A stretch of DNA of 43,496 nucleotides from assembly GCA_949283575.1 (NCBI GenBank), contig CASDSU010000028.1, positions 455,706 to 499,201 on the forward strand, given 5' to 3'. A program made the translations under genes and the position numbers. Source of the stretch: an uncultured Eubacteriales bacterium. Its GTDB lineage: Bacteria > Bacillota > Clostridia > TANB77 > UBA1234. This document shows, piece by piece, positions 1 to 43,496 of the stretch (its first letter is position 1; every line of letters begins with the position of its first letter). Under the pieces are notes generated by a model that searched no databases, was not told the origin of the DNA, and worked only from the letters and a program-made list of their open reading frames with translations.

Positions 1-1
1 A

Positions 2-1561
2 GAGACAATTGATGGTGGTGCTTTCCAAGCTACAGGATTAGAAAAGATAACAATTCCGAATTCAGTAAATGAAGTTAGTTGGTTTGCATTTGCTAGTTCA
101 AGTAACTTGAAGTATGTATACTTCAAACCTACTTCTTCAATTACAATAAGCTCAGATAACTCATTTAGCGGTTTAGCTCAAGACTCAATAATCTACACAG
201 AATCTAAAGCTATTGCAGAAATGTTTGAGCCAGATAGCACATACACATCAAGCACAACACAAGTTTACTACCCATTCACTCTAACTTCAGAGCTTCCAAA
301 TCAAGAGTTAGAGCGTGGTGATACATTGACATTTGCACCAACAATCGAAGAAGGCTTCACTTCAGACGATGTGATTTATCAATGGTACTTAAATGATGTA
401 GCAATCGATGGTGCAAATGAACCAACATACACAAAAGCTGGATTCGACACATCTGATGCAGGCGAATATAAGCTTGTAATTAAGAGTGCAATGCAAGAAA
501 ATGGGGAGTACTACTACACAGTTGAATCTAACGTAGCAAAAGTAGTTAAGGTTGATTTAACAGGTCCATCAAGTATTAATACTTCAGTAGAATATAAAGA
601 AGATGGAACAGCAACAATTACAGTTACTACAGCAGATACAGACAGTGGTATTTCTTCAATTAGAATAAACGACGAAAGAATCGAAATTACGAAGAATGAG
701 GCAACATCTTCAGCAACAGGAAAATTCACAGTATCAACGAAAGGTGAGTATGAAATCAGAGCTACAGATGGTTTAAACAATTCAACAAGTATAATATTGA
801 ATGCGTATGAGGTTACATATAACTCAAATGCAGCTGTATATACAGGGACGACAGCTATGCAAATCAAAATTGAGGATGCGCCAATTACACTTCATGAAAA
901 TGGATTCAAGAGAGTTGGTTACACATTCCAAAATTGGAATACAGCATCAGATGCTACAGGTTTAACATACACTGAAGGAGCAACATATAGTGAAAATGCG
1001 AATGTTACTCTATATGCAGTATGGCAAGCAAGAAAATATACAGTTAGATTTTACAACGATAATGGTATAGACGGTGAGTATCTGATATCTGAAAAAGAAT
1101 ACAACTACGGCGACTTGATAATGGTTCCAGGAGTGCAAGAAAGAATAGGTGAATTAGTAGATGATAACACATATAGAATCTTCTACCATAACAACACATG
1201 GAGAGCAGAAAAAGAAGATCAGGAATCAATTGACTCAGTTGTTAATATCACGGACAGTAACAAAGATTCTATTACAATGATTGATAGTAACGTAAACTAC
1301 TATGCAACTTATGCAACAAAAGATTTCAGTAACACTTCAGGAACAACAATCATTAATGGAAAATCAGAAATTTCAGGAACAACATACGGTATTCTAAATG
1401 AGTTAGGCTTGGTCATCATTGGAAACAACAGCGTGGCAAACTCTGTTCCAACAATTAGCGGCGACACAACAATGGCAGCAATCGTAAATAACGGCGGCTT
1501 ATTACTATGGTACATGGGCGAACTACACGGACCAGTGCAAGGCTTAGTAGTGCAAAAATAA
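2..1561 (+). CDS. C-terminal part of a large cell-surface repeat protein (BspA-type LRR, Ig-like, Listeria-Bacteroides repeat)
   Basis: The frame is open from base 2, so the N-terminus lies outside the window. The visible 519 residues begin with a BspA-type leucine-rich repeat (ALEKITIP-like strands, with AFQATGLEKITIP and SNLKYVYF). An Ig-like stretch follows, with YQWYLNDVAIDGAN and DAGEYKLVI. Next is a beta-rich bacterial Ig-like part with DSGISSIRIN and YEIRATDGLNN. Then comes a Listeria-Bacteroides (Flg_new/InlB B-type) repeat with GYTFQNWNTASDATG and TLYAVW. The tail is rich in Gly, Asn and Ser, and I see no LPXTG motif or SLH domain. Families of this type are extracellular and often act in adhesion. 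That role is an inference here. A long hairpin directly follows the stop. Confidence 0.85.
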   Translation, partial: ETIDGGAFQATGLEKITIPNSVNEVSWFAFASSSNLKYVYFKPTSSITISSDNSFSGLAQDSIIYTESKAIAEMFEPDSTYTSSTTQVYYPFTLTSELPNQELERGDTLTFAPTIEEGFTSDDVIYQWYLNDVAIDGANEPTYTKAGFDTSDAGEYKLVIKSAMQENGEYYYTVESNVAKVVKVDLTGPSSINTSVEYKEDGTATITVTTADTDSGISSIRINDERIEITKNEATSSATGKFTVSTKGEYEIRATDGLNNSTSIILNAYEVTYNSNAAVYTGTTAMQIKIEDAPITLHENGFKRVGYTFQNWNTASDATGLTYTEGATYSENANVTLYAVWQARKYTVRFYNDNGIDGEYLISEKEYNYGDLIMVPGVQERIGELVDDNTYRIFYHNNTWRAEKEDQESIDSVVNITDSNKDSITMIDSNVNYYATYATKDFSNTSGTTIINGKSEISGTTYGILNELGLVIIGNNSVANSVPTISGDTTMAAIVNNGGLLLWYMGELHGPVQGLVVQK

Positions 1562-1590
1562 AATAAATCCAAATTGGATGAAGGAATGTG

Positions 1591-1671
1591 AACAACGGGG
1601 ACGTTCGTTAAATGTTCAAAAAATGTAATTAATTTACAAAAAATGAACATTTAACGGACGTCCCTTGTGTT
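1591..1671. repeat. 80-bp imperfect inverted repeat of the GGGACG family, likely also a terminator
   Basis: Two arms of about 38 nt face each other. The core GGGACGTTCGTTAAATGTTC is repeated in inverted form near 1644-1664 with one mismatch, around an AT-rich centre. It lies 30 nt after the surface-protein stop and 34 nt before the rsmA -35 box, so it could end the upstream transcript. The GGGGACG core recurs at 5797, 13229, 15929 (inverted) and 33949. Confidence 0.75.
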
Positions 1672-1704
1672 TCACTATGGCTTCAAAAAGTCCTCAAAAT
1701 ATTG

Positions 1705-1733
1705 TTGCAACTCTCTTTTTTTAAAAGTATAAT
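1705..1733 (+). promoter_or_regulatory. Sigma-A-type promoter of rsmA
   Basis: TTGCAA (1705-1710) and TATAAT (1728-1733) are separated by 17 nt. The expected start of transcription is near 1740, which puts the GAGGTG ribosome binding site at the very 5' end of the message. Confidence 0.7.
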
Positions 1734-1749
1734 GTATCTGAGGTGTACT

Positions 1750-2577
1750 ATGAATTTAAGAGCAGAAACAGATTTTTTATTGAAAAAATATAATTTAAAA
1801 GCGAAGAAAAGTTTAGGACAAAATTTTTTGATAAGCGAAGAAATTGTTAATAATATTGTAGAGGTTGCGGGCGTGTCGAATGAAGATACGATTATCGAAA
1901 TTGGTCCAGGGCTTGGAACACTTACGAGTAAACTTGCGGAGAACGCAAAAGAAGTTATTGCAATTGAGCTTGATGATAGCATGATCACAGTGCTTACTGA
2001 AAGGTTTTCTCTTTACGATAATGTTAAATTGATTCATGCAGATGTGCTTAAAACAGACCTTAAAGAGCTAATTAAGGACAAGTCTAGTGTTAAGGTTGTT
2101 GCAAATCTTCCTTATTATATTACGACGCCAATTGTAATGAAACTTTTAGAAGAGAATTTAGATATTGTTCAAATTACGGTTATGGTGCAAAAAGAAGTTG
2201 GAGAAAGATTTACAGCGACGCCTAACGGCAAAGAGTACGGTGCAATCACGGTGAGTATCAATTATTACACAGAGCCAAGTATTGTGATTGATGTTCCAAG
2301 AGATAATTTTGATCCAGTGCCAGATGTTGATTCATGTGTTGTAAATTTGAAAGTCAGAAAAGAACGAGTTGAACTAAAGAACGAGAAAAATTTCTTTAAA
2401 GTTATCAAGGCGGCATTTTCTCAAAGAAGGAAAAACATTGGAAATTCGCTTGTGGGAGTAGGAAAGTCTAAACAAGAAGTCAAAGAAATGCTTGATACAT
2501 TGAAGATTGATTCTAATTTGCGTGCAGAGAATTTATCGCTTGAGAATTTCGCTCAAATTGCAGATTATATATCATAG
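1750..2577 (+). CDS. rsmA: 16S rRNA (adenine-N6,N6)-dimethyltransferase RsmA/KsgA
   Basis: This enzyme uses S-adenosylmethionine to dimethylate two adjacent adenines in the 3'-terminal helix of 16S rRNA during 30S maturation. The 275 residues are normal for the family. Visible hallmarks are the N-terminal KKSLGQNFL, the SAM-binding motif EIGPGLGTLT, the acidic loop AIELD and the catalytic motif NLPYYITTPI, followed by the C-terminal helical domain with FSQRRKN. The start at 1750 is chosen over an in-frame ATG-like start at 1702 because GAGGTG lies 4 nt upstream and homology begins there. It has its own promoter. Confidence 0.97.
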   Translation: MNLRAETDFLLKKYNLKAKKSLGQNFLISEEIVNNIVEVAGVSNEDTIIEIGPGLGTLTSKLAENAKEVIAIELDDSMITVLTERFSLYDNVKLIHADVLKTDLKELIKDKSSVKVVANLPYYITTPIVMKLLEENLDIVQITVMVQKEVGERFTATPNGKEYGAITVSINYYTEPSIVIDVPRDNFDPVPDVDSCVVNLKVRKERVELKNEKNFFKVIKAAFSQRRKNIGNSLVGVGKSKQEVKEMLDTLKIDSNLRAENLSLENFAQIADYIS

Positions 2578-2610
2578 ATATAGTTTATTACGAAAGAAAG
2601 AGGTAATGAA

Positions 2611-3561
2611 ATGATTTATACGAAGTATATTGTCTTAATTGAAGATAATGACGAAATTTATGAGATTTCCAGGAAAATCTTGGGTAAAGAGGAAAATAAA
2701 TATCAGGTAATCAAAACAGATTCAAGTTCTAAATCTGTTAAAGAAGCACTACTATCAGTTCCGGATTTGATTATTATTAATGAAGATTCTTTGGAAAATA
2801 CTGATATTTATTCGCTTATTGAGGTTATTAGAAAAACGAAGGAATATTCGATTACGCCTATTGTTCTTGTGTCTGAGGATAGGGGTAAGGAGCATAAGCT
2901 TGATATGCTAAAAAAGGGTATTGAGTTTTATATTAAAAAGCCGATTGATCCTGATTACTTTTTGCATACGCTTAAAAACATTTCTAGGCTTATTAGTGCC
3001 AACAGGTGTATAAGTGCGCTTACTGGACTTCCTGGAAATGTCCAAATTGAAAATGAACTTAAGAGAAAAATGGCTTCTAAAAAACCGTATGCGGTTTTAT
3101 ATATTGATTTAGATAACTTTAAATCATACAACGATAAATATGGTTTTATGAATGGTGATGAGGTTATAAAGTTTACAAGCGACGTGATTCAAGATGCAAT
3201 TCAAAAGTATGGCAAGAAAGGTGATTTTTTAGGACACATCGGTGGTGATGATTTTGTTGCAGTAGTTGATTATGAAAATGCAAAAAAAATTGGAAGAGCT
3301 ATTGTTAAAGAGTTTGACAATGAGATTGTGAAATATTATACCGAAGAGGATGCGACAAAAGGTTGGATTAAGGTGCCTAATAGAAAAGGAAAGCTTGAAA
3401 AATACCCAATCATGACGATAACGGTAGCAATGATAAGCAATAAATATAAGAAATATGCTACGACATTGGAGATTGGTGAGGATGGCGCTAGCGTGAAGAA
3501 AAAGGCTAAAACCATTGAAGGCAGTACATTCTTGGAAGATCAGAGAAGACCAAGAAATTAA
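2611..3561 (+). CDS. Receiver-GGDEF protein with Asn at the phospho-site and GGDDF signature
   Basis: The 316 residues hold an N-terminal response-regulator receiver fold (about 5-120, acidic pair E11-D12, KKP near 110) and a GGDEF domain (about 150-300). Where the receiver should have its phospho-accepting Asp (PDLIII-D) this protein has Asn57. The cyclase signature is GGDDF (211-215) instead of GGDEF/GGEEF, with the substrate-binding stretch YIDLDNFKSYNDKYG intact. The family normally makes cyclic di-GMP. The Asn argues that phosphorylation does not switch this one on, and the Glu-to-Asp change leaves activity uncertain. The start has AGAGG at 2599-2603. No c-di-GMP partner is visible nearby. 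Confidence 0.85.
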   Translation: MIYTKYIVLIEDNDEIYEISRKILGKEENKYQVIKTDSSSKSVKEALLSVPDLIIINEDSLENTDIYSLIEVIRKTKEYSITPIVLVSEDRGKEHKLDMLKKGIEFYIKKPIDPDYFLHTLKNISRLISANRCISALTGLPGNVQIENELKRKMASKKPYAVLYIDLDNFKSYNDKYGFMNGDEVIKFTSDVIQDAIQKYGKKGDFLGHIGGDDFVAVVDYENAKKIGRAIVKEFDNEIVKYYTEEDATKGWIKVPNRKGKLEKYPIMTITVAMISNKYKKYATTLEIGEDGASVKKKAKTIEGSTFLEDQRRPRN

Positions 3562-3582
3562 AAATTTTAGGAGGCTATACTA

Positions 3583-3739
3583 ATGAAAAAGAAACACAGA
3601 AATTATGAATTTCATGTTTGACTTAAATGATGGAGGATTGCTAGTTATTGAGACTTTACAACATAAAGATTTGTCTGGTGGATCATCAGCTAATGCTTAT
3701 ATTGAAGGATTAATATCTTCATTTTCATATGAACAATAA
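3583..3739 (+). pseudogene. Small broken or frameshifted ORF of unknown function
   Basis: A good ribosome binding site (GGAGG, 3570-3574) precedes ATG 3583, but that frame ends after 12 codons (MKKKHRNYEFHV, TGA 3619-3621). A second frame from 3605 runs 44 codons with acceptable composition (FDLNDGGLLVIETLQ, ANAYIEGLISSF) but has no ribosome binding site. A shift near 3614 would join the two into one protein of about 52 residues. I do not recognise the product. Confidence 0.4.
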
Positions 3740-3750
3740 GGATGGATTTT

Positions 3751-5019
3751 ATGATTAAGAAATTTTTTGTAGTATTTTTATTTTGCATGGCGGTTCTTTG
3801 TGTTCCACTTGTATCACATGCAACTAATTCAAATGAGGTTTATTTAAAAGATTATTCTGAGTACGAAAATCTTATGAATGAATTTGATGAAAACACGGTA
3901 AATAAGGAGTATTATATACAACAACTTATTCGTGATTTACAAGCAATTGAAGAAAACAGTGAGATTAAGTTGTATGAAGCAGAAATCATTGAAATAAATG
4001 AACCTGAACTTCGCTATCTTCAAGACGCAACGACTTCTGAATATGCAATGGGTATGTATCAATATGGCAAGGTTCGTGTTACAGAAGAAAATTCACTTAT
4101 AAACGGAGTTGAATTAACTTATATGGCTTGTTTGACGTATGACATTTATAATAATATTGTCATGCCGGGCCTTGAAGTTGGCGATACGACATATATTACG
4201 TTATTACAAATTGATGAAGAAACGTTTGTGGCGATTGCACCAGAGCTTGATACGTATGTTAAAAGATTTCCAACGATGGTAGCTATTTCATTAATAATTT
4301 TAGCTATGGTCGCAATATATTTTGGAAAACATAGTGTGAAGTTTTTGGTGCCACTTGTATTGATGGTTGATTTATTATTTTTTGTGGTAGGTCCACTTAT
4401 ATTACAAGGATTTAATTTATGGCTTCTAATGTTCTTTACAATTTTACTAAACACAATTGCAATAGCAGTACTTAAACTTGGTGTAAACAGTAGAGCGTTT
4501 ACAGCAATATTTACAACTTGTCTTTTATCTGTTGTGATGATTCCAATTCATTTTGCTCTAGATTCAATGCTTAATTTTAGTGGTTTGACAGCAGAAAATT
4601 TTCTACTTAGTAGCGGTGTTGCACCAAACATAATTGCTAGTGAAGTAGTACCAATATTTAATTTTCATTCGCTAAGTGTGTCGTTAACGATAATTATGAT
4701 GTTTGCGCTTATCGCTTTAACAGCTTGCAAAACAATTGCTAAAAGTGAAGAACACAAAGCTAAGACAAAAGCTGATGAATTAATTCGCGCAGATATGAGC
4801 GAATACATAGCTGAAATGAGTTTCATAGCTATAGTTATAATGCTTACAGAAATGTTACCAAAATATTTAATTTTACTTGCAAAAAATTATAATACTAGAT
4901 TTATTCTACAATCAGAAATATTTTTAGTTGAATTTGTTAGGATACTAATCATTTTATTAGGAATAATGCTTACAGTTCCATTAACATTATTAATCAACAA
5001 ATTCATGGAAGACAAATAA
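3751..5019 (+). CDS. YibE/F-like polytopic membrane protein
   Basis: The protein has a signal peptide (MIKKFFVVFLFCMAVLCVPL), an extracytoplasmic region of about 150 residues and at least six hydrophobic segments. This layout and the segment order resemble the YibE/F family, whose biochemical role is not established. ATG 3751 is preferred over ATG 3742 because AAGGATGG lies 7-9 nt upstream of the former and directly abuts the latter. It is 21 nt from the lipoprotein gene downstream, so the two are probably co-transcribed. The family call rests on architecture and overall resemblance, so it is moderate. Confidence 0.6.
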   Translation: MIKKFFVVFLFCMAVLCVPLVSHATNSNEVYLKDYSEYENLMNEFDENTVNKEYYIQQLIRDLQAIEENSEIKLYEAEIIEINEPELRYLQDATTSEYAMGMYQYGKVRVTEENSLINGVELTYMACLTYDIYNNIVMPGLEVGDTTYITLLQIDEETFVAIAPELDTYVKRFPTMVAISLIILAMVAIYFGKHSVKFLVPLVLMVDLLFFVVGPLILQGFNLWLLMFFTILLNTIAIAVLKLGVNSRAFTAIFTTCLLSVVMIPIHFALDSMLNFSGLTAENFLLSSGVAPNIIASEVVPIFNFHSLSVSLTIIMMFALIALTACKTIAKSEEHKAKTKADELIRADMSEYIAEMSFIAIVIMLTEMLPKYLILLAKNYNTRFILQSEIFLVEFVRILIILLGIMLTVPLTLLINKFMEDK

Positions 5020-5040
5020 ATTTTGGGAAGGAGTTTTATT

Positions 5041-5790
5041 ATGAAAAAAACGATTGCAATTATTTCATTATGTGTGGCAATTGCTACAACATCTTTAGTT
5101 AGTTGTACTATAATTAAAGATAATAATCCAAATGGAGATGATCCTCAAAATCCATCTGTAGTAGAAAGTGGTGAACAACAAGGTAGAGAGGTAAAAGTTG
5201 AACCTGTTACTATAAGAAATAACGCGGATCACATTACAATTGAAAATGTATATCCTTCGATTACATCTTTTAATAACAAAGAATTTGAAAATTATATAAA
5301 CAAAACTATTGCAACTAATATTTCAGAATACAGGAACGAGATTAACCAAATAGTTGATGACTTGACTCCTGTTGATAAAATTTATAGTTATTATACTAAC
5401 TATGAACAGTATTTGTGGGGCGACTATTTAACACTTATTGTTAATCAAGATTATCAAACTGGTGGTATTAGATCAAACAAATGGAAAGAAATTTACAACA
5501 TTAATGTTGCTACTGAAAGAATTATTTATTTAGAAGAACTTTTTAGAGCAACAGTTGATTATGAAGATGCAATAATAAGTGAAATTACCGAGCAAGCTGC
5601 ACAAAAGAATTATGTTTTGATGGGCGGAGATGGTTTGAAAAAGCTTCCAATGAAACAAAAATTCTATATTCGCGATGGTAAACTTATAATTTATTTTGAT
5701 CCATCAGAAGTTGCGGCTAACAGATATGGTGCGCTTGAATTTGAAATGCCATTCACACTAGATTCGGAAGGTTTCTTTGAAATTAACTAA
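5041..5790 (+). CDS. Lipoprotein with DUF3298-like (RsiV-type) domain
   Basis: This is a 249-residue exported lipoprotein. It starts with a lysine-rich n-region and a hydrophobic core, and has a lipobox L19-V20-S21-C22. A short Asn/Pro/Glu linker follows, then a domain with NKEFENYINKTIA, GDYLTLIVNQDYQTGG and FYIRDGKLIIYFDPSEVA. This pattern fits the DUF4163/DUF3298 module found in RsiV-type proteins. RsiV itself binds lysozyme, but there is no sigma factor beside this gene, so that role should not be assumed. The start has GGAAGGAG 8-9 nt upstream. The gene is followed by a REP-like hairpin. Confidence 0.75.
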   Translation: MKKTIAIISLCVAIATTSLVSCTIIKDNNPNGDDPQNPSVVESGEQQGREVKVEPVTIRNNADHITIENVYPSITSFNNKEFENYINKTIATNISEYRNEINQIVDDLTPVDKIYSYYTNYEQYLWGDYLTLIVNQDYQTGGIRSNKWKEIYNINVATERIIYLEELFRATVDYEDAIISEITEQAAQKNYVLMGGDGLKKLPMKQKFYIRDGKLIIYFDPSEVAANRYGALEFEMPFTLDSEGFFEIN

Positions 5791-5796
5791 AATTAC

Positions 5797-5825
5797 ATGG
5801 ACAAGGGGACGGTTCTCTTGTCCAT
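5797..5825. repeat. GGGGACGG / TGGACA REP-like hairpin
   Basis: ATGGACAAG (5797-5805) pairs with CTTGTCCAT (5817-5825), a perfect 9-bp stem, with GGGGACGGTTC overlapping the loop. It sits 6 nt after the lipoprotein stop and is followed by TTTTTG, so it may also serve as a terminator. Confidence 0.75.
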
Positions 5826-5858
5826 TTTTGAAATTTGTGCTTTGAAATGAGGAGTTTT

Positions 5859-6578
5859 ATGAAATATATTAATGAGAAAATTTCGGATAAGATTGAACAA
5901 TTTTATAAAAGTGGAAAAGCAAGTGTTACGAATTTTTTGGATCCGTCTGAAATTGTGAGTGTGATGCATGAAGTGAAGTTCGTGGAACATTGTATGTGGG
6001 GAGGTGTTGAAGAAGCTGAAAGAAAAATAATAATTATTGGGGAAGAAATAGTTGAACCAGATAATCAAGATTTTCTTTCTGTTATTCGTCTTAAATCAGA
6101 ATCTTCATTTTCGCATCGAAGTGTTCTTGGAAGTGTTCTGGGACTTGGAATAAAGCGTGAAATGATTGGCGATATTTTTATTAAAGAAAATTTATGTGAT
6201 ATAATTGTTGTGAAAAATATTGCTGAATATATTATTAATAATTTGAAGTTTGTTGGGCGAGATAAAGTTTCGATATCTGAAATTTTGTTTTCCGAAATTC
6301 TTGTTACTGAAAATACAGCAAAAGAGATTAAGACAACAGTTTCGTCTCTTCGTGTTGATGCTGTGATAAGTGCAGGTTTTGGGATTTCTAGAGAGAAAAG
6401 TGCGGCTTTGATAAAAGGCGAGGGAGTTAAACTAAATCATATCTTGATAAAAAGTGCTGTAAAGACGGTTCATTCAGGTGATTTAATTTCTGTTCGTGGA
6501 AAGGGACGAATTGAAATTATTAAGGTTGGAGGAACTAGCAAGAGTGGAAGAATTAAGCTTACACTTGCAAGAAAATAA
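5859..6578 (+). CDS. ylmH: YlmH-family S4-domain RNA-binding protein
   Basis: The 239-residue protein ends in an S4 RNA-binding domain (about 165-239: LRVDAVISAGFGISREKS, VKLNHILIKSA, GDLISVRGKGRIEI). The N-terminal and middle parts match the YlmH layout. In Bacillus subtilis YlmH (RqcP2) binds ribosomal complexes and takes part in rescue of stalled 50S subunits. That role comes from the family and is not proven here. ATG 5859 is chosen because GAGGAG lies 5-10 nt upstream, and the earlier possible start at 5835 has none. It opens a run of six closely spaced genes (gaps of 12-40 nt) ending with ddl. It is not in its common division-operon context. Confidence 0.85.
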   Translation: MKYINEKISDKIEQFYKSGKASVTNFLDPSEIVSVMHEVKFVEHCMWGGVEEAERKIIIIGEEIVEPDNQDFLSVIRLKSESSFSHRSVLGSVLGLGIKREMIGDIFIKENLCDIIVVKNIAEYIINNLKFVGRDKVSISEILFSEILVTENTAKEIKTTVSSLRVDAVISAGFGISREKSAALIKGEGVKLNHILIKSAVKTVHSGDLISVRGKGRIEIIKVGGTSKSGRIKLTLARK

Positions 6579-6602
6579 ATATTTTGAAAGGAAATTTTGT
6601 GT

Positions 6603-7769
6603 ATGAAATTAGATGAAATGATTGTAAAAAGATACTTAGAGACTGAAGAACATTTAGCTCCTTATGCGTGTAAAACGGTTGATGCTATAAGGCTTGGAAA
6701 AGAGAAAGTTATAAATGAGCGAGAATTCAATGTGCGCCCCGATTTTTCGAGGGACGTAGATAGAATTTTGCACTCGACAGCATATACTAGATATATAGAC
6801 AAAACTCAAGTTTTTTCCTTGTTTAACAATGATTTAATTACACATCGTAGTTTGCATGTTCAGTTTGTTTCTAAGATTGCTAGGACGATTGGTCGTGCGC
6901 TTAATTTAAATGAAGATTTGATTGAAGCGATTTCACTTGGACATGATCTTGGGCACGTTCCTTTTGGACATACGGGTGAAAGGAGCTTGAATCGAATATG
7001 TCAAGAAAACAATTTAGGATTGTTTTTGCATAATGTTCAAAGTGTTAGAGTTTTGAGCGAAATTGAAAATAAAGGAAAAGGTTTGAATATTACTCTTCAA
7101 GTATTGGATGGAATTTTATGTCACAACGGAGAAATGCTTACTCGTAAGTATGAACCTGACTATAACAAAACAACTAAACAATTCTTGAAAGAATACGCTC
7201 GTGCAGGAAAAGAGCCAGGCTTTGATAGAACGATTAGGCCAATGACTTTAGAGGGATGCGTTGTTAGAATCTCAGATGTAATTGCGTACATTGGTAGAGA
7301 TATTGAGGATGCAATTTTAGTTAATTTAATTACACGCAAGGATATTCCAGAGGAAATTACAAGTGTTCTTGGAAATAAAAATTCTACAATTATTAATGCT
7401 CTTGTTGAGGATTTAATTGTAAATAGCTATGATAAGCCATATTTGGAATTTTCAAAAGAAGTATTCACAGCACTTAAGAAGCTTTTGGATTTTAATTACA
7501 AATATATATATTCAAGTCCTAAAAAAGAGGATAAAGAGGAAAAATTCAATGAATTATTCGCGGGAGTATTCTGTGCACTTAGAAAAGAAATAACATCAAA
7601 AAATAGTGAAATCAGCACCATGTACCTACGCGGAATGAATAAAGACTATACAAATTCGAATTCCTCTGATAAAATAATAGTCGATTTTATAGCTGGAATG
7701 ACTGATAAATTCTTCATTGACCAGTATAAAAAATTATATTTGCCAAAAAAATTTGGAACAACAATTTAA
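6603..7769 (+). CDS. HD-domain deoxynucleoside triphosphate triphosphohydrolase (dGTPase-like)
   Basis: Family members hydrolyse dNTPs to deoxynucleoside plus tripolyphosphate and so limit the dNTP pool. The 388 residues contain RPDFSRDVDRILHSTAYTRY, KTQVF, the metal-binding His of HRSLHVQFV, and the HD motif GHDLGHVPFGHTGE. C-terminal helices with a conserved Asp (RISDVIAYIGRDIEDA) complete the active site. ATG 6603 has AAAGGAA 9-10 nt upstream; the TTG at 6597 would be only about 4 nt from it. The gap to ylmH is 24 nt, so they likely share a transcript. Confidence 0.9.
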   Translation: MKLDEMIVKRYLETEEHLAPYACKTVDAIRLGKEKVINEREFNVRPDFSRDVDRILHSTAYTRYIDKTQVFSLFNNDLITHRSLHVQFVSKIARTIGRALNLNEDLIEAISLGHDLGHVPFGHTGERSLNRICQENNLGLFLHNVQSVRVLSEIENKGKGLNITLQVLDGILCHNGEMLTRKYEPDYNKTTKQFLKEYARAGKEPGFDRTIRPMTLEGCVVRISDVIAYIGRDIEDAILVNLITRKDIPEEITSVLGNKNSTIINALVEDLIVNSYDKPYLEFSKEVFTALKKLLDFNYKYIYSSPKKEDKEEKFNELFAGVFCALRKEITSKNSEISTMYLRGMNKDYTNSNSSDKIIVDFIAGMTDKFFIDQYKKLYLPKKFGTTI

Positions 7770-7793
7770 AAATGACAAAGGAGTTTTTATAAA

Positions 7794-9380
7794 ATGATTA
7801 GTGCTAATGGAGTTACTTTACGATTTGGAAAAAGAACATTGTTTGAGAATGTAAATATAACTTTTGCACCTGGCAATTGCTATGGGTTAATTGGTGCAAA
7901 TGGTGCAGGAAAGACAACTTTCCTTAAAATTTTGTCTGGTGAAATTGAACCTTCACAAGGTGAAATTACAATGAACCCAAATGAAAGATTGTCTGTATTA
8001 AAACAAAATCACCATGAATATGAGGATTATCCAGTTCTTGAAACTGTAATCATGGGAAATAATGTTTTGTATAGCATAATGAAAGAAAAAGATGCGCTTT
8101 ATGCGAAACCTGACTTTTCAGAGGAAGACGGAATCAAAGCTGGTGAGCTAGAAGCTAAGTTTGCTGAAATGGATGGTTGGAGTGCAGAGTCAGATGCCGC
8201 AATGCTTCTAACAGGTCTTGGACTTGAAACAGAATTTCATGACAAGTATATGAGGGATTTGACTGAATCTCAAAAGGTTAAAGTTCTTCTTGCGCAAGCG
8301 TTGTTTGGAAATCCAGACGTTCTTCTACTTGACGAGCCTACAAACTATCTTGATTTAGAAGCGATTGAATGGTTACAAGAATTTCTTATAAATTTTGAAA
8401 ATACTGTAATTGTTGTATCGCATGATAGATATTTCTTAAATACAGTTTGTACGCACATTGCTGATATTGACTTTGGAAAAATCCAAGTATATACAGGTAA
8501 TTATGATTTCTGGTATGAATCAAGTCAACTTGCGCTTAAACAAATGAAAGATTCTAACAAGAAGAAAGAAGAGAAAATTAAAGAACTTCAAGAATTCATC
8601 AGAAGATTTAGTGCAAATGCGTCAAAATCTAAGCAAGCCACATCACGTAAAAAATTACTTGAAAAGATTGAACTTGATGAGATTAAACCATCAAATAGAA
8701 AATATCCTTACATACATTTTGAGATGGATAGAGAGCCAGGAAAAGAAATCTTATTTATTGAAAATATTTCAAAAGAAGTTGAAGGAAACAAACTTTTAAA
8801 TAACATTTCTATAAATGTTCAAAAAGAAGATAAGATTGCTTTTGTTGGTCCAATGGGACTTGCAAAAACTGAATTGTTCGAAATTTTAACAGACAATTCA
8901 ATTCAAGATAATGGTGAATATAAATTTGGAATTACAACTTCTGTTGCATATTTCCCTAAGGATAATACAGCTGAGTTCCAAAAAGATTTGACGATTACAG
9001 AGTGGCTAATGCAATATTCGAAAGTAAAAGAAGAAACTTTTGTTAGAAGTTTCCTAGGAAGAATGTTATTCTCAGGGGAAGAAGCTTTAAAGAAAGTTAA
9101 TGTGCTTTCTGGTGGAGAGCGTGTTCGTTGTATGTTTGCTAAAATGATGCTTTCAGGTGCTAATATTTTAATATTTGATGAACCAACAAACCACCTAGAT
9201 CTTGAATCAATCACTGCACTTAACAATGGTCTAATAAATTATAAAGGTGTAATTCTATTTACATCGCATGACCATCAATTTGTGCAAACAATTGCAAATA
9301 GAATAATAGAAATCACACCACACGGTATAATCGATAAACGTATGACATACGATGAATATTTAGAGAGCAAGCACCAATAA
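7794..9380 (+). CDS. ABC-F family ATPase (YkpA/YbiT-like) with one degenerate ATP site
   Basis: ABC-F proteins are soluble twin-ABC ATPases that act on the ribosome. The 528 residues have two nucleotide-binding domains joined by a charged linker (about 240-310), and no membrane segments. Domain 1 has Walker A GANGAGKTT (34-42) and Walker B LLLDEPTNYLD, but its signature is LTESQ (about 156) rather than LSGGQ. Domain 2 has signature LSGGE (about 438) and FDEPTNHLDLES, but its Walker A is GPMGLAKT (about 351-358), where the invariant GK is AK. The two defects fall in the same composite site. The start has AAAGGAG. Resemblance to the YkpA/YbiT group rests on GGERVRCMFAKMML and TSHDHQFVQT. Confidence 0.92.
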   Translation: MISANGVTLRFGKRTLFENVNITFAPGNCYGLIGANGAGKTTFLKILSGEIEPSQGEITMNPNERLSVLKQNHHEYEDYPVLETVIMGNNVLYSIMKEKDALYAKPDFSEEDGIKAGELEAKFAEMDGWSAESDAAMLLTGLGLETEFHDKYMRDLTESQKVKVLLAQALFGNPDVLLLDEPTNYLDLEAIEWLQEFLINFENTVIVVSHDRYFLNTVCTHIADIDFGKIQVYTGNYDFWYESSQLALKQMKDSNKKKEEKIKELQEFIRRFSANASKSKQATSRKKLLEKIELDEIKPSNRKYPYIHFEMDREPGKEILFIENISKEVEGNKLLNNISINVQKEDKIAFVGPMGLAKTELFEILTDNSIQDNGEYKFGITTSVAYFPKDNTAEFQKDLTITEWLMQYSKVKEETFVRSFLGRMLFSGEEALKKVNVLSGGERVRCMFAKMMLSGANILIFDEPTNHLDLESITALNNGLINYKGVILFTSHDHQFVQTIANRIIEITPHGIIDKRMTYDEYLESKHQ

Positions 9381-9392
9381 GGAGGTTGACTA

Positions 9393-10181
9393 ATGGTTGT
9401 CAATATTAATGGGGCAAGTGTTAATTATGAGGTTTTCGGAAAAGATGGAGGAATTCCAGTTTTGCTTTTGCATGGATGGGGTTCATCGATTGAAGGAATG
9501 ACATCGATTTGGAGATTTCTTGAATCGAAAGAAAAATATAAAATTTACGCAATTGATTTCCCAGGGGAATCTAATAAAAGTTCTGTACCGCCTGTTGCTT
9601 GGGGTGTTCCTGAATATGGCGAGATGGTGAAAAAGTTTATTGAAGAATTTAAGATTATGAAACCAAATGTGATTGCACATTCGTTTGGTGGAAGGGTTAC
9701 AATTTATCTTGCTTCTAAGTATCAAGATTTGTTTGATAAAATTATTCTTACTGATGCTGCTGGTGTTAAGGCCAAAATGACTTTTAGAAAGTTTAGAAGA
9801 AAGATTGCTTTTAAGTGTGGAAAAGTTGCACTTAAAATTTTTACAAGTAAGAAGAATTATGAAAGAAAGATGCAAGAGTTTAGAGATAAATATAGTTCAC
9901 CTGATTATAAAGCTCTTAAGTCAGACGTAATGAGAGAAACTTTTAAGAAAGTTATTTCACTTGATTTGACACCAAATTTGAAGAATATAACTCGTCCGAC
10001 CCTGTTGATTTGGGGCGAAAATGATATTGATACACCAGTGTACATGGCAGAGGTAATGAAGAAATATATTAAAGATTCAGGACTTGTTGTTTTAAAAGAT
10101 GCGAAACATTTTTCGTACATCGATAAAGTTTTTGAATATAATATGATAGTAGATAATTTTTTAGGTAGTGAAGAAAAATAG
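9393..10181 (+). CDS. Alpha/beta-hydrolase
   Basis: This is a 262-residue single-domain alpha/beta hydrolase. The oxyanion region LLLHGWGSS, the nucleophile elbow AHSFGG, the acid in WGENDIDTP and the catalytic His in DAKHFSY are all present in order, so it should be active. There is no signal peptide, so it is probably cytoplasmic. The substrate cannot be told from sequence. It starts 12 nt after the ABC-F stop with AAGGAGGT upstream and precedes murF, an arrangement suggesting a cell-envelope link, though that is only contextual. Confidence 0.9.
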   Translation: MVVNINGASVNYEVFGKDGGIPVLLLHGWGSSIEGMTSIWRFLESKEKYKIYAIDFPGESNKSSVPPVAWGVPEYGEMVKKFIEEFKIMKPNVIAHSFGGRVTIYLASKYQDLFDKIILTDAAGVKAKMTFRKFRRKIAFKCGKVALKIFTSKKNYERKMQEFRDKYSSPDYKALKSDVMRETFKKVISLDLTPNLKNITRPTLLIWGENDIDTPVYMAEVMKKYIKDSGLVVLKDAKHFSYIDKVFEYNMIVDNFLGSEEK

Positions 10182-10217
10182 TTGTGATAATACGAAGCAG
10201 GAGGCGAAATCATACAT

Positions 10218-11939
10218 ATGTTGGAATTCATTATAACGATTTTTAGTTATGTTTTGGAGTATTTACCTTGGATAATTTATATGCTTTGTACTCCTCGAAT
10301 AATACATTTTTTTCAAATGGAAGGATACAAAACATCTGATTATACTAGATGGCTTGGAAGAAATATGAAGACTGCTTTTGGACCAGGCATTAAACAGTTA
10401 TTGGCCTGCGGCGCTATAGGTTTAATAAGTGTTTTAATTAATGGTCTTGTAGGAACTAAATTTCTTTTAACAAATGTAGAAATTCAATTTTTAACTTTGG
10501 TTGAAATGCTTGCAACTTTCACAGTTTATACAGTGGTGAATTTTGCTCAAATAAAAAAAGACATTAATGACAGAAAAAATGCAAAGAAAAAACTAGTGTA
10601 TACTGCAAGAGTTAAAAGATTGATAGCTTGGAACTTCGTGCTATTTATACTTCTTTATGCAAGCTTTATAGTTCCTAGTTTATACAGTTATGATGGTATA
10701 ATTGATTTAGCTCTTTTGAATGTTTTGACTTATATGAATACTACAATGACACTTGTTTATTGTTCTGTGTTTATTGCTCTAATTCCATTCAACGTGTTGC
10801 TTGCTAATTATCTTGCATGGCCTACTGAAACTGGAATTAATGATAGATTTATCAAACAAGCAAAACGTAAGCTTAAGAAAAGAGAGTATAAGAATTTGAT
10901 TAGAATTGGTATCACGGGTAGTTATGGAAAAACAAGTACAAAATTTATTCTGAAAACAATTTTGAGTGAAAAATATAATGTGCTTGCGACACCTGAAAGT
11001 TACAATACGACAATGGGAAATGTTAGAGTTATAAGAGAACAATTGAAAACAGAGCATGAAGTTTTTATTTCAGAAATGGGAGCAAGATATAGAAGGGATA
11101 TTGCAGAAATATGCGATTTTGTAAGACCTCAATATTCAATAATTACATCGATTGGACCTCAACATTTAGAAACATTCAAATCGATTGATAATATTATTAA
11201 AACAAAAGCTGATATCATTAACACGATGGAGCCAGACGGTGTAGTATTTTTGCCAAAAGATAATGAACATTGTAAAAAACTCTACAATAAAGAAAATAGA
11301 GAAAAGTATTCTTATTCTTTAAAAAGTAAGGATGCAGATGTGTACGCACAAAATATTGTGCTTGATGAAAATGGAAGTAATTTTGTTGCGATTACTAGTA
11401 TCGGAAAAATCAATTGTTCAACAAAACTTTTAGGTGAGCATAACATCGAAAATATTTTAGGATGTATTGCAATTGCTGTTAAGTTAGGACTTTCAGTAGA
11501 ACAAATTGAAGCCGGAGTTAAAAAAATTGAGCCAGTTCCACATAGATTACAAATTCTAAAAAATAACAATGGAACAATTGTAATTGATGATGCTTTTAAC
11601 TCAAATCCAGTTGGAGCAAAGATGGCAATTGATGTTCTTGGAAAGTTTAAGGGGAGAAAAATTGTTATTACTCCAGGTATGGTTGAACTTGGAAAAGAAG
11701 AGAAGAATGAAAACAGAAAATTTGGAAAGCACATGGCTTCTGTTGTTGATATTGCGATTTTGGTTGGACAAAAAAGAAGTGAACCTATTGTCGAAGGGTT
11801 GAGACAAGGCAAGTTTAATGAAATGAATATTTTTGTTGTTCAAGATTTAAAAGCAGCGACTGCTAAACTTGCTGAAATTTCACAAGTAGGCGATGTAATA
11901 TTATTTGAAAATGATTTACCTGATAGTTATAATGAGTAA
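10218..11939 (+). CDS. murF: UDP-N-acetylmuramoyl-tripeptide--D-alanyl-D-alanine ligase, MurF, with N-terminal membrane domain
   Basis: MurF adds D-Ala-D-Ala to the UDP-MurNAc tripeptide in peptidoglycan synthesis. The catalytic part begins near residue 225 with the ATP-binding loop GITGSYGKTSTKF and continues with ESYNTTMGN, SEMGARYRRDIAEI, SIGPQHLETF and, in the C-terminal domain, VIDDAFNSNPVGAK. Unlike classical MurF of about 450 residues this form is 573 long. The extra N-terminal region carries about four hydrophobic segments, so the enzyme is likely membrane-bound. The AGGAGG at 10199-10204 is 13 nt from the start, a little far. The adjacent ddl makes the dipeptide substrate. Confidence 0.93.
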   Translation: MLEFIITIFSYVLEYLPWIIYMLCTPRIIHFFQMEGYKTSDYTRWLGRNMKTAFGPGIKQLLACGAIGLISVLINGLVGTKFLLTNVEIQFLTLVEMLATFTVYTVVNFAQIKKDINDRKNAKKKLVYTARVKRLIAWNFVLFILLYASFIVPSLYSYDGIIDLALLNVLTYMNTTMTLVYCSVFIALIPFNVLLANYLAWPTETGINDRFIKQAKRKLKKREYKNLIRIGITGSYGKTSTKFILKTILSEKYNVLATPESYNTTMGNVRVIREQLKTEHEVFISEMGARYRRDIAEICDFVRPQYSIITSIGPQHLETFKSIDNIIKTKADIINTMEPDGVVFLPKDNEHCKKLYNKENREKYSYSLKSKDADVYAQNIVLDENGSNFVAITSIGKINCSTKLLGEHNIENILGCIAIAVKLGLSVEQIEAGVKKIEPVPHRLQILKNNNGTIVIDDAFNSNPVGAKMAIDVLGKFKGRKIVITPGMVELGKEEKNENRKFGKHMASVVDIAILVGQKRSEPIVEGLRQGKFNEMNIFVVQDLKAATAKLAEISQVGDVILFENDLPDSYNE

Positions 11940-11979
11940 AAAAATTAGGATAGGCAAATTTGAAAGGGGTTTTGTATAG

Positions 11980-13179
11980 ATGAAAAAAGTTGGTGTTATT
12001 TTCGGCGGTGTTACTTGTGAACACGAAGTTTCAATAGTTACAGGTTTGCAACTTATTGAAAACATTGATAAAAAGAAATATGATGTACTTCCAATATATA
12101 TTCATTCAGATGGCGAATGGTATATCGGCGATAAGCTTTTGAATCCGATGGTTTACAAAGACTTTGACGGCTACAAAGCTGGATTAGATAAAGGATATAT
12201 TCCTCCAACAAAACCGGGAATCGTTATTCCTGCAAGAGGTTTGCTTGGAAAAGAAACATTTATAAAACTTGATGTTGTTATTCCTGCTATGCATGGAATG
12301 AATGGTGAAGACGGTTCTCTTCAAGGTTTGTTAGAACTTGCAAACATTCCATACACTTCTTCTGGTATTTTAGGAGCAAGCATTGGTATGGATAAAATAT
12401 TGATGAAAAAAGTATTTGAAGCAAATCTTATTCCAGTACTTCCTTATACATATTTTTTACGTGATGAATGGGAAACATCGCGTGATGTAATAATTGCTCA
12501 AATTGAGGCGGTTCTTAAATATCCTATGTTTGTAAAACCTGCAAATCTTGGTTCAAGTATTGGAATTTCGAAAGCAATAGATAAAGATACTTTAATTGCA
12601 GCTATTGAAGTTGCTATTTGTTATGACGAAAGGATTATTGTTGAAAATGGAGTAAAGGATATTTCAGAAATAAATTGTTCTGCTATTGGACGTGGAAGCA
12701 ATGTTTCAGTTTCAGTATGCGAGCAACCAGTTTCTTGGAAAGAATTTTTGACATTTGATGAGAAATATTTAAGAGGTGGAAAAGGTTCTGGAGCAAAAAC
12801 AAGTGGTGCGAAATCAGCAGGAATGGCAACAATGTCACGTAAGGTGCCAGCAGAAATTACACCAGAGCAAACAGCTGAAATAAAAGAACTTACAGCAAAA
12901 GTATTCAAAGCGTTAAATTCAAAAGGCGTTGTTCGTATCGATTTCATAATTGACAATGCAGATGGAAAAGTATATGTAAACGAAATAAATACAATTCCTG
13001 GATCATTCGCATTTTATCTTTGGGACTTTGAGGGAATCAAGTATCCACAGTTAATAGATAAAATAATACAATTTGCTGAAGAAGAACATGCAGAAAAAAA
13101 TAAAAATAATTATACATACAAATCAGATATAATTAGCCATGTATCAGGTTCATTAAAAACAGGCGGAGTAAAAAATTAG
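11980..13179 (+). CDS. ddl: D-alanine--D-alanine ligase
   Basis: Ddl joins two D-alanines with ATP, providing the dipeptide used by MurF encoded just upstream. The 399 residues show the N-terminal VGVIFGGVTCEHEVSIVTG, the central MHGMNGEDGSLQGLLEL, the ATP-grasp loop KPANLGSSIGISKA (near 186-196) and the metal/product site VYVNEINTIPGS. It is about 30-50 residues longer than many Ddl proteins, including a Gly/Ser/Lys-rich insert (GKGSGAKTSGAKSAG) around residue 267. The start has AAAGGGG upstream. A strong terminator begins at its stop codon, so it closes the operon. Confidence 0.96.
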   Translation: MKKVGVIFGGVTCEHEVSIVTGLQLIENIDKKKYDVLPIYIHSDGEWYIGDKLLNPMVYKDFDGYKAGLDKGYIPPTKPGIVIPARGLLGKETFIKLDVVIPAMHGMNGEDGSLQGLLELANIPYTSSGILGASIGMDKILMKKVFEANLIPVLPYTYFLRDEWETSRDVIIAQIEAVLKYPMFVKPANLGSSIGISKAIDKDTLIAAIEVAICYDERIIVENGVKDISEINCSAIGRGSNVSVSVCEQPVSWKEFLTFDEKYLRGGKGSGAKTSGAKSAGMATMSRKVPAEITPEQTAEIKELTAKVFKALNSKGVVRIDFIIDNADGKVYVNEINTIPGSFAFYLWDFEGIKYPQLIDKIIQFAEEEHAEKNKNNYTYKSDIISHVSGSLKTGGVKN

Positions 13180-13203
13180 AGAGCAAGCAAGCTCTCTTTT
13201 TTT
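13178..13203 (+). terminator. Rho-independent terminator after ddl
   Basis: AGAGAGC (13178-13184) pairs with GCTCTCT (13191-13197) around a 6-nt loop and runs into a T tract to 13203. The stem overlaps the ddl stop codon. Confidence 0.9.
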
Positions 13204-13228
13204 CGTAGATAAGTGTAATGTAGCATTT

Positions 13229-13280
13229 TTGGACATGGGGACGGGGTTTTTGTCCACGAAAGAACATCCCTTTGTACACG
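13229..13280. repeat. Degenerate GGGGACGG / TGGACA REP-like unit
   Basis: TGGACA (13230-13235) and TGTCCA (13251-13256) flank GGGGACGGGG with the same 15-nt spacing as the copy at 5797. A second, inverted and decayed half (GAACATCCCTTTGTACACG, 13262-13280) follows, suggesting an original inverted pair. Confidence 0.65.
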
Positions 13281-13290
13281 AAAAAAGTGC

Positions 13291-13319
13291 TTGTCCTGTG
13301 TAATGCAATCTTATATAAT
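13291..13319 (+). promoter_or_regulatory. Promoter of the SLH-protein gene
   Basis: TTGTCC (13291-13296) and TATAAT (13314-13319) are spaced by 17 nt, 36 nt upstream of the start codon at 13355. Confidence 0.65.
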
Positions 13320-13354
13320 TATTCTAGATATTAGTGTTTGAGGGGGCTTTACGA

Positions 13355-15928
13355 ATGAAAAAATTTAAAGTATGTATGATAATGATATGCCTGATTATGT
13401 GCTTTTCGTCGGTTACGCTTGCTGCCAATTTTTATGATGTAAAAGGAACAGTGTATGAAGGTGTAGTTAACAGAATTGCAAGATTAGGAATTATAAATGG
13501 TATTTCCGAGACAGCGTTTGCTCCTAATAAAGGAATTACTAGAGCGGAGCTTGCGAAGATGATTGTTTTCACGAAGGGATTACAAACATATGCGGATACT
13601 TCCAACTTTGATTCAACTTTTAAGGATGCGAAAGGCCACTGGGCTGAAAACTATATAGCTGTTGCAACAGAACTAGGTCTTTTAAAAGGATATGATGATG
13701 GATCTTTTAGACCTGATCAAGAAGTTTCATATGCTGAAGTGATTGCTATAATTTTGAGAGTTTTAGGATATGTGAATATAGATGAAACTCAGGGAAACAA
13801 TTGGTATTTTGGATATACAAAGAGAATGTATGAAATAGAATTAGACAAAGGGGTTCCTGCATTTAAGAATATCGAAGGACCTGCTAAAAGAGGAGATGTT
13901 GCAATTTTTTGGTGGAATATGCTTGTTTCAGAAAGATGGGCAATAACTTCTGAGTCTGATGGAAGTGGTCTTTATTACACATATTCTCCAAAGACACAAT
14001 TACAAGTTTTGTTCCCTAAATTTTCGCAAGTTAAAGGTCGTTTAAATTCTATAGCAAATGGGTCATCTGGCGATTTTATTGAAGTTACAATAGGTGGAAG
14101 AATATATGATACCGATTCTGTAGTTCCTATATATGCATTAGGTGGAAATGCTACAGGTGTATATGATTCAGAAGAAAAAGTGTTGTATGGATTTTCAGTT
14201 GATGAAGATTTAGATGAATACGAAATAGTTGCAGGTCCAATATTCTATCTAGAAGAAGAAGGATATAATTTGAAAAAAGCCGAGAGTGAAGCTGTTTATG
14301 GCACAAAAAGTGAAGCCAATTACGTATATTTATTTGTTTCAAAAGAAAACGAAACAATTTTGAGAGCAGTATATTTAGACGCATCAAATTCATACTATGT
14401 AGATTCGATAAGTATTAAAAATCAAGAAAAAGAAGAGGATGACAATAGAAGAGATGATGATGATGAAATTAAAATTCAAGACATATTCATAAACAATGAA
14501 GAAGAGGCGTTGACAACATCTGAATCAGTTATAATTAAAAATGGAAAAAAAGTAGATTGGGAAGAATTAAACGAGGACGTTATATTAACAGAATTAATTC
14601 CACGAAAATTGTATACATATGAAGATAATGTAATTGAAGGTAATATTACAAATTACGATAAATTAGAAGAATTATACGTAGATAATGATAAATACATCGT
14701 TTCAGAAAACTGTGTATATACAATTTATGGGGAAGAACTTGATGAAGGAGAGGATGATGATAAAGATTTATTTCATGATTATCATAAAGAAATGAAGAAA
14801 TCAAAGCTTGAAGAACTTATGGTTAGAAATATTAGATTTCATTTGAATGCAGCCGAAGAAATTTCAATGATTGAGTTTGGAAAATACATGCCAAGCAATA
14901 TAATTGAAAAATATGATAATGAAGATATGAGATTTTTCTATGTAACTTCGTTATTGTATACGTCGGGCGAAGATACAATGATTATTGGCGGAAAAACGTT
15001 AGGCGGAAAAAATTTAAGATTGTATGTTGACGAATCAGATGAATTTAAAATCGGCGATTTGGTTGGTGCATCTGGTATTGAAGACACAAATGCTGAGAAT
15101 ATAGAGCGTGTTGATTCGGATATTATTTATGATGAAACTGACATTATGATAATTTATGATTCTGTAGATGAATTTTATAACGATTCATTTGGGGAATATA
15201 TGATTGTCGATGAAACGTTGTTCTACAACATAAACAAGGTTTATAAAGACAATTCAAATGAAAAACTTGAAAGTTGTCAGATCAATCAAATATCTGATTT
15301 GAGAGCGTTAGGGGATTTATCAAAATACAAAATCATTTTATTCTGTAACACAGATATGGAAATTGAAATTGTATTTGCTGAAAGAGATTTAAATAAAACA
15401 ACGTATCCTGTTGGTAGAGTAATTGAAATCACAAAAATTAGAACGGATGATGATGAACCAACACATAAAGATTATATTCCAAGTGTAAATGTAAAGATTG
15501 CATCAATTGGTGGACGTACAAATACATATGCAATGCTAAGTGGTGAGTGCTTAGAAGGAGAGCTTATTACATATGAACTTGTAGAAGAAGAATCATTAAC
15601 TATAAAAGAAAGATTTAGAACTGTATTTTTAGGCTATGAGCAAGATTTAATTATTGAATCATTTGATAGAAAGACCCATATCGCAAAAATTTTAAATGCT
15701 TCTGAAGAGATGGATTTAACAAAATATACATATGATTTCAATGGAAAAGAAATAGATTTGATGGGATATAAATATTTAGTAGCAAATGTTAGACGCGATG
15801 ATGTAACTGGTGAATGGAAATTTATAAATGGTACTTTCCATGAAAAAGAAGAACTTAACTTAGAACCTGGTGATAGAATTGCATTTGGTGAATTAAATGG
15901 AATTGCGGTAATATATCGCGGATATTAA
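13355..15928 (+). CDS. Large exported SLH-domain protein
   Basis: The 857-residue protein has a signal peptide (MKKFKVCMIMICLIMCFSS... ending near TLAANF). At least two S-layer homology repeats follow: about 24-75 (GIINGISETAFAPNKGITRAE) and about 85-145 (WAENYIAVATELGLLKGYDD, SFRPDQEVSYAE). A weaker third repeat ends near 200. SLH domains anchor proteins to secondary cell-wall polymers. The remaining 650 residues are acidic (a run of Asp/Glu near 365-380) and repetitive in beta-strand pattern, and I do not recognise them. ATG 13355 is preferred over GTG 13334 because GAGGGGG lies about 9 nt upstream. A REP-like hairpin terminator follows. Confidence 0.88.
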   Translation: MKKFKVCMIMICLIMCFSSVTLAANFYDVKGTVYEGVVNRIARLGIINGISETAFAPNKGITRAELAKMIVFTKGLQTYADTSNFDSTFKDAKGHWAENYIAVATELGLLKGYDDGSFRPDQEVSYAEVIAIILRVLGYVNIDETQGNNWYFGYTKRMYEIELDKGVPAFKNIEGPAKRGDVAIFWWNMLVSERWAITSESDGSGLYYTYSPKTQLQVLFPKFSQVKGRLNSIANGSSGDFIEVTIGGRIYDTDSVVPIYALGGNATGVYDSEEKVLYGFSVDEDLDEYEIVAGPIFYLEEEGYNLKKAESEAVYGTKSEANYVYLFVSKENETILRAVYLDASNSYYVDSISIKNQEKEEDDNRRDDDDEIKIQDIFINNEEEALTTSESVIIKNGKKVDWEELNEDVILTELIPRKLYTYEDNVIEGNITNYDKLEELYVDNDKYIVSENCVYTIYGEELDEGEDDDKDLFHDYHKEMKKSKLEELMVRNIRFHLNAAEEISMIEFGKYMPSNIIEKYDNEDMRFFYVTSLLYTSGEDTMIIGGKTLGGKNLRLYVDESDEFKIGDLVGASGIEDTNAENIERVDSDIIYDETDIMIIYDSVDEFYNDSFGEYMIVDETLFYNINKVYKDNSNEKLESCQINQISDLRALGDLSKYKIILFCNTDMEIEIVFAERDLNKTTYPVGRVIEITKIRTDDDEPTHKDYIPSVNVKIASIGGRTNTYAMLSGECLEGELITYELVEEESLTIKERFRTVFLGYEQDLIIESFDRKTHIAKILNASEEMDLTKYTYDFNGKEIDLMGYKYLVANVRRDDVTGEWKFINGTFHEKEELNLEPGDRIAFGELNGIAVIYRGY

Positions 15929-15998
15929 AAAAGAAAAAAGGAGTTTTTGGACAAAAGTCTCCGTTGCCATTGTCCAAAAGCCCCTTTTTCTTTTTGAT
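15929..15998. terminator. Long hairpin terminator built on an inverted REP-like unit
   Basis: TTGGACAA (15947-15954) pairs with TTGTCCAA (15970-15977), and the stem is extended by A/G-rich and C/T-rich flanks (AAAAGGAG against CCCCTTTTT), ending in T-rich sequence. Read on the minus strand the loop is TGGCAACGGAGACTT, a diverged copy of the GGGGACGG motif. It follows the SLH gene directly. Confidence 0.75.
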
Positions 15999-16005
15999 TT
16001 TTTTC

Positions 16006-16033
16006 TTGTTTTAAGCGCTCAGTGTGATATAAT
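16006..16033 (+). promoter_or_regulatory. Promoter of the dnaJ-like gene
   Basis: TTGTTT (16006-16011) and TATAAT (16028-16033) are spaced by 16 nt, about 58 nt upstream of the TTG start. Confidence 0.55.
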
Positions 16034-16091
16034 TATTCTGAAAAAGTGGTTTTGCTGTTTTTTCATAGTTTTTTGCAAGGAATGAAGTAGT

Positions 16092-17007
16092 TTGAAATAC
16101 AAGAATTATTATAAAATTCTCGGTTTGGCTAGCGCTAAAGTGAGTGATGAGGAAATTAAAAGTGCATACAGACATTTAGCTAAGTTATATCATCCAGATT
16201 TGAATGCAGGAAATGACGCTATTGCAGATAAGTTTAAAGATGTTAATGAGGCTTATCAAATTCTTGGGAATACAGTTTCAAGAAGAAAGTATGATAGAGT
16301 TTATTTTGCATATAAATTTAGAGATGGATTAAAAAGTGATGGTATAAAAGATAAAATTAACGTAAATACTGGTGCGCAAGATTTCTTCAACATGTTTTTT
16401 GGAAAAAAGGACGAGCCTAAAGTTGTGACTAATATTGATAAGTATTATTCTGAAAATAGACCAACTGTAGGTGAAAATTTAGAGTCAGAGATTGATATTA
16501 GCTTGGAGGAAGCTTTTTATGGTGGTGAGCGTAAGATTGCTTACAGATTGCCAAATGATAAGCTTAAGACGATTTCCGTAAATATTCCAAGAGGAATGCA
16601 TTCTGGCGAAATGATTAGACTTTCTGGACAAGGTCGAGAAGGTAAAAACGGTGGGCAAAATGGCGATATGTTTATTAAAGTCAATATTTTACCGCATAAT
16701 AAGTTTGAGATTGATGGTCTTGATCTGATAACAGAACTTCCACTTACGCCTTGGGAGGCGGCTTTAGGGTGTGAAGTTGGTGTTGATGGTCTTGATTCAA
16801 ATATATTGCTTAATGTGCCGGAAGGAACTGTAACTGGTGATAAATTCCGTATTGCTAATGGTCGGATATCTTAGCGTTAATGGCGAAAGAGGAGATTTAT
16901 TAATAGTTGCAAAGATTATGATTCCGAAGCGTTTGTCAGATAAAGAAAAAGAGTTGTTTTTAAAATTTAAAGAGATTTCAACATATAATCCACGTGGAAT
17001 GATTTGA
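16092..17007 (+). pseudogene. DnaJ/CbpA-type co-chaperone gene with a frameshift
   Basis: The first frame (16092-16874, TTG start, AAGGA at 16077-16081) encodes a J domain with HPD at residues 34-36. A short linker and the two-part substrate-binding domain follow (DISLEEAFYGGERKI, GDMFIKVNILPHNKF, ITELPLTPWEAALG, VPEGTVTGDKFRIANG). It then reads RIS and stops. The missing end continues in another frame to TGA 17005-17007 (YLSVNGERGDLLIVAKI, PKRLSDKEKELFLKF, ending YNPRGMI), exactly the family's normal C-terminus. Removing one base in ATGGTCGGATATC near 16862 restores a protein of about 304 residues. There is no cysteine-rich zinc domain, so this is the CbpA-like type. Real mutation or sequence error cannot be separated here. 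Confidence 0.88.
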
Positions 17008-17032
17008 CATTTACATAATAATTTGCTATAAT
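17004..17032 (+). promoter_or_regulatory. Consensus promoter overlapping the end of the dnaJ-like gene
   Basis: TTGACA (17004-17009) and TATAAT (17027-17032) are spaced by exactly 17 nt, the best promoter in the window. The -35 box overlaps the dnaJ stop codon. Transcription would start near 17039, leaving a leader of about 120 nt that includes a 14-codon ORF at 17044-17088 without a ribosome binding site. Confidence 0.85.
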
Positions 17033-17157
17033 ATAAACGTGGTATGAAGTTAGCAAAATTAAGTGGTTTTATTGAAAAATTTATTTAGTTATGTTAAACT
17101 TAGTATCGCGCGATTTTCTGGATTGATAGGTTGAAATACTAGAAAAGGGGTATGAAC

Positions 17158-17667
17158 ATGGAACCGTTATCAGAAAAAAATTTTACAATTGTTGACACAC
17201 AAGGTATGAGTACACTTGCTTTCTTGGTTAATGAGCCAGAAGAAGGTACAAATTATTGTACTTTACAAAAGCTTGATTGTACTTACGCAAATCCTCTAGA
17301 CACTACAAAAAAGACATTTTATGTTGATGCACAAAGTGTTCATGAGGAAAAAAACATTATTCTTTTAACAATAGGTGGAGAAAAGGCTATGCTTAATTCT
17401 GCACTTCTTTCTGCTGATGACAAGTTATATGTTTCAGAAAAACCTGCCAATGTAGGTTTCAAGGTTTTATTCAGCGAAGAAAACTTTGATTACAAAGATT
17501 TGAAGTACACACCTAATTTTAGAAGACCAATTTCAATAATCGACCCAGAAATCCCAGATGAAGTTAAGCCAGTGCTTTATTACGATGAAGAAGCAAACAT
17601 GGTTAAGTCAAAAGTAAGATTGCAATCAAATAAATCTTACATTGCATTAGAAATTAAAGCAGAATAG
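17158..17667 (+). CDS. Conserved-looking hypothetical protein, first gene before a VirD4-like ATPase
   Basis: The 169-residue soluble protein has no signal peptide or membrane segment, and I do not recognise the family. It has short beta-rich segments (TLAFLVNEPEEG, IILLTIGGEKAML, KVLFSEENFDYKDL) and a terminal IALEIKAE. Two ATGs are possible; 17158 is preferred because AAAAGGGG ends 7 nt upstream, whereas it nearly touches ATG 17152. It is 25 nt from the next small gene and shares the strong promoter at 17004, so it belongs to the transcription unit of the coupling ATPase at 17962. It may be an accessory or substrate-related factor, which is only a contextual guess. Confidence 0.75.
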   Translation: MEPLSEKNFTIVDTQGMSTLAFLVNEPEEGTNYCTLQKLDCTYANPLDTTKKTFYVDAQSVHEEKNIILLTIGGEKAMLNSALLSADDKLYVSEKPANVGFKVLFSEENFDYKDLKYTPNFRRPISIIDPEIPDEVKPVLYYDEEANMVKSKVRLQSNKSYIALEIKAE

Positions 17668-17692
17668 AGTTATTTTGCAAGGAGGGATTTTT

Positions 17693-17908
17693 ATGGCAAA
17701 GACAGATAAAAAAGTTGGTACAATTGATGGAAAACAAGTTGATGTAGTTAATGAACCAACAGATAAAGAATTAGCCTTAGGAATGGGAGAAATTGAGGGA
17801 CCAGAAGCAATTGAAATGCCTGATGGATCAATCGTACCAAATCCAAACAGAACTGATATTACTAAGAAGGTTAGTTCAAGAGATGATATTGAAGAAGATG
17901 AAAGATAA
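17693..17908 (+). CDS. Small acidic hypothetical protein
   Basis: This is a 71-residue, highly charged protein without cysteines or hydrophobic segments (GTIDGKQVDVVNEPTDKE, EIEGPEAIEMPDGSIVPNP, ending EEDER). ATG 17693 has AAGGAGGG 7 nt upstream. Charged, probably disordered, small proteins next to VirD4-type ATPases can be adaptors, but nothing in the sequence proves this. I do not recognise it. Confidence 0.7.
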   Translation: MAKTDKKVGTIDGKQVDVVNEPTDKELALGMGEIEGPEAIEMPDGSIVPNPNRTDITKKVSSRDDIEEDER

Positions 17909-17961
17909 GACTTTTTAGACTTACAGCTTATAAGGGATATTTACACAAAGGAGGAGACCAT

Positions 17962-20070
17962 ATGTCAGAATGGTGGAACAAAGTTAAAAAGCCGGTTATT
18001 GTGTTAGGGATAGTAGGAATTCTGCTAGCCCTTTTTCTCATGCCTGCATTTGCGAGAGCTTCTTATGAAGCATCATTAGGTGAAGCAAGCGTTTTGGGAA
18101 ATGTTAGCACAATTACAGCTTTACCTAAGGTTATAAAAGATGTATTTGGAAATCTTAAAATTGCATTTACGTTAAATCTTAATGGATATTTAAATACGCT
18201 AAAACTCTTTGGTGTTGTATATCTAGGATTTATGCTTTATGTTGTTTACACAATTAGCAATAAAAAAGAATATGAGAATGTTGAGCATGGTTCGGCAGAT
18301 TGGTGTAAAACAAGTGAAGCTTATTCAATTTTAAGTCCAAAACAAGGTGTAATCTTGGCGGATAAGTATTATTTTCCAGTTAATCCTGAAGCTCCAACTG
18401 GTAAGAATGGTAATATTCTTGTAATTGGTGGATCTGGTGCTGGTAAATCTGCATCATTCGTTATTCCGAATGCACTTCAACTTTTAGGTTCATATGTTTT
18501 CACAGATCCAAAAGGAGAGCTTTATGACCGTACAGCAGGATTTTATAAAAAACAAGGTTATGATGTACACGTTATTAACTTGGTTGATCCAAAGTGTAGT
18601 GATGGATATAATCCACTTTCGCATATAAGACCTTCACATGAGGCTCTTGATGTTGATACAATTGCTAAAATTATTTCTAATAAAGATGGCGGAGATAAGA
18701 AATCAAGTGATCCTTTCTGGGATCAAACATCTGAGGCGCTTTTAAAAGCCGTTATTTATTATATTTTATGTAACAGACCTAAAGAGGAACATTCACTTGC
18801 AAGTTGTCTAGCTTTGGTTAGACTTGGAGGAGAAAATGATGGTGATGATTTAAGAAATTTATTTATGGATCTTAACTTTGATAATCCAGCAAGAAAATGT
18901 TTTGAAACAATTCGTTTAGGTTCAGATAAAACTTTTGCAAATATTTTGATTTCACTTGCTGCTAAACTCGAAGCTTTTGACTCACCTGACATTGCAGCAA
19001 TGACATCAACAAATACAATTAAATTTTCAGATTTAGTTGATAGAAAATCAGTTTTATATTTCATAACACCTGCAACAAATGATACATATAACTTTATCAT
19101 GAATGTATTCTTTTCACAGATGTTAGATAGATTGTATGATTATGCAGACACAAATGGTGGTAAGCTTCCAACACCACTATTCTTAATTCTTGATGAGTTC
19201 GCAAACATTGGTAGAATACCAAGATTTGAACAAATATTAAGTACGTGTAGATCATACAGAATTAACATTAGTATTATTTTACAAAGTATTGACCAGCTTA
19301 TAGCTATTTATGATGAGAAGGTTACTGAGAATATTATGGCTAACTGTAGTACTCATTTATTCTTAGGAAGTAATGCTCAAAAAACTCTTGAGACGTTTTC
19401 TAAACAGCTTGGTGAGAAAACAATTAAGCATGATAATGTTTCGAGAAGTACGGATAAAGATTCTAGTTTTAGTGGACGTAGTTATTCTGATCAAATTATG
19501 GCCAGAGCGCTTATGACACCTGATGAACTTAGAAGAATGGATAGTAATACATGTATTATTTTGCTTCAAGCGATGAAACCAATTAAGGCGCAGAAATATT
19601 TCTACTTTAAAATGCATCCATTATGGCCAGAAGCTTCAAAAGTACAAGCTAACCATAGAGATATCGGAGCGCCACAAAGAGGGGTATACAAAATTACAAA
19701 CCCTTATGACTTAAACAAAATGGATGATATTTTTGCTCCTTCACCATCAAAGTCAAGTAGTATAAATAGTAATCCTTTTGCATCGCCAAGTTCAAAAACT
19801 ACTAATTCATTTAATGATTTTGATATAGATACATCAAATTTAGTTAAAGCTAAAAATGAGATTCAATCTTCAAATACAACAACAACAACTACATCAAGCT
19901 CTTTTGACTTGGATATCAAATCTAATAATACGTCAACAGCGAAGACAAATCCTGATGCAATCATAAGTGGTCCAAATGCTTCAGAAACTTATGATTTACA
20001 AGCAGAACTTGAAAGAAAATTTGATGAATTGTTTGGTGCACCAACGACAAGAAAGACGGTAGTAAATTAA
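17962..20070 (+). CDS. VirD4/TraG-type coupling ATPase
   Basis: VirD4-type coupling proteins bind substrates at the membrane and feed them to type IV secretion systems. This 702-residue protein has two N-terminal membrane segments (about 11-29 and 82-98). Walker A is GGSGAGKS (156-163), followed by TDPKGELYDRTAGFYKKQGY and a Walker B region LFLILDEFANIGRIP (about 405-420). The conserved CRSYRINISIILQS and DSNTCIILLQAMKPI segments complete the ATPase. From about 590 the tail is a Ser/Thr/Asn-rich low-complexity linker ending in a short helical motif (DLQAELERKFDELFGAP). GGAGGAG lies upstream of ATG 17962. No relaxase, VirB4 or pilin gene is adjacent, so its partner is elsewhere, perhaps the minus-strand genes at 30.1-33.6 kb. 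Confidence 0.93.
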   Translation: MSEWWNKVKKPVIVLGIVGILLALFLMPAFARASYEASLGEASVLGNVSTITALPKVIKDVFGNLKIAFTLNLNGYLNTLKLFGVVYLGFMLYVVYTISNKKEYENVEHGSADWCKTSEAYSILSPKQGVILADKYYFPVNPEAPTGKNGNILVIGGSGAGKSASFVIPNALQLLGSYVFTDPKGELYDRTAGFYKKQGYDVHVINLVDPKCSDGYNPLSHIRPSHEALDVDTIAKIISNKDGGDKKSSDPFWDQTSEALLKAVIYYILCNRPKEEHSLASCLALVRLGGENDGDDLRNLFMDLNFDNPARKCFETIRLGSDKTFANILISLAAKLEAFDSPDIAAMTSTNTIKFSDLVDRKSVLYFITPATNDTYNFIMNVFFSQMLDRLYDYADTNGGKLPTPLFLILDEFANIGRIPRFEQILSTCRSYRINISIILQSIDQLIAIYDEKVTENIMANCSTHLFLGSNAQKTLETFSKQLGEKTIKHDNVSRSTDKDSSFSGRSYSDQIMARALMTPDELRRMDSNTCIILLQAMKPIKAQKYFYFKMHPLWPEASKVQANHRDIGAPQRGVYKITNPYDLNKMDDIFAPSPSKSSSINSNPFASPSSKTTNSFNDFDIDTSNLVKAKNEIQSSNTTTTTTSSSFDLDIKSNNTSTAKTNPDAIISGPNASETYDLQAELERKFDELFGAPTTRKTVVN

Positions 20071-20088
20071 TAAAAGTTTATTTAAAAT

Positions 20089-20122
20089 AAAAAAGAGCGG
20101 TTCTAGATAATCGCTCTTTTTT
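20089..20122 (+). terminator. Terminator after the coupling ATPase
   Basis: AAAAAAGAGCG (20089-20099) pairs perfectly with CGCTCTTTTTT (20112-20122), giving an 11-bp stem with built-in A and T tracts. It could work in both directions. Confidence 0.9.
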
Positions 20123-20135
20123 GTAAAGGAGTATA

Positions 20136-20498
20136 TATGAAAAAATTGAAAGTAATAAAGTTTTTACTGGTGTAAAGATTCTTGGCTTGATTGTAATTTT
20201 TATTATTGTAAATTGAAAAAGAAGCTTAGAAAATATAGAAAGAAAATATATTAATCTGGCTATTATTCCTTTTATATTTGTTGGTATTTATTAATTGAAT
20301 TGTTTGTTTTTTTGAAAGCATATTTAATATTATCAATTTTAATCTTTTTAGTTTCTATGGCGTATGGTTATTGGTCTGGAGTATACAGTATAGATATGTG
20401 GTTTAATTTTGGTGACCTAAAAAGAACAAAACAAAAAGATTGTTGATGAATATTGGCAATATGTTGAAACAGACAAAGTAAAATCACAATTAAATTGA
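20136..20498 (+). pseudogene. Decayed small membrane-protein gene
   Basis: AAGGAG (20126-20131) precedes ATG 20136, but that frame ends after 12 codons. Plausible coding pieces lie in other frames: NKVFTGVKILGLIVIFIIVN, then AYLILSILILFVSMAYGYWSG continuing to NFGDLKRTKQK, and finally KIVDEYWQYVETDKVKSQLN ending at TGA 20496-20498. At least two or three shifts are needed to join them. The product would have two or three membrane segments; I do not recognise the family. The rest of 20123-20504 holds nothing else I can support. Confidence 0.5.
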
Positions 20499-20504
20499 TT
20501 TTTC

Positions 20505-20534
20505 TTGTGGCATCGTAGTATATAATGGTATAAT
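20505..20534 (+). promoter_or_regulatory. Likely promoter of the yhaO-yhaN pair
   Basis: TTGTGG (20505-20510) and TATAAT (20529-20534) are spaced by 18 nt. Another TATAAT at 20521-20526 lies too close to this -35 but may be used with a weaker one upstream. Confidence 0.5.
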
Positions 20535-20575
20535 CATTGTGTGGCATTTTATATGCCATTTTTTTAACAATGATT
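20532..20575 (+). promoter_or_regulatory. Nested hairpin with T tract in the yhaO leader (attenuator-like)
   Basis: TGGCAT (20542-20547) pairs with ATGCCA (20553-20558) and is followed by seven T residues, a terminator-like layout directly downstream of the promoter. An outer pair, AATCATTG (20532-20539) with CAATGATT (20568-20575), encloses it. It may be an early terminator or attenuator. No ligand-binding fold is recognisable. Confidence 0.45.
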
Positions 20576-20601
20576 AGATTAATAATAAATATTTGCATAA
20601 G

Positions 20602-20640
20602 GAAAGGAGAGTATGATTTTTATCATACGATGATTATATG
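20602..20640 (+). promoter_or_regulatory. Distant ribosome binding site with hairpin or six-codon upstream ORF before yhaO
   Basis: AAAGGAGAG (about 20603-20611) lies some 27 nt before the only usable in-frame start, ATG 20638. Between them GTATGAT (20611-20617) pairs with ATCATAC (20622-20628). An out-of-frame ORF of six codons (MIFIIR, 20613-20633) starts beside the ribosome binding site and stops 4 nt before ATG 20638. Either reinitiation or hairpin bypass could serve the real start. Confidence 0.5.
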
Positions 20641-21672
20641 AAATTTGTTCATATAGCAGATTTGCACTTAGATACTCCACTTCTTGCCTTGAAGAATAAT
20701 CGTAATCTTATTAAAAGTAGAAGAAGTGAGCATAAACAAATTTTTAAAGATGTGATTAAGTTTGTAAAGAGTGAAAAGGTGGAACTGCTTTTTATTTCTG
20801 GTGATTTGTTTGAACATAAATTTGTTGAGAAGAGTACTATTGAATTTATCATAAGTTCACTTGAGCTTATTCCTGAGACAAAGGTTTTTATTACTCCTGG
20901 CAATCATGATCCATACGTAAAGAATTCACCATATACATCATTTGTGTGGCCTGAAAATGTAAAAATTTTTGGTGAAAAGATTGAAAAAGTTTCTTGCGGA
21001 GATATAGATGTTTATGGCTTTGGATTTGAAGGTTTTGAAGTACATGAGAATGAGCTTAGTGATTTTAAAGTGAATGATGTAAAGAAGACTAATATTTTGA
21101 TTACTCATGGAACTCTTTCTGGTAATAGTAAAAGATATAACGATATTAATCCGAAGTTTTTGAATCAATTTGATTATGTTGCACTTGGTCATATTCATAT
21201 TCCAAAAATTGATGATAATATTGTTTATCCTGGAGCTCTTGTTGCTTGTGGATTTGATGAGTGTGGAGAGCATGGTTTAGTTTTTGGAGAGCTTTCAAAA
21301 AAGGATGTTTCTTATGAGTTTAAGAATATGGAGTATCGCCATTTTGTAGATTTAGAAGTTAATATTACAGATGTTAAAATTCCTAGTGATGTTTTGGACA
21401 AATTAAATTTTGAAGATGATATTTATCGCATTACTTTTACAGGTGCTAGAAATATTGAGCTTAAAGAACTTGAGGATTCGATTAAAGGTGTAACTTCAAA
21501 TATTGTTGAGTTTAAAGATGAGACACGTCTTCCTTATGATTTGGAAGAGATTGCGAAGCAACAAACACTTAAAGGAATTTTTACTCGTAAGATGCTTGAA
21601 GAGCTTAAAAATAATCCGAACCAAAAAGATGAGATTATGAAGGCTATTGAGATTACATATGCAGCATTTTAA
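20638..21672 (+). CDS. yhaO: YhaO/SbcD-type metallophosphoesterase (DNA exonuclease subunit)
   Basis: SbcD/Mre11-type nucleases use two metal ions to cut DNA ends together with an SMC-like ATPase. All metal motifs are present in the 344 residues: DLHLDTP, GDLFEH, GNHDPY, THGTLSG and GHIHIP. The C-terminal 120 residues form the capping/partner-binding region. The length and following gene fit YhaO better than long SbcD. Upstream of ATG 20638 there is no ribosome binding site at normal distance. It is 21 nt from the ATPase gene, forming a two-gene unit. Confidence 0.9.
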   Translation: MKFVHIADLHLDTPLLALKNNRNLIKSRRSEHKQIFKDVIKFVKSEKVELLFISGDLFEHKFVEKSTIEFIISSLELIPETKVFITPGNHDPYVKNSPYTSFVWPENVKIFGEKIEKVSCGDIDVYGFGFEGFEVHENELSDFKVNDVKKTNILITHGTLSGNSKRYNDINPKFLNQFDYVALGHIHIPKIDDNIVYPGALVACGFDECGEHGLVFGELSKKDVSYEFKNMEYRHFVDLEVNITDVKIPSDVLDKLNFEDDIYRITFTGARNIELKELEDSIKGVTSNIVEFKDETRLPYDLEEIAKQQTLKGIFTRKMLEELKNNPNQKDEIMKAIEITYAAF

Positions 21673-21693
21673 TTTTTGAGGAAAGGAGATTTT

Positions 21694-23442
21694 ATGAAGA
21701 TTAATAAAATCCAAATTAATGGATTTGGAAATATTGCAAATAAAAGTTTAGATTTTTCTGATGGCATTAATCTTATACATGGTAGTAATGAGTCTGGCAA
21801 GTCTACAATGGTTCATTTTGTTAAGGCGATGTTTTATGGTGTTAATAAGAATAAGGCTGGGAAAGCTTTTTCAGAAGTTGAAAGATTTAGACCTTGGAAT
21901 GACAATGATTTTAGCGGAAAGATTGAATATATTCATGATAATAAAAAGTTTTTAGCTTATAGAGATTTTAATCGCAACAATTCTAAAGTTTTTGATGAAG
22001 AAGGAAACGAAATTACAGCCCTTTTCAATAAAGATAAGTCTCGTGGTGTTGAGCTTGGTTTTACGCACCTTGGTGTTGATGAAGATACTTTTTTTAATTC
22101 TGTTTTTATTTCTCAAGGCAATTCATTTGTTGATACTAATGAGCGTAATAGCGTGATTCAGAAGATCACTAACATTATACAAAGTGGTGATGAATCTGTT
22201 TCCTATGATAAGGCTAAGCAAAAACTTCATAAATTTTTACTTGATGAGGTTGGTACAGAACGTACGCATAACAAGCCGATTAATACTGTTACGCGTGAAA
22301 TCGAAACGGTTGAAAAAATGCGAGATAGTCTTATTTCTAATAAGACAAAGAAAGAAGATATTGTTAATAGAAAGCAGGTTATTGAAGAGAAGCTTGAAAA
22401 TTTGAAACAAGAGAAGAATAATGTTAAGCAAGTTTTTGAGATTAAGGAGCGTTACGCTAAGCTTGTTGCAGAGCGTGAAAAAGAACATGAGATTTCTCTT
22501 AAATTGTTTGAAAAAGAGAAGGAAGAAAAGCTTGTTGTTAGAAAAAAAGCGAAATATTCTCTTATTATTCTTGTTACTGCGGTTATGGCGATTATTGCAG
22601 CCATTTTGATTTTCTTTAAATTGTATGCCTTTGCTTTACTTCCTGCAGTTGGAATTATGGTTGCTACAATATGTATCAATAAGTTTTTCTCAATGGATGT
22701 TAAGGTTAATCTTCCTCAAGATTTAGATGTTACAAAAGAGAATCTTAAACGCAAAGAGAAAAAGGAACTTGCGCTTTTAAATGCAGTGGGAATAAGTGAA
22801 AAACTTACTGAAAAGAAGCTTACCGAGGTTAAGAACTTAGTTTCTGAGATTGATAAAAATATTAATGAATTGACATTAGAAAATCATAAATTAGATATTG
22901 AAAATGAAGCTATTAGCGAACATATGGGGCGTCTTAACGATGTTGAAGAACAACTTTCTGATTTGTATGAGAAAGAAGAAAATTTAAGAAAACTTGAATT
23001 TTCAATTAAACTTGCTTCACAAATGCTTGATGAATCTTACGAAGAGCTTAAGTCTGATATCGTTCCTCATATTGAGGAAAGTATTAAATCTAATATTGCG
23101 CTGACGACTAACGGAAGTTATCTAAATACAATTTATAATGACAGACTTGGTTTGTTGGTTGAAAATCCTGTTGGTGAGACTATTACAGTTGATAAGCTTA
23201 GTATGGGAACAATTGACCAAATGTATTTAGGTTTTCGTTTTGCAATTGCTGAAAAAATAAATAATGCTCCGATTTTCTTGGATGAAGTTTTTGTATATTA
23301 TGATGATGAAAGATTGGAAAATGTTTTGAATGTTTTAGCACAGATGGCTAAAAAAACTCAGGTTTTTATTTTGACATGTAGTGATAGAGAAAAAAGAATT
23401 TTAGAAAATTTAAAAATTAAATATAATGAAATTGAATTTTAA
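21694..23442 (+). CDS. yhaN: YhaN/SbcC-like ATPase with membrane hairpin in the coiled coil
   Basis: This is the SMC-like partner of the nuclease encoded upstream. The 582 residues begin with MKINKIQINGFGNI and Walker A GSNESGKST (about 31-39), with the Q-loop near FISQGNSFVD. A coiled coil follows from about 195 to 275, then two adjacent hydrophobic segments (about 287-335: SLIILVTAVMAIIAAILIFF and ALLPAVGIMVATICI), and a second coiled coil. The C-terminal ATPase half has VDKLSMGTIDQMYLGFRFA as signature and PIFLDEVFVYYDDERL as Walker B. True SbcC is about 1000 residues with a zinc hook. The short arms and membrane hairpin are typical of YhaN-like proteins, placing the complex at the membrane. 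ATG 21694 has AAAGGAGAT upstream. Confidence 0.88.
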   Translation: MKINKIQINGFGNIANKSLDFSDGINLIHGSNESGKSTMVHFVKAMFYGVNKNKAGKAFSEVERFRPWNDNDFSGKIEYIHDNKKFLAYRDFNRNNSKVFDEEGNEITALFNKDKSRGVELGFTHLGVDEDTFFNSVFISQGNSFVDTNERNSVIQKITNIIQSGDESVSYDKAKQKLHKFLLDEVGTERTHNKPINTVTREIETVEKMRDSLISNKTKKEDIVNRKQVIEEKLENLKQEKNNVKQVFEIKERYAKLVAEREKEHEISLKLFEKEKEEKLVVRKKAKYSLIILVTAVMAIIAAILIFFKLYAFALLPAVGIMVATICINKFFSMDVKVNLPQDLDVTKENLKRKEKKELALLNAVGISEKLTEKKLTEVKNLVSEIDKNINELTLENHKLDIENEAISEHMGRLNDVEEQLSDLYEKEENLRKLEFSIKLASQMLDESYEELKSDIVPHIEESIKSNIALTTNGSYLNTIYNDRLGLLVENPVGETITVDKLSMGTIDQMYLGFRFAIAEKINNAPIFLDEVFVYYDDERLENVLNVLAQMAKKTQVFILTCSDREKRILENLKIKYNEIEF

Positions 23443-23482
23443 TTTGTGGTAGTGTTATTATAGTGATAGAGGGGGAATACGT

Positions 23483-24019
23483 ATGAAAAAGAAAAACTAT
23501 TCAATACTTATTGCAATTGCACTTATAGCACTTTTAGTGGTAGCTATGATTTGTATGGCTGTATCGAAAAATAATAATGATGATGTAACGAACCCAAATG
23601 AAAATATAAGTGGAGATGTTATAAAATCAGGAGAAGATGTTGTTGAAAATCCTGGAACATCTGTGACACCTGCAGTTGAGCTTAATGTTGAAAGGGACTC
23701 TGAAGGAAGAAAAATAAATATTAGTGAAAAAATTAATAAAGAAAAAATGTCTTTTGAACACATTGATTTAACAGATATTTCAATTAGTTATCTTAATGGT
23801 GAAAGTACATTTTTAGCGAATGTTAAAAATAATTCAGATATTGATTATCCAGAAGGAATATATTTACTTATTAGATTTTTGAATGATGATGGAGAAGTAA
23901 TTTTTGAATTACCTGGAATGACAAGTTCTATGAAAGCAAATGGAGAAAGCAATGTAAGGACAAAAGCTACAGTTGACTTTAGTAATGCTAGCACAATAGA
24001 AGTTGATATTTTAAAATAA
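23483..24019 (+). CDS. Membrane-anchored protein with a C-terminal FxLYD-like beta domain
   Basis: The 178-residue protein has an uncleaved-looking N-terminal anchor (MKKKNYSILIAIALIALLVV) and an Asn/Pro/Glu linker to about 75. A beta-sandwich-like domain follows, with LTDISISYLNGESTFLANV, NNSDIDYPEG, IRFLNDDGEVIFELPG and GESNVRTKATV. The pattern of transport-of-residue strands and alternating hydrophobics resembles FxLYD domains of Bacillota surface proteins. No lipobox Cys is present in the expected place. The start has GAGGGGG upstream. The role is unknown, and it is followed by a bidirectional terminator. Confidence 0.7.
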   Translation: MKKKNYSILIAIALIALLVVAMICMAVSKNNNDDVTNPNENISGDVIKSGEDVVENPGTSVTPAVELNVERDSEGRKINISEKINKEKMSFEHIDLTDISISYLNGESTFLANVKNNSDIDYPEGIYLLIRFLNDDGEVIFELPGMTSSMKANGESNVRTKATVDFSNASTIEVDILK

Positions 24020-24032
24020 CAATTTGTCATAA

Positions 24033-24066
24033 AAAATGGGCACAGCTTTAAAGCTGTGCCCATTTT
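24033..24066. terminator. Bidirectional terminator between convergent genes
   Basis: AAAATGGGCACAGCTTT (24033-24049) is followed immediately by its perfect inverse (24050-24066), a 17-bp palindrome with A and T tracts on both ends. It serves the plus-strand gene ending at 24019 and the minus-strand helicase ending at 24074. Confidence 0.92.
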
Positions 24067-24073
24067 GGCGTTA

Positions 24074-26212
24074 TTATGCATGAAGGCTAGAAAAGTTCTT
24101 TGCCTTCTTAAGGTTCGGGAGAGAATTCTTGAAAAAAATTTGAATCTTATGATTGTAAAACTCCTTTGCTTGGTCGAATGTGCAGAGTTTGTCACGGTTC
24201 TGGCTGAGGACTTTTGCAAGTTTGGGATCAAGTTCCCAATCATCTTCAAAGGTCTTATTGGCCAGCCAACTTGCGAGCAAATCACGCTTTTCGCTCAAGT
24301 TGTTAATTCGTTCATCAGAGGATTCGATTTCAACGTTCCCGAAAAGTGTAACTTTGCGCAGAACGTATTCGTTTCGTTCATAGTCGTATTCTTTGCGATG
24401 TTCGACATGAACAAGCTGCGGAGCCACCTCCTTGAGAATAGAAATGTCCACCATGATAGACGAAGAAATCAGATACAGCGTCTGCTGGCTATTGTCACCT
24501 TTGTATTTCAAAGAAATATTTCGGGGCAGGCCGAGAATGTATCTGCTAGGCAGAGTTGCCGAGAAGAGATTGAGCTTGCGCTTAGAAGGATCGTTAGGGT
24601 TAGAATACCACCCATTAGATTCTCTGATGTACAAAAACTCAACCAGTCCTGCGGCACAAGCCTTCAGAATGTCGTTGCGATTACCAGTAGAGTAGATTTC
24701 GCCGTAGATATTCTCAAGAATATCATAAAGCTTGGAACGAAGCTCAAGCACTCGGAAGTAGTTACGTTCCAATACTCCCTTAAAAGGATCATCGCTATAG
24801 AGCATTCTCTGTTTTACAAGGTTGAAGCAATCAAGTTCTGCGAGAAGATCACTTTTAATTTCCTTGGAAAACATGTTGTACGAAACGTTGGATTGCTTGA
24901 TACCACCGAATTCAGAGAGAGCTGCGATTGTTACTACATCGGACAGAACTCCCAACTTGTGGGCTTCTACGATCATTCTGGCATAGCGTACCGAAAGAGG
25001 CAGCTGCGCCATGACATGGCCGATCTCAGTGATTTGATTGTTAGCATCAAAAGCACCAAGAGTGCGAAGGGTCTTCTGCGATGCCAGAATCTTCTCGAGC
25101 GGAGGCTGATGGAAGAACGTGACTGTGGTCGCATCTACGCCGATCGAGGCCAGTTTGAGAACAATCTGATTGATAGAACCCGTGTAGATGTCCGGAGTGG
25201 GATACTCTTCCAAATTCTTCAGAGGAATGTCATTGCACCAAATGTAGACGCCAGGCTTGGTACGTCCGGCTCGGCCTTTGCGCTGGATGTGGTCAGATCT
25301 ACTAATCTTACCGATAGTAAGAGTATCGAGACCTTCAACATTCTCCATATGTCGCTCGAGGCCACTGTCCACAACAGCATCAATATCAGGGATAGTGATA
25401 CTGGTCTGGGCAATGTTAGTAGCAATGATTACCTTAGGCTTATCAGTGGGCTTGAAAACAATCTGCTGCTCAGAAAGCGGCAAATCGCCATGAAGTCGAA
25501 GCATTTCTGCGTCAAGACTCATTTTTTCGAGCTCTTTGATTGTCTTTTCAATCTCGCGCTTACCAGGAACAAATGCCAAAACATTATGGCTTTTGTTTGC
25601 AAGTTCGTAAATGGAATTCACGAAATCCTTATCACGACGCTCGATTTCTGTGACATGATACTGCTTACCAGGAATCTGAAGTACAGCCGCGTTGTTGAAA
25701 AACTTGGAAGTACCTTCGATGTCCATGGTTGCAGACATCAGGATGACCTTGGTTTTCCAGCCAGAGAGAATTTTCTGATGAATCCATGCAACGAGCGTTT
25801 CGACATTGATTGTCCACTCCTGCAATTCATCAATGATGAGTACACCGTTTTCAAGGGTGTTGTTGTGATGAAGCTCTTTCATTAGTTCCAGACCCTCAGT
25901 AGTATAGAGGATTCTGGTTCGCTTAGAGAAAGCTTTATCGTATCCGGTCTGAAAACCAACAAGTTCACCAACTTCAGAGTGTAACTCGCTGGACACACGA
26001 TCACAGAGAGAAGCAGCTGCAGTTCTGGAAGGTACGGTTAGTACAACATTGCTGTAACCAGCTTCCAGTAGGTATTGAGGTACCTGGGTCGATTTGCCAG
26101 CACCAGTTTCGGCAGAAATGATGCAGACTTGGTTGTTTTTAACCATATCCAAAATCTGTTGTTTGTACTTGGTTACAGGGTAATAATTCCGTTCGACTAA
26201 GTTGTTTTCCAT
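24074..26212 (-). CDS. DEAH-type (HrpA/HrpB-like) ATP-dependent RNA helicase, probably acquired
   Basis: The 712 residues carry the superfamily 2 motifs in order: motif I SAETGAGKST (about 33-42), motif II, motif III MSATMD (159-163), motif V ATNIAQTSITIPD and motif VI QRKGRAGRTKPG, then an HA2 ratchet region. Motif II reads DELQ (128-131) where the family has DEAH. HrpA-like helicases unwind RNA and are 3' to 5' translocases. At 712 residues this is shorter than HrpA (about 1300). GC is about 45% in the lines I counted, against about 30-35% next door, which points to horizontal transfer. ATG 26212 is preferred to 26233 since AAAGGGAG lies 6-9 nt before it. Confidence 0.88.
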   Translation of the reverse strand: MENNLVERNYYPVTKYKQQILDMVKNNQVCIISAETGAGKSTQVPQYLLEAGYSNVVLTVPSRTAAASLCDRVSSELHSEVGELVGFQTGYDKAFSKRTRILYTTEGLELMKELHHNNTLENGVLIIDELQEWTINVETLVAWIHQKILSGWKTKVILMSATMDIEGTSKFFNNAAVLQIPGKQYHVTEIERRDKDFVNSIYELANKSHNVLAFVPGKREIEKTIKELEKMSLDAEMLRLHGDLPLSEQQIVFKPTDKPKVIIATNIAQTSITIPDIDAVVDSGLERHMENVEGLDTLTIGKISRSDHIQRKGRAGRTKPGVYIWCNDIPLKNLEEYPTPDIYTGSINQIVLKLASIGVDATTVTFFHQPPLEKILASQKTLRTLGAFDANNQITEIGHVMAQLPLSVRYARMIVEAHKLGVLSDVVTIAALSEFGGIKQSNVSYNMFSKEIKSDLLAELDCFNLVKQRMLYSDDPFKGVLERNYFRVLELRSKLYDILENIYGEIYSTGNRNDILKACAAGLVEFLYIRESNGWYSNPNDPSKRKLNLFSATLPSRYILGLPRNISLKYKGDNSQQTLYLISSSIMVDISILKEVAPQLVHVEHRKEYDYERNEYVLRKVTLFGNVEIESSDERINNLSEKRDLLASWLANKTFEDDWELDPKLAKVLSQNRDKLCTFDQAKEFYNHKIQIFFKNSLPNLKKAKNFSSLHA

Positions 26213-26274
26213 GTTGATCTCCCTTTCTGTCATTATATAAATGACTGTAAAAATTTAATGAAACGTCCACAAAT

Positions 26275-26303
26275 ATTGTAACATTTTTAACAGATTATGT
26301 CAA
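26275..26303 (-). promoter_or_regulatory. Promoter of the helicase gene
   Basis: On the minus strand TTGACA (26303-26298) and TACAAT (26280-26275) are spaced by 17 nt, giving a leader of about 55 nt before ATG 26212. The promoter has native AT-rich character although the gene does not. Confidence 0.8.
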
Positions 26304-26328
26304 GTTGACAAATTCTAGTTTTTGGTAA

Positions 26329-26357
26329 TTGCCAAGCCATTTTTAATGTAGTAAAAT
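26329..26357 (+). promoter_or_regulatory. Promoter of the prepilin-like gene
   Basis: TTGCCA (26329-26334) and TAAAAT (26352-26357) are spaced by 17 nt, 42 nt before ATG 26400. It diverges from the helicase promoter. Confidence 0.6.
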
Positions 26358-26399
26358 AATTGTAAGTAGGTGTATTATGATAGGAAGAGGAGTGATAAT

Positions 26400-27854
26400 A
26401 TGCGTGATTCTAAGGGTATATCAATGATTTCACTTATTGTTACTGTTATATGTATGATCTTGCTTGCTTCAATAGCAATTGGAACAGGTTCTAAATATAT
26501 AAGAGAGAGCAGAAGTAACGATAGAGCCGCTTTTGTATCTGTTATGTCAAACGCAGTAGCAAGAAGACATGCTGATACCGTTTTGAATTCAACTGCATAT
26601 CCATATCTAGGATATTACATAAATGATAGCGTAATATTTGAAAAAATATTCGTTCCAAAAGTATCTGAGCCGATAAAATATGAAAATGGAATTTGGTATG
26701 TATTAGATACTTCTACAGCTAGAGAATTAGGTGTAAAAGAACCAGAAAAATATATAGAAACGATAGACATAAGTTATCCAGAAATAGTAAAAGTTGCGTT
26801 AGTTGATTATGCAACTGGAAAAGTTTATTTAATAGATGCAAAAGCTTCAGAAATGTCAGGGTTAGATAGTATTATTTCTGGACCAGTAGTAGGACATGAC
26901 CATAGATATGTAGACGAAATAAATTATCCAAACTGTACAGAGCCATTAAAATGTGCAGATTGTGGATTTATATTGAAAGAATCATTAGGTCACAAATATG
27001 ATGCTGATAAATTACCAGAACCAGCATCTGGCGACGAAGAAAATGCCCATTATAATAGACAATGTATAGTCTGTGGAATGCAGGGTGGATATGAACCACA
27101 TGATTTTGAATATTTACATCTTGTAAAAAATGGTAATTGGCATCATAGAGCATATTGTATAATTTGTGGTTATGAAAAGAAATATGGAATAGCAACAGAA
27201 GAAAGATGTACAGAAGTAATAAAATTACCTGAATCAGATTCTGAAAGAACTAATAACCATATTCGTTCTTGTAGAGTTTGTGGACATTCTGTAAATGAAG
27301 GGCACAACATAGGATATAGAAGAATTTCGGAAAGTATGCATGAAGTATATTGTACAAATGAACTTTGTGGATATAGAATAAGAAGAGAGTATCACGTTGA
27401 TAATGACAACAACAGTAAATGTGATTTATGTAATTCAGATATAGTTTCATACTCATATCCACAGTTAGGAATCGTTGAAATGTCAAATGCGAATCCGCTT
27501 AGTGAAGAACAAAAATATGTGGCTAAGTACGGGGACAATATTTCATTAAAAATAATAGCTGATAAAGCGATAAAGAAAGAAACTCTAGATATTACAATTG
27601 CAGGACAAAAAGTTCCACAAGAGGCTTTGGTAACAACAGACAATAAAACGTGGAATATTATATTCTACTTGAATCCAAATGTAGCAATACCTAATGGAAA
27701 TATTGCATTTAGAATAACCTGTGAATCAATGTCGGGGGTTGAACTTCCAGCACCAGTGACATCACCATCAGATGGTAAGAGAGTTGTGTTTGACGGAACG
27801 GCACCATTAGTTCAATATATTCAAAAAGTAGATAGAATTGATGAAAAAGAATAA
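26400..27854 (+). CDS. Prepilin-like protein with six CxxC-type cysteine pairs
   Basis: The 484 residues begin with a short charged leader and a type IV pilin-like hydrophobic stretch (MRDSKGISMISLIVTVICMI), with G-I-S after the leader Lys but no Glu at position +5. A beta-rich part runs to about 170. A cysteine-rich central region (about 179-345) then follows, with pairs C185/C188, C222/C225, a CIIC near 253, CRVC near 291, C(4)C near 318 and CDLC near 341. The pairs are interleaved with His-rich spacers (GHDHRYVD, GHKYDADK, NWHHRAY). This looks like repeated zinc-ribbon-type modules. A last beta domain may be Ig-like. ATG 26400 has AGAGGAG upstream; the ATG 30 nt earlier lacks one. Function unknown. 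Confidence 0.75.
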   Translation: MRDSKGISMISLIVTVICMILLASIAIGTGSKYIRESRSNDRAAFVSVMSNAVARRHADTVLNSTAYPYLGYYINDSVIFEKIFVPKVSEPIKYENGIWYVLDTSTARELGVKEPEKYIETIDISYPEIVKVALVDYATGKVYLIDAKASEMSGLDSIISGPVVGHDHRYVDEINYPNCTEPLKCADCGFILKESLGHKYDADKLPEPASGDEENAHYNRQCIVCGMQGGYEPHDFEYLHLVKNGNWHHRAYCIICGYEKKYGIATEERCTEVIKLPESDSERTNNHIRSCRVCGHSVNEGHNIGYRRISESMHEVYCTNELCGYRIRREYHVDNDNNSKCDLCNSDIVSYSYPQLGIVEMSNANPLSEEQKYVAKYGDNISLKIIADKAIKKETLDITIAGQKVPQEALVTTDNKTWNIIFYLNPNVAIPNGNIAFRITCESMSGVELPAPVTSPSDGKRVVFDGTAPLVQYIQKVDRIDEKE

Positions 27855-27862
27855 AATAAAAT

Positions 27863-27897
27863 AAAAAAGATATTAGATTAAATCTAATATCTTTTTT
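27863..27897. terminator. Bidirectional terminator between convergent genes
   Basis: AAAAAAGATATTAGATT (27863-27879) is mirrored by AATCTAATATCTTTTTT (27881-27897), a 17-bp palindrome overlapping the stop codon of the minus-strand gene. Confidence 0.9.
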
Positions 27898-28894
27898 AAT
27901 GCTTCATACGAATATCTTCACCAAAAAATCTGCATATGTTAAAGTGACCAATTAATCTAGATAAGATACGAGAATCATACATTTTACTAAGCTCTTCAAG
28001 AGAAAAATTAGTAGAAATTATAGTCTTAGTATTTGGAGTAATAAGTCTTGCATTAAGAATTGTAAATATTTCTGAAAATTTAGCTGCAGTAAGATTTTCT
28101 GTTCCTAAGTCATCGATAATCAAAAGATTAACATTAAAAAGACTATTATATAAATCATTTGAAGAACTATTCGAATATTTGTTATTGTATTTATAATTAA
28201 AAATATTATCTAAAAGAAGAGGTGATGTCTGATATAAAACATTGTAGCCGTCTTTAATCACTTCATTAGCTATACAACTTGAAATATATGTTTTTCCAAT
28301 TCCTGTAGACCCAGTAAATAAAAGGTTCTTTTGATTTGGATTGTCAAAATTCTTTATAAATTCTTCAGAAATGTTCAAAATCTTTTTGACATTTTCACGA
28401 GGCGAAATATCTGATTTGTATTTTTGAGGATTAGGAACATCAGAAAATAAATTTAAATCAAGATTTGCAAAAGTTTCAGTTTTAAGACTGTGCATATTTG
28501 ATTTGTTATAAGCTTCATTTAAAAGTTCTTGTCTCATACATGAACACATTTCACTTAAGCCGTCGTTTATAATATATCCAGTGTCGTTACACTTGTGGCA
28601 AGAATATTTTGGAACTAAAGTGATATTTAATTCTTTCAAAATGTCCTCTTTAACATTTTTAAGAGAAATAATCTTAGATTGTAATTCCTCAATTTCTTTT
28701 TTTGTTTCAGCAGAAGATTGTTTTATTGAAAGTTTAGCAGTTTGAATTCCAAGTTTAGTAATTTCCCTATCTATTTCAGAAAGTTTAGGAGTAGATTCAT
28801 ATATTGCTTTTTTCTCAGAAAGAAACTGAGCATCTGCTTGATTGCGCTTTATTTCATATTGTCGTTCAATTCGCTTAATTGCTTCTGCAAACAT
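27896..28894 (-). CDS. dnaI: DnaI/DnaC-like helicase-loader ATPase
   Basis: Loaders of this type place the replicative helicase on DNA together with DnaD and DnaB. The 332 residues have an N-terminal coiled-coil region, a four-Cys zinc site (C99, C102, C117, C119) and a AAA+ domain. That domain has Walker A TGSTGIGKT (about 196-204), Walker B LLIIDDLGTE, and the arginine-bearing end ILSRLIGHFNICRFFG. Zinc site plus AAA+ domain is the DnaI layout rather than the IstB transposition type. GGAGGG lies just upstream. Its gene is 23 nt from dnaD, an arrangement usual on clostridial chromosomes. Confidence 0.88.
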   Translation of the reverse strand: MFAEAIKRIERQYEIKRNQADAQFLSEKKAIYESTPKLSEIDREITKLGIQTAKLSIKQSSAETKKEIEELQSKIISLKNVKEDILKELNITLVPKYSCHKCNDTGYIINDGLSEMCSCMRQELLNEAYNKSNMHSLKTETFANLDLNLFSDVPNPQKYKSDISPRENVKKILNISEEFIKNFDNPNQKNLLFTGSTGIGKTYISSCIANEVIKDGYNVLYQTSPLLLDNIFNYKYNNKYSNSSSNDLYNSLFNVNLLIIDDLGTENLTAAKFSEIFTILNARLITPNTKTIISTNFSLEELSKMYDSRILSRLIGHFNICRFFGEDIRMKH

Positions 28895-28917
28895 AAAAAC
28901 CCTCCTTAAAAATAAAA

Positions 28918-29895
28918 TTAATTCATGTAAAATTGACTAAAATCATTGATTTGAGTAGATTCATTAGTATTATGAAATTTCTGGATTGATGGAATACTTG
29001 AAATAGTTTGTTGTTTGAAATCTTTTTGCTTTTGTTTTTGTTCTTTCATAAAAGTTGTTATTTCTTCTTCGGTTGAAAGTTTACGTTCATGCCAATCAGA
29101 AATGATTCTGTCAATATAATCAAAGCTAGGATTAGTTTTTGAAGTAGTCTTTTTAAGAGCGATTTCTATAACATTCAAAGGATAATTAAAATCCATAACC
29201 CATTTGTCTACATAAGCTTCTTCATATTGAGATAACTTTCTAGAAAGCCCTAATTTTTTAGAAACAGTTTTCTTTATATTCATCAAATTCTCGAAGTTTG
29301 CATAATATTCATCAAGTTCATTCATATTCGTTATATTATTTTTATTCCAACCATCAGCAACAGCGAAAAGATAATTTCTGTGTAAAGCCTGTCTATCAAA
29401 ACAATACTGAAATAGGGCAATTACAACATCTTCGTCAAATTTATATTTAGAGAAAAGCATATCTATATCTGTATACCAAGTTGGTGACATAACACCTTGG
29501 AAAAACATTGCATTAATTGCACTTATAGCCTGAGTTCTTGCAACATTTTTTGCAGTGTTAGCCATAGCATCTTCTAATGATGTAGTCATTTTTGGCTTAT
29601 ATATTTTATCAACCTCTTGTTGTTTTAAGTCTGATAAAATATATGTCTTTTGTCTTTTCATTATTACATTATTTTTTTCCCAATATTTTAAACCTTGCTC
29701 AACAGTGGATAATGGGATTGATAATTTCTTTGATAAGTCTAGTGGAGATATTTCACTATTATATTTACATAAAAATAAACAGTATAAATAAATCTTGACA
29801 TATTCGCCATTAGCAGCGCCAAGATGTTCTGTTATAAATACTTCTGGTACGTTTAAATCCGAAAAAAGCATTGAAGCTTTTTGTTCAAAGTTCAT
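28918..29895 (-). CDS. dnaD: DnaD-domain primosome protein
   Basis: DnaD proteins help DnaA- or PriA-dependent helicase loading at oriC and restart sites. The 325 residues show an N-terminal winged-helix-like part (LDLSKKLSIPLSTVEQGLKYWEKNNVI). Two DnaD/DnaB C-terminal motif regions follow (PTWYTDIDMLFSKYKFDEDVVIALFQYC, and YEEAYVDKWVMDFNYPLNVIEIAL with YIDRIISDWHER). The C-terminal tail is Gln/Lys-rich. The start has a GGGGGGAG site 5-7 nt upstream and its own promoter. Downstream dnaI is the functional partner. Confidence 0.88.
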   Translation of the reverse strand: MNFEQKASMLFSDLNVPEVFITEHLGAANGEYVKIYLYCLFLCKYNSEISPLDLSKKLSIPLSTVEQGLKYWEKNNVIMKRQKTYILSDLKQQEVDKIYKPKMTTSLEDAMANTAKNVARTQAISAINAMFFQGVMSPTWYTDIDMLFSKYKFDEDVVIALFQYCFDRQALHRNYLFAVADGWNKNNITNMNELDEYYANFENLMNIKKTVSKKLGLSRKLSQYEEAYVDKWVMDFNYPLNVIEIALKKTTSKTNPSFDYIDRIISDWHERKLSTEEEITTFMKEQKQKQKDFKQQTISSIPSIQKFHNTNESTQINDFSQFYMN

Positions 29896-29918
29896 TTATA
29901 TCTCCCCCCTATGGTAGT

Positions 29919-29947
29919 AATATACCTGTTTTAGGGGCTAAAATCAA
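29919..29947 (-). promoter_or_regulatory. Promoter of dnaD-dnaI
   Basis: On the minus strand TTGATT (29947-29942) and TATATT (29924-29919) are spaced by 17 nt. Transcription would start near 29912, next to the ribosome binding site. Confidence 0.65.
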
Positions 29948-29972
29948 CTTCTTTTTTTGTTCATATTATATA

Positions 29973-30145
29973 TTTATTTTAATGATGTGCACTTGGGTGC
30001 GGAGTATTAGGGGATAGTATTTGCCGAATGGCATAGATTTTCTTCTGCAGGGGGATACAGAAAATATTTTAGGAAATTTTAAAAAATTTTTTGGGGGATA
30101 ATATATTTTTTCTCCGCACCCAACTACACACCATTAAAAAATAAA
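29973..30145. repeat. 173-bp inverted-repeat element with three GGGGATA repeats
   Basis: Arms 29973-30004 and 30112-30145 match in inverted form, with CTTGGGTGCGGAG / CTCCGCACCCAA perfect from TTGGG inwards and more than 80% identity over about 32 nt. Between them GGGGATA occurs at 30010-30016, 30051-30057 and 30094-30100 (spacings 41 and 43 nt). Small hairpins TGCC-GAAT-GGCA and TTCTG/CAGAA are also present. There is no ORF. It lies between the PrgI-like gene and dnaD. It could be a MITE-like element, an origin or transfer site, or a structured RNA. Confidence 0.8.
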
Positions 30146-30146
30146 T

Positions 30147-30446
30147 TTATTTTTTATTTTCTTTATATTCATTTATATATTTTTTTGAACAAATATAATG
30201 TTTTAAAATACATATTAAAAAATGTAATAAGGGTTCCTTATGAATAGTAGTATTTGCAAGTAAAAATAATGGTAATAATCCGAGAATAAAGATATACATA
30301 GATGTCATAATAGATACTTCTAATTTCGACAAAACAAGGGCAAAAATGAATGAAATTATACAAAATGGCAAGCAGGTCTTATATTCAAATACACCTAAAA
30401 ATTTAGGGGAATAATCATAATTAAAGGGGAAGATAAATATACGCAT
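30147..30446 (-). CDS. PrgI/VirB3-like small membrane protein
   Basis: This 99-residue protein has a short polar start (IFPFNYDYSPKFLGVFEYK) and two hydrophobic segments (about 25-43 and 48-65), ending in a basic tail. The layout matches PrgI/VirB3, which sits next to the VirB4 ATPase at the inner face of type IV secretion channels. The call also leans on position: it follows VirB2- and VirB6-like genes as in Gram-positive conjugation operons. GAAAGGAT lies upstream of the ATG. The next gene in such operons should be virB4, but an inverted-repeat element begins right at its stop. Confidence 0.6.
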   Translation of the reverse strand: MRIFIFPFNYDYSPKFLGVFEYKTCLPFCIISFIFALVLSKLEVSIMTSMYIFILGLLPLFLLANTTIHKEPLLHFLICILKHYICSKKYINEYKENKK

Positions 30447-30459
30447 TTTGATATCCTTT

Positions 30460-31356
30460 CTATTTTGAAATCATGGAACGAATTCCTGCTAGACCTGTTT
30501 GAAAATTAGTTCCAATTCCCAGACCACCCATGAATTCTTTTACAAATTGATTTGATTTCAAAAGAGCAGTTATAGAGCCAACAAGAAGAATTTTATTAAA
30601 AAGAGAATTGTTGTTTTCGCGAATTAGAGCGTAAGGGATTAAAAGCATTACTGAAATAACAATTTGAAGAATTAGTAGTGAAAGAAGACATTTAAACCAG
30701 CTTTTAAAAAAACTTTCAGTTGAACTTGTTGACAGACATAGGATTGCAAAGGGGGATAATATCATCAATACTTCTACTAGAATATATCTAAATGCAAAAC
30801 TTATTATCAAGGCAAATGATGAGATAGAAAGCATTCCACTTAGGATACCATCAAGAGAAAAAATATCAAAAGAATTTGAAACGGAATTGTTTAAAAGTGA
30901 AATAAGTGTCTCAAAAGATATGTCTTTTCCGAAAATATTTTTTCCTAATTCACAAAAGAATGAACTTATAAGGTTGGTAGCAGAAATCAAAAATTTACAA
31001 ATAGACAGTGAATAATTCATTGTAATGCCTGCAAGAAAGGCCCTCATAAAGAATTTTGGTGGGGACTCTGTTTGTGTAGCAGTAAGATTTGCAATTAGAG
31101 ATCTGGCAGCATAATAAAGAACAAATGCAGTAAACAAACAATTAGCAAGAAGTAAAACGCCACTTGTAGGAGAATTACTAAAAAGTTTGTTCATTTTGTC
31201 TCCGGTCGAGAAAATATTCTTATCAATAAATACTAATTCATCTAAAAGTGGGAAAATATTTGAATCTATTGAGGAAAATAGGTTTGAACATAAAGTGTTA
31301 ATTATTTCAATTACTATTGATACAATATTTACACTGTTTGAAATTGAATCGTTCAT
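30460..31356 (-). CDS. TrbL/VirB6-like polytopic membrane protein
   Basis: The 298 residues contain about six hydrophobic segments after an N-terminal amphipathic region. The diagnostic central stretch YILVEVLMILSPFAILCLS, followed by the ESFFKSWFKCLL turn and another membrane helix, is typical of TrbL/VirB6 proteins (including CD1107-type proteins of clostridial elements) that form the channel base. The C-terminus has a Gly-rich end (FMGGLGIGTN). It lies 13 nt from the PrgI-like gene and 8 nt from the pilin-like gene, so all are translated from one message. Confidence 0.78.
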   Translation of the reverse strand: MNDSISNSVNIVSIVIEIINTLCSNLFSSIDSNIFPLLDELVFIDKNIFSTGDKMNKLFSNSPTSGVLLLANCLFTAFVLYYAARSLIANLTATQTESPPKFFMRAFLAGITMNYSLSICKFLISATNLISSFFCELGKNIFGKDISFETLISLLNNSVSNSFDIFSLDGILSGMLSISSFALIISFAFRYILVEVLMILSPFAILCLSTSSTESFFKSWFKCLLSLLILQIVISVMLLIPYALIRENNNSLFNKILLVGSITALLKSNQFVKEFMGGLGIGTNFQTGLAGIRSMISK

Positions 31357-31364
31357 GATAGCTC

Positions 31365-31691
31365 CTATCCAAATAGCGATTGAAGTGCTGAAATTACAGG
31401 ATCTATTAGCAGTATGAATGTATATGAAAAAATGGTACTCCTAATTAGTTTTTTGCCTGTTGCAATTTTTTCTTCATCACCAAAACTGAATTTTTTCATG
31501 AGTAATCCACTACCAATAGCTACTGCCGCAGCTGGTGTAGCTATCTTAACAATCCAGCTTTGAATTTCAGAAAGAGCAGCTGCTATTTTTGATGTTAAAT
31601 CATTTCCAGAAAAAAGTCCGGCATATGAAATACTTGTAAAAGATAAAACTAGTAGTGTTATCAACGTTAATGCTATAAATTTTTTCTTCAT
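31365..31691 (-). CDS. VirB2/TrbC-like pilin subunit
   Basis: The 108-residue protein has a clear signal peptide (MKKKFIALTLITLLVLSF, cleavage likely after SYA) and two hydrophobic helices. These are separated by a short charged loop (KKFSFGDEEKIATGKKLI), the standard VirB2/TrbC/Maff2 layout. Small residues dominate the first helix (ATPAAAVAIGSGLL). In Gram-positive systems such proteins form or line the conjugation channel. GGAGAT precedes the ATG. It is the second gene after the VirD4-like ATPase in this operon. Confidence 0.78.
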   Translation of the reverse strand: MKKKFIALTLITLLVLSFTSISYAGLFSGNDLTSKIAAALSEIQSWIVKIATPAAAVAIGSGLLMKKFSFGDEEKIATGKKLIRSTIFSYTFILLIDPVISALQSLFG

Positions 31692-31707
31692 AGTTAATCT
31701 CCTTGTT

Positions 31708-33390
31708 TTAAATAAAATGTTTTTGATGCGAAGGTAAAAGCTTCACTACGCATGGATTTAATATTTCGTGTCCAGTTGTAATAAAACATATTGCCTCAAA
31801 TGTTTTTAGTTTCATTGAGAAAGCGTTAATGTCATATACAAAATCATGTTCAATATGAGTGCTGATACTTTCGGAAATATTAGAATTTTCTGATTTGAAA
31901 GTTTTCAAAATATAATTATATTTTGTTTCTTTAGCGTTTTCGGATAAACTCCTAGAAAACTTGACTTTATCCTCCTTTCCAAGTTGCTTTTGCGCTTCTT
32001 CAATTGTAAATAAATCGTCAGTTCGAAACCAAATTTTGTTCACGAGACTTTGTATAATTACTTTAGCTGCAGCCTGTTCTTTAACTGCATTTAAAAGTGA
32101 TGTATAACTTTGAGTTGAAACAATATTTATACATTTAGCCTCTCTGCTTTCAGAAAAAAAGTTAGCATCATTTTCTGTGACATATTCAGAATATTCATCG
32201 CACACAAAAGCAACTGGAGAAATATTTGTTTTTTTTGCTAATCTCATTAGTACTTCTGATTGAAAATCAAGTTTTAAATAAGCTGCGATTATCTTAGAAA
32301 GATTTCTGTACTCAGAAACATTCATATTTAAAACTACAATATTATTTTTTAAATTCTCAAAACCACTAAAGGTAACATTCTCTTTGTTTGGACAGAATGT
32401 TCGTTTGACATCTAAGTCATTAATAAAAATTTGTGTTATTCGGGAAATTTCAGATTGAATTATAGATAAAACTTTTGAATCCAAGGTTTGAAACTCAGAT
32501 TGGAAGAAATCTAAACATGTACTGAGCTCATATACTTGAGAATAATTTAGTTTATTTGATAAAAATAGATCTTTCACAAACTCAATTTTCTCTGATAAAT
32601 ATTTTTTATTGTAAATTAATTTGTGAAGTTCAACAAAAGTAACATATCCGTCGTTATAAATACGGCATAATTTAATGCATTCTGTAAGATACAATTCTAC
32701 TTTGTCAAGCCAATATGTATCGGTAGCATTTGTGTTTGAGAATAAAGAAAGAATAGTTCTAAGTCGATTAGCAATTATAGATGGTTTTAAATTAGGTTTG
32801 TCTAAGGGATTATAAGTTTCAGTTCCATTAAGCTCAATAACTGTAACTTTTCGATTATATTTCTTAGCAAGTTCTTTTACTTTTAGGTGAAAATTACCTT
32901 TTACATCTAAGATTAACATACCTATGTTTTGAGATATCAACTGTTCTACGAAAGGATACATTGCAGAAGATGTTTTTCCAGTACCAATAGTTCCAGTAAT
33001 TAGAACGTTTTGATATAAACCTCTTTCTGGAATTATAATTTGTTCATTATTTTCTTCGTTTATTCCGACAAATAGAGAAAGTTCATTTGCAAATTGTTTT
33101 TTATTATCAATAGTGTTAACTTGTGTGGAAATATCGGAATTTTCTAATGGGAATTTTTTGAATAAATTATATAAAATTGTGCACCAGGAAAGTGAAACAG
33201 TGAAGATATAAAAGATTTTAAGATTATTCCAAAGCCATGTTTCAATAGTGTATTCTTTTTCGAAAATATTATAAGTAAAAGTTTGGGTTTTGAATAATGG
33301 ATAAAAAATGATTAGATTAAAAATGATTATGATTAATACACTTATTGAAATATGAAGGAAATTAGTGTATAATGACCTTGTTTTCGAGAT
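31708..33390 (-). CDS. Second VirD4/TraG-type ATPase, without a canonical start codon
   Basis: The frame is open from 33396 down to TAA 31708. It encodes two membrane segments (about 12-30 and 58-76), Walker A GTIGTGKT (133-140), a LILDVKGNF strand and a Walker B region AFVCDEYSEY (about 395-403). These fit a coupling ATPase of about 560 residues. The first ATG lies after Walker A, so it cannot be the start. There is no ATG, GTG or TTG upstream. AGGAG (33405-33401) is 10 nt before ATC TCG AAA at 33390, which would be an ideal start if ATC were ATG. Upstream TGA 33399-33397 separates it, in frame, from a small membrane ORF. Non-standard start, recoding, mutation or error are all open. Coordinates assume ATC. 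Confidence 0.75.
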   Translation of the reverse strand: MSKTRSLYTNFLHISISVLIIIIFNLIIFYPLFKTQTFTYNIFEKEYTIETWLWNNLKIFYIFTVSLSWCTILYNLFKKFPLENSDISTQVNTIDNKKQFANELSLFVGINEENNEQIIIPERGLYQNVLITGTIGTGKTSSAMYPFVEQLISQNIGMLILDVKGNFHLKVKELAKKYNRKVTVIELNGTETYNPLDKPNLKPSIIANRLRTILSLFSNTNATDTYWLDKVELYLTECIKLCRIYNDGYVTFVELHKLIYNKKYLSEKIEFVKDLFLSNKLNYSQVYELSTCLDFFQSEFQTLDSKVLSIIQSEISRITQIFINDLDVKRTFCPNKENVTFSGFENLKNNIVVLNMNVSEYRNLSKIIAAYLKLDFQSEVLMRLAKKTNISPVAFVCDEYSEYVTENDANFFSESREAKCINIVSTQSYTSLLNAVKEQAAAKVIIQSLVNKIWFRTDDLFTIEEAQKQLGKEDKVKFSRSLSENAKETKYNYILKTFKSENSNISESISTHIEHDFVYDINAFSMKLKTFEAICFITTGHEILNPCVVKLLPSHQKHFI

Positions 33391-33396
33391 AAAAAA

Positions 33397-33630
33397 TCAA
33401 CTCCTATCAGATGAAAGTTTTGATTTACTTAAATCTAGTTTAGAACCTTGTTTTTCATGGAATACATTTATTTCTAAGAATGAAGATGTAATATAAACTA
33501 ATACTAATGAGTGAATTAAAAAAGAATAAAAGTAAATAGTGAATAATTTGTCATCTGTTAAGAAATAAAAAATTATCGAAATAAAAAATAAGATAGAAAC
33601 TAATTGAAGGTAAAATTTTGAAACTTTCAA
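33397..33630 (-). CDS. Small two-helix membrane protein upstream of the VirD4-like ATPase
   Basis: This protein of about 77 residues has two hydrophobic segments (LQLVSILFFISIIFYFL and YFYSFLIHSLVLVYITSSFL) and a polar tail (KQGSKLDLSKSKLSSDRS). TTG 33630 is preferred, 8 nt after AAAGGTGG, over the GTG codons at 33642 and 33639, which touch it. It ends in TGA and is in the same frame as the ATPase that follows, so it may be the N-terminus of one larger protein. As a separate protein it would be the first gene of the secretion-like operon. I do not recognise a family. Confidence 0.55.
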   Translation of the reverse strand: MKVSKFYLQLVSILFFISIIFYFLTDDKLFTIYFYSFLIHSLVLVYITSSFLEINVFHEKQGSKLDLSKSKLSSDRS

Positions 33631-33653
33631 GATGCTCACCACCTTTAGTCGGA

Positions 33654-33681
33654 ATTATATCATCATATTTTTTTCTGTCTA
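33654..33681 (-). promoter_or_regulatory. Promoter of the type IV secretion-like operon, flanked by TTTAGTCG inverted repeats
   Basis: On the minus strand TAGACA (33681-33676) and TATAAT (33659-33654) are spaced by 16 nt. TTTAGTCGG (33644-33652) and CGACTAAAT (33713-33721) form an inverted pair across the divergent region, and TAGTCGACTA is itself palindromic, suggesting a regulator site shared with the DUF1858 gene. Confidence 0.5.
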
Positions 33682-33744
33682 GATTTTTTTCAAAAATCGT
33701 ACCAAAACTAGTCGACTAAATTCGACAGAAAGGAGCGCAAAATC

Positions 33745-33933
33745 ATGGTAACAAAGGAAATGTTAATAGGTGAAATTATTCAAATGAATGAAAAATATCC
33801 TGAAATTCTTCTTGCTGCTGGTATGCACTGCTTAGGTTGCCCAGCTTCAGCTGGTGAAAGCCTTGAAGAAGCTTGCGCAGTTCATGGAATTGATGTAGAA
33901 GAATTAGTTGCAAAACTAAACGCAACTGAATAA
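33745..33933 (+). CDS. DUF1858 redox-disulfide protein
   Basis: This 62-residue soluble protein has C29-L-G-C32 within AAGMHCLGCPASAGESLEEA, the hallmark of DUF1858 (hybrid-cluster-protein-associated redox disulfide domain). The two Cys may be redox active. Such proteins occur as stand-alone small proteins in anaerobes; their partner is not known here, and no hybrid cluster protein gene is visible. AAAGGAG precedes the ATG. A GGGACG hairpin follows the stop. Confidence 0.92.
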   Translation: MVTKEMLIGEIIQMNEKYPEILLAAGMHCLGCPASAGESLEEACAVHGIDVEELVAKLNATE

Positions 33934-33948
33934 TTTTTTCATACAGAG

Positions 33949-33973
33949 GGACGTCCATTGAGTTTGGACGTTC
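33949..33973. repeat. Short GGGACG-type hairpin after the DUF1858 gene
   Basis: GGACGTCCA (33949-33957) pairs with TGGACGTTC (33965-33973), eight of nine positions. The GGGACGTCC core matches the right arm of the unit at 1591. There is no strong T tract. Confidence 0.6.
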
Positions 33974-33983
33974 TTCTTAGTTA

Positions 33984-34032
33984 TGACCAACCGGTCAAGT
34001 CCGTTGACTTTTTTTGCCACATGTTATATAGT
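33984..34032 (+). promoter_or_regulatory. TetR-like operator and promoter of the acyl-CoA synthetase gene
   Basis: TGACC (33984-33988) and GGTCA (33993-33997) form a palindrome with a 4-nt spacer, in the style of TetR/AcrR-family operators. TTGACT (34004-34009) and TATAGT (34027-34032), spaced by 17 nt, form a promoter just downstream. A further TATAAT lies at 34054-34059. No regulator gene is adjacent. Confidence 0.5.
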
Positions 34033-34105
34033 TATATAAATTCTAATATCTAGTATAATAAACTAGATTGCAAAAGAAAATATTAAATTATTTATGGAGG
34101 CAAAC

Positions 34106-35830
34106 ATGTCTACTAAAACATATTTTGAGGCTACTGAATTCAATAATATAAAGGAAATTTTATGTGATACTGTTAAAAAATTTCCTGATAAAGTAGTTTA
34201 TCTTATAAAAAATGCTGAAGAAAAAGATCCAGAAAAGAAATACAAAAAAATTACTTACAAAAAATTATTTAGTATGGTTAATAGTTTTGGAACCGCTCTA
34301 TTTAATTTGGGGTATAAAGGAAAGCGAATTGCTATTTGGGGTAAGAATAGATATGAATGGGCTCTTACACATTTTACAAATTTATGTGGTGGTATAGTTT
34401 CTGTTCCTCTTGATAAAGATTTGCAATATGATGAATTTGAGCAATCTGTTAAAAGAGCTAAGGTTGATGCTATAGTTTTTGATTCTAAACAAATTGATAA
34501 AATAGACGAATTCAAAAAGAAAAATCCTGAGACTGTTAAAGAGTATATTTGTATGGATAAGATGGATGGATATATCTGCATAAACGACTTAGTTTCTAAG
34601 GGTGATAAATTACTTAAGAAAGGAAACAAGGAGTATGTTAATTTTGAGGTTGATAGTGATGCGATGAATATTTTACTATTTACTTCAGGAACAAGTGCAC
34701 AATCAAAAGCAGTTATGCTTTCTCAAAGAAATATTGCTTCTAATATTTACGCAATGCAACTTGTCGAGCCTATTACACCAAATGATGTAACTATAGCTTT
34801 TTTACCATTTCATCATATTTTTGGTTCAACCTGTATGACTATTATGATGGCTTGTGGTGTTACAACTACATTTCCAGATGGAATTAGATATATTGCTCAA
34901 AATCTTAAAGAATATAAAGTTTCAATGTTTGTAGGTGTTCCTGTTTTAGTTGAAGCGATTTATAAAAATATTAAAAAGGAAGTAAAGAAACAAGGTAAAG
35001 AGAAGCTTGTTAATACAGCAAGAAAAGTTACAGATGTTTTGAAAAAATGTAAGATAGATGTTAAAAGAAAAATATTTAAGGACATACATGCGCAACTTGG
35101 AGGAGATCTTAAACATATTATTTGTGGCGGGGCACCTCTTGATAAAGAGATTGCAGAATACTTTAATTCGATTGGAATTAGAATAATTCAAGGATATGGT
35201 TTAACAGAAACAGCACCAGTTATTGCTGCTGAAGATTACAAGATTATTAAGCCTGGATCTGTTGGTAGAGCTATGAGCAATGTACAAATTGAAATTGTTG
35301 ATAAAGATGAAAATGGTATCGGTGAAGTAATTGCTAAAGGTCCAAATGTTATGCTTGGGTATTATGAAGATGAAGAAAGAACAAACGAAGTTATTGTTGA
35401 CGGTTGGTTCCATACAGGTGATTTAGGGTATTTTGATAAAGATGGACACCTTTTCTTGACAGGTCGTAAGAAAGATATGATTGTTTTGAAGAATGGTAAA
35501 AAGGTATTCCCTGAAGAGATTGAAGCTATTATTAATAGACTTGATTTTGTTGAAGAATCAATGGTGTTTGGGCTTCCAAAAGAAGACGGGGATGTTAAAT
35601 TATCAGTAAAAATAGTATATAATAAAGATGCTATGGAGAAGGAATGTCCTGGTAAGTCTTTTGAAGAAATAAAAGAAGATTTTTGGGAAAAGATTAAAGA
35701 AATTAACAAATCATTCCCAACTTATAAATATATCAAAAATATGATTTTAACTGATGAAGAGCTAATTAAAACAACTACTAAGAAAGTAAAAAGACAAGAA
35801 GAAATGAAAAAAATATTAGCAGAGGGATAG
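34106..35830 (+). CDS. Long-chain fatty acyl-CoA synthetase (AMP-forming)
   Basis: This 574-residue ANL-superfamily enzyme should activate a fatty acid with ATP and transfer it to CoA. Visible motifs are LLFTSGTSAQSKAVML (P-loop, near 195-210), LPFHHIFG, the adenylate-binding GYGLTETAPVIA, GWFHTGDLGYFDKDG, the hinge RKKDMIVLKNGKKVFPEE, and a C-terminal catalytic Lys region (IKTTTKKVKRQEEM). ATG 34106 is chosen because GGAGG lies 6-7 nt upstream; the ATG at 34094 overlaps it. The stop is 3 nt from mnmA, so both are co-transcribed. Confidence 0.93.
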   Translation: MSTKTYFEATEFNNIKEILCDTVKKFPDKVVYLIKNAEEKDPEKKYKKITYKKLFSMVNSFGTALFNLGYKGKRIAIWGKNRYEWALTHFTNLCGGIVSVPLDKDLQYDEFEQSVKRAKVDAIVFDSKQIDKIDEFKKKNPETVKEYICMDKMDGYICINDLVSKGDKLLKKGNKEYVNFEVDSDAMNILLFTSGTSAQSKAVMLSQRNIASNIYAMQLVEPITPNDVTIAFLPFHHIFGSTCMTIMMACGVTTTFPDGIRYIAQNLKEYKVSMFVGVPVLVEAIYKNIKKEVKKQGKEKLVNTARKVTDVLKKCKIDVKRKIFKDIHAQLGGDLKHIICGGAPLDKEIAEYFNSIGIRIIQGYGLTETAPVIAAEDYKIIKPGSVGRAMSNVQIEIVDKDENGIGEVIAKGPNVMLGYYEDEERTNEVIVDGWFHTGDLGYFDKDGHLFLTGRKKDMIVLKNGKKVFPEEIEAIINRLDFVEESMVFGLPKEDGDVKLSVKIVYNKDAMEKECPGKSFEEIKEDFWEKIKEINKSFPTYKYIKNMILTDEELIKTTTKKVKRQEEMKKILAEG

Positions 35831-35833
35831 TTT

Positions 35834-36916
35834 ATGGATAATAAAAAAGTTTTGCTTGGAATGAGTGGAGGCGTTGATAGCGCAGTTGCTGCAATTATTC
35901 TAAAAGAACAAGGTTATGAGATTATCGGAGTAACGCTAGAGCTTTATGAAAATAAAGCTCTTCCTTTGCGTGAAGAGGAAGTATATTCAAAAGGGGCACC
36001 GGCTGCTGATGCTAAAAAAGTTTGTGATTTTTTAGGTATCGAGCATCATGTGATGTCTTTCAAAGAAGAATTTAAAAGGCATGTTATTGATAATTTTATT
36101 TGTGAATATAAAAATTGTCGTACACCAAATCCATGTATTCAATGCAATAAATTTTTAAAGTTTGGTATCATGTACGAAAAGGCTAAAGAGCTTGGATGCG
36201 AATATATTGCAACTGGTCATTATGCTAAAACAGAATATAATGAAAAATATGGTCGCATAGTTTTAAAGAAATCAAATGCTGGTAAGAAAGACCAAAGCTA
36301 TGTCTTATACAATTTACCAAGAGATATGGTAGAGAAAGTTCTTTTTCCACTTGGAGATTTTAATGATAAATCTGAGATTAGGGCAATCGCAGAAAAGTAT
36401 AATTTACCTGTAGCCAAAAAGCCAGATAGTGAAGATATTTGTTTTATTCCAGATGGAGATTATAAAAAATTTCTAGAAGAAAATTCAGATATCAAAAGTA
36501 GGGAAGGGAATATAGTCAATAAAACAGGAAAGATTTTGGGCAAGCATTCGGGACTTTACAAACATACAATAGGACAACGCAAGGGTCTTGGAATTTCAAA
36601 TTCTGTCCCTCTTTTTGTAGTGGGATTTGACGTTGATAAAGATGAACTTATAGTTGGTGAAGAGGCTGATTTATACACTAAGGAATTTGAAGTTGATAAG
36701 TATAATTTAATTCTGATTAATGAAACTAATCTAGAAAGTGGAATTGATTGTGAGATTAAAATTAGATATGCGGCACAACCTGCTAAAGGAAAAATTTTTA
36801 AATCAGATTCTAAAATTAAAGTTATTTTTGATGAACCTCAAAAGTCGGTAACACCAGGACAGTCGGCGGTTTTCTATGACGGAGAGATTGTAATTGGCGG
36901 AGGAATAATTATATAA
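35834..36916 (+). CDS. mnmA: tRNA-specific 2-thiouridylase MnmA
   Basis: MnmA thiolates U34 at the wobble position of tRNA-Lys, -Glu and -Gln using ATP and sulfur delivered through a persulfide. The 360 residues have the PP-loop LLGMSGGVDSAVAA, the first catalytic Cys in NPCIQCNKFLKFG, and the second in SEDICFIPDGDY. The tRNA-binding GLYKHTIGQRKGLGI and the C-terminal beta-barrel with TPGQSAVFYDGE complete the family pattern. It is directly after the acyl-CoA synthetase gene with an AGAGGGA site inside that gene's end. Confidence 0.96.
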   Translation: MDNKKVLLGMSGGVDSAVAAIILKEQGYEIIGVTLELYENKALPLREEEVYSKGAPAADAKKVCDFLGIEHHVMSFKEEFKRHVIDNFICEYKNCRTPNPCIQCNKFLKFGIMYEKAKELGCEYIATGHYAKTEYNEKYGRIVLKKSNAGKKDQSYVLYNLPRDMVEKVLFPLGDFNDKSEIRAIAEKYNLPVAKKPDSEDICFIPDGDYKKFLEENSDIKSREGNIVNKTGKILGKHSGLYKHTIGQRKGLGISNSVPLFVVGFDVDKDELIVGEEADLYTKEFEVDKYNLILINETNLESGIDCEIKIRYAAQPAKGKIFKSDSKIKVIFDEPQKSVTPGQSAVFYDGEIVIGGGIII

Positions 36917-36944
36917 TATTTTTTGTTTATTGTTCAGAAGGTAG

Positions 36945-37439
36945 AAGAATAAACAAAAAATTATATTAGTAATATCATTATTATCTGTTATGTTATTAAC
37001 AGGATGTGTTGAAAATGAAAAAATAGAGAATAACACAATACACGAAAATACAACTAACCAACAACAAAATGTTATAGATTGTGGTGAAAATAGTAAAGAA
37101 GACAATGAAGAAAAAGATGAAATTGATGATATAGAAAAATATAAATTATCTGATAGTTATGAGCTTACTGGAATAGAAGAATACATTTATTTTAATGTTG
37201 GAATTACTGGGAGTATAACTGATACTTTGAATGAACTTGATAATATTGATAGATCTAAGCTTCCTTTTACCGATTATAGAGATTTATATAACAATGTTAA
37301 TTCATATGATTTTCAAAGTAATGGTAAAGAATATAATATTAAATGTACGCTAAATGAAAATTGGGGGCTTAATTGTAAAATTAATGATAATGAAGTAAAG
37401 TATACTAATTCGGACGTAAAAGATAGATTATTGGGGTAA
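36945..37439 (+). pseudogene. Lipoprotein gene lacking its start codon
   Basis: The frame ending at TAA 37437-37439 is open back to 36945 and encodes KIILVISLLSVMLLTGC, a perfect lipoprotein signal with lipobox LTGC, then an Asn/Glu-rich linker and a domain of about 90 residues. No in-frame start precedes the signal: where ATG AAC AAA is expected the DNA reads ATA AAC AAA, one base out of frame with the rest (A tract 36955-36960). The only ATG (36990) lies inside the signal peptide. Either a start mutation plus a one-base loss, or sequence error. I do not recognise the C-terminal domain. Confidence 0.6.
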
Positions 37440-37500
37440 GGATGTAAAAATTACTTGCGATGAAGTATAGAGTGGTTCGAACTATGTCAATATAAAAAAT

Positions 37501-37535
37501 AAAATAGCACAATTCTATTATGATTGTGCTATTTT
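37501..37535. terminator. Bidirectional terminator
   Basis: AAAATAGCACAAT (37501-37513) pairs perfectly with ATTGTGCTATTTT (37523-37535) around a 9-nt loop, between the lipoprotein remnant and the convergent 2H phosphoesterase gene. Confidence 0.9.
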
Positions 37536-37554
37536 GTAAAATATGTATTGGTTA

Positions 37555-38322
37555 TTATTTTGTAAAACTCATAACATTGAAGTAATCATTCATGCTGATA
37601 AATTTTTGATAAAAAAGATTATCAGTAGAAAGTTCAAAGTCAAATTGCTGGTGATTTAATGCATTTACCGTATTTTGTAATGTGTAAAGAGAGTCACCCT
37701 CAAATTCACTATGATTGAAGTATGCAAGTGTAATGTGTGGAGTTAAAGAATATGGAAGAGAGTGAATACTTTCGATTAGCGAATAGAGAGTCATAAGTTT
37801 ATGATAATCTCTATCGGTTTTTGGCAGTAAGCCAAGAACCAAACTGGTATTTACCATATTGAATACGAATGTAGTTGTCATCGTAATTGTTTGAGATTGA
37901 AAGTTAGCTTGGCGTATAAGCTCAGATAGTAAAATTTCAGTTTCAAACATGTTTCGTAAAAATGTAGTATCACAAGTGTTACTCGCATTCAAATCGTGAA
38001 GAGTCATGTGCAAAGTATTTTCGTTAAGTCGCTCTGCAAGACATTCCGGAGCAGCCTGGTATAGTGGATTGATGAAATGTTCATTAATAAAACGCTTTTG
38101 TTCAGTATCGAGATTGAAAACTACCGTGTCGCCAAAGAAATCCCTAAATGTGCCCGTCTCATCGACTTTGCTTTTTACAGAGTTGCTAGGGAAAAATTTT
38201 TCGACTCCAAAATGGAATTCAGACTTTTGAAAAGAAAAGATACGCTTTAAGAAATCAACGTAGCTCTCATAAAGTTGAAGTTTCTTTGAGTCAAAAAAAG
38301 AAAAGACAGTATCCCGATTCAT
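37555..38322 (-). CDS. 2H phosphoesterase (LigT / 2'-5' RNA ligase-like)
   Basis: Two HxT motifs, H105-M-T-L and H196-I-T-L, are about 90 residues apart, the defining pattern of 2H phosphoesterases, which act on 2'-5' bonds or cyclic phosphates in RNA and nucleotides. The 255 residues exceed the usual 180-200 of LigT because of an N-terminal extension of about 60 residues. The start at 38322 is preferred because AAGGAAGG is 6 nt upstream; the ATG 18 nt earlier overlaps that site. It has its own strong promoter. The substrate is unknown. Confidence 0.8.
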   Translation of the reverse strand: MNRDTVFSFFDSKKLQLYESYVDFLKRIFSFQKSEFHFGVEKFFPSNSVKSKVDETGTFRDFFGDTVVFNLDTEQKRFINEHFINPLYQAAPECLAERLNENTLHMTLHDLNASNTCDTTFLRNMFETEILLSELIRQANFQSQTITMTTTFVFNMVNTSLVLGLLPKTDRDYHKLMTLYSLIESIHSLPYSLTPHITLAYFNHSEFEGDSLYTLQNTVNALNHQQFDFELSTDNLFYQKFISMNDYFNVMSFTK

Positions 38323-38376
38323 ATTCATCCTTCCTTTCATTGCGGGAAAGTAAAAAAGCCCTTTTAAAACAAGAGA

Positions 38377-38405
38377 ATTATATATAGCGGCGATTTCTTT
38401 GTCAA
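38377..38405 (-). promoter_or_regulatory. Consensus promoter of the 2H phosphoesterase gene
   Basis: On the minus strand TTGACA (38405-38400) and TATAAT (38382-38377) are spaced by exactly 17 nt, with a leader of about 50 nt. Confidence 0.85.
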
Positions 38406-38454
38406 TATTTAAGGTATGTGTAAATATTTGATATTTTTTGTAGAAAATACATAA

Positions 38455-38913
38455 AATGATTTTTCAAACGCCCATGATTATTTTGGTATTCATCATATGG
38501 ATGACGGCTGGGGTTATCGTGAAAGGCCACCAAATGTCTATCAACTTTACCTTACAGGCGAATTTAATATTTGGAATTGGACTGAATATCCAATGAAAAA
38601 ATTAGAAAATGGTATTTGGGAATTAAAACTTTCAGAGAATATGTTGTGGGATGGCTGTAAGCTTAAGACAATTGTAGATGCTAACATGACTCGCACAGAG
38701 CATATTCCTCTTTATGCGAAAAGAGTTGTGCAAGATTTTAAAACTGTTGTTTGGACTGCTGAAGTAGTTGATGATAGAAAAATTTTTGAATGGACGGATC
38801 AAAATTTTGAACCTGAAAATTCACTTTACATATACGAAGCTCATGCTGGCATGGCTCAGGAAGATGGACGAGTTGGTACTTATCGCGAATTTGCTGATAA
38901 AACTTTATCTTAG
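38455..38913 (+). pseudogene. Fragment of a 1,4-alpha-glucan branching enzyme
   Basis: From 38455 the frame reads NAHDYFGIHHMDDGWGYRE, then LYLTGEFNIWNWTEYPM (the N-terminal CBM48-type domain), and YIYEAHAGMAQEDGRVGTYREF, the entry to the GH13 catalytic barrel. It stops at TAG 38911-38913 after ADKTLS, where the active enzyme would continue for about 500 residues. There is no start codon or ribosome binding site before the homology. Both ends are missing, so the gene is dead. The right breakpoint coincides with that of the next fragment. Confidence 0.85.
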
Positions 38914-39085
38914 ATTTAATCATCATAATTATTCCACTTAAAAACATGGGAATAAATAAAAGTCCTAAAAGGAGTCACGCGTTCCAGTAGTTTAGTGTGT
39001 TGGCTGGGAGAAACAATAATAATGCAATAATTAAAAATCCTAATAAAATTTTTATTATTGCATTAAAGAATAATTTTATACTCAT
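38914..39085 (-). pseudogene. Truncated isoprenylcysteine-methyltransferase-like membrane gene
   Basis: On the minus strand AAAGGA precedes ATG 39085. The frame reads MSIKLFFNAIIKILLGFLII, continues to NTLNYWNA and hits TGA at 38977-38975. The same frame continues LLLGLLFIPMFLSGIIMMIK until about 38916. The normal family sequence has Trp where the TGA stands (NYWNGW-type). The gene is cut off at the junction with the branching-enzyme fragment, leaving about a quarter of the protein. Both a nonsense change and a deletion have hit it. Confidence 0.65.
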
Positions 39086-39165
39086 AAATTAATCCTTTCT
39101 GTGTTTAATAATTATTATTTTATCATACAAGCAATGTGATTTGTAGAGAGTTATTAAATTAAAAT

Positions 39166-39226
39166 GTAAAGTATACTTGACATTTGCAAAAATGATGGTA
39201 AAATAAAAATGTAAAGTAAACTTTAC
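39166..39226 (+). promoter_or_regulatory. XRE-regulated promoter with two GTAAAGT operators
   Basis: GTAAAGTATACTTGAC (39166-39181) and GTAAAGTAAACTTTAC (39211-39226) are near-perfect 16-bp palindromes 45 bp apart. The promoter TTGACA (39177-39182) / TAAAAT (39199-39204), with a 16-nt spacer, lies between them. The first operator overlaps the -35 box and the second the expected transcription start, a layout for self-repression by the XRE protein at 39245. Confidence 0.8.
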
Positions 39227-39244
39227 CATTTGGGAGATGATAAT

Positions 39245-39442
39245 TTGAATAATAAGATAAAAGAATTGAGAAGAGATAAAAAAGTGACGCAAGATGATTT
39301 AGCCGGAGCTGTTGGAGTGACACGTCAGACAATCATATCATTAGAAAGTGGAAAATATAATGCTTCGTTGCAGCTGGCATATAAAATTTCCAAATTTTTT
39401 GATATGAGAATTGAGGATGTTTTTATTTTTGAGGAGGAGTAG
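39245..39442 (+). CDS. Small XRE-family repressor
   Basis: The 65 residues are one helix-turn-helix domain ([35 protein letters not shown], ending [10 protein letters not shown]), a widespread small autoregulatory family. TTG 39245 is preferred because GGGAG lies 8 nt upstream; the TTG at 39230 lacks a site. It is followed after 2 nt by its usual membrane partner gene, here broken. The paired operators upstream suggest autoregulation. Confidence 0.9.
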
Positions 39443-39444
39443 TT

Positions 39445-39861
39445 ATGGATTTCAAGAAGAAGCTTAAATCAAGATTAAATATTGCTATTATTTATTTTAT
39501 ACTTGGTGAAATATTATTTGCGTGTGGATTTATACCAACACTTTCAAATGACTATATATCAACATTTGGTTTTGTGTTGAGTGTAATGGCAATTGTGCGT
39601 ATAAGAAATTATTTTATTATTACTAAAAACGAAGAAACTATTAGGTAACAAGAAATTGCTGAAACAGATGAGCGAAATATTTCAATTATAAACAAAGCCA
39701 AAAGTACAACATTTTCAATATATCTTTTACCTTCATGTATGGCGGTGACAATTCTGGCACTTTTAGGAATGCATGATATTGCTCAATATATTGCATATTT
39801 TGTTCTTTTATTTGTTGTAATTTATTGGAGCTGTTATTGGATATATCAAAAGAAAATGTAA
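39445..39861 (+). pseudogene. Membrane partner gene of the XRE repressor with a premature stop
   Basis: The first 67 codons (two membrane segments, ending NYFIITKNEETIR) stop at TAA 39646-39648. The same frame continues without break for 70 more codons (QEIAETDERNISIINKAK, then two membrane segments, ending IYQKKM) to TAA 39859-39861. Family members next to such XRE genes read continuously through this region, and one A-to-T change in a Lys codon (AAA to TAA) explains the break. ATG 39445 has GAGGAG just upstream, overlapping the end of the repressor gene. Confidence 0.75.
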
Positions 39862-39872
39862 AAATTTAAGAT

Positions 39873-39906
39873 GGGATGATCTTCTTATAAAAAACAAGAT
39901 CATCCC
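39873..39906. terminator. Hairpin after the XRE pair
   Basis: GGGATGATCTT (39873-39883) pairs perfectly with AAGATCATCCC (39896-39906), an 11-bp stem with a 12-nt loop. Only a short T run follows, so termination strength is uncertain. Confidence 0.65.
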
Positions 39907-39956
39907 TTTGATATAAGTAATATACGTATTCAATGAGACTATTACAATTTCCATTA

Positions 39957-40202
39957 TTAATAATCTTTTGTCAGCTTCTTCTTTATAATTAAGAATTGAT
40001 TTTTTATCTTTTTTATCACAATACGTGTAATCCATGTTTTAAATAAATCTTTATTTCTCAATTTATTAAAAGATTTCCAAGCCACTAATGTAGCATCTTG
40101 AACATAATCTTTAGCTTCTTCAGTATTGTGTAAATAACTAATAGCTATTAAGAATAAGGATTTTTCACATTCTATATATTTTTCTTCAAACAGTTCGTAC
40201 AA
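39957..40202 (-). pseudogene. Fragment of an ECF-type sigma factor
   Basis: The 81 codons (TTG start at 40202, AAAGGG about 9 nt upstream) match sigma-70 region 2: FEEKYIECEKSLFLIAISYL, NTEEAKDYVQDATLVAWKSF, and KTWITRIVIKKIKNQFLI. The protein ends at DY (TAA 39959-39957) without region 4, which binds the -35 box. An overlapping frame continues for some residues without recognisable sigma sequence. It is therefore a truncated gene with no anti-sigma partner visible. Confidence 0.65.
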
Positions 40203-40313
40203 TATTTATTACCCTTTCGATGTTGTAAAAGCTTTTACACTTATTAGACGATTTTAAATTGAAAAAAGTCAAAATCACATAAGAAAAATTTTTATTGAAA
40301 TTTAATATTAAAT

Positions 40314-40377
40314 GAGCTAAAATCATTTCATAAAAATAATCACTTGGCGGCTAAAACCAAGCAATTGTTTTTAGCTC
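40314..40377. other. Nested inverted repeats in the 40.2-40.5 kb intergenic stretch
   Basis: GAGCTAAAA (40314-40322) pairs with TTTTAGCTC (40369-40377), and CTTGG (40343-40347) with CCAAG (40357-40361) inside it. The fold could be a small RNA or a remnant of a mobile element. No promoter or known RNA family is recognisable. Confidence 0.35.
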
Positions 40378-40395
40378 AAAAGTATCCTTTTTAAG

Positions 40396-40456
40396 ATGGT
40401 AGCCATGAATAAAACTATTAATATCTAATGTGTAATTGTTTTATCATAGCTGCCAT
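40396..40456. repeat. Imperfect inverted repeat with 20-nt arms
   Basis: ATGGTAGCCATGAATAAAAC (40396-40415) is matched in inverted form by GTTTTATCATAGCTGCCAT (40438-40456), about 17 of 20 positions, followed by T-rich sequence. It may be a terminator or a mobile-element end. Confidence 0.5.
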
Positions 40457-40484
40457 TTCCTTTTTAATTCTTCTCTTTTTTGGG

Positions 40485-40519
40485 GTACAAAAAATGTATC
40501 CTTCTACGAAGGATACATT
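40485..40519 (-). terminator. Terminator of the XRE membrane regulator gene
   Basis: AATGTATCCTTC (40493-40504) pairs perfectly with GAAGGATACATT (40508-40519) around 3 nt. Read on the minus strand the stem is followed by a run of T residues, 12 nt after the stop codon at 40531. Confidence 0.88.
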
Positions 40520-40530
40520 CCACTTGTAAT

Positions 40531-41139
40531 TTATTTTTTAATTATCTTTTTGCACCAAGTTTTCTTATTACATTTGGGACATTTTAAGTAACGAGTAGTT
40601 CCCTTATGCATCGCCCATAGTGCTTCTGAATAAGTAGGCACAATTTCATAACCACAATTCTTACATTTGTAAGCTCCTACGCTTACTTCAAGCTTTAATG
40701 CATAAAAACAAGGTATCAAAAATAATATACAAATCACAAGAATTGTAACGAGTTGCCAAATGCCTTCGGGTATCAATAATGCAGAAATGAAAACACCTGC
40801 TAATAGAGCTGTCATGCTTACTCCCATAATTACCCACATAGAAGTCCATATTATTTTATTTTTTTGTTCTATTTCTTTTGTTATATCAAGCAAAAGTTGT
40901 TCTTGCTTTTCACTTTTATTTCCCATACTAATCATCTCCCCACTTAATAGCTCATTAACACTTATTTTAAGTTCATTACATAAATCAAGCATTATTGATG
41001 AATCAGGCATTGCTTTTCCATTTTCCCATTTTGATATAGCCCTATCTGTTATATTTAGTTTTTCTGCAAGTTGCATTTGAGTTAAATTATTCTTTTTTCT
41101 ACACTCGGCTATAAATTTCCCAATTTTAATCTGATCCAT
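40531..41139 (-). CDS. XRE-family regulator with two membrane segments and a zinc ribbon
   Basis: The 202 residues have an N-terminal helix-turn-helix (IAECRKKNNLTQMQLAEKL, ITDRAISKWENGKAMPD, LSGE). A short charged linker follows, then two membrane helices (about 100-118 and 128-147) and a C-terminal four-Cys zinc ribbon (YKCKNCGYEIVP ... LKCPKCNKKTWCKK). This is a known domain set in Clostridia; such proteins may sense envelope or metal conditions, but the signal is unknown. AAGGAGGT lies 8-10 nt upstream of the ATG. It stands alone with its own terminator. Confidence 0.88.
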   Translation of the reverse strand: MDQIKIGKFIAECRKKNNLTQMQLAEKLNITDRAISKWENGKAMPDSSIMLDLCNELKISVNELLSGEMISMGNKSEKQEQLLLDITKEIEQKNKIIWTSMWVIMGVSMTALLAGVFISALLIPEGIWQLVTILVICILFLIPCFYALKLEVSVGAYKCKNCGYEIVPTYSEALWAMHKGTTRYLKCPKCNKKTWCKKIIKK

Positions 41140-41813
41140 ATCTCTTTACCTCCTTCAATTTTAGTGTAAATTATTATCTGAAAAAAATACACATACCATT
41201 AGTTGAGTGGGGTATTTTTTATATCAACTAATGGTTGAACAATTATAATTTGCCATACAAATTACTATTTTTAAATATTATATTATAATCCATTTGTATT
41301 TTCCGTATTTTCTGCACAGAAGACTGTCATTTGACTGTCAAATTGAGGTCGGAGAAGAAAAATAAAAAAGAGCTAACTTTCAAAAGCAGCTCTGTGACTG
41401 TATTATATGAATTGCAATAATTCGAAAATTTGAAATGAACCAACGACCTTGGTATTCGTAGGTAAATGAATTTTTCTGATTTCTCGAAAATAATTTCAAA
41501 CCCGTAAAATACACTTATATCAACACTTTGCAAGTTTCACGTTTGACTGCCAAAAAATGCGAACACTTGTGGTAAAATGAAAAATAAAAATCTCGTAATC
41601 CTTACTATTGTAAATTTTACGAGATTTTTGGAGCAAATCACATACAAGTTACGAACTTTATTCTCTTTCTGTATTCATTATATATTAAAATTAATATATT
41701 TTCAATATTATAATTTCAATATTCTCCAATAGTATAGATTATTTTTGGTTTTAATAGTATAATTAGCACAACAAACAAATCGTTAAATAGTAATTTATAA
41801 GGAGATGATAGAA
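41140..41813. other. Gene-poor 670-bp stretch with inverted repeats and possible element-end remnants
   Basis: I see no supportable gene. It holds a 12-bp inverted repeat ACCATTAGTTGA (41195-41206) / TCAACTAATGGT (41224-41235). It also holds a short GAGCT/AGCTC hairpin near 41371-41393 and a segment at 41434-41465 that on the minus strand resembles a decayed 3' tRNA half (CCTACGAATACCAAGGTCG, then TTGGTTCA). Two similar phrases (TTTGACTGTCAAA near 41331, TTTGACTGCCAAA near 41542) are also present. It may be the scar of an integrated element. Confidence 0.4.
41586..41629. terminator. Orphan bidirectional terminator
   Basis: AAAAATCTCGTAA (41586-41598) pairs perfectly with TTACGAGATTTTT (41617-41629), a 13-bp stem with an 18-nt loop. 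No intact gene lies directly upstream on either strand, so it probably outlived the gene it served. Confidence 0.8.
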
Positions 41814-43496
41814 ATGCCAAATTTAAAAGAAGATGTTGATGTATATAAAATGTATAGCAAAGATAGTACCATCTCAAAAGATGAATTTTTGCAAAAATAC
41901 AAAATAACTGAAAATCGGAGTTTCAGATAAACAAGCAGAAGAAAATATTCGAAATTTAGGTTTTAATGAAATAAAACAAGCAAAACCTAAAAAATGGTAT
42001 CATTATTTATTACAGAGCTTACTTACTCCATTTAATAGTATATTAATAGGTATTTCAATTATTTTAATGTATACAGATATTTATTTAGCTGTGGAGCCAA
42101 GCTATGCTAATATTATAGTAATTGCAATTCTAGTTACAGCAAGTACATTGTTAGATTTTTTTGAATCATATAGGTCAAATAAAGCGGCTGAAAAGTTAAA
42201 AGAAATGGTTGCTACAACAGCAACAGTTATAAGAAATGGCAAGGAAATAGAAATACCAATTAAAAATGTGACTTTCGGTGATATTGTTATATTATCAGCA
42301 GGTAGTATAATTCCTGCCGATTTAAGAATAATTGAATCAAAGGATTTGTATGTAGGTCAATCTTCTTTAACAGGAGAATCCGATAGCGTAAAAAAAACAG
42401 TTGAGTTAGAAGATTTTAAAAATGAATTAAACAATATAGCGGAATTAAATAATATATGTTTTATGGGTACAAATGTTATATCGGGGTCAGCTAAAGGAGT
42501 TGTTATAAAAACAGGAGATTCTACTTATTTTGGAAAGATTGCACACACAATTAGCACAGGTAAAGAAAAGACAGCTTTTCAAAAAGGAATTGAAAGTATT
42601 AGCAGATTATTAATTAAATTTATGCTTATTATGATTCCATTAGTATTTATTATAAATGTTGAAAAACATGATATTGTATTAGCTTTTACATTCGCTGTTG
42701 CAATAGCTATTTGTATAACACCACTTTTATTACCAGTTATTCTTTCTTCAAGTTTATCAAAAGGTGCAGTTAGAATGTCAAAAAAGAAAACTATAGTAAA
42801 AAAATTAGATGCTATACAAAATTTTGGAGCTATGAATATATTATGTACTGACAAGACTGGTACTTTGACAGAAGATAGAATTGTTCTCGAAAAATATTTA
42901 GATATAAACGGAGACGAAGAACCAAGAATTTTAAAACATGCATTTTTGAATTCTTATTTTCAGACAGGATTAAAAGGAAATATAGATGAAGCTGTTATAA
43001 AAAGAGCATTAGAAACTGGAATGCAAGAGGTAGCAGATAGATATAAAAAAATAGATGAAATACCATTTGATTTTTCTCGTAGACGTTTATCAGTAGTCGT
43101 AACAGATGGAACTAAAAAACAACTAATAACAAAAGGTGCTGTTGAAGAAATTTTAAATATATGTACAATGGTTGACTATAAAGGTCAAGTAAATCCAATA
43201 TCAAAAGAAATAAAAGAAAACATATTGAAAATTAGTAAAAGATTAAATGAAGAAGGATTAAGAGTAGTTGCAGTATGTCAGAAAAATGATATTGTAAATA
43301 TAGATAATTTTGATGTTTCTGATGAAAAAAATATGGTGTTACTCGGATTTATTGGATTTTTAGATCCACCAAAAGAGAGTGCAAAAGAATCTATAAGTAA
43401 ATTAAATAATGCTGGAATAAGAGTTATAGTACTTACGGGAGATAATGCAGAAGTCACAAGATGTGTTTGCAATAAGGTCGGAATAAATTCTAAAGA
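41814..43496 (+). pseudogene. Mg2+-type P-type ATPase gene, frameshifted near the start and cut by the window end
   Basis: ATG 41814 (AGGAGATG upstream) opens a frame of 38 codons (MPNLKEDVDVYKMYSKDSTI...ITEN) that ends at TAA 41928-41930. The main frame continues from 41914: IGVSDKQAEENIRNLGFNEI, two membrane segments, LYVGQSSLTGESDSV, the phosphorylation site CTDKTGTLTED, the KGA nucleotide-binding loop and VLTGDNAEVTR. One extra A in the run at 41911-41914 explains the break. The family includes MgtA/MgtB magnesium importers; the substrate call rests on general resemblance (ADLRIIESKDLYVGQSSL). About a third of the protein lies beyond the window. Confidence 0.85.

Follow-up and report, generated by a model that had tools for sequence, protein, structure and literature searches.

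The minus-strand gene row between positions 33642 and 27896 of the analysed window (the whole stretch of 43,496 nucleotides from an uncultured Eubacteriales bacterium) very probably encodes part of a chromosomally fixed, relaxase-free, MPF_FATA-like type IV secretion system (T4SS), inherited mainly vertically within one order of Clostridia and distributed over two conserved loci. Locus 1 would comprise a small transmembrane protein, a VirD4 coupling ATPase (T4CP), a VirB2 pilin, VirB6 and VirB3, followed by dnaD-dnaI. Locus 2 would comprise a split VirB4 (a TrsD-like protein plus the ATPase, here VirB4-A) and a MinD/CpaE-like protein, accompanied in some families by VirB11/TadA-like and GspF-like proteins. 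The location of the VirB4 motor in a second operon points to a long-conserved cell function rather than to a dying mobile element.

In the ORF layout of the window, five membrane or motor genes are followed by a hairpin and dnaD-dnaI. The first gene encodes a small two-helix membrane protein (33397..33642, minus strand, as are all cassette genes), to which profile searches assigned no family and which precedes the T4CP in 76 of the 80 best loci of a GTDB contig scan. The VirD4-like T4CP (31708..33390) has two N-terminal transmembrane helices, a Walker A motif (GTIGTGKT) and a Walker B motif (FVCDEY). It combines the P-loop and the TraG-D_C domain of a VirD4-type coupling protein, matches PF10412 (E 1.9e-9) and PF12696 (E 1.2e-5) above cut-off, and its predicted model resembles the folds of two coupling proteins, Cagbeta (8dol, E 1.6e-13) and TrwB. 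The VirB2-like pilin of 108 aa (31365..31691), supported by an alignment of its orthologues, likewise passes the cut-off (PF18895, T4SS_pilin, E 3.9e-6). For the VirB6/TrbL-like polytopic membrane protein (30460..31356), the window's own protein reached only E 0.1; PF04610 was matched by 6 of 15 orthologues (best 8e-7), the orthologues could be aligned, and the best fold matches of the predicted model, to R388 TrwI/VirB6, were weak (TM 0.3-0.4). The PrgI/VirB3-like membrane protein (30147..30446) itself matches PF12666 below cut-off (E 0.01), with 6 of 15 orthologues matching PF12666 and one matching VirB3. Orthologues and predicted fold thus identify VirB6 and VirB3/PrgI at the level of protein families, the window's own matches being below cut-off. 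The order VirD4-like, VirB2-like, VirB6/TrbL-like, PrgI-like proposed in the initial annotation was borne out by layout and profile searches. The same order, VirD4-pilin-like-VirB6-PrgI, characterizes Tn1549/CTn-type conjugative transposons of Firmicutes; in contrast to these elements, the present locus contains no relaxase or cell-wall hydrolase, its virB4 is displaced, and it is fixed in an order.

Called from ATG (32961), the T4CP ORF begins past Walker A, while the true frame extends to approximately 33390. No ATG, GTG or TTG occurs in this frame of the window upstream of Walker A, so that simple ORF calling places the start too far downstream and a rare start codon is required, most likely ATC at 33390-33388 as judged from the sequence. 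When, for each orthologue, the start was placed at whichever in-frame start-like codon had the best Shine-Dalgarno match, the T4CP started at ATA, ATT or ATC in 72 of 101 distinct orthologues with a clear Shine-Dalgarno sequence (dnaD, 7 of 83; pilin, 15 of 97). Near-cognate start codons are known from infC. An AUA, AUU or AUC start probably keeps T4CP synthesis low, translation being weak or regulated.

The inverted repeat reported at the end of the row is real: a long hairpin with 28-nt arms (29977-30004 and 30112-30139; fold z -7.3) fills 29977..30139 of the minus strand in the gap between prgI and dnaD. An Rfam family or a repeat was rejected as its identity, since no family scored over threshold and the hairpin is present in single copy. 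It is common to two sister species (G005 and G003), and a third (G002) likely carries a diverged version whose arms have changed yet still pair. The CCCCC motifs of the hairpin could pair with the GGGGGGAG ribosome site of dnaD. Next in the row are the replication initiation gene dnaD (28918..29895; PF07261, DnaB_2, E 1.4e-26) and a dnaI-like helicase loader gene (27896..28894; NF005304, E 4e-97), both on the minus strand. The order PrgI>DnaD>DnaI is kept in 67 of the 80 GTDB loci; the proposed joining to primosome genes therefore stands as gene order, but nothing shows a functional link.

The cassette is retained across the order. Within a set of 57 relatives, the T4CP turned up in four families, and those genomes also keep the gene order. 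Of 288 sampled genomes from the order, each at least 90% complete, 221 carry the T4CP, and these represent 40 of 45 genera. T4CP>pilin>VirB6>PrgI is the gene order at 76 of the 80 top-ranking GTDB loci, and at none of the 80 does VirB4 lie between PrgI and DnaD. These counts overlap partly via two collections (119 distinct of 137 T4CPs), and all genomes are, or were treated as, metagenome-assembled genomes (MAGs), for which absence calls hinge on completeness and cut-offs. In a sample of the class (391 genomes), T4CP matches at 1e-30 were confined to this order and to two genomes carrying the T4CP in mobile elements. Median dN/dS values of 0.21-0.27 lie far below 1 for every gene, and closest species gave 0.09-0.13 for pilin, VirB6 and PrgI, indicating purifying selection; together with the kept order, this agrees with the earlier view that the row is not random debris. 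Pairwise distances of the T4CP track those of VirB6 (r = 0.94), VirB4-A (0.93, n = 16), DnaD (0.86), pilin and PrgI, with a correlation of only 0.53 for gyrA. The distribution is not the patchy one of a mobile unit: the cassette is order-wide, has the same neighbours and is flanked by housekeeping genes. A relaxase encoded together with the T4SS, as in an integrative conjugative element (ICE), was not found in a search covering one family, MOB_P, which was never detected at the cassette locus, as initially annotated, and occurred elsewhere in 20 of the 57 relatives, sporadically. Neither VirB8 nor a VirB1-type cell-wall hydrolase was seen at the cassette or in the VirB4-A operon.

The window's own genome encodes three VirB4 homologues. 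Split VirB4-A (G000:C28:284286-286109), approximately 200 kb from the cassette, supplies in trans the VirB4 of an MPF_FATA-like T4SS, with E 2e-81 to NF045971 and a TrsD-like N-terminal part: the upstream 200-aa TrsD-type gene aligns to the CD1110 VirB4 model over positions 1-168 and the ATPase gene over positions 191-732, and in one relative (G001) both parts are fused in a single 764-aa frame. The description of the row as lacking VirB4 is thus correct for the locus and wrong for the genome, and the picture of a stripped-down system with one ATPase, or of a minimal T4SS in a genome devoid of VirB4, fails here. VirB4-A was detected in 222 of the 288 genomes of the order (43 of 45 genera). Its operon also carries a MinD/CpaE-like ATPase, and in families f1, f4 and part of f5 it adds a GspF-like protein and a VirB11/TadA-like ATPase (TIGR02788, E 3e-42, below the model's cut-off), often with gyrA next. 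In many relatives the operon and the T4CP locus converge, separated by no more than gyrA and a few genes, in the arrangement TrsD-VirB4A-MinD..gyrA> <dnaI-dnaD-prgI-virB6-pilin-T4CP (G025, G028, G048, G052, G036, G038, G014, G007 and others). In another locus (L185) TrsD-VirB4A immediately precedes the cassette in the same orientation, and in family f2 TrsD-VirB4A is directly preceded by a PrgI homologue of the same family as the cassette PrgI, making PrgI-TrsD-VirB4A contiguous. On the plus strand of the window, the region 23483-27854 contains prepilin-like and Cys/His-rich genes (23483-24019, 26370-27854); relatives of these lie beside VirB4-A in G007 (L119), indicating that pilus-type genes move from one neighbourhood to the other.

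The order has a further conserved locus that resembles a T4SS (G000:C28:186000-205999, L136; also L137-L149 and L155). It encodes 2-4 tandem VirB2/TrbC pilins, PrgI, a TrsD-like protein, a second VirB4 (VirB4-B, 662 aa, G000:C28:196136) and large surface proteins, in some relatives also NlpC/P60 and M15 hydrolases, and bears likeness to the pilin array of Patescibacteria. A TraG-D_C membrane protein of 840-880 aa is a lone conserved gene across the order (G000:C36:24336-26735, L076, L077, L086, L088, L089). It was rejected as the T4CP of the cassette, being a separate conserved family with no adjoining pilin or VirB6 in the fetched loci; perhaps it is the coupling protein of the L136-type system.

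Apparent frameshifts in the T4CP, VirB6, VirB4-A and dnaI genes of relatives coincide with in-frame CGG codons. A screen covering every split gene of the fetched loci gave 66 well-supported junctions, of which 64 are +1 shifts at CGG; the remaining two are net +2 and also contain CGG, L226 having a second CGG in the new frame. The screen required three references, which removes false junctions arising from a TRBL+PrgI fusion in L166. If the C of CGG is skipped, 49 of 52 distinct junctions align again without gaps, mostly with glycine (40 of 49). Such junctions were located in the T4CP of L037, L053, L158, L203 and L226, in VirB6 of L171, L174, L179, L188 and L232, and in dnaI of 24 loci (e.g. 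L057:3584-4186), here often in Walker A (GGT TTA CGG TAA GAC); they were also seen in many other genes. Elsewhere CGG is nearly absent: 918 conserved frames, with 346,133 codons in total, contain it 19 times. The tRNA set of the window's own genome, which is incomplete, includes the Arg anticodons ACG, CCT and TCT, but a CCG anticodon was not detected. Two tRNA genes of this genome have odd anticodon loops (L309:1501-1578, G000:C13:28001; L317:284-356, G000:C36:91983), one with an 8-nt loop (CUCACCCC) and one called with a two-base anticodon. CGG thus seems to behave as a genome-wide +1 frameshift site across the order, and breaks at such sites must not be counted as decay. CGG is known as an unassigned codon in M. 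capricolum and also in lineages described in PMC8629427; a limited literature search yielded no description of +1 shifting at CGG on a genome-wide scale.

Does the cassette represent a decaying conjugative element, i.e. what remains of an ICE after the loss of its other parts, as the initial annotation considered? A conjugative ancestry is clear, given that VirB4-A matches ICE ATPases of the CD1110 type, its closest family, and the closest T4CPs outside the order reside in mobile elements; apparent frameshifts in G005 and G001 would also fit decay. However, these breaks fall at CGG, where +1 shifting seems normal in the order, and retention at the same place order-wide under purifying selection contradicts a remnant, which we regard as very improbable. 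The presence of virB4 and relaxase genes directly beyond the locus in relatives had been named as the sign of a dying element: virB4 does lie just across gyrA in many of them, so that "minimal" no longer applies, but the same stretch yielded no relaxase, and the genes themselves are being maintained. The alternative of domestication is supported by the order-wide, chromosomal, relaxase-free locus and the purifying selection acting on it.

A further question is which ATPase drives the domesticated system. Of the 288 genomes, 187 have both T4CP and VirB4-A, 34 the T4CP alone, 35 VirB4-A alone and 32 neither (odds ratio 5, p 2e-7, phylogeny ignored), the VirB4-A cut-off of 1e-90 causing some false absences, e.g. 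of a diverged VirB4-A in G016, and MAG gaps adding others. The 34 cassettes without detected VirB4-A and the 35 reverse cases indicate that neither locus strictly requires the other. The VirD4-like ATPase might therefore drive the cassette alone, with VirB4-A belonging to another machine: even a looser search detected no VirB4-A in G022, G032, G054 and G056, whose cassettes are intact; 20 further loci lacking it all keep a long T4CP ORF and the pilin, with the other genes intact as far as contigs reach and dN/dS similar to the rest; and VirB4-A changes state at least 10 times on the T4CP tree. As a general account this is nonetheless unlikely, because T4CP and VirB4-A share a conserved neighbourhood, co-occur and have correlated distances, because PrgI adjoins TrsD-VirB4A in f2, and because VirB4-B, found in nearly every genome tested, could serve instead. 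VirB4-B is a less likely cassette partner, since it belongs to a separate system that has pilins and a PrgI of its own, though it could substitute where VirB4-A was lost. Of the T4CP-lacking genomes tested, 35 have VirB4-A, and 21 of these keep VirB6, indicating that the T4CP is dispensable in places; among the 15 that lack both ATPases, VirB6 was found in 1 (p 5e-4, phylogeny ignored). The intact cassettes of VirB4-A-lacking species make a one-ATPase channel possible in some species, not the general case. We consider it unlikely as well, if slightly less so, that interchangeable one-ATPase versions exist, in which a VirB2-VirB6-VirB3 channel works with the VirD4-like ATPase alone or, in sister lineages, with VirB4-A without VirD4.

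For the preferred two-locus T4SS, we propose that VirB2, VirB3 and VirB6 would form a membrane channel or pilus base, assembled by VirB4-A, into which the VirD4-like T4CP would feed a substrate other than a relaxase-bound conjugative strand. In the simplest history, one ICE-like operon would have been captured, then split where prgI meets virB4, and its parts scattered. Protein export to neighbours has roughly even chances of being the function, somewhat better than those of chromosomal DNA release or exchange, or of adhesion only, the last being improbable. Within the same anatomy, DNA uptake, release or exchange resembling that of the archaeal Ced and Ted systems is a tentative reading that may apply: the same minimal set (VirB2, VirB6, VirB4, ParA/MinD-like) is fixed there on chromosomes without relaxase, Ted loci carry MinD/ParA, Ced was shown to import DNA (PMC9905601), and the cassette has dnaD, dnaI and gyrA as neighbours. 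On the other hand, these neighbours may be accidental, and no VirD4 belongs to Ced or Ted loci as described. Chromosomal domestication and the absence of relaxase are shared with these archaeal systems. Also close in composition are the chromosomal, MPF_FATA-like T4SSs of monoderm Patescibacteria (PMC12102498), in which the relaxase is mostly absent and the T4CP often lies away from virB4, and which share TrsD plus VirB4, PrgI/VirB3, VirB6, VirB2 pilins and a position near replication genes. In contrast to that other phylum, T4CP, pilin, VirB6 and PrgI here form one conserved cassette, with VirB4 apart in the company of MinD/CpaE, VirB11/TadA and GspF-like genes.

VirB2 and VirB11-like proteins are unusual in a Gram-positive system (reviewed in PMC12857230), and a limited search of the open literature found no paper on a T4SS of this order. 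The +1 shifting at CGG, which leads gene-calling programs to split or shorten genes of this order, and the conserved AUA/AUU/AUC start codon are by-products of wider relevance. Because lineages have naturally lost one ATPase or the other, comparing them could show how VirB4 and VirD4 share the work. A gut Clostridia order with a fixed, relaxase-free, VirB2-bearing T4SS, in part with a VirB11/TadA-like protein in the VirB4 operon, suggests an unrecognised route by which gut commensals may deliver something to neighbours or to the host.
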